Positions 1 through 37,472 of a stretch of DNA of 37,472 nt are shown piece after piece (the stretch's first letter is position 1; every line of letters begins with the position of its first letter). Below the pieces are notes generated by a model. That model made no database searches. It was given only the letters and a program-made list of their open reading frames with translations, and was not told the origin of the DNA. The position numbers and the translations under genes were made by a program. Source of the DNA: an uncultured Marinicella sp. (GTDB lineage Bacteria; Pseudomonadota; Gammaproteobacteria; Xanthomonadales; Marinicellaceae); assembly GCA_947502595.1 (NCBI GenBank), contig CANNAM010000008.1:1-37472 (forward strand), written 5' to 3'.

Positions 1-154
1 TCGTCTTTATACATAATCTACCTACTTTAACTTAATTGGTTAAAAATAGGCAGATACACAGATTGGTTTACAGTCTCGAGAAATGGGCCTAAGTTATTGA
101 TGTAACATCTTTTAAATTTCAACTTATGTGACCTTTGACGTAAATGAAACGTAT

Positions 155-187
155 AGGCCTGTGGTTGTCACAGGCCTTTTTTATTTT
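155..187 (+). terminator. Rho-independent terminator
   Basis: A perfect 9-bp stem (155-163 with 169-177) closes a 5-nt loop and is followed on the plus strand by a T-rich tract. It would end a plus-strand gene lying to the left of the window. No coding region is supportable in bases 1-150. Confidence 0.75.
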
Positions 188-256
188 TGCAACCAGTTCT
201 GTAGTTTTGTTCATTTTTACCTTTATTAAATAAGGCCCCTATTGCATGCATTAAAG

Positions 257-420
257 GTAGGTTGGGCTGAGCAACGCGAAGCCCAACATGATGGTCAGTG
301 GTAAGAGAAAACTTGAATACCAAAGCCAACTCTGAACATGTTTGATTCGTAAGGGTGTTTTAAGCTTGTACGGAAATTTGAGTTATGACGTTGGGCTTCG
401 CAAGCTCAGCGCCAACCTAC
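257..420. repeat. 164-bp REPIN/MITE-like repeat, copy 1
   Basis: The element begins GTAGGTTGGGCT and ends AGCGCCAACCTAC, so its roughly 31-nt termini are imperfect inverted repeats. The left end folds into its own small hairpin (261-268 with 280-287), and the right end does so with one bulged base. A second copy of the same length lies at 1248-1411. The element has no ORF of its own that looks real and no recognisable transposase. This fits a non-autonomous element of the REPIN type (two REP hairpins in inverse orientation) or a MITE. The remainder of the gap, 421-713, shows nothing further that I can support. Confidence 0.8.
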
Positions 421-713
421 AAAAAAGCCTACCTTGCTGTTCCAATGCAGGAATTAGTTTCAAGGAAACGATCTTGATTGGGTGCCAAAATATGGCAGTC
501 AACTCAGTAACTTCCAGCACAACCGTGTACATCTTTCTTAAAAGGGCATTTCTCAGGTCTTTTTGAGCCATAAATTCAATGTTTCATGAAATGAAATTGT
601 CCAATTTGCTTTGGATGGCTATCATTAATTATGTATTCGATTGTTAAGGTTCTCTAACGAGTCACATAAAAGATTGAGGCAAGGATAAAAGATATAAAAC
701 TGTGAGGTAATTT

Positions 714-1142
714 GTGAGCGATTCTTTTGGAAGTGATGTTTTCAGTAAAATGAAATTTAAGGGGTTTATTGACCCAAATAAGCAATTCAAACAAGGGATG
801 TTGATGAATGATGATGGCAAACGCTTGCTGATTAAAAAAGTTTATCCAAATTATTCACAAGATTTCATTGATGTTTACATTGAATACGCCCATGTGGTTT
901 CAATCAATGGCGAATTGAAGTCTGACCCCGCAGTGGTTTTGGGTTTTGATATGAAGCAGCAAAAGGTCTATCCTGTACTTTACCGCAATGATTTACTCGA
1001 TCACACCATTGATGTTTATGAAGGGGGAACTTTGAATCAAGACAATGCAAAATGGTTATTGAATTATTGGACAGATTGGTTCAATGAACTCAATAACGAT
1101 GAGTACAATCAATGCGAGCATGTCGAGTCTATGACTGGCTGA
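714..1142 (+). CDS. Hypothetical protein, 142 aa
   Basis: I do not recognise the family. The GTG start at 714 follows a GAGG at 704-707. The protein is soluble and acidic with no signal peptide or membrane segment. It is rich in aromatic residues and Asp/Asn, with a C-terminal stretch around residues 115-130 that is Trp-rich (WLLNYW...WF). It sits alone between the two copies of the 164-bp repeat, with no obvious partner. Length, codon usage and the ribosome-binding site support a real gene, but no function can be assigned. Confidence 0.7.
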   Translation: MSDSFGSDVFSKMKFKGFIDPNKQFKQGMLMNDDGKRLLIKKVYPNYSQDFIDVYIEYAHVVSINGELKSDPAVVLGFDMKQQKVYPVLYRNDLLDHTIDVYEGGTLNQDNAKWLLNYWTDWFNELNNDEYNQCEHVESMTG

Positions 1143-1247
1143 TTTCAATACAGCCAGACAGACTTTGGTCATTCACCTTGATAATGACTTCAGCTGATTT
1201 GTTGTGTATTTTTTCCCCAATTACAGTTGTTCATTATTTTCAGCAAG

Positions 1248-1411
1248 GTAGGTTGTGATGTGCAACGCGAAGCCCAGCATGATGATCAGTGCTAAGAGAA
1301 AATTTAAATACTGAAAGTTAACTCAAATCATGTTTGATTCGTATGGGTGATTTAAGCTTTTCAGTAATTTGAGTTATGGTGTTGGGCTTCGCCAGCTCAG
1401 CGCCAACCTAC
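1248..1411. repeat. 164-bp REPIN/MITE-like repeat, copy 2
   Basis: Same length and orientation as the copy at 257-420. By eye about four-fifths of positions match, with two compensating one-base indels in the middle. The ends are best conserved, especially the right-hand 30 nt. A partial echo of the terminal motif (TGTAGGTTGG) recurs at 1437-1446, next to the 3' end of the serine hydrolase gene, and may be the remnant of a further copy. Confidence 0.8.
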
Positions 1412-1464
1412 AAAATAAGCCCAGCCTGGCTTGCTTTGTAGGTTGGTGGTTTTTATGGGTGATA

Positions 1465-3141
1465 TTAATCTGTCTTTTTCTGCATCTCAAAACTGTTATT
1501 CATTTGGCTGAAGTGCATGGTTTGCTTGTCTGCATCGAATACCATGGTTATATTGGCCGGTGAGAAAGTGAACTCAGTTGTGGATTTTGCGGTCAATGGG
1601 AAAGCCCCTTGACCGGTGGCTTGGGCCTGTAATTGGCCGTCTTTTAATGACACTGTTATATCCAAGGGAAAGGAATCAGTGGCATACACGCCGGTGTAGC
1701 TTTGTAGCAACGCTTCATCAACCTCAGCGGCTTGTGGTTTGGCATCGTCATTGCGCTGGTAGTCGGTGCGATTGGCGCCTTGGTTCAGGGTGAACCCCGT
1801 ATAGTCTTGCTTGAACAGCACCTCAATATTGGCAGCTGCAAAGGTAAAGCGGTGTTCGCCGTCAGGAGTTAGGGGGAAAGCGCCTTGGCCGCTTGCTTGC
1901 GCCATCAATTGATTGTCAAGCAACGAAACGTCGATATCCAAAGGGCTGGCGGCACTTTGAAAATAGCCAATATAAGGTTTTAATTGTTCGGCTTTAATGG
2001 TTAAAGCCGCTATTTTTGTATCCATAGAAACACCCCGATAGCCATCAATGAGTGCTTGGTTCAAATCATCAATCGAGCTTTTGTACAGTCCATTACTTAA
2101 CACCACAGTGGTCATATCAATGCTTGGAAAATACATAACATGACTGGCAAAGCCTTCAATACCGCCATTGTGCCAATAGCCGATAATTTCCTTATCCTTA
2201 ACGGTGAATTCTGTCTGAAAAATACCGCTGCCATAGTTATTCTGCAATGTTGTCATCTGCTTACGACTTTGGGCGGAAATCAATTGGTCATTAAATAAAC
2301 CTCGGAAAAAGGTATGTAAATCATCGGCTGTGGAAATTATGGCACCAGCAGCACCTGCTGTGGTAAGGCTCCATGGCGGAATAACCTGCCATTTGGCCGC
2401 ACCTTGTTCGGTGACGAGTTGATAAGATGTTATGCCCTGAATTTGGTTGTCGGAGCCGTAAAAAGTGCGTTTAAGTTGTAAAGGTTTGATTATGTGGGTG
2501 TTCAATAAGTTGGCATAGCTTTGACCACTGACCTGTTCCAAAATATACCCCAATAACAGGTAATTGCTGTTGCTGTAAGCGGCCTTTTCACCTGGTTTAA
2601 AAGCTGCGGGCAAGGCTTCAATACGGGCAACCATTTGTGTTTGGCTTTGTGGTTTTTGGTAATAAGCTAAAAAATCGCTGTGGTCTGTGTAACTGGCGAT
2701 TCCTGAGTGGTGGTTGAGCATGTGGCCGATGGTGACGGCTTCGGCGTTGGCAATGTCAGGATAGAATTTGGCCAGCGAGGTGTCTAAACTGAGCTTTTTG
2801 GCTTCAATCATTTTAAAAGTCAGTACGGCAGTAAAGGTCTTGCTGATGGAGCCGATTTTATATTGGTGAACTATTTTGTCATCAGCAACAACAACGCCTG
2901 TCCCCTCTTTATTCGGCAGCAAGGTTTGTGTGAATACGGCGTCAGCACCTTGGTACAAAGACCAAGTACCTAAAACCCGATTGTGCTCAGCTAAGGCTTG
3001 GCCATAAGCCGTTAATTGCTTGTGGGGTTCAATGTGGGTCTTGGCGTGGCTAAATAGGCTCGTTGCACTGGCCAGAATTAAAACCAACAATGGGGCCATA
3101 GAGGTAGGTTTTTTGAAGGGTGGTTTTCTGTTGTTGATCAT
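1465..3141 (-). CDS. Exported beta-lactamase-family serine hydrolase
   Basis: A penicillin-binding-protein/class C beta-lactamase fold hydrolase (PF00144 type), 558 aa, probably periplasmic. An N-terminal signal peptide ends near SHA-KT (residue 33). The catalytic motifs are intact: S98-I-S-K101 (nucleophile and base), Y189-S-N191, and H324-N-G326 in place of KTG, as in many esterase or peptidase members. The region after about residue 385 holds two tandem copies of a module of about 90 residues sharing a QA-[ST]-GQGAFPLT motif (near 414-424 and 507-517), resembling the C-terminal lipocalin-like domains of this family. An AAGG sequence precedes the ATG. The substrate is unknown. The protein is more likely a peptidase or esterase than an antibiotic-resistance enzyme. 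Confidence 0.88.
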   Translation of the reverse strand: MINNRKPPFKKPTSMAPLLVLILASATSLFSHAKTHIEPHKQLTAYGQALAEHNRVLGTWSLYQGADAVFTQTLLPNKEGTGVVVADDKIVHQYKIGSISKTFTAVLTFKMIEAKKLSLDTSLAKFYPDIANAEAVTIGHMLNHHSGIASYTDHSDFLAYYQKPQSQTQMVARIEALPAAFKPGEKAAYSNSNYLLLGYILEQVSGQSYANLLNTHIIKPLQLKRTFYGSDNQIQGITSYQLVTEQGAAKWQVIPPWSLTTAGAAGAIISTADDLHTFFRGLFNDQLISAQSRKQMTTLQNNYGSGIFQTEFTVKDKEIIGYWHNGGIEGFASHVMYFPSIDMTTVVLSNGLYKSSIDDLNQALIDGYRGVSMDTKIAALTIKAEQLKPYIGYFQSAASPLDIDVSLLDNQLMAQASGQGAFPLTPDGEHRFTFAAANIEVLFKQDYTGFTLNQGANRTDYQRNDDAKPQAAEVDEALLQSYTGVYATDSFPLDITVSLKDGQLQAQATGQGAFPLTAKSTTEFTFSPANITMVFDADKQTMHFSQMNNSFEMQKKTD

Positions 3142-3315
3142 AATAGGCCTTATAGTTATTTAGCCCATTTATTGTACCATTGAGGTATTTACCTTAATAT
3201 AGGCTAAAGGTCTTACCCTTTGGTTTACGGCACATGATTTTCGTAAAATTAAACCTTGCGGCACATCAGTGGCTGTCAAACAGTCTGTGTTTCCTACTGA
3301 AAACTATATGGGTGG

Positions 3316-3340
3316 CCAAAAGCCTGTGACTGGCTTTTGG
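3316..3340. terminator. Intergenic hairpin, possible terminator
   Basis: A perfect 9-bp stem (CCAAAAGCC with GGCTTTTGG, 7-nt loop) lies 20 bp beyond the stop of the minus-strand gene at 3361-4257. There is no clear T-tract on either strand, so intrinsic termination is uncertain. Confidence 0.4.
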
Positions 3341-3360
3341 TTCAAGGGTCTTATTGGCTA

Positions 3361-4257
3361 TCAATTGGCATGTTTCAAGGTGTAATTCCGAGACATGGTA
3401 CAGGTCATGCCTTGTTGGCTAACCACTGAATGAAGTTTGCCTGACATGTTGCTTTGGTCAGCAACGTCTAAGGTAAAGTCGATTTCCATTGGGATGCCTT
3501 CATGCGATCCGCCTGCGGTGCCAGTGTAGTTACAATCAGCATTGCGTTGGAAAGTGATTGTGGCTTCGTCGTCACTTAAGCCTGATGCCGTAAGTGTGCG
3601 GCAGTTGTTGGACGCGATAATGTGGCCAGTTTCTCTGCTGGCTTTTAATGGCATGGTCATGGACATGACCCCAGTGCAAGCCATTTTTCCGGCTAAATTA
3701 GCCACGTTCCAAGCACCCTCTTTGGGACAGGTACAGGCACCAATGACATTGCCTGGATCAGTGTCATTACTGCCGCCATCATCGCTACCGCCATCTTCAC
3801 CACCGCCTCTTTCGTCATCACCATCGCCTGGCCCATTGTCGGCTTCGACAACAGTGAACTTAAATAAACAATTAACTGTTTCATGCGCATCAAGATTGAA
3901 AGTGGCACTGCCATTTCCCACATCACCCCTACTGGGTGAGGCGCTGGTATCGTCATCACATGTCACGCTGGTCAGTTGGTAATTGGCAGCCAACAGAGCA
4001 GGGTCTACATAGCTGATGGTGGAAACATAACGGCCTGCGGTCAGTCCTGATGCGGAGATGGAGTCGTTGGGTAGAGTGACTTGGCCATCAGGGGTGCCGC
4101 TGAATCGCACAGAGCCGCTGACTGCAGGCTCGGTTATGACTTCAACAACAGCCGAATTCGATTGTGCTTGCGCTGGCAATGCGGTGCAAACATGGATAGA
4201 AAGGCCAACTGCCAGAAGCAGCAAACCGCTCACTTTGGTTTCAATGTATGTACTCAT
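3361..4257 (-). CDS. Secreted two-domain protein with acidic linker
   Basis: Exported protein of about 298 aa. A signal peptide (hydrophobic core LLLLAVGL, ending near AQA) follows the chosen ATG at 4257. An in-frame ATG at 4293 would add 12 residues. Neither start has a strong ribosome-binding site, so the start is uncertain. The N-terminal domain (about 45-150) has the pattern of prealbumin-like/SpaA-type beta-sandwich repeats (SGSVRFSGTPDG, LTSVTCDDD, VNCLFKF). An Asp/Gly/Ser-rich low-complexity linker (about 152-180) leads to a Cys-rich C-terminal domain that I do not recognise (CTCP, MACTG, NCR, CNY, MTCTMSRNY). The Cys residues suggest disulfides in an extracytoplasmic setting. It lacks the D-x-I-F tail of other secreted proteins nearby. 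Confidence 0.7.
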   Translation of the reverse strand: MSTYIETKVSGLLLLAVGLSIHVCTALPAQAQSNSAVVEVITEPAVSGSVRFSGTPDGQVTLPNDSISASGLTAGRYVSTISYVDPALLAANYQLTSVTCDDDTSASPSRGDVGNGSATFNLDAHETVNCLFKFTVVEADNGPGDGDDERGGGEDGGSDDGGSNDTDPGNVIGACTCPKEGAWNVANLAGKMACTGVMSMTMPLKASRETGHIIASNNCRTLTASGLSDDEATITFQRNADCNYTGTAGGSHEGIPMEIDFTLDVADQSNMSGKLHSVVSQQGMTCTMSRNYTLKHAN

Positions 4258-4434
4258 GTTTAATATTGTAGCGCAAAGTTGACGGCAGTTCATTAATCTT
4301 TACAGCAAATAATCCGCAGTCAGAATGGCAATGTTGCCCTTACATTAAAAGTGAATTTATAAGTGATGGCATCATAAAAAGCCTTAATTTCTTTGGTTTG
4401 GACTGGCTGTAAATCTATAATTACTGGTCTCTGG

Positions 4435-4443
4435 TGCTATAAT
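4435..4443 (+). promoter_or_regulatory. Extended -10 promoter for the acyltransferase
   Basis: TG at 4435-4436, one base, then a perfect TATAAT at 4438-4443 form an extended -10 element 47 bp before the ATG at 4490. No good -35 is visible, which is tolerable for extended -10 promoters. Confidence 0.55.
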
Positions 4444-4489
4444 CCCGCCCATTGGATTTAATATTAATGACTGAGGTAACTGGCCATAA

Positions 4490-5374
4490 ATGAGTAAAAA
4501 AGTTTTGGCAATACGCGATAAAACCATATTTGATGGGTTTGTGGTGAAGTACATTATGAAACTGTTCTTTGGCGCCTGGTTTAAGTTGGCTGGCTGGCAA
4601 GCAATCAAGGCAGATCATGAGGGTGCTGGGATCACCATTGCAGCACCACACACGTCAAATTGGGATGTGTTTTACGCCATGGGTGCTGCCATTTTATTGG
4701 ACATTAAAATTTACTTTTCAATTAAAGAGAGTTGGTGTCGCATTCCAGTTATTGGGCGATTAATGATGTGGATGGGCGCCATACCAATTAATCGAGATTC
4801 AGGTTCTCAGGGCCAGATTGACAAGATAAAACATTTTGTTGATAAGCATAAAAACCGCCGAATTTTTTTTCTGTTTACTCCAGAAGGGACGCGAGGAAAA
4901 GTCAGCAAATGGAAAACTGGTTTTTATCATCTGGCAAAAGGCACTCACTTACCGGTGTTTCTGGCCAAGGTTGATTTCAGGACCAAAGAGTCAGGCGTGT
5001 TCCATACCTATCATTTGACTGATGACAAAGAGGCTGACATCCGTTCAATACAAGAGTCATATAAAAAAATTCGGGGTAAATTCCCAGCCCTACAATTTCC
5101 CGAGTACACAGGACCTATGCCAGAGTTTTCAGATGTGGAAGCATTGGTTTTGAAAACGGTTTATTCTGCAAAGGGCATGGCCACTCGACTAGAGATTGCA
5201 GCCAAGTTAAAGGCCAGCCAACTTTCGGTCGCTATGCTGGATTTCTTGATAGATCAAGGCGTGCTTGAAATGGTAATGGATAACAGCGATGAACCGCATT
5301 ACCAGCTAACTTTTGCTGGCAAAGGTTGCTTGTTGCATTTATACCCCGCTTTGAATCAAACAACTCAAGCTTGA
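4490..5374 (+). CDS. PlsC-like lysophospholipid acyltransferase with C-terminal extra domain
   Basis: A membrane-associated acyltransferase of the 1-acyl-glycerol-3-phosphate acyltransferase superfamily, 294 aa. It carries the HX4D catalytic motif (H54-TSNW-D59), the PINRD region at 99-103 and the phosphate-binding E132-GTR motif. These indicate transfer of an acyl chain to a lysophospholipid or related acceptor at the inner membrane. The acyltransferase part ends near residue 205. Residues about 213-285 are additional and read like a winged-helix fold (helices at 215-227 and 232-243, then a helix at 246-257 and a strand pair ending YQLTFAGKG), which is unusual for this family. The GAGG before the start is 13 bases away. 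An 8-codon ORF (4467-4493) overlaps the ATG. It is monocistronic. Confidence 0.8.
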   Translation: MSKKVLAIRDKTIFDGFVVKYIMKLFFGAWFKLAGWQAIKADHEGAGITIAAPHTSNWDVFYAMGAAILLDIKIYFSIKESWCRIPVIGRLMMWMGAIPINRDSGSQGQIDKIKHFVDKHKNRRIFFLFTPEGTRGKVSKWKTGFYHLAKGTHLPVFLAKVDFRTKESGVFHTYHLTDDKEADIRSIQESYKKIRGKFPALQFPEYTGPMPEFSDVEALVLKTVYSAKGMATRLEIAAKLKASQLSVAMLDFLIDQGVLEMVMDNSDEPHYQLTFAGKGCLLHLYPALNQTTQA

Positions 5375-5531
5375 TTGCAAGCCTGAACTTAAAGCAGGTT
5401 GAATTGGGATCATCAAAAGTGTTTTGCTTAACAAGGTAAAACAACCAGTTTGTGGTGGTGCGAAATACATATTGATGCAGCCAAGTGACTCAATTTTTCG
5501 TTTAAATGAGCTGCTCAAAAAAACTTCGGTA

Positions 5532-5540
5532 TGCTATATT
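5532..5540 (+). promoter_or_regulatory. Extended -10 promoter for cytochrome b561
   Basis: TG at 5532-5533, one base, then TATATT at 5535-5540 lie 35 bp upstream of the ATG at 5575. The form is the same as the promoter of the preceding gene. Confidence 0.45.
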
Positions 5541-5574
5541 ATTCTATTCTTAAATTCACAAAATGGAGAGATTA

Positions 5575-6105
5575 ATGGCGTTAAAAGATAACACTGAACG
5601 CTACGGCATGGTAAGTAAGTTGTTACATTGGGGCATGGCCCTGCTGATATTGTGGCAATTCCTGAGTGCGGCTTCCCGCTTTTTTTATGAAGACACTGCG
5701 ATTGAAGCATTCTTTTGGCCTTCACATAAAACCTTGGGTGTGATGTTGTTGGTATTGATGTTGCTGCGTTTGATTTGGGCATTGATCAATCGGCCGAAAC
5801 GCCCTCCATCGGTCAGCCTACTGTCCAAATTGGGACACATGTCCATGTACTTATTGCTGATTGCCATACCTACGGTTGGACTGCTCAGACAGTACGGTTC
5901 TGGTCGCACATTCGAACTATTTGGCATACCTGTGTTTACCGGTTTTGAAGGAGAAAAGATTCAGTGGATGCTCGATTTGGGCAGTGATTTCCATGGTGAG
6001 CTGGGCTGGATTTTATTGTTGCTGATTGTTGTTCATATCATTATGGCTTTTGTCCATAAAAAAGGCCCAAGTAACAAGAATGTCATGCCAAGAATGTGGC
6101 GCTAA
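5575..6105 (+). CDS. Cytochrome b561 family protein
   Basis: A four-helix integral membrane b-type cytochrome, 176 aa, of the bacterial b561/YodB group that passes electrons between quinol and a periplasmic or membrane partner. Hydrophobic segments lie near 19-37, 52-70, 88-104 and 143-160. Candidate haem ligands are H18, H51, H88, H140 and H154, in the positions expected for this family. The ATG at 5575 is preferred over the one at 5563 because GGAGAG (5565-5570) sits at good spacing before it. It appears to be a single-gene transcript. No partner gene (such as a YceI-type protein) is present in the window, so the specific redox role is open. Confidence 0.88.
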   Translation: MALKDNTERYGMVSKLLHWGMALLILWQFLSAASRFFYEDTAIEAFFWPSHKTLGVMLLVLMLLRLIWALINRPKRPPSVSLLSKLGHMSMYLLLIAIPTVGLLRQYGSGRTFELFGIPVFTGFEGEKIQWMLDLGSDFHGELGWILLLLIVVHIIMAFVHKKGPSNKNVMPRMWR

Positions 6106-6216
6106 AGGGCTGCAAGCTTCTGTAAAAACGCCAGGCTTTGTCTGTGATTGCGCTGTTCGCCAAGTGGTAAATACCACTCAAACGGAGCTCTAGTTGAACG
6201 GCTTTGTGTCAATCGC

Positions 6217-6249
6217 AATGGCCACCAAATACTTGGTTTGGTGGCCATT
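6217..6249. terminator. 13-bp perfect hairpin between convergent genes
   Basis: AATGGCCACCAAA (6217-6229) pairs perfectly with 6237-6249 around a 7-nt loop. It lies between the 3' ends of the cytochrome b561 gene and the amidohydrolase. There is no long T-tract. It could stop transcription from both sides or stabilise 3' ends. Confidence 0.55.
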
Positions 6250-6302
6250 GTGACATGACTGCGGGTATGGGCTAAACAAAACCCTCCCTTAGTGTCGTTG
6301 AG

Positions 6303-8107
6303 TTATTGGCTTTGGTAACCGCCATAATATTTGACAGGTGACCAATCAGGTGTAACTGCCGGTATCGGTGGATTCAAGTGAGCATACTCATCACTGCCAT
6401 AGACCACTTTGCCATTAACTACAGTCAGAACTGATTGCAGCGATTTGATTTGCTGTTCTGGTACGGTAAAGTAATCATCAGACAGGATGATAAAATCAGC
6501 ATACATGCCTTCTTCTAAAGTGCCTTTCACAGCCTCTTCTTTTGACATCCAGGCACTGCCTTGGGTGTATAAATGCAAAGCCTCACCACGGCTTAATTGG
6601 TTGGCAGGTTCTGCCAATTGCAGACCGCCTACGGTTTTGCCTGAGACCAACCAATACAGTGCAGGCCAAGGATTGTAACTGGCCACACGCGTACCATCAG
6701 TGCCGGCACCCACAGGGATTCCCATGTCCAACATCTTTTTAACTGGTGGTGCTTGTTTGGCTTTTTCAGCGCCGTAGCGATCAACAAAATACTCCCCAGC
6801 ATAGGCCATTCTGGCTTGGATGGCGATACCCCCATTCAATGCCTTGATGCGTTTTAATTCGGCCTCTTTAACGGTTTCAGCGTGATCAAATAACCAGCGA
6901 TTTGCAGTGAGCTGGCCATTGGTTGCTTTATCTACTGCTTCGATAACATCAAGAATATGGGCAATGGTTTCACCATAGGTGGCATGAATTCTAAAAGGCC
7001 AGCCATTATCAGCATGTAATGTCAGGATTTTTTCCAAATCTGCACGCCAAGTGGGTCGATCTTCTAACAGGGATGTGGTGCTAAAAAGTTTTCGAAGTCA
7101 CCTACGCTCCAAGCCAGGAACTCGCCGCCACCTTCAAGCTCATAACCGTGGTCTAAGTGGATGTCGCTGTTTTGTCCCACTTTATTATTGGCCATCCATT
7201 GTTGAAATTCGGCATACTCTGCACCTTTGTTCTGAGGAAATAGGTAGTAGGACAACCGAATTGGCATTTCACCGGCTTCAGCCAGCGCTTTGGTGCCGAT
7301 GTAATCCTTCGGGAATTTATGACCACCACCACCTGCATCAATACCGCTGGTAATGCCAAGACGATTTAATTCGCGGTAAAATTGTTTGGTGCCATTGACC
7401 ATCTCAGCTTTATTCAATGGTGGTAACGAGCCGATTCTGGCATACAAGATACCGGGGTTAGGTTCAGCCAATAAAACACCTGTGAGGTTGCCTTCTGCAT
7501 CCTTTTCAAATGAACTGCCCTCTGGTGCTTGGGTGTTTTCATCAATACCCAAAGCTGTTAACCCTGCTTGGTTCAACCAACCACGGCTGTAAAGGTACAA
7601 GACGAAGGTCGGCACATCACCAGTTGCTGCGTTTATTTCTTCCGGTGTAGGAAACCTGTTTTCTACAAATTGATAGGGACTCCAGCCACCGATAACGCGT
7701 ACCCATTGACCTTTTGGGGTGCGTTCAGCCTGTTCTTTGAGCATTTCCAGTGCGCGTTTTAAGGATTTTACGCCATCCCAACGTAACTCAGCATTATAAA
7801 ACCGACCACCACGGGTCAAGTGTAGGTGTGAGTCATTAAGCCCGGGAATTACTGTTCTGCCATTGGCATCAATGATTTTGGTGTCAGCAGATTTTAATTC
7901 AAGAATCGCTGCTGTGCTGCCGGTTTTAAAAATTTTACCATCCTTGACGGCAATGGCTTCGGCTACTGTTCGCTTGTTGTCCATCACCGCCACTTTGGCG
8001 TGGGTGATAATCAGGTCAGCAGTTGCATGTACGTCGTCTGCCTTGAGGTTTTTTTGACAAGATACCAAAGCAGTTGTTAACGTTAATAAAATAAGTAATC
8101 TTTTCAT
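6303..8107 (-). pseudogene. YtcJ-type amidohydrolase lipoprotein, frameshifted
   Basis: A metal-dependent amidohydrolase of the YtcJ/N-substituted formamide deformylase group (PF07969) split into two frames. The upstream part (start 8107; TTCCAAATAAAA side gives GGAAG as ribosome-binding site) begins with a lipoprotein signal, LVSC with C17, and includes the metal-binding H94-L-H96. It reads to DFENFLAPHP and then meets a stop at about 7064. The rest continues in the next frame as LLEDRPTWRADLEK and includes IHATYGE, the LFDHAE segment and a GTDGTR motif. Restoring one base in the GGG run at 7070-7072 joins both parts into a protein of normal family length (601 aa from this start). It is either a recent single-base deletion or a sequencing error. 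The gene lies 83 bp downstream of the isochorismatase-like gene and is likely co-regulated with it. Confidence 0.85.
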
Positions 8108-8120
8108 GGTTCTTCCAAAT

Positions 8121-8155
8121 AAAAAAGCGCTTTCCTTAAAACCAAGCAAAGCGCT
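8121..8155 (-). terminator. Rho-independent terminator or attenuator between two genes
   Basis: Read on the minus strand, an AGCGCTTT/AAAGCGCT stem (8148-8155 with 8126-8133, 14-nt loop) is followed directly by six T. It sits after the isochorismatase-family gene and just before the ribosome-binding site of the amidohydrolase, so it should reduce read-through into the second gene. Confidence 0.7.
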
Positions 8156-8190
8156 GTGAATGAGTGCGGTTAAATGCTTAATCTGTGTTA

Positions 8191-8880
8191 TCAGTGCTTA
8201 AGCATTTTACGCGCATACTGGATGCCTAAACCGTAACCGCCACCGAAACGCATGGCCAATTGGTTGACCGCTTCATAAGTTTCACTTCTGGCCCAATCAC
8301 GTTGTAACTCTAGCAGGTATTGCATAGAAGTGATCGGTTTGGCACCGGCTTGTACCATTCTTTGGACGGCCATATCATGGGCTTCTTGCGAGATGTCACC
8401 AGAAGCGTCAGTGATGATGTATACGTCATAACCATCATTGATAGCGGACATGGCTGGACCTACAATGCATACGCTGGTCCACAGACCTGCCATGACTATT
8501 TTTTTCTTGTTCTTTCCAGTAATGGCTTTGAATGCATTTTCATCTTCCCAAGTGTTCATCGTAGTTCGGTCGATGTATTCATCTTGATTGGGAAAGTATT
8601 CTATGATTTCCGGAAATACAGGACCGGCAAAAGAGTCTTCTGCTACGGTGGTAACCACTGTTGGAATTTCAAAAATCTTAGAAGCCCCTGCTACCAGGCC
8701 CACATTATTACGCAACTGTACAGGGTCAATGCCATTTACAGCAAAGGCCATTTGACCTTCATGATCAATTAAAAGTAATGAATGGTTGTCTGGGTCGAGT
8801 AATTCTGGGCTCGGTTTTTGGGCAAATAAGCTGGTGCTGATTGCCAGTAATAGTATCAATATTAGATTCATAGTTTTCAT
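8191..8880 (-). CDS. Exported isochorismatase-family (YcaC-like) hydrolase
   Basis: A cysteine hydrolase of the isochorismatase superfamily, 229 aa. It opens with a signal peptide (MKTMNLILILLLAISTSLFA), unusual for a family that is mostly cytoplasmic. The catalytic Asp (D39 in LLLIDHEGQ) and nucleophilic Cys (C138 in AGLWTSVC) are present. The long C-terminal part with AHDMAVQRMVQAGAKP and QRDWAR is typical of the YcaC-related subgroup, whose substrates are poorly known. An AGAGGA ribosome-binding site precedes the ATG at 8880. It is divergent from a LysR regulator and followed by an amidohydrolase, so the pair probably handles an amide or related compound outside the cytoplasm (inference). 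Confidence 0.88.
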   Translation of the reverse strand: MKTMNLILILLLAISTSLFAQKPSPELLDPDNHSLLLIDHEGQMAFAVNGIDPVQLRNNVGLVAGASKIFEIPTVVTTVAEDSFAGPVFPEIIEYFPNQDEYIDRTTMNTWEDENAFKAITGKNKKKIVMAGLWTSVCIVGPAMSAINDGYDVYIITDASGDISQEAHDMAVQRMVQAGAKPITSMQYLLELQRDWARSETYEAVNQLAMRFGGGYGLGIQYARKMLKH

Positions 8881-9165
8881 AATTTTTATCCTCTGGTTGT
8901 GAGTGAAAGCCGGTTCTTTCGTCTTGTGCTGTTAATTTTTTTAATGCCTAAGTAGAGGCCTTGTGTTAAAAAAATCTGTACAGGCTTAAAAACCACGAAA
9001 TGAGCTGGCTCGCCTTAATGCTTCATGTCTTAATATAATGGCATCAATGTGTTTTATGATCACCATGAGCCATATTTTATAGTCTATCTTTTAGAATTAA
9101 AATCACAAAGAATTGACAAATAAATCCAATTATTTAGAATGTTTATCTTTGCACAGGCTATATAT

Positions 9166-10038
9166 ATGAATCGAACGACCCTAGAACAGTGGCGAATGCT
9201 TATTGCTTTGATAGACAATGGTGGTTTCGCTCAGGCCGCAACAGCTGTCAATAAGAGTCAGTCAACAGTGCATCATGCCGTACACAAGCTAGAAGATATG
9301 TTGGGTATAAAGCTCATCGAAGTAAAGGGCCGGAAAGCACACCTGAGTGACCGTGGAAAAGTGCTGTTGAAACGTGCCAGGTATTTACTGGAGGAATCTA
9401 CAAAGATTGAATCGATGGCCATGAATTTGAAAAGTGGCTTAGAATCGCACCTTAAAATAGCTGTCGATGAGGCCTTCCCACAGCAAAGACTGAATGTTGC
9501 TTTAGACCATGTGTCAAATCAATTCCCACAACTCAGGGTTGAATTGTACGAAACCATACTTTCAGGAGCTGATGAACTGTTGTTATCAAACCAAGCTGGT
9601 GTCAGTATTTCTCCTTTTCCATTAAAGAACTGCATATCTGAGGAGTTAACCACAGTAAAGTTTATCGCAGTTGCCAATCCATCTCACCCAATATTTGCAG
9701 AGCAAGATGCGCTTACTTTTGAAACTTTGAAGTCTCACCGGCAAATTGTGCTGCGAGACTCTTCATTGGCTTCAAATACCAGTGAAGGGTGGTTGGGTTC
9801 GGATCACAGGTGGACTGTCAGTAATTTGAAAACTTCAATTGATCTGGTGTTTAAGGGGTTCGGTTATGCATGGCTTCCCGAGCCGTCAATTAAAAACTAC
9901 CTGAGTTCGAATAAACTTAAAAAATTGCATTTGGCAGTCGGTAGTGAAAGGTCAGTCAGTTTTTATTTAAACGTTCTTGATTGGGGTAATTTAGGTGTTG
10001 GGGCTGAGCTATTTTGCGAGCAAATTTTACAGGGTTAG
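9166..10038 (+). CDS. LysR-family transcriptional regulator
   Basis: A 290-residue LysR-type regulator with an N-terminal winged helix-turn-helix (LEQWRMLIALIDNGGFAQAA, then SQSTVHHAVHKLEDMLG) and a C-terminal periplasmic-binding-protein-like effector domain from about residue 85. The ATG at 9166 is preferred over one at 9139 because it places the HTH at the usual distance from the N-terminus. Neither has a strong ribosome-binding site. The 285-bp intergenic region to the divergent isochorismatase-family gene is the likely operator, following the classic LysR layout in which the regulator controls its divergent neighbour. The effector is unknown. The downstream pirin gene is on the same strand, 185 bp away. 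Confidence 0.9.
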   Translation: MNRTTLEQWRMLIALIDNGGFAQAATAVNKSQSTVHHAVHKLEDMLGIKLIEVKGRKAHLSDRGKVLLKRARYLLEESTKIESMAMNLKSGLESHLKIAVDEAFPQQRLNVALDHVSNQFPQLRVELYETILSGADELLLSNQAGVSISPFPLKNCISEELTTVKFIAVANPSHPIFAEQDALTFETLKSHRQIVLRDSSLASNTSEGWLGSDHRWTVSNLKTSIDLVFKGFGYAWLPEPSIKNYLSSNKLKKLHLAVGSERSVSFYLNVLDWGNLGVGAELFCEQILQG

Positions 10039-10223
10039 TTGAAGTCAATGTTCTCTGCATACAATAATTCGAATTAGTTGAATGTTATAATTAAATATTT
10101 GATATTTTATTCCTTTATTTAGAACTTATAATGTATTTTAATTAATCTTAAAACAAACCAATGTATGCTGTATTGACTTTGAAGGTCGGTGTATTGAAGT
10201 TTGTAACACTATTGGAGGTATTT

Positions 10224-10919
10224 ATGGATTATTTCAGACCTGCAGGCGAAAGAGGCGGTGCCGATTTTGGCTGGTTAAAAAGCAAACATACATTCTCATT
10301 TGGGCAGTACTATGACCCCCAACACATGGGTGTTTCAGTACTGCGAGTGATCAATGATGATCATGTGATAGGCGGTGCTGGCTTTGCTACCCATGGCCAT
10401 GAAAATATGGAAATCATCAGTTATGTATTAGATGGTGTCATAGCACACAAAGACAGTTTTGGTAATGAGTACCAAGTACCAGCCGGTGACATTCAAATCA
10501 TGAGTGCGGGCAAAGGTGTGACTCACAGTGAATACAATGCCAGCAAAACAGATGACCTTAAGTTTTTACAGATTTGGATACAACCCAATGTCATGGGCAT
10601 TGAGCCCAGGTATGGGCAAAAAAGTGTTAAGCAACAAGGTCCACTGACCGCACTGGTCACCGCTGATGGTAAAAATGGCTCATTGAAAATGATGCAAGAT
10701 GCTGGCTTGTATCGCTTGCAACTAAAACCCAATGAAACTTTTGAACTGAATGCCAATGACCGAGTTGGTTATATACATTGTATAGATGGTGGTGCCACCG
10801 TGGGTGGTCATGCTATGGGGCCTGGTGACGGTGCTGGCATGATTAAAACCAGTCAAGCAACTGTTGTAGCTGGTGCAAAAGGCATCACGGCTCTGTGGTT
10901 TGATTTGCCGAAGGTTTAA
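10224..10919 (+). CDS. Pirin family protein
   Basis: A bicupin of the pirin/YhhW family, 231 aa. The metal site is complete: H57, H59, H101 and E103 (in ATHGHE and THSEYN), which in characterised members bind iron and in some confer quercetin 2,3-dioxygenase activity. The ATG at 10224 is chosen because a perfect GGAGG (10214-10218) lies 5 bases before it. The longer reading from 10161 adds a non-conserved segment. It follows the LysR gene and ends at a strong bidirectional terminator. A role in oxidative stress or aromatic turnover alongside the neighbouring hydrolases is possible but unproven. Confidence 0.92.
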   Translation: MDYFRPAGERGGADFGWLKSKHTFSFGQYYDPQHMGVSVLRVINDDHVIGGAGFATHGHENMEIISYVLDGVIAHKDSFGNEYQVPAGDIQIMSAGKGVTHSEYNASKTDDLKFLQIWIQPNVMGIEPRYGQKSVKQQGPLTALVTADGKNGSLKMMQDAGLYRLQLKPNETFELNANDRVGYIHCIDGGATVGGHAMGPGDGAGMIKTSQATVVAGAKGITALWFDLPKV

Positions 10920-10950
10920 CTGACCAGCGCAAACCTTTTTTGAGGACAGT

Positions 10951-10980
10951 AAAAAAGCCCCGATACAGGGGCTTTTTTTA
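10951..10980. terminator. Bidirectional rho-independent terminator
   Basis: An A6-GCCCC / GGGGC-T7 stem with a 6-nt loop (10962-10967) carries T-tracts on both strands. It serves the plus-strand pirin gene and the convergent minus-strand gene ending at 11000. Confidence 0.88.
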
Positions 10981-10999
10981 TTTAATAAGTCAGCAGGTT

Positions 11000-12886
11000 T
11001 TATTCAAAGGCAGTTTCGAAAATCACATCATTACCATAGCTCTCATCGGCACCAACATCGTAAGGGCCATAAAGATTATTTACTGTGTAATCATCCCAGC
11101 CACGCTGGTCTCTATCCGTATCCTGGTTATACAGAGTATTTGAGTCATCACAATAGTCCACCGCCGGTGAAAGTGCAGCATTCAGGTGATAGTTGTTATT
11201 GTTGCGGTCAACAAATTCGGGGTCGGCCTCAATAGATCTTAGGTCGTTAATATCGCCCAGTTTATTGACGATTAAGCAGTCTGTTTCGCTGGATACCGGA
11301 TTATGTTCATCTAAAGCGTCACCACCTGTGCTGTCATGAATAATACTGGAGAACATTTTTAAATTGGCGCTATAATTTCTAACGGATGAACTGCTAGGGT
11401 TATTATCAGCAATGGTGCTGCTGACAATTTGGGCTGACGCGTCATTAAAAACAGCAATCGGTGATAAGTTACCATTGGTGCTTTCAGCACCATTACCGGT
11501 GACATAGCTGTCTTCTAAAATAAAAGTTGAGTCCGTATCCTTAATATTAAAAATAAAAGTACCATAACTTTGATTTTGTTCGACGTGAGTGCGCAGCATT
11601 TTTAGTTGACTGCCCGATTGAACGTCAAAAACGCTTCCAGCACTATTGGCAAGCCCTTTGTTGCTGACAAACTGGTTACATTTTCCTTTGGACCAACAGT
11701 GATTCGCTTTAAGTGGATAGACTGGGCCGTTATTAGTAGATGCCCAACCATTGTCGTAACTGGTTTGGGTTTGAAAAATGGCTTCATTCATAAGGTAAAC
11801 AGCACTGCCAGTGCTGGCTGTATTGCCGTCAATCTTTACGTTTCTTCCATAGACGGCTGATCCTGAGCCGATAGCAAAGATGGCGCCACCACGATCTAAA
11901 GCTAAATTGCTGGATAAATTGACTGGTCTTGAGTTGTCACCGTAACAGATGTGCGGAGAGACGAGGCTGCAGTATTTATTGCCCCATAAATACACTTTGC
12001 CACCTGAAGCCACGTATAAAGCACCGCCAACAGTTTCGGCTTTGTTGTTCACAAATCCACGCACATCAAAACCTTCACCGGCACCCACATAACTGGTGAG
12101 TGTACAGCCAGAGCTGATGTAAGCGCCGCCACCACTTCCGGTTGTGGCATTGTTTGAAGTAATGCCGAAGCTGGGCACATTTTCATCACCATCAATTAAG
12201 ATGTTATTATCGCCACTGCAATAAATGCCACCGCCATATGGCGCTGTGTTGTTAATTATGCCAAGGTTATAAGCCGAGATATTGGTGCGACCAGATCTAA
12301 CGGCAAGTCCGCCGCCAGAGCCACCTGTGTTTTGGGCTAATATGATGGTATTGAGTGTTAGATCCAAATTGGCATTATAAATAAAAATACCACCGCCAGA
12401 AATCGCGCTGGATGGCTCACCATTTTTAGTGGACAAATTCCGCAAGCTAACATGTCGTTTGGTATTTGGAGCCTTGATTCTAATCGCAGGCTGACCACTG
12501 TCATTGGCCGGTCGTATGGTTGTTAAGGTTGAGTCACTGTTATAAATATTGTTGTTGGCATCGGTACAACTTGCGTAGCCGCCGAGTAATTCGACGCTTA
12601 AATCATCGATCACCACATTCTCAATATAGGTACCCTCAGAAATTCGAATTTCTGTGTGGAAATTATCGAGGGCGGTTTGAATGGAGGTGAAGTTACAGTT
12701 GTTATCAGATCCCACAGTGACAAAGCTCCCTCTGTTCATAAAGAGCTGTTCGCTGTTGTTTTTTATCTGCTCAAAGGCTGAGATGTTTTCTTGCTGAATG
12801 GTTGACAGCTTTGAATCGCTAACAATCTGAGCCTGTAAAGTGAATGTGCTTGCACTCAATGCAATAACTGGTAGTAGGTATTTCAT
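11000..12886 (-). CDS. Secreted right-handed beta-helix protein with D-x-I-F tail (paralog A)
   Basis: Exported protein of 628 aa. It has a signal peptide (ending LQA-Q near residue 19), then an N-terminal segment with FVTVGSDNNCNFTSIQTALD, the usual entry to pectate-lyase-like folds. A long parallel beta-helix region (about 150-520) follows, with repeated GGG[IA] and NN.A motifs reminiscent of chlamydial Pmp-type GGAI/FxxN repeats. The C-terminal region matches the choice-of-anchor Q pattern (SPAVDYCDD ... YDVGADES), and the protein ends NDVIFETAFE. No catalytic residues are evident, so a surface or adhesive structural role is plausible. An AAGGA precedes the ATG. It is a paralog of the gene at 13162-15051 and is transcribed separately from it. 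Confidence 0.82.
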   Translation of the reverse strand: MKYLLPVIALSASTFTLQAQIVSDSKLSTIQQENISAFEQIKNNSEQLFMNRGSFVTVGSDNNCNFTSIQTALDNFHTEIRISEGTYIENVVIDDLSVELLGGYASCTDANNNIYNSDSTLTTIRPANDSGQPAIRIKAPNTKRHVSLRNLSTKNGEPSSAISGGGIFIYNANLDLTLNTIILAQNTGGSGGGLAVRSGRTNISAYNLGIINNTAPYGGGIYCSGDNNILIDGDENVPSFGITSNNATTGSGGGAYISSGCTLTSYVGAGEGFDVRGFVNNKAETVGGALYVASGGKVYLWGNKYCSLVSPHICYGDNSRPVNLSSNLALDRGGAIFAIGSGSAVYGRNVKIDGNTASTGSAVYLMNEAIFQTQTSYDNGWASTNNGPVYPLKANHCWSKGKCNQFVSNKGLANSAGSVFDVQSGSQLKMLRTHVEQNQSYGTFIFNIKDTDSTFILEDSYVTGNGAESTNGNLSPIAVFNDASAQIVSSTIADNNPSSSSVRNYSANLKMFSSIIHDSTGGDALDEHNPVSSETDCLIVNKLGDINDLRSIEADPEFVDRNNNNYHLNAALSPAVDYCDDSNTLYNQDTDRDQRGWDDYTVNNLYGPYDVGADESYGNDVIFETAFE

Positions 12887-13044
12887 GGTTCTGGTTCCTT
12901 GGTTTAAAAATACAGTATTAAAGAGGTTCTGTTGATGGTTTCCACTCCGGTCAAACTATGCAGAGGTCCCTTGAATGATCTGTATATGAAGTAAATCTGT
13001 TTTACTGGATCAGTATACTTAAAGAAAATTCAGTATTAAGGGCT

Positions 13045-13073
13045 GTCCCCGGAACCAGTTCACAGATTAGAAA
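13045..13073 (-). promoter_or_regulatory. Shared 29-nt upstream box, copy 1
   Basis: This stretch, 159 bp upstream of the start at 12886, matches 15150-15178 at 24 of 29 positions without gaps (core AGTTCACAGATT). Each copy lies upstream of one of the two beta-helix paralogs, so it may be a regulator site or a leftover of the duplicated promoter region. Confidence 0.5.
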
Positions 13074-13110
13074 TTAGATTAATTTAATAAGAAACAATGG
13101 ATTAATTATG

Positions 13111-13139
13111 GATAAAAAAGCCCTGAAAATCAGGGCTTT
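13111..13139 (-). terminator. Rho-independent terminator after paralog B
   Basis: A 10-bp perfect stem (13117-13126 with 13130-13139) with a 3-nt loop is followed on the minus strand by a run of T. It lies 22 bp beyond the stop of the gene at 13162-15051 and separates the two paralogs. Confidence 0.85.
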
Positions 13140-13161
13140 ATAATCACTAAGTCAGGCTGAT

Positions 13162-15051
13162 TTAATCGAATTTGTTTGCAAAAATCACATCATTACCATA
13201 GCTTTCATCGGCACCAACATCAAAGGGGCCATAGGTATTAGTGGCAACATAATCATCCCAGCCGCGGTCCTCTCGGTCGGTGTCTTGCGAGGTGTGTTGG
13301 GCAAAGGTCTCATCGCAATAGTCCACTGCGGGAGACAGGGTAGCATTGAGGTGAAAATCATTGTTTTCGCGATCAATGAATTTTGGATCAGCTTCTAAAG
13401 AAGTCGAGTCATTGATATTGCCAAAGCTATTAACAATGAGGCAATCGCTGGCTGAAAGTACAGGTGAAATTGCGACCAGTGAAATGGCATTGGATTGATC
13501 GTGAATAATGCTGGAGTATATTTCCAAACTGGATTGGTAATTTTGTACCGAGGCAGCGACGGCATTATTATCTGCCAGGGTACTGTAATCAATTCGACCG
13601 CTGGCGCCATGTAAAATACGCACAGGATATCGGTCTAAGAAAGTGGTGTCTGAACTCAAACCGTTTAAAGTAATATAAGCGCCTTCCAGTGATAAATGTG
13701 AGCCACTGTCTTGAACATGAAAGGCCGCTCCGTAGTTGGCCCGATTATATTCAATGTGCGTTCTGCTTACGCTTAATTGACCGCCTGAGCTTGCATAAAA
13801 AGCACCACCATAGCCAACACCAGTTGTCGAACTGGCTTTGTTGCCAATAAATAGGTTGCATCGACCAGGCTTCCAACAGCCATTGGCTTGCCCCCCAATT
13901 CCGTTGTTAAACGTGGTTTGGGTTTGGAAAGAGGCATTGTCTGTAACATAGACACCACCGCCTCTGCGGGCTGTATTCTTGTCGATTAAAACATTATTGG
14001 CATAAATGGCCGTATCGATGCCGGTGGCATAGATACCACCACCATAGCCGACTTCATTTTCATCACTGTCGGCATGGTTGGCCAGAAATTGTACTGAATC
14101 GGTATTGTTGCCGTAACAAAACAATTCATTGTTAAATTCAGCACAGTATTGATTGCCATTTAAATAGACTTTGGCCCCAGAAGCGGCATAAATACCACCG
14201 CCGTCCTGAATGGCCATGTTGCCGTTAATGCCACTACCAATACCAGCTAAGCCTATATCGGTGATACCGCCTATGTAGCTGGTAAAATGGCAACCATCAG
14301 CAATGTAAGCGCCACCACCATTGCGCGCTTGGTTAGACCGGATGCCAACGATGGGATTGCCTTCTCTTTCGAGAATAATATTGTTGTTACTGCCGCTGCA
14401 GTACAGTCCGCCACCGACGACGTCGGCAGTATTTTCAAAAATATGCAGGTTTTTAGCATAAATATCTGAGGTGCTGTTTATTATTGATATACCGCCTCCA
14501 TTTTCTCCTGTATTTTGAGTTATGGTGACGTTTTCCATGATCAGACTTAAGTCAGCATCCACAATAGCCAGTCCACCACCTTCGCCGTTTTTTAAGGTGA
14601 GGTTACGCATTTGGATTTGGTTTCGGGCACTGTCGTGTGTGATTTTAATACTGGGTTTATTGCTGCCTGTTATTGGCACAATTTGCGCATGGTATGGGCC
14701 GATATTGTTGTTCTGGGCATCTGTACAAGTCTCATAGCCGCCCAATAATTTTAAAAATTTACCAAAAAGAACTACATTTTCTTGATAGACGCCTTGGGCT
14801 ATCCGGATCTCTTTATGAGCGGCATTGATGGCGTCCTGAATTTTTGTGTCACCAATCTTGTAATCACAAGCCGTGTCATTACCCACAGTGACAAAATTCG
14901 AACCAAAGACAGACTCATTAATTGCTTTCGTTTGTTCCATGGCTGAGATATGTGCACTGTTGGTAGCGGCAAGGTCATTGTCGCTGAGAACCTGTGCATT
15001 GGTGTTGTATGTCATTGTAAAAAATGCCACAGTGATGAATGTTTTTTTCAT
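13162..15051 (-). CDS. Secreted right-handed beta-helix protein with D-x-I-F tail (paralog B)
   Basis: Exported protein of 629 aa and a clear tandem paralog of the gene at 11000-12886. It has the same signal peptide style (ending TNA-Q), the same entry motif (FVTVGNDTACDY), LLGGYETCTDAQNN, GGG[IV] repeats across the helix, and the same closing block (SPAVDYCDE ... YGPFDVGADES). It ends NDVIFANKFD. The beta-helix repeats are cleaner here, with GGGIY and GGGVY spaced through about 160-420. No catalytic motif is seen. An AGAGGA ribosome-binding site precedes the ATG. A surface-exposed or secreted structural or adhesive role is the most conservative reading. Confidence 0.82.
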   Translation of the reverse strand: MKKTFITVAFFTMTYNTNAQVLSDNDLAATNSAHISAMEQTKAINESVFGSNFVTVGNDTACDYKIGDTKIQDAINAAHKEIRIAQGVYQENVVLFGKFLKLLGGYETCTDAQNNNIGPYHAQIVPITGSNKPSIKITHDSARNQIQMRNLTLKNGEGGGLAIVDADLSLIMENVTITQNTGENGGGISIINSTSDIYAKNLHIFENTADVVGGGLYCSGSNNNIILEREGNPIVGIRSNQARNGGGAYIADGCHFTSYIGGITDIGLAGIGSGINGNMAIQDGGGIYAASGAKVYLNGNQYCAEFNNELFCYGNNTDSVQFLANHADSDENEVGYGGGIYATGIDTAIYANNVLIDKNTARRGGGVYVTDNASFQTQTTFNNGIGGQANGCWKPGRCNLFIGNKASSTTGVGYGGAFYASSGGQLSVSRTHIEYNRANYGAAFHVQDSGSHLSLEGAYITLNGLSSDTTFLDRYPVRILHGASGRIDYSTLADNNAVAASVQNYQSSLEIYSSIIHDQSNAISLVAISPVLSASDCLIVNSFGNINDSTSLEADPKFIDRENNDFHLNATLSPAVDYCDETFAQHTSQDTDREDRGWDDYVATNTYGPFDVGADESYGNDVIFANKFD

Positions 15052-15149
15052 TGCTTTCCTCTTCTAAATAAACAGTTTTTTATAAAGCTGCTCAGTTATA
15101 AATTGAGCGACCAGAGACTATACCAAGAGCTGATGTATTTTTCAGCGCA

Positions 15150-15178
15150 GTTCTCGGACCTAGTTCACAGATTTGAAA
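15150..15178 (-). promoter_or_regulatory. Shared 29-nt upstream box, copy 2
   Basis: Counterpart of 13045-13073 (24 of 29 positions identical), located 99 bp upstream of the start of paralog B at 15051. Confidence 0.5.
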
Positions 15179-15288
15179 AATCATTAGTGATAAATGACTA
15201 AGTTGCTGAAATAAATCAAAAAAATATTATTCAGTAATGATTATCAGGAGGGCGTTTTATTCGGCATTTTGATAAATGAAGCAAAGCG

Positions 15289-15312
15289 CAACCAGTTTTT
15301 ACCTACTGGTTG
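15289..15312. other. Hairpin in a gene-poor stretch (15052-15534)
   Basis: An 8-bp perfect stem (CAACCAGT with ACTGGTTG) with an 8-nt loop has no T-tract. A weaker 7-bp inverted repeat (15373-15379 with 15406-15412) lies nearby. Apart from the upstream box of paralog B, this 480-bp stretch holds nothing else I can support. Confidence 0.3.
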
Positions 15313-15534
15313 AAAGGTTGCTGACTCAAATTAAAGTCAAACCCTGTAGTGTGCTTAACGAGTTAAGAACTGCAGGCAGTGAGAATTTCCTGTGTTAATT
15401 TTGCGCTGCCTGTGCTGACTCAAGCTAACTATGGGTTTCAGTTGAAAACTTCCCTAAATGAGCCTTTGAATTAACACCTTAATGGCTGGGTATTTACTGT
15501 ATTTGAGGCCTCATTATCAATTTACATATTTACA

Positions 15535-15752
15535 ATGAAAAAGGTTTTATTGGCTTGTGCATTGGTAGTTGCCACTTTAGTCGGTGGTAGGGCTGCTCTC
15601 GATCAGGTACGGCTCAATATTCAGTGTCACGTGTGCTTCTTGGAAATTTTGGTGGTGCATACATCAACTCATTGACTGGGGACAATCGCAGAGCAGCAAG
15701 TTGTCGAAATGCAGACGGCTTGTTAGCAGTGATTGCACACTATTCTGTATAA
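15535..15752 (+). pseudogene. Small lipoprotein-like gene, frameshifted
   Basis: An ATG at 15535 opens a good signal sequence (MKKVLLACALVVATLVGG), but that frame then becomes unlike protein and stops near 15672. From about 15591 the next frame is open and protein-like, beginning GCSRSGTAQYSVSRV, with a Cys where a lipobox Cys would fall. It runs through LLGNFGGAYINSLTGDN to a TAA at 15750-15752. Adding one base in the GGG run at 15590-15592 would fuse the two into a lipoprotein of about 72 residues. I see no strong ribosome-binding site. I do not recognise the family. A small decayed exported protein or a sequencing error are both possible. Confidence 0.5.
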
Positions 15753-15853
15753 ACACATCAAAACCGCTTAAAAAAGCATCGATGAGTTGGATCAGCACAG
15801 CACAACTCATTGTTTGCTTTAGGATAAATTACCTATCCAGTTGCCAGGACTGA

Positions 15854-16909
15854 CTACCTGGCATCATCTTTAAGCGATTGCATGTCTATAACAAAACGGT
15901 ATTTCACATCATTTTTCATCACGCGTTGGTAGGCAGTGTTGATGTCTTGCATTGCAATCATCTCAACATCTGAAACAATGTTGTGTGTTGCGCAGAAATC
16001 CAACATTTCTTGGGTTTCTTTGATGCCTCCAATCAATGAGCCAGCAATTATTTTGCGCCCAAATACCATGCCCATGGTGTGTAAATCTACAGGAGTTGCA
16101 CCCACAATGGACATGGTTTTACCGAGTTTAAGTAATGGTATATAAGGATCTAAATTATGCGCAACTGGGATGGTATTCAGCAGAAAATCAAAGCGCCCAG
16201 TATGGGCTTCCATTTGTGCTGTGTCTTTCGAAATAAGTACATGCTGTGCGCCCAATCTTTTGGCGTCCTGGCCTTTTTCTGGAGAAGTGGTGATCATGGT
16301 TACTTCAGCACCCATGGCTGCAGCAAACTTAACTCCCATATGACCCAACCCGCCTAAACCAATGATGCCGACTTTATCACCGGCTTGGATGTTCCATTGA
16401 CGCAATGGTGAATAAGTGGTGATGCCAGCACAAAGTAAAGGGGCCACCGCTTTGCTGTCTAGGTTTTCAGCAACACGCAAGACAAAGTCTTGGTCAACCA
16501 CGATTTGGGTGGCATAGCCGCCATGTGTCATTTGGCCTTCTAAATGGACATCGGGGCTACCATAAGTCATGGTCATGCCTGCTTCGCAATGTTGTTCTAA
16601 ATGATTTTTGCATGGTGTGCATTCACGACAAGAGTCAACCATACAGCCAACACCAACTAAATCTCCAGGTTTAAAGCCTTTGACTTGTGAGCCGATGGTT
16701 TTGACCCGGCCAACGATTTCATGGCCAGGGACCACCGGATATACAGTCATGTTCCAATCATCATGCACCACATGAATGTCGCTGTGACAAACGCCACAAT
16801 AGCTGATGTCAATTTGAACATCATTTGGTCCGGGTGTGCGCCGAGTGATTTTATGCGGAATTAATTCATCGTGGTTATTAAAAGCAGCATAGGCTTGGGT
16901 GTTTGACAT
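15854..16909 (-). CDS. Zinc-dependent NAD(P) alcohol dehydrogenase, YahK/CAD group
   Basis: A cytoplasmic medium-chain dehydrogenase, 351 aa, interconverting aldehydes and alcohols. The catalytic zinc ligands are C41, H63 (with E64) and C160. The structural zinc site is C94, C97, C100 and C108. The Rossmann motif G184-LGGLGH190 binds the cofactor, and the TTSPEK segment after the second strand is typical of NADP(H)-preferring cinnamyl-alcohol-dehydrogenase-like enzymes such as YahK. A GGGGAA lies ahead of the ATG. It is transcribed alone, convergent with the small broken gene on its left. The physiological role is probably broad-range aldehyde reduction, inferred from the family. Confidence 0.92.
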   Translation of the reverse strand: MSNTQAYAAFNNHDELIPHKITRRTPGPNDVQIDISYCGVCHSDIHVVHDDWNMTVYPVVPGHEIVGRVKTIGSQVKGFKPGDLVGVGCMVDSCRECTPCKNHLEQHCEAGMTMTYGSPDVHLEGQMTHGGYATQIVVDQDFVLRVAENLDSKAVAPLLCAGITTYSPLRQWNIQAGDKVGIIGLGGLGHMGVKFAAAMGAEVTMITTSPEKGQDAKRLGAQHVLISKDTAQMEAHTGRFDFLLNTIPVAHNLDPYIPLLKLGKTMSIVGATPVDLHTMGMVFGRKIIAGSLIGGIKETQEMLDFCATHNIVSDVEMIAMQDINTAYQRVMKNDVKYRFVIDMQSLKDDAR

Positions 16910-17059
16910 AAGGTTCCCCGGTTGTTTAATTGTGCGAAAGTATCATTTTAGCATCAATGTATACATCAACAATCAATCCATTGCCATTAAACAAAGCAAT
17001 GTGCTTAACTGTCCCTGAATATCTGAAACCGCATGCCCGGAGTGACTGCAAATAATAGC

Positions 17060-17089
17060 TGACAACCAACTGCAGATTTTTCCTATAAT
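17060..17089 (+). promoter_or_regulatory. Sigma-70-like promoter for the MORN/C13 operon
   Basis: A perfect TATAAT at 17084-17089 lies 18 bp after a TGACAA-like -35 (17060-17065) and 17 bp before the start codon at 17107, so the leader is very short. Confidence 0.5.
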
Positions 17090-17106
17090 GTAGGCAGAGG
17101 AAAACT

Positions 17107-18720
17107 ATGAAAACAAAAATATTATTATTGCTTGCAGCATTGGCTTTGTTGATGACCTATTTTATTAATAAGGATCGTGTGGTGTTTAACAGGTTGTTGC
17201 CAGCGGATACAACATTGCCAGATAACAGCAAGTACTATGGCGAGTTGAAAGCAGGGGTATTTGAGGGTGAAGGGGAATTGGTGTGGGCGGATGGTGATCG
17301 GTATTTGGGTCACTTTAAGCAAGGGTTGATGCATGGCTCAGGGGAGTTATGGGAAGTGAATGGTGATTATTACAGTGGGTCATTTAAAAACGGCATGATG
17401 CATGGCCTCGGTCAGCTGACTTTTTATGATGGTTCGGTGTATCAGGGTGAATTCAAACGCAATCATATGACAGGCGCGGCCACTTTGCGTGAGGCCGATG
17501 GTACTGTTTTTGTGGGCAATTTCAAACAAGGTGTATTGGTCGAGGGCAGCTATACCGATGCAGACAATAACCGCTATGAAGGGACTTTTGAAAACTGGTT
17601 GTTGGCAGGTTTTGGTTCCTACACTTCAGCAGATGGTGATGTGTATAAAGGTGAATTTAAACAAGGGGTTTTGCATGGTCAAGGCCAAATCCAGTTAAGT
17701 AACGGCGCGCTCTATGTAGGTGAAGTTGCAGATTGGATGTATGAAGGCAAGGGCAAGCTGATTGATGAAGAAGGCAACCAATACCAAGGTGAGTTTGAAT
17801 TCAATGAGTTTCATGGCGAGGGCACCATGGTTTTGGCAAAACCAATAGATGGCATCACTGAAATTTCGGGCCAATGGCAATATGGCTTTCATGAAGATGA
17901 TCCCAAATTTAAAATGCTGTTCGGCCAGCAAGTAGCAACTGTTGATGAGCTGTTGTATAGCCAGAATTCATTGCTTTCTGAGTCGATGTCACAAGTGTCA
18001 AAATCGGACAAAGACTTCATTGATTTGTATTTTCTGGGCATGGCTGCACATGATCAGGACGTGTTTTACCAAGAAATTGAATACATTGAAAATTATTTTA
18101 ATGATCAGTTTGAGACAAAACATAAATCCATTACTTTAGTTAACAGCCCGATAAAAAGCTCGAAACTTCCTTTGGTCACTAACCATGCCATCCAGTATGT
18201 TTTGGATCAACTGGCTGAGGTCATGGATGTGAATCAAGATGTGCTGTTTTTATACCTAACCAGTCATGGAACAAAAGAACAAATATCGGTTTCATATGCT
18301 GGTTTAGAATTGGCACAAATAGACGCGAAACAGTTTGGAGCAGTGCTTAAAAACAGCCCAATTAAGTGGAAAGTAATCATGATTTCGGCTTGTTATTCTG
18401 GCAGCTTTATTCCTTATTTAAAAGATGATCACCATTTAGTCATGACTGCTGCCAGAGAAGATCGGGTTTCATTTGGTTGTGGTGAAGGCAGTGACATGAC
18501 GTATTTTGCTAAGGCAATGTTCAAAGAGGCCTTACCGCAACATGATTCATTCATTGCTGCCTTTACAGCAGCAGAACAAGTCATTGAACAATGGGAAAAT
18601 GAAGATTTTCCTGACAGCCAGCATTCAAAACCACAGATTTATATTGGCAGTAAAATTGCCACCCAGTTACAACAATGGCGACAACAGATGTTGAGCCAAA
18701 AACAACAGCAAATTAACTGA
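17107..18720 (+). CDS. MORN-repeat protein fused to a C13-family (legumain/caspase-like) cysteine peptidase
   Basis: A 537-residue protein with three parts. Residues 4-20 form a hydrophobic N-terminal anchor or uncleaved signal. About nine MORN repeats of some 23 residues run from 43 to 241 (such as YYGELKAGVFEGEGEL and YKGEFKQGVLHGQGQI). Residues about 295-515 form a peptidase C13 domain with the catalytic dyad H387 (LTSHG) and C429 (SACYSG), followed by the conserved TAAREDR block. The C13 family includes legumain and GPI transamidase, which cleave after Asn/Asp. MORN repeats usually contact membranes or proteins. An AGAGGA precedes the ATG. It overlaps the next gene by one base (TGATG), implying coupled translation. 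The protease substrate is unknown. Confidence 0.88.
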   Translation: MKTKILLLLAALALLMTYFINKDRVVFNRLLPADTTLPDNSKYYGELKAGVFEGEGELVWADGDRYLGHFKQGLMHGSGELWEVNGDYYSGSFKNGMMHGLGQLTFYDGSVYQGEFKRNHMTGAATLREADGTVFVGNFKQGVLVEGSYTDADNNRYEGTFENWLLAGFGSYTSADGDVYKGEFKQGVLHGQGQIQLSNGALYVGEVADWMYEGKGKLIDEEGNQYQGEFEFNEFHGEGTMVLAKPIDGITEISGQWQYGFHEDDPKFKMLFGQQVATVDELLYSQNSLLSESMSQVSKSDKDFIDLYFLGMAAHDQDVFYQEIEYIENYFNDQFETKHKSITLVNSPIKSSKLPLVTNHAIQYVLDQLAEVMDVNQDVLFLYLTSHGTKEQISVSYAGLELAQIDAKQFGAVLKNSPIKWKVIMISACYSGSFIPYLKDDHHLVMTAAREDRVSFGCGEGSDMTYFAKAMFKEALPQHDSFIAAFTAAEQVIEQWENEDFPDSQHSKPQIYIGSKIATQLQQWRQQMLSQKQQQIN

Positions 18721-19088
18721 TGAGCAAGTCATCCACTGAACCACAAGTTTCTCAGCCACCTCGTATACTCAAGTTGGTCATACTTTCTGTCATCATTGGC
18801 TTAGTCGGTGGTATTTTATTGATGGGTGTGCCTGGTGCATTGATTTTAGAATTGGTGGCCTTGATTTATCAGCAGTTCGGAATGAGTCCTATGGCATTGG
18901 CTGGTGACTCGGTGTGGCCAATAGCGATAGTTATTTCTATGCTGTGGCCTGTATCAATCACACCGTTGGCGATCATTTATTACAACATGTTTTCCCAGCA
19001 TTCAGTATTGGGCCGTTGGCTGTTCAGCGTATTGGTCAGTGTCCTGTTGACAAGTGCTGTTACATTTTTAGTCTTTATCGAAGCTTAA
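18720..19088 (+). CDS. Small membrane protein coupled to the C13 peptidase
   Basis: A 122-residue protein with three predicted membrane segments (about 17-42, 64-86 and 97-119) after a short polar N-terminus. I do not recognise the family. Its ATG shares a base with the stop of the MORN/C13 gene (TGATG), so it is almost certainly made together with it and may act as its membrane partner or regulator (inference). Confidence 0.75.
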   Translation: MSKSSTEPQVSQPPRILKLVILSVIIGLVGGILLMGVPGALILELVALIYQQFGMSPMALAGDSVWPIAIVISMLWPVSITPLAIIYYNMFSQHSVLGRWLFSVLVSVLLTSAVTFLVFIEA

Positions 19089-19103
19089 CTGCTTTAGTGG
19101 TCG

Positions 19104-20543
19104 TTACAGTATAGGCCCAACAGTGGCAATCACGTTGTTCCAAAGTCGCCTATAGACAGGCCAATTCAGCACATCACTTAATTCAATTTTTTCAGATAAG
19201 CTGATGTATTCTTGTTGGCGTTGTAGCACTGCTTTGGTGGTGGTTTCATCCCGCAATAAGATGTTGTTTTCATAGTTTAAATCGAAGCTGCGTATGTCCA
19301 TATTACTTGAACCAATTAACGTCACCTTGTTATCCATGGTCAGGGTTTTGGAATGTAATAAGCCTGGCTTAAATTCATAAATCAATACCCCAGCATCTAA
19401 TAAGCGGCGGTAATAGCTGTGGCTGGCGGCAGCCACAATGAAAGAATCATTGCGTTGGGGGAAAATAATCGTCACCGCAACGCCGCGGTGTGCCGCAGCA
19501 CTGATCGCGTTTAAAACGGTCGAATCGGGCACGAAATAAGGTGAGGAAATAACCAGCGTTTCTTGTGCTTGACTCATTAAGGTAGCAAAAAATTGCTGCG
19601 TAGATGCTTTGCGCCCAGTGGGCCCATCAGCAAATACTTGAGCTGGAAAACCTGGAGTCAAAGGCTCGGTTTTAATGGGGAAGTGCGCTATTGGAGTGTC
19701 TGGTTGGTGCAGCAGCCAATCACTGGCAAATAACAGGGTGTTTTGTGCCACCACAGGGCCTTTGAAGCGCAACATGATATCCACCCATGGCGCGAATTTA
19801 GGTTTGACTCTGAACTCAGGATCGGCGCAGTTTTGGCTGCCACAATAAGTGATTTGACTGTCGATGACGGTGATTTTACGGTGGTTGCGTAGGTCCAAAC
19901 GACTGAAAATGATGGTTTTAATCAAGTTACAGAAAGGCAGTGCAACTTGCACTTGGATACCGGCTTTTTGCATGCCGCCCCATAGTTTTGATTTTATGAA
20001 TCTGCGCGAACCCAAGCCGTCGGCCATGACATACACTTGCACGCCCCGTTTGGCGGCACGAATCAATGCTTCGGCAGTCAGTGTACCGGTTTCATCTTTC
20101 AGCCAAATGTAATACAAAACCAGAATACTGTGTTTGGCGGCATCAAAGTCTGCAATCATCCGCTCCCTGGTTGACTGTGCATCAGCCAGTATTTCTGCGC
20201 TGTTGCCCAGTGTGGTATTGAAGCCATCAATCGAGCTTGAGTAGGCAAAAGGCGGGCGGTATTCAGGTTCTATTTGCGCTAAGCCTGAGTTGATACCACC
20301 CAGTACCTGTGGTGCATGTTGCTTGAGTCGAGTAAATACATCATTGTGCCTGAGGTCGGCGTTATAACTCAGTTGAGTTTCGCCAAAAAATACATAAGCC
20401 ATCACCCCAAGGTAAGGAAATAAGTTGATGATGATAAACCACGCCAGTCGGGCAACAGGTGTGAGGTCATCCCTAAGCAGTATGCGAAAGGTTAGACTCA
20501 GGACAAACAGGAAGTGTAAGGTAAGTAGTGTGATGATCAACAT
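19104..20543 (-). CDS. Cardiolipin synthase A-type (phospholipase D superfamily)
   Basis: An inner-membrane enzyme that joins two phosphatidylglycerols into cardiolipin. Two N-terminal membrane helices precede the catalytic region, as in ClsA of E. coli, and the two HxKxxxxD motifs are present: HRKITVID (H225, K227, D232 counted from the TTG) and HSKTLTMD (H401, K403, D408). Other matches are the WVDIMLRFKGPV and SSPYFVPDS segments. Length (479-483 aa) is normal. The ATG at 20543 is chosen. A TTG at 20555, right after an in-frame stop, would add four residues, and neither start has a good ribosome-binding site. Its gene is convergent with the MORN/C13 pair. Confidence 0.93.
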   Translation of the reverse strand: MLIITLLTLHFLFVLSLTFRILLRDDLTPVARLAWFIIINLFPYLGVMAYVFFGETQLSYNADLRHNDVFTRLKQHAPQVLGGINSGLAQIEPEYRPPFAYSSSIDGFNTTLGNSAEILADAQSTRERMIADFDAAKHSILVLYYIWLKDETGTLTAEALIRAAKRGVQVYVMADGLGSRRFIKSKLWGGMQKAGIQVQVALPFCNLIKTIIFSRLDLRNHRKITVIDSQITYCGSQNCADPEFRVKPKFAPWVDIMLRFKGPVVAQNTLLFASDWLLHQPDTPIAHFPIKTEPLTPGFPAQVFADGPTGRKASTQQFFATLMSQAQETLVISSPYFVPDSTVLNAISAAAHRGVAVTIIFPQRNDSFIVAAASHSYYRRLLDAGVLIYEFKPGLLHSKTLTMDNKVTLIGSSNMDIRSFDLNYENNILLRDETTTKAVLQRQQEYISLSEKIELSDVLNWPVYRRLWNNVIATVGPIL

Positions 20544-20631
20544 GATTACTGCCAATCATAACAGAAATCAATTTCTGCAAACAATGTTTCAGTTCAAGCC
20601 ATCCAGTAGGTGTGGTACATCAACTGTTTAC

Positions 20632-21648
20632 TCATTCAAATCCAGCAGCAAAAATTAAATCATCATTGGCTTCAGCCACAGCCAAAGTCATAGAGTTGTT
20701 GTCTGGGTTTGTGTCGATTACGCCCAAAGGTACAATTACTTGTGCGGTGTTACTGATTAAACCTGTGACTCCAGGGTCAACATCAGCAACTGCATCAATC
20801 ACCACGCTGCTATTGGCTGGTAGGTTCAGTGCTTCAGTGATGTTGCCAGTACCCATGGCATTGCCGCAAGTGGCGCTGTTGTTTGGTGTACAAAGCCATT
20901 CGATGTCATTTAAACCGGCCGGGAAAAAGTCAATTAAACTGGTGGAGTTGGCAGTTGCTGGACCGGCATTAGATACGGTGATTTGGTAGGCAAGTGCTTG
21001 CCCAGCTGTGTAATTGGCTGGGCTGGTTGTTTGTAACACTGACAAATCAACTTCATTGGCAGTTACTGGGCACTCAACCACAGCTCTGATGATAAAGTCT
21101 CCAGAAACACCCAGTAGACAACTGTCAAACCATTGATTGGGCGGAATTGCAAAAATGCTGTTTTTACCAGTCTGGCAGCCGTCATCATCAGTTACTAGGC
21201 TTGCATCATTGCTTGTCGGGGTGCTTTCAAACTGAAAAGCAACCACATAGCTTGTTCCTTGTGTAACCGGAACCATCAAAGGTATGACATTATTCTCATC
21301 AAGAAATCGGTATTCATTAAAAACCCCATCATTCAATACAGGACCCACTATGGTTTCAAGCTCAACACCAGGCTCAGGAAATGTCCCAGCTGCAGAAATA
21401 CTGATGCCTTGCTGAATAATTGGCGCGGTGCCACCATTCAATGAACGCCAAAATATTTGTACAGCAATGAGGTCGCCATCACAAGGTGATTCTAACCATG
21501 CAGCACCCATTTCGTTGGCAACAAAGCCAGATTGAATTGAGCCGTTACTGAATTCAGTCAATGAATCATTTTTTAACAAGGTTTCTACCGCATAAGCAGG
21601 CACCGCAATTGCTGTTAAGAAGAAAATGTATAGGTGTTGCTTTTTCAT
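20632..21648 (-). CDS. Secreted DUF11-domain protein with D-x-I-F tail
   Basis: Exported protein of 338 aa. The signal peptide ends near AYA (residue 20). The N-terminal region (about 25-190) is a beta-rich domain with several Cys that I cannot name. A DUF11-type beta-sandwich follows (about 195-325) with the usual signature pieces: YTAGQALAYQITVSNAGPA, SLIDFFPAGL, NTAQV and DTNPDNNS. The protein ends DDLIFAAGFE, the tail shared with three other secreted proteins in this window. AAGAGA precedes the ATG. DUF11 domains are usually found as repeats in surface or secreted proteins. A single copy suggests a small secreted or surface-attached factor. Confidence 0.8.
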   Translation of the reverse strand: MKKQHLYIFFLTAIAVPAYAVETLLKNDSLTEFSNGSIQSGFVANEMGAAWLESPCDGDLIAVQIFWRSLNGGTAPIIQQGISISAAGTFPEPGVELETIVGPVLNDGVFNEYRFLDENNVIPLMVPVTQGTSYVVAFQFESTPTSNDASLVTDDDGCQTGKNSIFAIPPNQWFDSCLLGVSGDFIIRAVVECPVTANEVDLSVLQTTSPANYTAGQALAYQITVSNAGPATANSTSLIDFFPAGLNDIEWLCTPNNSATCGNAMGTGNITEALNLPANSSVVIDAVADVDPGVTGLISNTAQVIVPLGVIDTNPDNNSMTLAVAEANDDLIFAAGFE

Positions 21649-21891
21649 AGGGTTTCTCTTGTGCTGCTGTTCATGTGAAGCCTTAAGAAAAATTTAAACT
21701 TAAGTTCACCACTAGATTGATACATTATAACGTGCAAAAAAACCAGCATATCATGCACAATCATGCCAAATATATGGTCTTGTCACACTTTCAGGCAGGT
21801 TTAAGTTGTGGTATCAGTTAAGGTGACAGGAATTAATAGTGTTGTTGGTAGCAAGGGTGAAGGTTTAATTAAATACAGACAATCCGCTAAC

Positions 21892-23211
21892 TCAGAACTG
21901 ACCTTGGGCTTCAAAGCCGTGAGCAAATATCAGGTCTTGGCTGCGGCTGAATTCATCAGCACCAATATCCGCGTTGCCTCCAGAAGGTCTTAATTCACCA
22001 TCAAAATCAAATAAGGCAGCCAAAGGAGCAGATACTTGGTTGATGGCAGCAGAGGCAGTTTGTTTTAAGTGCAAATCAGCAGTTGCCGGGTTGCTGAACA
22101 TATTTAAACTGGCTGCTGTGAAATTGCCCAGTTGTGAATAGCTGGCACCATTTCTTGAGCCAATGTCAGCATCGGTGAGGTTGTTTTGAGCATCACTGCC
22201 GGCAGTATCAAAGCGAAACTCAATGGCCAAACGTTGGTTTTGATTGGTCAAGATTGAATTATGTAAAACCTGGGTTTGTGGTGAATCCCAAACGATGATC
22301 ATGCCATCAGAGTTGTTGCGGCGTGCAGTGCTGTATAAACCTGGTGTCATATATATCATGTTATTTCTGATGATGCCGCCGAAATGATCGGTTTCAGTGG
22401 ACCGGTTGGTCAGTCCGTAAGCAATGGCCCGGTCTACATCAATGAATGTGTTGTTTTCCGTCAGTGTGTTACTGGCGCCATTCCACATCAGTATGGCTGG
22501 GTTCCACAGGTGGTCAGAGTTATCAGGGGTGTGGAAATTTTTAAATAGATTGTGTCTAATTTGCCAGCCATCACCACCATGAATGTCGATGCCGTTGGTG
22601 TAACCAGATCCGCCGCCATGATCTGTTACTGGCGGTGCATTGGTATAAGCCATGAGGGTGTATTCAACCACACCGTTGTCAACACCTTCTGCAAAACCAC
22701 CAGAGCTGCCTTTAATAAACTGTTCCCCAGCATCCAATAGGCGTAAATTATAGAGGGTCGGAGCGTCTGCATTGGCATCGAATTGGATGGGGTGAAAATA
22801 AACATCACGAATGGTGAGGTTTTGCACCGTTAAATTTCCTGCATTACTCCAGATGCCGTGAGGCACATTGCCATAGTTGGCCTGTTCCATGCCTTTGCCG
22901 ATGAGGTTGATTTGATCACAACGGTCGCTGTTACCACGAATGGTGATGTTGTTGGTTTGTATGTATAAGGTTTGGCTCAAATGATAGTCACCGGGTGCCA
23001 GTAAAATTGTGCTGTTGTTTTGTAAATTGTCCATAGCTTGGTTTAACTGCTGTACATTCGCCACTTGAATAACATTGCCTGTGGGTTGGGGTAAGGCGGG
23101 TGCATTCAGGCAGCTGGTGGAATTTGCAGCATTTATATCGGTACTTAATACCATGATGAATAAGAAGCAGATCATGCTGGCATATATTGTTGTGTTCAAT
23201 TGTTTGGACAT
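21892..23211 (-). CDS. Secreted right-handed beta-helix protein with internal D-x-I-F tail
   Basis: Exported protein of about 439 aa, unrelated at close range to the 11-15 kb pair. After a signal peptide (ending INA near residue 29) it has the pectate-lyase-like entry (VIQVANVQQLNQAMDNL, ILLAPGDYHL, ITIRGNS) and a parallel beta-helix with many Asn residues. A choice-of-anchor Q-like end follows (DFDGELRPSGGNADIGADEF). The D-x-I-F motif (QDLIFAHGFE) is followed by five more residues, so here it is not quite terminal. The ATG at 23211 is chosen over a TTG at 23223. No lyase active site is obvious. Confidence 0.8.
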   Translation of the reverse strand: MSKQLNTTIYASMICFLFIMVLSTDINAANSTSCLNAPALPQPTGNVIQVANVQQLNQAMDNLQNNSTILLAPGDYHLSQTLYIQTNNITIRGNSDRCDQINLIGKGMEQANYGNVPHGIWSNAGNLTVQNLTIRDVYFHPIQFDANADAPTLYNLRLLDAGEQFIKGSSGGFAEGVDNGVVEYTLMAYTNAPPVTDHGGGSGYTNGIDIHGGDGWQIRHNLFKNFHTPDNSDHLWNPAILMWNGASNTLTENNTFIDVDRAIAYGLTNRSTETDHFGGIIRNNMIYMTPGLYSTARRNNSDGMIIVWDSPQTQVLHNSILTNQNQRLAIEFRFDTAGSDAQNNLTDADIGSRNGASYSQLGNFTAASLNMFSNPATADLHLKQTASAAINQVSAPLAALFDFDGELRPSGGNADIGADEFSRSQDLIFAHGFEAQGQF

Positions 23212-23236
23212 TTTGAATTTCAATGAATCAGTTAGG

Positions 23237-23251
23237 TACTGTAATACAGTA
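23237..23251. promoter_or_regulatory. 15-bp palindrome at the promoter of the beta-helix gene
   Basis: TACTGTAATACAGTA is a perfect palindrome around its central A, 26-40 bp upstream of the start at 23211, and overlaps a TATACT -10 candidate on the minus strand (23249-23254). CTG and CAG are too close for a LexA box. It may be an operator. Confidence 0.4.
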
Positions 23252-23402
23252 TAGGTCAGTGGCTCAACTTGGTGTGAGCTCAGTCACGGTTTTGGCCTGT
23301 GAATGAATTATCAATCGTTTAAAGTTAAATAATGTTCTTTCATACCGTGGTGGTAGAGGCTGGTATTGAAGCTCTAATTTATACTTATACTCACATAAAA
23401 GC

Positions 23403-23617
23403 GTTATCCACAACAACTGTGGATAACTTTGTGGGTAAGTCGTTTTTTTGACCTTAAAAAGGTAACTGTGGCGAAGCTTGATTCGTTTTGGTTAAAATTT
23501 AACCATTCGCGTTTAGTTGTTAATAATCAATAACTTATGGAGTAATTGATATGTTAACAATCAATTAATCAGAGTAAAGTCATGTTTTACGCAGTTCGCA
23601 AGGGGAAATGTGTATAA
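23403..23617. other. DnaA-box cluster with IHF site (origin-like or DARS-like module)
   Basis: This gene-free AT-rich region has TTATCCACA at 23404-23412, its exact inverse TGTGGATAA at 23418-23426, a one-mismatch box TGTGGGTAA at 23430-23438, and TGTGTATAA (inverse of TTATACACA, also consensus) at 23609-23617. Between them, 23525-23537 fits the IHF consensus WATCAANNNNTTR exactly. A 15-bp palindrome GGTTAAAATTTAACC lies at 23490-23504. Two facing boxes plus a third in direct orientation with an IHF site resemble DnaA-reactivating sequences. R1/R2-like boxes flanking an IHF site also resemble oriC. No dnaA, dnaN or mnmG gene is nearby. Confidence 0.6.
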
Positions 23618-23675
23618 AAGCTAAAAATCAAGTTTTTATTGCGCTAATTTTGCTTGGTTTTTTTGAGATACAGGG

Positions 23676-24596
23676 TTATTCGCTGTATGCTTCTGCAGTG
23701 GCATCGTGTGGATGCAATGATTCGTGGTGGGTTACGCGCAAATGAAATTGTTGAACACTGGGTTCTTTACTCAAAACTTGTTTGATTCTGCGTGCCGCGT
23801 CTTCACAAAACATCAAGTTTTGACCATTGCGCAATGCAAAGGCTTGCTCATCCGCTCGTTTCACTGCAGCTTGAACAGCTGTTTGTAAAGAGTTTTCCAC
23901 CAGATCAATCATTTTTTGTAACGGCACTTGAACTTGGGTGTTTGCCAGTTTAACTTTTATCACCGCAGAACTTCTCTGGCTGTGTGGTGTGGCATTGATG
24001 CCTTGTTCTGACCCAATCCAGTCAATCACTGCTTGGTAATCAAGGTTTTGTTGATCAAACTGTTGCTTGAAATTTTCCTGAATCAGTTGTCTGGCTAGCG
24101 CCGCTGAACAAGGGCAGGTGCTGGAATAGGTGACCTGAAAACTCAAGTATTGGCTCAATCCAGTTTTTTTGCACTGCACCACTGACAGTTTAATTGGGTA
24201 GGAACGCCAGCCGGAGTGGTCGCTGACCAAAGCGGGTCTGCGTAACAAGGCTTCGCCCTCCACTTCAATCAAAGCGTTTTGGCTTAATTTTTTATGTGAA
24301 CTTAAAAAGTTGCTGGTCAGCTTTTGTAATTGCTGGTAGTCAATGGCTGTGGCAGAAAAAATTTCATCACAGGCCAAATACAATCGTGACATATGAATGC
24401 CTTTGCTGACTTCATCATCCAATGAAACTTCGGCGCGAACCCTGGCAACGCCAGCCGGCACAGCAACATCAGCCGCTAAATTTAACGGCATCTCAATGTC
24501 GCTCATGCCAACCCATTGTAGTTGGCCGCCTATTTTGGCTTTTTCCTCAGCAGCGATGTCTGGTAAGGTACATGATTGGTTGGTTGAATCTAACAC
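23676..24596 (-). CDS. GTP cyclohydrolase FolE2 (type IB)
   Basis: Catalyses the first step of folate/pterin synthesis, GTP to 7,8-dihydroneopterin triphosphate, as the non-FolE type IB enzyme that works with metals other than zinc. It is 306 aa and full-length, with the N-terminal LPDIAAEEKAKIGG, GIHMSRLY (H68), the catalytic STCPCS block (C161 and C163) and TPHSQRS (H205). The start is a GTG at 24596 without a clear ribosome-binding site. An in-frame stop lies further upstream, and no better start exists. A 31-bp inverted repeat lies 22-52 bp upstream, so it may be repressed separately from the preceding methyltransferase gene. In many bacteria folE2 is induced on zinc starvation by Zur. 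Whether that holds here is inference. Confidence 0.95.
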   Translation of the reverse strand: MLDSTNQSCTLPDIAAEEKAKIGGQLQWVGMSDIEMPLNLAADVAVPAGVARVRAEVSLDDEVSKGIHMSRLYLACDEIFSATAIDYQQLQKLTSNFLSSHKKLSQNALIEVEGEALLRRPALVSDHSGWRSYPIKLSVVQCKKTGLSQYLSFQVTYSSTCPCSAALARQLIQENFKQQFDQQNLDYQAVIDWIGSEQGINATPHSQRSSAVIKVKLANTQVQVPLQKMIDLVENSLQTAVQAAVKRADEQAFALRNGQNLMFCEDAARRIKQVLSKEPSVQQFHLRVTHHESLHPHDATAEAYSE

Positions 24597-24617
24597 TGAA
24601 TTGACTGGTGATTGGTA

Positions 24618-24648
24618 AATTTGATAATGCGGTCTATCATATCAAATT
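24618..24648 (-). promoter_or_regulatory. Candidate operator upstream of folE2
   Basis: AATTTGATA (24618-24626) is mirrored by TATCAAATT (24640-24648), and a nested TGATA/TATCA pair lies inside. This perfect dyad sits immediately before folE2, where a Zur- or Fur-type repressor would bind. The sequence does not match the E. coli Zur consensus well, so the regulator is unidentified. Confidence 0.45.
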
Positions 24649-24719
24649 CAAGGTAGTGGCGGTTATTTTAGCGAAGTTTTTTGTCTGTTATGGTTCTGTA
24701 TGGGCTCAGTGATTTAAAA

Positions 24720-25850
24720 CTAAAGGTCTTGAAGGCGGTTATTGCTGAAGCCGGGAATTTCAATGTTTAGATTTTTGTTGGCAACTATGGTTTTGAACTT
24801 GTCGCCCATTTCATCCGGCATCACTAATTTTTTCATTTCGCTGACCAAGGTATAATAAGTTTGGTAATCAGCGTCTGGATGCAACCACTGTTCGATCTTA
24901 TTGTCCATCAAGAATTCAGCTTGGGTGGTGAATCCTGACACATCAAGGCCTGAGGCAGCCATCGCTTCAGCCACTGCTGTAAAGTCAACAAATGCAGTGA
25001 TGTCTTGTAAGCCAACGTCTTGGTAAGGGTTGAAGTTGGCTTCATGGCGTTGGTGGCAAACCAAAGTGCCAGTGAATCTTTGTGGGTGGTAATAAGCTGG
25101 GCGACCATAACCATAATCGACCATCAATACCAAGCCTTTGGATAATTGCCCAACCACTGATTGCATCCAAGCAGCCAGGTGAGGAATGAACTCAGAGCGG
25201 TAACCGTTTTCAAGCTGCAAGTTTAATTGATGTAACTGCTGGTGTAATTGTGGTTCAAAATTTTGCCATTGCTCGGTCAATTGTCCCTCTTGATTGGTCA
25301 GCATCAGCCGCTGAAACTGATCATCTTGTATTTGAAATACTTCGACTGGTAAAGCATCCAATACTTCATTGGCAAACACAATGCCTTCAAAAGATTCAGT
25401 TGGTGGCGCATTAAGCCACACCACCCGTTCGGCTAAATGATTCGGCAGTTGAGCCACTGCGTCTTGCTGAACCTTTTTTAAGTCAGCACTGACTTCAAAT
25501 ATGGCATAGCGTTCTGGCAAACAAGCCAGCTCATCCAAACACAACAGCACGTCAACGCAAAATTTTCCTGTTCCAGCGCCTAACTCAAACAGCATGGGCT
25601 GTTGTAAATGGGGTATAACTTCAGCAAAGCAACTGGCATGGCAGCGCGCAAATAACTGCCCCAGTTCCGGCGCGGTGATAAAGTCACCACTGGGCCCTAA
25701 TTTGGCAGAACCAGCACTGTAATAGCCAAGACCAGGTTCATACAAAGCCATGCGCATGAATTCAGCAAAACTAATCGCACCTTTTTGTTTGATTTGTGAG
25801 GTGATTTTGTGTTGCAATGTGTGATTGATTGCTATTTGAGTATCGGACAT
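24720..25850 (-). CDS. MidA/NDUFAF7-family SAM-dependent methyltransferase
   Basis: A class I methyltransferase of the PF02636 family, 376 aa. The family signature GPSGDFITAPE (52-62) and the SAM-binding ELGAGTG (89-95) are intact. FANEVLDALPVE and LVLMVDYGYG follow in order. The mitochondrial relative NDUFAF7 methylates an arginine of complex I. The bacterial substrate is not settled. The ATG at 25850 is preferred over a TTG two codons upstream. Its start codon is only 5 bp from the divergent phosphopantetheinyl transferase start, so each promoter must lie inside the other gene. FolE2 follows 123 bp downstream on the same strand with its own apparent control region. Confidence 0.9.
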   Translation of the reverse strand: MSDTQIAINHTLQHKITSQIKQKGAISFAEFMRMALYEPGLGYYSAGSAKLGPSGDFITAPELGQLFARCHASCFAEVIPHLQQPMLFELGAGTGKFCVDVLLCLDELACLPERYAIFEVSADLKKVQQDAVAQLPNHLAERVVWLNAPPTESFEGIVFANEVLDALPVEVFQIQDDQFQRLMLTNQEGQLTEQWQNFEPQLHQQLHQLNLQLENGYRSEFIPHLAAWMQSVVGQLSKGLVLMVDYGYGRPAYYHPQRFTGTLVCHQRHEANFNPYQDVGLQDITAFVDFTAVAEAMAASGLDVSGFTTQAEFLMDNKIEQWLHPDADYQTYYTLVSEMKKLVMPDEMGDKFKTIVANKNLNIEIPGFSNNRLQDL

Positions 25851-25855
25851 GTTCA

Positions 25856-26443
25856 ATGAGCCAGGACATTAATATTTGGTTGTACAACAACCCTTATGCT
25901 AAAAAATCAGAGGCCAAGCCTCATGCTGACGCCATTTTACAACAGTTGTTACAAAACACGTTGAATACTTCCCAGCCAATTAAAATTTTTAAAAACAGCA
26001 ACGGCAAACCCTACCTCAAAGAACCGGTGTACTTTTCTCACAGCAACAGCCAAAATTTATATGCATATGTAATTTCAACTGACTCAGAAGTTGCAATTGA
26101 TGTAGAAAGAATCAAACCGCACCGTGATGTTATGAAACTGGTCGAAAGGTATTTTCATGCCGATGAATGGCGTAAATTACAACAATTGTCCGACCAACAA
26201 CGCATTGCTCAATTCTATCAATGGTGGACGAAAAAAGAAGCCTGGTGTAAATTAGAAGGTGGTAAACTGTGGTCGTATTTGAGCCGGCCTGTGGACCCTA
26301 ATCAACCGATAAAAACCGAGCAAGGAGCGGTGGTTAATATGACCAGTATCTCAGAAATTGAAGGTTTCGCTGGCACCCTTGCCAGCACTGCAACAATCAA
26401 ACACCTTTGGATCAACAGTATCGCTTTACCATGCGCAAAATAA
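25856..26443 (+). CDS. 4'-phosphopantetheinyl transferase (Sfp/AcpT type)
   Basis: Transfers phosphopantetheine from CoA to a carrier-protein serine, activating ACP or NRPS/PKS-type carriers. It has 195 aa and the family signatures in order: NGKPYL (49-54) and FSHSNS (60-65), then the Mg-binding D82-V-E84 in VAIDVERIKP and the WTKKEAWCK block (W124 to K132, with E128). The ATG at 25856 is chosen because it gives the normal family N-terminus. An upstream TTG at 25829 is less likely. It is the first gene of a plus-strand run of seven closely spaced genes and overlaps the next by 13 nt. No carrier protein or synthase gene is in the window. Confidence 0.9.
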   Translation: MSQDINIWLYNNPYAKKSEAKPHADAILQQLLQNTLNTSQPIKIFKNSNGKPYLKEPVYFSHSNSQNLYAYVISTDSEVAIDVERIKPHRDVMKLVERYFHADEWRKLQQLSDQQRIAQFYQWWTKKEAWCKLEGGKLWSYLSRPVDPNQPIKTEQGAVVNMTSISEIEGFAGTLASTATIKHLWINSIALPCAK

Positions 26444-28170
26444 AGTTCACACGTTTAATTATTCTGGCTTGGGTGGTCAGCGGTTGTGCTGTGAACCAAG
26501 CCACCATTCAAAAAGTAGAGCAAGTCATTGAGGTCAAAAAGGACACCACCATCACTTGTCCTCAATCCGCTATCGATCGGTGCGCCATTGCCACTCCTTT
26601 TGCCGACCAATTTGAACTGGCCAATCAAGCTGATAAAAACCGCATGTTGTTGCTGGATCATGGCGAACAGTCTTTATTGTTGCGTTTGCATATGATTCGA
26701 GCAGCACAAGAAAGTATAGAAATCCAAAGCTTTATCTGGGTCAATGACGAAGCCGGACATTTGGTGATCCGTGAATTGTTGGCTGCTGCCAAACGGGGGG
26801 TTAAAGTTAAAGTCATCATTGATCAACTGTTTTCCATGGGCAACTCATGGTTGGTAACTGACATCGCTACTTTGCATCAAAACTTAGAATTCAAGCTGTA
26901 TAACCCGGTGTTTCAAGATGCCCATACTTCGGCCTTTGAGTTTTTCAGTGCATTGGCTTGTTGCATGGCACGATTGAATCGACGCATGCACAATAAAACT
27001 TTTATTGTGGACAATAAATATGGCATAGTAGGCGGCCGAAATTATCAAGACCGCTACTATGATTGGGATGAATCCTTTAATTACAAAGACCGTGACGTGT
27101 TGGCAATTGGCAAAGTGGTTCAGGTCATCAGTATCTCATTTGACAGTTTTTGGCGCAGTCCGCATGTGGTGCCAGTGGAACATTTGCGTGATGTCAGCGC
27201 CCGAATATTAAACAATCAACAATCGGACATAAATTGGCAACAACAGTTGTCTAAAAAAGCCACGGCTTTGCAAGAACTTGCGGTTGATTCACAGCATATA
27301 ATCAACACATTTTTTTCTGCAATCATTGCGGCAGATGAAGTTGAATATTTCAGTGACACCCACGATAAGCCATTCAATAAAGCCGCCAGAACCGCCAATA
27401 AACAATTGACTCAAAAAATACATCAGTACTTTGCTGATGCTGAGAATAAAGTGATTTTGCAAACCCCTTATTTAGTTTTCAGTCGTCAGGCGCGCAAAAC
27501 ATTTAAAAAGTTAAGGCGAAAACACCCTGAACTGAAGCTGTTGGTTTCAACCAATTCATTGGCCTCAACAGACGCTTATTACGTGTATGCCATTTCGTAT
27601 AAGTACAAACGATTTTACTTGAAAAAGCTGGGCATGCAAATTTATGAGTACAAGGATCGCCCTGGCATGATAAAGGAACATTTTTCGCCAACCAGTATCA
27701 ATGAAAAAACCCGTTTTGGGATGCACAGTAAGTCATTTGTGATTGATGATTATATTTCAATGATTGGCTCTCATAATTTCGATCCAAGATCGGATGTGTT
27801 GAACACAGAATCAGGTTTTGTGATCAAAAGTGAAGCGTTTGCGGCAATGTTAACAGACAATATAGCAACAGATATGCTGGATCAAAACAGTTGGGTGGTG
27901 GCAGCCAAAGAACAGATTCCTTTTTTTAGTCACATCAGCGGCTTGATTGCTACTATATCAAGGAAGTTGCCAATATTTGACATTTGGCCATTTCGTTATT
28001 CCACCAGTTACCGTTTAAAAGATGGTTACCCTGAAGTGTCAGCCATGCACCCTGATTTTTATGAAAACTACACACCAATTGGTAATTTTCCAAACGTTGA
28101 TTTGTCTTCTAAGCAAATACAAACGATAATAATATCGGCTTTTGCTGGTTTTGCTGAACCCGTGATGTAA
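26431..28170 (+). CDS. ClsC-like phospholipase D lipoprotein
   Basis: A phospholipase D superfamily protein, 579 aa, closest in layout to cardiolipin synthase C (YmdC). It starts at 26431 inside the end of the preceding gene, and this start gives a lipoprotein signal with lipobox VSGC (C19). Two HKD motifs are intact: MHNKTFIVD (H187, K189, D194) and MHSKSFVID (H432, K434, D439). GGRNYQDRYYD and GSHNFDPRSD follow each, as in the family. It probably makes cardiolipin or transphosphatidylates phospholipids at the envelope, and it complements the ClsA-type enzyme at 19-20 kb. The upstream in-frame start at 26407 is less likely. Confidence 0.9.
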   Translation: MRKIKFTRLIILAWVVSGCAVNQATIQKVEQVIEVKKDTTITCPQSAIDRCAIATPFADQFELANQADKNRMLLLDHGEQSLLLRLHMIRAAQESIEIQSFIWVNDEAGHLVIRELLAAAKRGVKVKVIIDQLFSMGNSWLVTDIATLHQNLEFKLYNPVFQDAHTSAFEFFSALACCMARLNRRMHNKTFIVDNKYGIVGGRNYQDRYYDWDESFNYKDRDVLAIGKVVQVISISFDSFWRSPHVVPVEHLRDVSARILNNQQSDINWQQQLSKKATALQELAVDSQHIINTFFSAIIAADEVEYFSDTHDKPFNKAARTANKQLTQKIHQYFADAENKVILQTPYLVFSRQARKTFKKLRRKHPELKLLVSTNSLASTDAYYVYAISYKYKRFYLKKLGMQIYEYKDRPGMIKEHFSPTSINEKTRFGMHSKSFVIDDYISMIGSHNFDPRSDVLNTESGFVIKSEAFAAMLTDNIATDMLDQNSWVVAAKEQIPFFSHISGLIATISRKLPIFDIWPFRYSTSYRLKDGYPEVSAMHPDFYENYTPIGNFPNVDLSSKQIQTIIISAFAGFAEPVM

Positions 28171-28193
28171 CCGAAGCGTTTACGAGAGACTCT

Positions 28194-29519
28194 ATGAATA
28201 ATAAAAACAAACTCATTGTCATTGCCATCATTGTGGCCCTTGTGGCTTTGCCTTACTGGCGAATCAAAACCAACAGTAAGTTTTTTGCTGATGGATTATT
28301 GGCCCACTTGAGCCAGCTGGGCGAGTGGAATCACCAGGCTGTTGATGTGGCTTTAAGTGGAGAGATTATCATCAAAAAATTAACGTTTAGACCGCAAGGT
28401 TACCGCCAAAATATTTTGATTGATGCCATTGAAGTGCATACTGATTTAAAGAAATTACTGTTTTCAAGTTCCTCACACTTGATCAGCCATGTACCAGAAA
28501 CCATGACCTTGTCATTTAAAAATGCCCGGGTTAATGACAACGCCAATGATTTACAGGTGGCCATTAATCGAGCCAACTATTGGCCGATGGCGGGTACTTT
28601 TCTTGGTGCTTTTGGCTGTGGTGAGGGTTCTGGTCCCAGCTTCAGTGACGAGCAATGGCAGCAAATTTTCCCAAGCAATCCAAACTTTGATTTAGAACTC
28701 AGTTATGCCTTAGTGGATGATTATCATATTGATTTCAATCTCAACATCAATAACCCAGAGAATTGGTTCATTGCTTGGTCAGGTACTTTGACGCGTACCA
28801 GTGATGTTGAGCGTTTGGCTTTTAACGACACCATAGTAGACACCTTATATTATTACCACAGTGATCAAGGTTTTAATCAAAAGCGCAACCAATTGTGTGC
28901 TGATGACAACAAAGGTTCTTATGCAGCGTATAGATTAAAGAGTGCCGAGGAAATACAAAAATATTTAAGGGTTTTTGCCAACCAAGAGATGCCTGATTTT
29001 TTAAGTAATCAATACCAGCGGTCACTGGCTGAAAATATGGAGTTGAATGCCATTTTTGACTTGCGCGACCCTAAGTACATATTTGAAGTAGTGGGTATGA
29101 GTCAAATGGAGTACTACGCTAAAGTAGATATTGAAGCTGCTTTGGGGGAGAACGAGTACCAAAAAATACAGTTGGTCAATATTGATTATTTAGAGCTTGA
29201 TATGGATACTTTACGGGCTGAAATGGAAGCCAAACAACAAGAAACAGAGCGCATTGAAGCCGAAGCCAATAAACCCAAAGAACTACTAAAAACCATTACC
29301 CATTCAGTGGGTAAAGGGGTCAACGAAGTGACTGTCCGTAATTGGTCTCAAGCCGTGGGGCAGAACATCAAAGTTCGTACCAGACGAGGGCGACCTATCT
29401 TTGGTCGCTTATTGGCCATTGATGACAAGCAGTTAACCATTGCATCTAAATACATGAGTGGAGATGCCACCATTACGGTATTACGTAAAGACGTGTTGTC
29501 TATGACTGTAAACCGCTGA
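28194..29519 (+). CDS. Unknown envelope protein with coiled coil and possible LSm/SH3-like tail
   Basis: A 441-residue protein that I do not recognise. Residues 5-20 form a single N-terminal membrane anchor, followed by a large, probably periplasmic, beta-rich region (about 30-330). The overall plan is loosely like YdgA/AsmA-type envelope proteins. A Glu/Gln/Lys-rich coiled coil (about 343-370) leads to a final 50-residue segment (IKVRTRRGRPIFGRLLAIDD, then LTIASKYMSGDATITVLRKD) with the strand pattern of an Sm/LSm or SH3-like barrel. GAGAG precedes the ATG at 28194. It lies 23 bp after the ClsC-like gene and 20 bp before the transporter permease, inside one presumed operon. Confidence 0.75.
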   Translation: MNNKNKLIVIAIIVALVALPYWRIKTNSKFFADGLLAHLSQLGEWNHQAVDVALSGEIIIKKLTFRPQGYRQNILIDAIEVHTDLKKLLFSSSSHLISHVPETMTLSFKNARVNDNANDLQVAINRANYWPMAGTFLGAFGCGEGSGPSFSDEQWQQIFPSNPNFDLELSYALVDDYHIDFNLNINNPENWFIAWSGTLTRTSDVERLAFNDTIVDTLYYYHSDQGFNQKRNQLCADDNKGSYAAYRLKSAEEIQKYLRVFANQEMPDFLSNQYQRSLAENMELNAIFDLRDPKYIFEVVGMSQMEYYAKVDIEAALGENEYQKIQLVNIDYLELDMDTLRAEMEAKQQETERIEAEANKPKELLKTITHSVGKGVNEVTVRNWSQAVGQNIKVRTRRGRPIFGRLLAIDDKQLTIASKYMSGDATITVLRKDVLSMTVNR

Positions 29520-29539
29520 GTGCAGCCACACAAATACCA

Positions 29540-30505
29540 ATGAGAGATGGGCTGGTTAAGTTGTTGAGCCACTGGTGGTTCTGGAGTCTGCTGCTGTTGT
29601 TGCTGGTGTTGTTGGCCATGTCTGTGGGTTCAGTTAATGTACCTTTTGAGCTGATGTTCGATCGTGAATCAGCTTATTTTGAAATCGTCTGGCAACTGCG
29701 CCTACCTCGAATCATCAATGCCATCATGGTTGGTGGTTGTTTGGCTTTGGCTGGATTGTTGATTCAAAACTTGGTAAAAAACCCCTTGGCCGATCCCTAT
29801 TTGCTGGGTGTTTCAGGAGGCGCTGCCACCGTACAGCTGATGGTCATCATAACTGGATTGAGTTTGTCACAAAACAGTTTATTCGCAGTCGGTTTTTTGG
29901 GTAGTATGATGGCCACGTTGTTGTTGCTTAAGTTGAGCTATCAGGGCAGGGTTCGGCCTGATAAAATTACTTTGAATGGTGTGGTTCTGGCTTTTGGTTT
30001 TGCTGCTGTGATCAGCTTTGTACTTTCAACTGCCACAGGTTTGCAAATCAAGTCGATGATGTTTTGGTTGATGGGAGACATGAGTTTTGCCCAGCCCAAT
30101 GTGTTGATGCCGGTGTTGTTATTGGTCAGTTTATTGTTGTTGTTAAAACACCACAGGGCGCTTGATTTGATGGCCCGTGGTGATTTATTCGCACAAAAGT
30201 CTGGAGTCAATACCCAACGCATCAATTTAATGATTTTCGTCATCACCGCACTGTTGACTTCAATGGCAGTGGCTCAAGCGGGCACCATAGGCTTTGTGGG
30301 TTTAATCATTCCACATCTGGTACGTATGATAGCTGGCTACCACCACCGTCAATTGATACCGATGTGTGTTTTGGTTGGTGCTTGCTTTTTACTGGCAGCT
30401 GACACCATGGCTCGTACAGCCATGAGTCCTATACAGTTACCAGTGGGGGTGTTTACCGCCATGATTGGTGTGCCGGTATTTTTGTGGTTGAATCGGAAAG
30501 TTTGA
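29540..30505 (+). CDS. FecCD/BtuC-type ABC transporter permease
   Basis: Inner-membrane permease, 321 aa, of the iron-siderophore/vitamin B12 family with about ten hydrophobic segments. Typical motifs are LRLPRIINAIMVGGCLALAG near the N-terminus, NPLADPYLLGVSGG, and GTIGFVGLIIPHLVR near the C-terminus. Its stop codon overlaps the start of the ATPase gene (TGATG), so the two form a coupled unit. There is no periplasmic binding protein or TonB-dependent receptor in the window, so the substrate (B12, haem or a siderophore) cannot be told. The start at 29540 has only a weak ribosome-binding site. Confidence 0.9.
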   Translation: MRDGLVKLLSHWWFWSLLLLLLVLLAMSVGSVNVPFELMFDRESAYFEIVWQLRLPRIINAIMVGGCLALAGLLIQNLVKNPLADPYLLGVSGGAATVQLMVIITGLSLSQNSLFAVGFLGSMMATLLLLKLSYQGRVRPDKITLNGVVLAFGFAAVISFVLSTATGLQIKSMMFWLMGDMSFAQPNVLMPVLLLVSLLLLLKHHRALDLMARGDLFAQKSGVNTQRINLMIFVITALLTSMAVAQAGTIGFVGLIIPHLVRMIAGYHHRQLIPMCVLVGACFLLAADTMARTAMSPIQLPVGVFTAMIGVPVFLWLNRKV

Positions 30506-31215
30506 TGTTGTTGTGTAAAGACCTTAATTTAAAACAAGAACAACAAACCGTATTCCGCGGCTTGAATGCAGCTTTTAAAGCCGGTGAGTTTTGGGGAGTG
30601 GTTGGACAGAATGGCGTTGGTAAGTCAACTTTACTGGCCGCCATGGCAGGGGTCAGCCAAAATTTTACTGGGGAAATTACCGTAGATGGTCAAAGTCTGA
30701 TTGGTATAAACCCTTTGCAAAGGGCTCAAAAACTCAGTTTCTTATTACAGGACCAAGAACCCTGTTTGGCCTTTTCAGTGAAAGATGCGGTTGGTATGGG
30801 GCGTTTCCCCTGGCAAAGTAAAAAACAGTCCGATGCAATCATCACTCAAGAGGCTTTGGCCACTTGCCGAATAGAGCATTTACAAAACCGTTCAATATTG
30901 AAACTCTCAGGTGGTGAGCGGCGCAAAGTCGAGATTGCCACCTGTCTGGCACAGCAATCAGATTATTTGCTCTTGGATGAGCCGTTGAATCATCTAGACC
31001 TGGTCTATCGAGAGCATATCTTGCAAGTTTTTACTGCCATCAGTCAGCAACAATGTGTGGTGATGGTTTGCCATGACCTTGAGGCCATCAGAAATCACTG
31101 TACCCATGTGTTGATGCTGTTAGCTAATGACTGTTATCTGGCGGGCACATCAGCTACAATATTAAATAAAGACAACCTCAAACGACTATTCAATGACCAC
31201 GGCAAATCCGATTAA
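30505..31215 (+). CDS. ABC transporter ATPase of the FecE/BtuD type
   Basis: The ATP-hydrolysing subunit for the preceding permease, 236 aa. It has Walker A GQNGVGKST (34-42), signature LSGGE (134-138) and Walker B YLLLDEP (154-160) with LNHLD after it, and the switch His in VMVCHDL. The ATG at 30505 shares a base with the permease stop. A GTG-type start at 30484 would add seven residues and is less likely. The 3' end overlaps the next gene by 23 nt. The Q-loop reads LQDQEP, normal for the FecE/BtuD group. Confidence 0.9.
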   Translation: MLLCKDLNLKQEQQTVFRGLNAAFKAGEFWGVVGQNGVGKSTLLAAMAGVSQNFTGEITVDGQSLIGINPLQRAQKLSFLLQDQEPCLAFSVKDAVGMGRFPWQSKKQSDAIITQEALATCRIEHLQNRSILKLSGGERRKVEIATCLAQQSDYLLLDEPLNHLDLVYREHILQVFTAISQQQCVVMVCHDLEAIRNHCTHVLMLLANDCYLAGTSATILNKDNLKRLFNDHGKSD

Positions 31216-32962
31216 AAATAAATTCATGGCCACCATTGCCAAGCAATGGCTGACTGCCAAGATCATATCCCAACAAGAGTTTGCTAAACTGTTGGAAAAA
31301 TCAACTGTATCATCGGCAACGGTACATCCTTATATTGCCATTGTTGACAATAAGTTAACCAACATGCAAACGGGTAATCCGATCACCTTAGAGTTCTTAA
31401 CCCAATGGGTGGCCAAGAGTAACCAACTGGATTACCTGAAAATTGACCCAACTAAAATCAACGTCAATCAAGTCACCCAAATCATTTCACAAGCCTACGC
31501 CCGACAACATCAGATTCTACCAGTGCACGTTGATAGTGAAGAAATCACCATCGCTGTGGCCGACCCGAAGAATGTGGTGTGGCTGAATGACATCCAAAAA
31601 ATACACCGCCAAACCATCAAGCGAGTGCATGCCAACCCAATAGATATTCAACGTTTGTTGTTTGAGTTCTATGGGGTAAACAGACAAGTTCAAGGCGCTA
31701 AAAAACTACACAAAAGCAAGAGCAATGACCCAATACTGAACTTAGAACAGTTGGTTAATTTAGGTGGTAAAAAAGACATCAATGCCGATGACCAACATGT
31801 GATTGGATTGGTTGACTGGTTATTACAGTATGCTTTTGATCAACGCGCCAGCGACATACATTTGGAGCCCAAAAGAGACAACAGCCTGATCAGGTTTCGA
31901 ATTGATGGTAAGTTGCTTAAAGTTTATGATTTACCACCTGCGGTAATGGCAGCAGTTACCAGTCGTATTAAAATTTTATCGCGTATCGATGTGGCAGAGA
32001 AACGTCGGCCACAAGATGGACGGATTAAAACCTTGTCACAAGGTAACCGGGAAATAGAATTGCGGGTCTCCACCATGCCTACAACTTTTGGTGAAAAACT
32101 GGTGATGCGGATTTTTGACCCTGATGCAGTGGTGGTGGATTACCGGGATTTGGGTTTCAATGCGCAAGAAGCTGAAAACTGGAAAAATTTAATCAATCGC
32201 CCCAACGGTATTGTGCTGGTAACCGGCCCTACAGGTTCTGGTAAGACCACCACTTTATACTCCACATTGAAACGTTTGGCGACCCCAGATGTCAATGTTT
32301 CAACAGTGGAAGATCCGATTGAAATGGTTGATGCTGACTTGAATCAAATGCAGGTTAACCCCAAGATTGGCTTGCGCTTCGCAGATGGGGTAAGAACCCT
32401 GATGCGCCAAGACCCAGACATCATTATGATTGGTGAGATTCGTGATTTGGAAACGGCACAAATGGCAGTGCAAGCTTCGTTGACTGGTCATTTGGTGTTA
32501 TCAACATTACACACCAATGATGCACCATCAAGCATCAATCGATTGTTAGATCTGGGGGTGGCTGATTATTTATTGCGCAGTACTTTAGCGGGTGTGTTGG
32601 CCCAACGACTGATACGTTTATTGTGCCCGCATTGTAAAGTATCCGCAAAAGTTGATGCCGAAAGGTGGGTGTCAATGGTACATCCTTTTGACATCCAACC
32701 ACCCAAAGTATTGTATGAGCCTAAAGGCTGTGATGAATGCCGCAACACCGGTTATCACGGTCGATCTGGGGTGTTTGAAATGATGCCTATTCACAATGAG
32801 CTGCGATCATTGATTCGCGATGATGTGCCTTCAGAAAAATTAGCAGCAGCGGCTTATGAGCAAGGCATGATGCCTTTGCGAATCGCCATTTCGCACTTGT
32901 TGAAAGAGGGTAAAACCTCATTAGAAGAAGCCATTCGTTTAGCACCACCGGATTCACACTGA
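31193..32962 (+). CDS. Orphan GspE/PilB-type secretion ATPase
   Basis: A hexameric-type ATPase of type II secretion and type IV pilus systems, 589 aa. An N-terminal MshEN/T2SSE-N-like domain (about 75-160) precedes the catalytic part: ASDIHLE (219-225), Walker A GPTGSGKT (345-352), the Asp box TVEDPIE (371-377), Walker B DIIMIGE (409-415) and LSTLHTND with the His box. The C-terminal zinc knuckle cysteines C478, C481, C513 and C516 are present. It overlaps the ABC ATPase by 23 nt. No pilin, secretin or inner-membrane platform gene is nearby, so its system lies elsewhere in the genome. A second ATG at 31226 is possible, but the longer N-terminus resembles relatives. Confidence 0.9.
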   Translation: MTTANPIKNKFMATIAKQWLTAKIISQQEFAKLLEKSTVSSATVHPYIAIVDNKLTNMQTGNPITLEFLTQWVAKSNQLDYLKIDPTKINVNQVTQIISQAYARQHQILPVHVDSEEITIAVADPKNVVWLNDIQKIHRQTIKRVHANPIDIQRLLFEFYGVNRQVQGAKKLHKSKSNDPILNLEQLVNLGGKKDINADDQHVIGLVDWLLQYAFDQRASDIHLEPKRDNSLIRFRIDGKLLKVYDLPPAVMAAVTSRIKILSRIDVAEKRRPQDGRIKTLSQGNREIELRVSTMPTTFGEKLVMRIFDPDAVVVDYRDLGFNAQEAENWKNLINRPNGIVLVTGPTGSGKTTTLYSTLKRLATPDVNVSTVEDPIEMVDADLNQMQVNPKIGLRFADGVRTLMRQDPDIIMIGEIRDLETAQMAVQASLTGHLVLSTLHTNDAPSSINRLLDLGVADYLLRSTLAGVLAQRLIRLLCPHCKVSAKVDAERWVSMVHPFDIQPPKVLYEPKGCDECRNTGYHGRSGVFEMMPIHNELRSLIRDDVPSEKLAAAAYEQGMMPLRIAISHLLKEGKTSLEEAIRLAPPDSH

Positions 32963-32964
32963 AT

Positions 32965-33705
32965 ATGTTTCTAATCATTCAAACGGGCGAGCCAGTAGCC
33001 CAAGCCGCACAACAATTTGGCCGCTTTTCACAGTGGTTCACTACTGGTATGCAGGTTTCAGAGTCTCAAGTCAGTACCGTAGATGTTCATTTAGGTCAGT
33101 CTTTACCCGAGGTCAGTGAAGCGGTAGACACATACAGTGGTATCGTGATCACAGGTTCACCCGCAATGGTGACCAACCACGATGCTTGGTTACTTAAGAC
33201 CCAACAATGGTTGAGCCAAGTATTCAAACATCAGGTGCCCACTTTGGGTGTGTGTTTTGGTCACCAGTTATTGGCTGATATGTTGGGTGGCAAAGTGACT
33301 TATAACAGTGCAGGGCGTAATCTGGGTTGGAGTGAAATGACATTCACTGCCGCTGCCAATGACGACCCATTGTTGCAAAACATTGCCAATCAGCCACGAG
33401 TTGGCACGTTTGTATCACATTTGCAGCACGTTAAAAAATTACCTCAATCAACCACTTTATTAGGCCACTGTGCACTGGACCAAAACCATGCCTTTCGTGC
33501 TGAAGATGTGTTGTGGGGCTTACAGTTCCACCCAGAGTGGGATGTTGCCATCACTCGGGCTTACCTTGAAGCCCGCCATGATGATTTGCTTAAAGAAGGT
33601 TTTGACCCACAACTGATGCTTGATCAATTACAGCCTTGTGATGCAGCTCACTCTTTGTTGGCTCACTTTGCTGAACTGGCCAAAGGCAGGTTTCAAGCCA
33701 ACTGA
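32965..33705 (+). CDS. Class I glutamine amidotransferase-like protein
   Basis: A stand-alone GATase domain protein, 246 aa, resembling the YfeJ/GMP-synthase-like group. The catalytic triad is present: C97 in LGVCFGHQLLA, and H189 with E191 in LQFHPEW. The oxyanion segment VITGSPAMV fits as well. It presumably transfers ammonia from glutamine to an unknown acceptor. The gene begins 2 bp after the stop of the secretion ATPase and closes the seven-gene run. Confidence 0.88.
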   Translation: MFLIIQTGEPVAQAAQQFGRFSQWFTTGMQVSESQVSTVDVHLGQSLPEVSEAVDTYSGIVITGSPAMVTNHDAWLLKTQQWLSQVFKHQVPTLGVCFGHQLLADMLGGKVTYNSAGRNLGWSEMTFTAAANDDPLLQNIANQPRVGTFVSHLQHVKKLPQSTTLLGHCALDQNHAFRAEDVLWGLQFHPEWDVAITRAYLEARHDDLLKEGFDPQLMLDQLQPCDAAHSLLAHFAELAKGRFQAN

Positions 33706-33838
33706 AGTTTCACTGCATCTCAGGTTAAGCCAGTGGCAATCGAGTAATCTGACTTTTGGCACTGCATTTTCAGCTAAATTTTTGCTATTTTAATACCAAG
33801 GCTTTGTCTTTGAAGCCGATATTAAACGGTGAATAGTA

Positions 33839-34060
33839 ATGGTTGAAGTTTTTGTTGCGGTCTTGTTGTTGCTGGTATTTCTGAAATTAATGTTCTGGAT
33901 TTTACTGGCATTACTGAGCCCTTTGTTGTTGATCGGTGGCACTTTGTTGTTGCTTATTACAATGTTTGTTTGTTTGGTTGGCGGTGTGTTGTTAATATTG
34001 ATTAAACTTTTGCTGCTGCCACTGTTGTTACTGCTGCCTTTGTGTTGGATATTTGGGTAA
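33839..34060 (+). CDS. Leu-rich mini membrane protein
   Basis: A 73-residue protein made almost wholly of Leu, Val, Ile, Phe and Gly, with only two Lys and one Glu, enough for two or three membrane segments. I do not recognise the family. The ATG follows a weak GGTG at 33827-33830. It stands alone in the 400-bp gap between the amidotransferase gene and tonB. The composition could also be a chance reading of a T/G-rich sequence, but conserved tiny Leu-rich proteins of this sort do occur. Confidence 0.5.
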   Translation: MVEVFVAVLLLLVFLKLMFWILLALLSPLLLIGGTLLLLITMFVCLVGGVLLILIKLLLLPLLLLLPLCWIFG

Positions 34061-34069
34061 TTCTAACTA

Positions 34070-34102
34070 CAGTGCATGGGGGATAAATGCCAACATGCAC
34101 TG
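34070..34102. terminator. Hairpin between convergent genes
   Basis: A perfect 9-bp stem (CAGTGCATG with CATGCACTG) with a 15-nt loop lies between the Leu-rich gene and the 3' end of tonB. There is no T-tract, so its role as a terminator is tentative. Confidence 0.4.
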
Positions 34103-34119
34103 CTTGAGTTAAAGTGTCG

Positions 34120-34752
34120 TTATCCTTCAATCTTAAATTCAATGGTTTGAGCGGCTACAAAAGGCACGGCCTTGCCATCAATCATTTTAGGATGAAATCG
34201 CCATTTTTTAACCGCCTGTTTGGCTGCTGTATTGAATACCCTGGCAGGCTCAGCATCAAGGACTTCGACGGCACTGACTGTGCCAAATTCAGTAACTGAA
34301 ATTTGAACTTGTACCCAACCTTCGGTTTTACTGAGCAATGCCGATTGTGGGTAAATGGGTGCAATGGCAGCTTTGACTACCCCAGGGTTGTCGGCTGAAA
34401 ATTGACCCATGCCACCAATACCAGGCATGCCGATGCCTTTAAGTATGTTAAGTTCATTGCCCTTGGTACCAGCCATGGGTATTTTTATCGTGGTGTTTTT
34501 GTGACTTTCTACATTCAACTTTGGTGCTGCAGGTGGTTGTTCTACGGGTTTTAACTTTGGTTTTTCATGGGTTTTAGGTGGTTTTTCTTGTGGTGCTTTG
34601 TAATCTTTTACAAAGGCAAAGTTGAAGTCAGCATCGGTTGTAACACGACTTGGTTGACTGCCGCTGAGTAAACTCAACATACCTATAAAAAGGGCCAAGG
34701 TGATGATAATACCGAGGGTGCCAGAAATCGAAAATCTAAGTAATTGTTTCAT
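34120..34752 (-). CDS. TonB-family energy transducer
   Basis: Inner-membrane-anchored periplasmic protein, 210 aa, that passes proton-motive energy to outer-membrane receptors. It has an N-terminal membrane segment (about 9-31), then a Pro/Lys-rich spacer (KAPQEKPPKTHEKPKLKPVE), and a C-terminal TonB domain (about 125-208) with the family features YPQSALLSKTEGWVQVQ and VKKWRFHPK. The short spacer resembles TonB2-type proteins. A GGAG precedes the ATG. ExbB and ExbD genes are not in the window. It may power uptake for the BtuCD-like transporter, but that link is only inference. Confidence 0.9.
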   Translation of the reverse strand: MKQLLRFSISGTLGIIITLALFIGMLSLLSGSQPSRVTTDADFNFAFVKDYKAPQEKPPKTHEKPKLKPVEQPPAAPKLNVESHKNTTIKIPMAGTKGNELNILKGIGMPGIGGMGQFSADNPGVVKAAIAPIYPQSALLSKTEGWVQVQISVTEFGTVSAVEVLDAEPARVFNTAAKQAVKKWRFHPKMIDGKAVPFVAAQTIEFKIEG

Positions 34753-35047
34753 GTTGCTGCTCCTAAAATATTCTTATTGTTGTAAGAAGTATGACTTTTG
34801 GCCTATGCAGTTGGTTCAATTAAATTAACGAATATTTTCGTAGAACAATAAAATAAAGTTTTGAGTTGGCAAAAATCAACAGCCATAATTTTGCTTGTAG
34901 ATTGGTTAAAATCGCTAGAGACTTAGATGTAGGTGTAATGATTAAGTGCGTAAAGAACCAAAATAATGCTGTCCTTGGTTGGTCATTCGTACTGACAGCT
35001 GTGTGGTTTTGTTACAATCATGGTTTAGTTTTTGTTAGGTCATTAAT

Positions 35048-35602
35048 TTGAGTCAAATTATCCTTTTAAACAAACCATTTAAGGTGTTGTCCCAATTTAC
35101 CGATACCGAGGGAAGAGATCACTTAGGTAATTATATCAAACAGGCTGGATACTATGCTGCGGGTCGTTTGGATTATGATTCGGAAGGTCTGATGCTATTG
35201 ACTGATAACGGTAAAATCCAACACCAAATCACCAGTTCAGCAGTGAACAAGACGTATTTGGTTCAAGTTGAAGGGCGACCAAAAGCCATGCAATTACAAC
35301 AGTTAAGAACCGGTGTGGTGGTTAAAAATTATGTGGCCAAAGCGTTGAGGGTAGAGTTTTTAGCTAAAAAACCAGTCTGGCTTTGGGCTCGCAAGCCGCC
35401 AATCAGGGTCCGCAAAAATATACCAACCAGCTGGTTGCTCATCACCATTAACCAAGGTAAAAATCGACAGATAAGGCGCATGGGTGCTGCCGTGGGTTTA
35501 CCGGTGTTGCGATTAATCAGAACCCATATTGGTACCTATGAATTGAGTAAGCTGCAACCGGGTGAATCGAAAGTGTTGACATTCAGTGTTGGAATTAAGT
35601 AA
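35048..35602 (+). CDS. Pseudouridine synthase RluE-like
   Basis: A small RsuA/RluB/E/F-family pseudouridine synthase, 184 aa, without an S4 domain, matching the RluE type that modifies U2457 of 23S rRNA. The catalytic motif GRLDYDSEGLMLLTDNG carries D42, and the C-terminal block includes GKNRQIRRM. It starts with a TTG at 35048 after AGGTC (a weak ribosome-binding site). The 295-bp gap before it (34753-35047) is AT-rich, and I see no gene in it. A TACAAT -10 candidate lies near 35016. Confidence 0.88.
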   Translation: MSQIILLNKPFKVLSQFTDTEGRDHLGNYIKQAGYYAAGRLDYDSEGLMLLTDNGKIQHQITSSAVNKTYLVQVEGRPKAMQLQQLRTGVVVKNYVAKALRVEFLAKKPVWLWARKPPIRVRKNIPTSWLLITINQGKNRQIRRMGAAVGLPVLRLIRTHIGTYELSKLQPGESKVLTFSVGIK

Positions 35603-35655
35603 CTTTTTTTCATTAACTCCGTTTAATCTATGAATTCAACAGAATGAGGTGATAA

Positions 35656-36330
35656 ATGAAATACATTGGAATATTTTTTATGCTGATGGTGGTAACCGCA
35701 CAAGCCGGTGTTTTTGGTAGTGAGAAAGTGCCTGCAGGCACCATTTCTCCAGAAAAAGACTACGACACTGTTAATGGCAGCATCACGGTGGGAGAGAAAG
35801 CCCATGTGGACGACCTTGATACCGTCAACGGCTCAATCAAAGTCGGCCTTCAGGCTACGGTTGGACAAGTTGAAACAGTTAATGGCAGTATTAAATTTGA
35901 AGATGGTGTAACGGCTGAACATGCCGAAACTGTTAATGGGTCTATTGTTTTGGGCTCAAACTGTACCATCAATGGGCATGCTGAAACGGTCAATGGTGCT
36001 ATAACTGCTGGTGCGGGTTGTGTTATTGATGGTGACTTGGAAACGGTCAACGGTAAAATTACAGCCATTGGCACTCGCGTTGAAGGTGGTATTGAAACGG
36101 TTAATGGCAACATCACTTTAGACCAAGGTACCATCATAGACGGCGATGTTGTTATTGAGAAATCTTCTGGTTGGTTCAACAGCAACAACAAAGTTCCAGA
36201 GGTTTATATTGGTAAAAATGTGGTGTTGAAAGGTGATTTGGTGTTCAAAAAGAAAGTGAAGTTAAAGATAGATGACTCAGCTAAAGTGGGTGACATCATT
36301 GGCCAAGAGTTTGTTGAAAATATAGATTGA
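35656..36330 (+). CDS. Exported bactofilin-like repeat protein
   Basis: A 224-residue exported protein (signal peptide ending AQA at about residue 17). It has seven copies of [DE]TVNG[SAKN]I, starting at D37, D55, E73, E91, E110, E129 and E147 with a period of 18-19 residues. Such a period fits one turn of a parallel beta-helix as in bactofilins and the polymer-forming cytoskeletal family, but here the protein is sent to the periplasm. The C-terminal part (about 165-224) is Lys-rich with strands such as VYIGKNVVLKGDL. A GAGGTGAT ribosome-binding site precedes the ATG. It follows rluE by 53 bp. Its function is unknown. A structural scaffold is a reasonable guess. Confidence 0.8.
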   Translation: MKYIGIFFMLMVVTAQAGVFGSEKVPAGTISPEKDYDTVNGSITVGEKAHVDDLDTVNGSIKVGLQATVGQVETVNGSIKFEDGVTAEHAETVNGSIVLGSNCTINGHAETVNGAITAGAGCVIDGDLETVNGKITAIGTRVEGGIETVNGNITLDQGTIIDGDVVIEKSSGWFNSNNKVPEVYIGKNVVLKGDLVFKKKVKLKIDDSAKVGDIIGQEFVENID

Positions 36331-36338
36331 ACAAAGAA

Positions 36339-36836
36339 TTAAAAGTGACTTAATTGTTTTAATTCTGAGTCATCTTCAAGCTGTAAGGCTTGCCATAAAT
36401 CGGCAAGCCTTTTGTTTGCCACTGGATGAATCATGTCAGGGGCTAAGTCTTGTAAGGGTTTGAGTACATATTTACGTTTAACTATTTCATGGCGGGGAAT
36501 CTGTACGGTGCCGTCATCAATAATCAAGTCATCACAAAGTAGCAAATCAATGTCTAAGGTTCGATTGGAATAGCGAGGTTTCAGTCGATTCCGTCCATGG
36601 ATGTCTTCTATATTTTGTAACCAAACTTTTAGTGACGCAGGTTCAAAAACAGTTTCAATTTGCACCACTAAATTATAAAAATCATCACCATTGAAGCCAA
36701 AAGCTGCAGATTGGTAAACCGGTGATTTTTTGACCCTGTAAAATGAGCACAAGAGGTGCTGTAAGCATGATTGAAGGTTATTGATGCGGTCAATATTGCT
36801 GCCAATGCCTAAATAATATGTTTTGCGATTTTGCAT
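36339..36836 (-). CDS. 2-amino-4-hydroxy-6-hydroxymethyldihydropteridine pyrophosphokinase
   Basis: FolK (HPPK), a folate synthesis enzyme that activates the pterin with ATP, 165 aa. It has YYLGIGSN at the N-terminus and the signature GRNRLKPRYSNRTLDIDLL with the metal-binding D95 and D97. The ATG at 36836 fits family starts, whereas the reading from 36884 adds a Cys/Arg-rich stretch overlapping the SirB gene. It lies 16 bp after the SirB gene on the same strand. With folE2 elsewhere in the window, the organism makes its own folate. Confidence 0.93.
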   Translation of the reverse strand: MQNRKTYYLGIGSNIDRINNLQSCLQHLLCSFYRVKKSPVYQSAAFGFNGDDFYNLVVQIETVFEPASLKVWLQNIEDIHGRNRLKPRYSNRTLDIDLLLCDDLIIDDGTVQIPRHEIVKRKYVLKPLQDLAPDMIHPVANKRLADLWQALQLEDDSELKQLSHF

Positions 36837-36852
36837 GGCTGATAAACAATAC

Positions 36853-37218
36853 CTACAAAAACCACGGTGTTTTATAGGTGGCACTGAATAACATGTAACC
36901 GATGGCGATGGTAGCCATACAGTAATTAATCCATTGCCAGGGCCCTGATTTTTTCATGGCAAACATGCCAAAACAAATATAAGCCAACAAAGCCAGTAAT
37001 TTGAATAACAGCCAAGGTGAGTTCAGTGGGGTAAAGCCAGCCATAACGGCCAATGTGACACCCAAAACCAGCAGCAGTGTATCGACTATGTGTGGCATTG
37101 TTTTCGCCCACAGTGGTGGCGCATGGGCGCCCACTCGAAAGTACCAATACCTGAGTTGAAACAAGGACACACTGGTGATTGCCAAAACGACATGAAATTG
37201 TTTTACAATAGAATACAT
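36853..37218 (-). CDS. SirB-family membrane protein
   Basis: A 121-residue protein with about four membrane helices, matching the SirB family (PF04247), whose function is poorly known. Typical pieces are HVVLAITSVSLFQLRYWY at the N-terminus, PHIVDTLLLVLGVTLA in the middle, and the AYICFGMFAMKK segment. The ATG at 37218 gives the family start. The ATG upstream at 37275 adds a non-conserved stretch. It is likely cotranscribed with folK. Confidence 0.85.
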   Translation of the reverse strand: MYSIVKQFHVVLAITSVSLFQLRYWYFRVGAHAPPLWAKTMPHIVDTLLLVLGVTLAVMAGFTPLNSPWLLFKLLALLAYICFGMFAMKKSGPWQWINYCMATIAIGYMLFSATYKTPWFL

Positions 37219-37293
37219 AAATACTGACTGCTTAAGGTGGTTTAATTGTAGCAGTAAAAAAATAATTACGTTCAAAAGAGAGAGAATTTAAAG

Positions 37294-37472
37294 ATGAAAT
37301 ATACAAGTGTTGTACTCTGTTTGTTGGTGTCCGTGTTAGCCAGTGCACAAACCACCAAAGTACTGATTGTTGGGGACAGTTGGGCAGAGCAGCAATGGGA
37401 AGATGGTATTCACGATGTGGTGTTTGCTGACAGTGGTTACCCGCAGTTTGTGAGTTTAGGTGATGATGTGGC
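37294..37472 (+). CDS. SGNH/GDSL hydrolase, 5' part only
   Basis: An open frame from the ATG at 37294, after a GAGAG ribosome-binding site, runs off the window end. Its 59 visible residues begin with a signal peptide (MKYTSVVLCLLVSVLASAQ), followed by TTKVLIVGDSWAEQQW. The GDS (S29) is the nucleophile block of SGNH hydrolases, esterases or acyltransferases that act on lipid or sugar esters outside the cytoplasm. The remaining blocks lie beyond the window. Confidence 0.75.
   Translation, partial: MKYTSVVLCLLVSVLASAQTTKVLIVGDSWAEQQWEDGIHDVVFADSGYPQFVSLGDDV

Follow-up and report, generated by a model that had tools for sequence, protein, structure and literature searches.

The DNA analysed here, referred to as the window, is a stretch of 37,472 nucleotides from the start of contig C8 of an uncultured Marinicella genome (G000), whose assembly comprises 3.24 Mb in 64 contigs. 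Comparison of its FolE2 protein groups it with Marinicella and other Lysobacterales, the best hit with a name being 89% in an uncultured Marinicella. An intergenic region between folE2 and an open reading frame (ORF) of 443 amino acids contains a group of putative binding sites for DnaA, Fis and IHF. The features are listed below, with distances (+) counted from the end of the three-box core.

21892..23223, minus strand: ORF of 443 aa, flanking the module at the box I end, without a Pfam family at E ≤ 0.001
23224..23675: intergenic region with the entire module, no ORF of at least 80 aa
23404-23617: putative DARS module, 214 bp; three-box core, then Fis, IHF and box IV sites
23404..23412, plus strand: DnaA box I, TTATCCACA, exact consensus
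23418..23426, minus strand: DnaA box II, TTATCCACA, 5 bp from box I and oriented towards it
23430..23438, minus strand: DnaA box III, TTACCCACA, with one mismatch, separated from box II by 3 bp
23490..23504, no strand: putative Fis site, the palindrome GGTTAAAATTTAACC, starting at +52 and fitting GnnYAnnnnnTRnnC
23525..23537, plus strand: putative IHF site, AATCAATAACTTA, exact match to WATCAAnnnnTTR, starting at +87
23609..23617, minus strand: DnaA box IV, TTATACACA, starting at +171
23676..24596, minus strand: folE2, GTP cyclohydrolase I type 2 (Pfam PF02649, 1.7e-68), with the module past its 3' end

The Fis consensus used is the one quoted in a passage of PMC8682772, and the palindrome that fits it could form a stem of 10 bp. 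A preliminary description of this DNA had reported DnaA boxes including a facing pair, a one-mismatch box, an IHF consensus and a palindrome in a gene-free, AT-rich setting. All of these were confirmed in place, and the AT content was 67% in the gene-free stretch compared with 57% in the window. The same description called the gene on the other side from folE2, the 443-aa ORF, a beta-helix gene.

Taken alone, the clustering of boxes in the window is unusual but not extreme, and only moderately improbable. The number of boxes was not enriched, with five matches to TTWTNCACA in the window versus 8.4 expected; three consensus boxes fell within 215 bp in 14 of 2000 first-order Markov sequences, and a facing pair with a spacer of 5 arose in one of 2000. 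It is because the exact spacing is kept in other genomes that the cluster stands far above chance.

The facing pair was sought with the pattern TTATNCACAN{1,12}TGTGNATAA, which allows spacers of 1-12, in the window's own genome and 60 relatives. It was present in 51 of these 61 genomes, reversed-pattern controls gave 0, and the spacer was exactly 5 at all but two places among the matches listed; 12 of the 18 genomes of the genus held two to three copies. With box III added (N3 TGTG), the core was found in 139 of 369 gammaproteobacterial genomes, representing 112 of 272 genera, again with 0 matches to reversed patterns. From the class, 130 loci were fetched, 30 automatically and 100 by hand from the places listed in the 369-genome search, and the spacer was 5 in all 134 elements that they contained, although 1-12 was allowed. 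Removal of three near-duplicates left a set of 131 elements from other orders of the class; this set was chosen for exact boxes I and II and TGTG in box III, and weaker cores fall outside its scope.

The core was found in 40 of 398 genomes of a phylum-wide sample: by hand count, the window's own genome, nine of nine same-order genomes, 11 of 127 others in the class and 19 of 261 outside it. Exact cores are rare in this sample outside the window's order. The spacer was 3 in five of the 19 core-bearing genomes outside the class, and neither Fis nor IHF sites were in place in the two outside-class elements looked at. One outside-class locus (L319, G721) carries an array of several TTATCCACA boxes in which the facing-pair spacer is 3, not 5. 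Some cores match the three-box pattern both ways, 7 bp apart with a box III on each side (G263:C62:64822/64829, G142:C16:2909/2916 and G669:C1:229670/229677). A passage of PMC10380432 describes DARS1- and DARS2-like sequences as conserved in many proteobacteria, and conservation of the core is therefore not claimed as new; DARS2 conservation is also reported, in passages of the literature, for Vibrio, Shewanella and species near E. coli.

The accessory sites were found at set distances beyond the core in other gammaproteobacteria. In the set of 131 elements the Fis consensus started at +52 in 45 and at +51 to +53 in 57, the background rate for each position of an element being 0.0009, and an exact Fis consensus was present at +50 to +53 in 59, compared with 0 in a control shifted by +200. 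The exact IHF consensus started at +86 or +87 in 25 elements (background 0.00002); with at most one mismatch allowed, an IHF site was present at +84 to +88 in 78 elements, compared with one in the shifted control. Box IV, in the orientation of boxes II and III, gave 94 exact matches at +160 to +179 versus three at +120 to +159 and three at +180 to +259. Of the 130 elements from outside the order of the window, 64 had all three accessory sites, each with no more than one mismatch; a further 33 had two of them, 16 had one and 17 had none. A mirrored control of 130 elements had three sites in one, one site in 13 and none in 116. In the window element all three are exact (+52, +87 and +171).

Nine of the 17 elements without any accessory site consist of the core only and come from a single family, in which they are spread over three genomes. 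This family, f52 (G346, G240 and G100; L238-L245), has three to four exact cores per genome; besides the nine, a tenth fetched element had one accessory site. The Fis and IHF sites lie ∼11 bp nearer the core in two elements (L162 and L178), and a third element has its IHF site at +75; a shortening of ∼11 bp is what one helical turn would give. Within the window's own order the accessory-site picture is mixed, with an exact Fis consensus at +52 in one of six elements (L333-L338) and an exact IHF consensus at +86/87 in three. No description of a layout with Fis at +52, IHF at +86 and box IV at +170 was found in the titles, abstract openings and passages of the open literature, and the fixed arrangement of these three sites appears to be new.

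A FolE2 match was obtained in 15 of the 18 genus genomes, that of the window included. The check proposed in the preliminary description, a search for the same cluster beside folE2 in relatives, located an element in 13 of these 15, at 186-254 bp beyond the point where the FolE2 match stops. Of the remaining two, one had no element within 1500 bp of FolE2 (L049) and the other none in the 260 bp of contig remaining past it (L050). Box I was TTATCCACA in 11 of the 13 folE2-linked elements and TTGTCCACA in two, these being the only forms accepted by the script; GGTTAA stood at +51/52 and an exact consensus box at +169 to +171 in all 13. Mean pairwise identity among the genus elements was 0.83 in box III and 0.74 in the IHF block; outside the sites it was 0.26 upstream, 0.33 over +1 to +48 and 0.39-0.49 in the later flanks. 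The identities of box I (0.97), box II (1.0) and the Fis block (0.81) arise partly by construction, as boxes I and II and the TGT of box III were required by the script, and GGTTAA served as the anchor of the Fis block.

Further copies form a second set, beside polA or elsewhere. The second full copy in the window genome (L186:4994-5028, equivalent to G000:C17:27493) lies between rho-ppx-glycosyltransferase and polA and has its IHF site at +86, box IV at +170 and one mismatch in the Fis site. A polA-like stretch likewise lies less than 1.5 kb from an element of a different family (L182, G143). The search of element loci, which took in five further loci linked to folE2, found the 443-aa ORF only at the window's own locus; UvrB, BioD, YbhK, RppH and MutH, the neighbours of DARS1 and DARS2 in E. 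coli, were sought near the element loci, most of which reach ∼700 bases per side, and were found at 0 loci each. Distances from dnaA, for 15 elements in 10 complete or near-complete chromosomes (three of them worked out by hand), ranged from 0.02 to 0.35 genome lengths, where 0.5 is farthest, and several elements were very near. In these chromosomes the elements do not, as a rule, share the mid-replichore position known from E. coli.

A passage of PMC5742627 describes DARS1 and DARS2 as each containing three boxes at a common spacing, with box I reversed relative to the other two. In MG1655, core spacings of 5 and 3 bp were read in both DARS1 (L072:1608-1642) and DARS2 (L071:1636-1670). The resemblance to a DARS core suggested beforehand is supported: the window element has the same order, orientation and 5/3 spacings, is intergenic and is kept in relatives, beside folE2 in the 13 genomes noted above. 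On a geometry score of 27, the window element and the second copy in its genome both reached 26, DARS1 25 and DARS2 24; the datA region scored 21, the E. coli oriC region and the dnaA region of the window genome 19 each, and the best site in the window away from the element 20.

A profile was built from the 130 elements outside the window's order and run on seven stretches, amounting to 131 kb counting both strands. It matched the window over 23393-23540 (E=1.5e-16), the second copy in the window genome (E=1e-12) and, over L072:1604-1745, DARS1 of E. coli (E=2.1e-9), where the core contributes much of the score. The scores of DARS2 (5.8 bits), datA (9.6 bits, E=0.03) and E. coli oriC (10.5 bits, E=0.016) are at chance level or little above. 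With the +1 to +110 flank alone DARS1 ranked 4 of 33,910 positions, overlapping E. coli stretches being counted twice; within the flank, the +72 to +105 part was matched by a fraction of 0.0002 of positions and the Fis part only by 0.014. The homology of the window element to E. coli DARS1 therefore extends beyond the core, with an alignment over nearly the whole profile as well as the common three-box core and its spacing.

DARS1 of K-12, which lies in the bioD-uvrB intergenic region and is the nearest relative known, has a degenerate IHF-like site at +87 (two mismatches) and a box IV-like site at +169 (one mismatch), in the same places as in the window module, but no Fis consensus at +52 (three mismatches). 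It is described in a passage of PMC5742627 as a 101-bp element with a regulatory flank of ∼50 bp, and is reported in part of the literature to work without IHF and Fis, unlike DARS2. An E. coli DARS1 query on 38 chosen genomes identified relatives in 18, of which 14 belong to one family, presumably Enterobacteriaceae, and are not independent. An IHF site at +86/87 was exact in five of the 18 and had at most one mismatch in 12, against a mean of 0.12 per 5-bp window; no Fis enrichment at +52 was seen among them. The sequence TGGGGATAA, one mismatch from a DnaA box, was present at +188 to +193 in 13 of the 18 (L345-L354 and L356-L358), approximately two helical turns beyond the position of box IV elsewhere. 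As far as these sequences can be read, the DARS1 of enteric bacteria looks like a form of this module that has lost its Fis site, is losing its IHF site and has box IV in a shifted position.

DARS2, in the rppH/ygdT-mutH region, shares with the window element the core geometry and has its IHF-like and Fis-like accessory sites, as there, beyond box III. On our own reading of its sequence, the core is followed by IHF at +59 and +75 (one mismatch each) and then by Fis at +111 (exact) and +159 (one mismatch), and it has a DnaA box at +177 in the opposite orientation, whereas box IV of the window lies at +171. The core-Fis-IHF order of the window is the reverse of the core-IHF-Fis order of DARS2, and the window element is in this respect not of the DARS2 type. 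Passages of PMC4245941 state that IHF and Fis are both required for DARS2 activity and that IBS1-2 consists of two IHF sites 3 bp apart. The DARS2 core was assigned by us to L071:1636-1670 because of IBS1-2-like sites 3 bp apart and the geometry score. The second IHF-like site of DARS2 (L071:1745-1757), at +75, has the place and orientation of the IHF site in L162 and L178, and a weaker three-box array of the same 5/3 geometry (22 of 27) lies on the mutH side of DARS2 at L071:1952-1986.

The dnaA gene of the window genome is on contig C2; three consensus boxes lie at or shortly beyond its 3' end, ahead of a 366-aa ORF that is dnaN-like by eye. A second DnaA-like ATPase of 237 aa was also found, which from its context we take to be Hda. 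IhfA scored above both NCBIfam cut-offs and IhfB above one of two; a Fis-like protein of 80 aa reached 71 bits, short of the 99 that NCBIfam sets for Fis.

A chromosomal or cryptic replication origin would also suit AT-rich DNA that carries DnaA boxes together with an IHF site, and an R1/IHF/R2 spacing reminiscent of oriC had been pointed out in the preliminary description. The oriC reading did not hold up, since dnaA lies on contig C2 with boxes of its own and the window has no lasting GC-skew switch. Over most of the window the skew is positive; it dips slightly below zero for short distances at 6-9 kb and 25-27 kb, and does not change sign lastingly at 23.4 kb. The element is neither next to dnaA nor, on the skew of the window, at a GC-skew minimum, the places looked to for oriC, and the facing pair recurs within single genomes of the genus. 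An origin was rejected on the place of dnaA and the skew, and its probability is close to nil; the R1/IHF/R2 likeness is better explained by a DARS module with its core, its IHF site and its box IV. A datA-like locus, at which DnaA is inactivated because an IHF-DnaA complex stimulates hydrolysis of the ATP that it carries, would likewise combine DnaA boxes with an IHF site, and the best E. coli datA stretch does have a box II/III-like pair 3 bp apart. Its facing box I, however, agrees at only 5/9 positions, against a perfect box I in the window, its exact IHF match is on the other side of the boxes, at -89, and the profile score given above hardly separates it from chance. The window element does not show the datA arrangement of boxes and IHF without a facing box I, and datA was rejected on box I and the side of the IHF site; we regard it as very unlikely.

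Passive titration, in which strong boxes soak up DnaA and leave its nucleotide unchanged, draws on the presence of four boxes in 214 bp and on a passage of PMC12371093 in which DARS1, DARS2 and datA of E. coli are named titration loci. It leaves unexplained the fixed orientation, the 5/3 spacing and the Fis and IHF distances that recur across families, and is a very unlikely account of the locus. The site might instead be a promoter of a flanking gene controlled by DnaA, IHF and Fis, or the palindrome, with its possible 10-bp stem, might act as an RNA stem-loop terminating folE2, and the position of the element past the folE2 3' end in the genus would fit. The gene on the box I side is, however, peculiar to the window locus among those searched, and other copies lie beside polA or elsewhere; a terminator would have no need of Fis, IHF and box IV at fixed distances, and box I is changed in two genus members without a matching change in box II. 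Gene regulation and termination were rejected mainly because the neighbours vary while the element stays, and are highly improbable.

The locus is instead likely to be a complete site of the DARS1 type, which recharges ADP-DnaA and is controlled by Fis and IHF. Counted in favour of a DARS1-type site are the geometry, the conservation, the placing of the accessory sites, the profile match and the presence of dnaA, Hda-like, fis-like, ihfA and ihfB genes. Counted against it are the Fis-like protein below cut-off, the Fis/IHF order reverse to that of DARS2 and the IHF-free K-12 DARS1, together with the 17 of 130 elements lacking accessory sites, the mixed picture in the same order and the rarity of the core in the phylum sample.

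In E. coli, according to passages of PMC8682772, PMC4245941 and PMC5742627, ADP-DnaA molecules on boxes I and II touch head to head and lose their ADP, and Fis and IHF switch DARS2 on. At the window locus ADP-DnaA molecules would similarly meet head to head on boxes I and II, with box III occupied alongside, and this contact would cause DnaA to release ADP; the freed DnaA could then reload with ATP and become able to fire oriC. With Fis at +52 and IHF at +87 the DNA would be kept sharply bent, and the folded arm would return DnaA on box IV (+171) to the core. Since IHF lies about midway between the core and box IV, its sharp bend would bring box IV back to the core, and a bend made by Fis and IHF would render the site switchable by both. 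We infer activity at the window locus and the role of box IV, while nucleotide exchange and the need of DARS2 for Fis and IHF are taken from E. coli work; the loop geometry is the new part of what we infer.

A broader proposal, which might equally prove right or wrong, is that DARS in Gammaproteobacteria had, as its ancestral form, and still has, as its main one, the 214-bp module (core, Fis at +52, IHF at +86/87, box IV at ∼+170), with an IHF-folded loop closing box IV onto the core, and that K-12 DARS1 is a decayed descendant whose independence of IHF and Fis is derived. The suggested loss of IHF, Fis and fourth-box parts from E. coli DARS1 would explain why it is the weaker, IHF-independent site of the two. 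How DnaA is recharged after each round of replication outside E. coli is poorly known, and a conserved, precisely spaced module offers a ready marker for gammaproteobacterial DARS sites. The module predicts Fis and IHF control at these loci, for which no such test was found in print; its predictions are testable by assays already established for DARS2.

Elsewhere in the window, beside a 122-aa ORF without an NCBIfam match, positions 17107-18720 encode a 537-aa protein with a weak match to a caspase-like domain (NF047832, 4.2e-7, far below cut-off).
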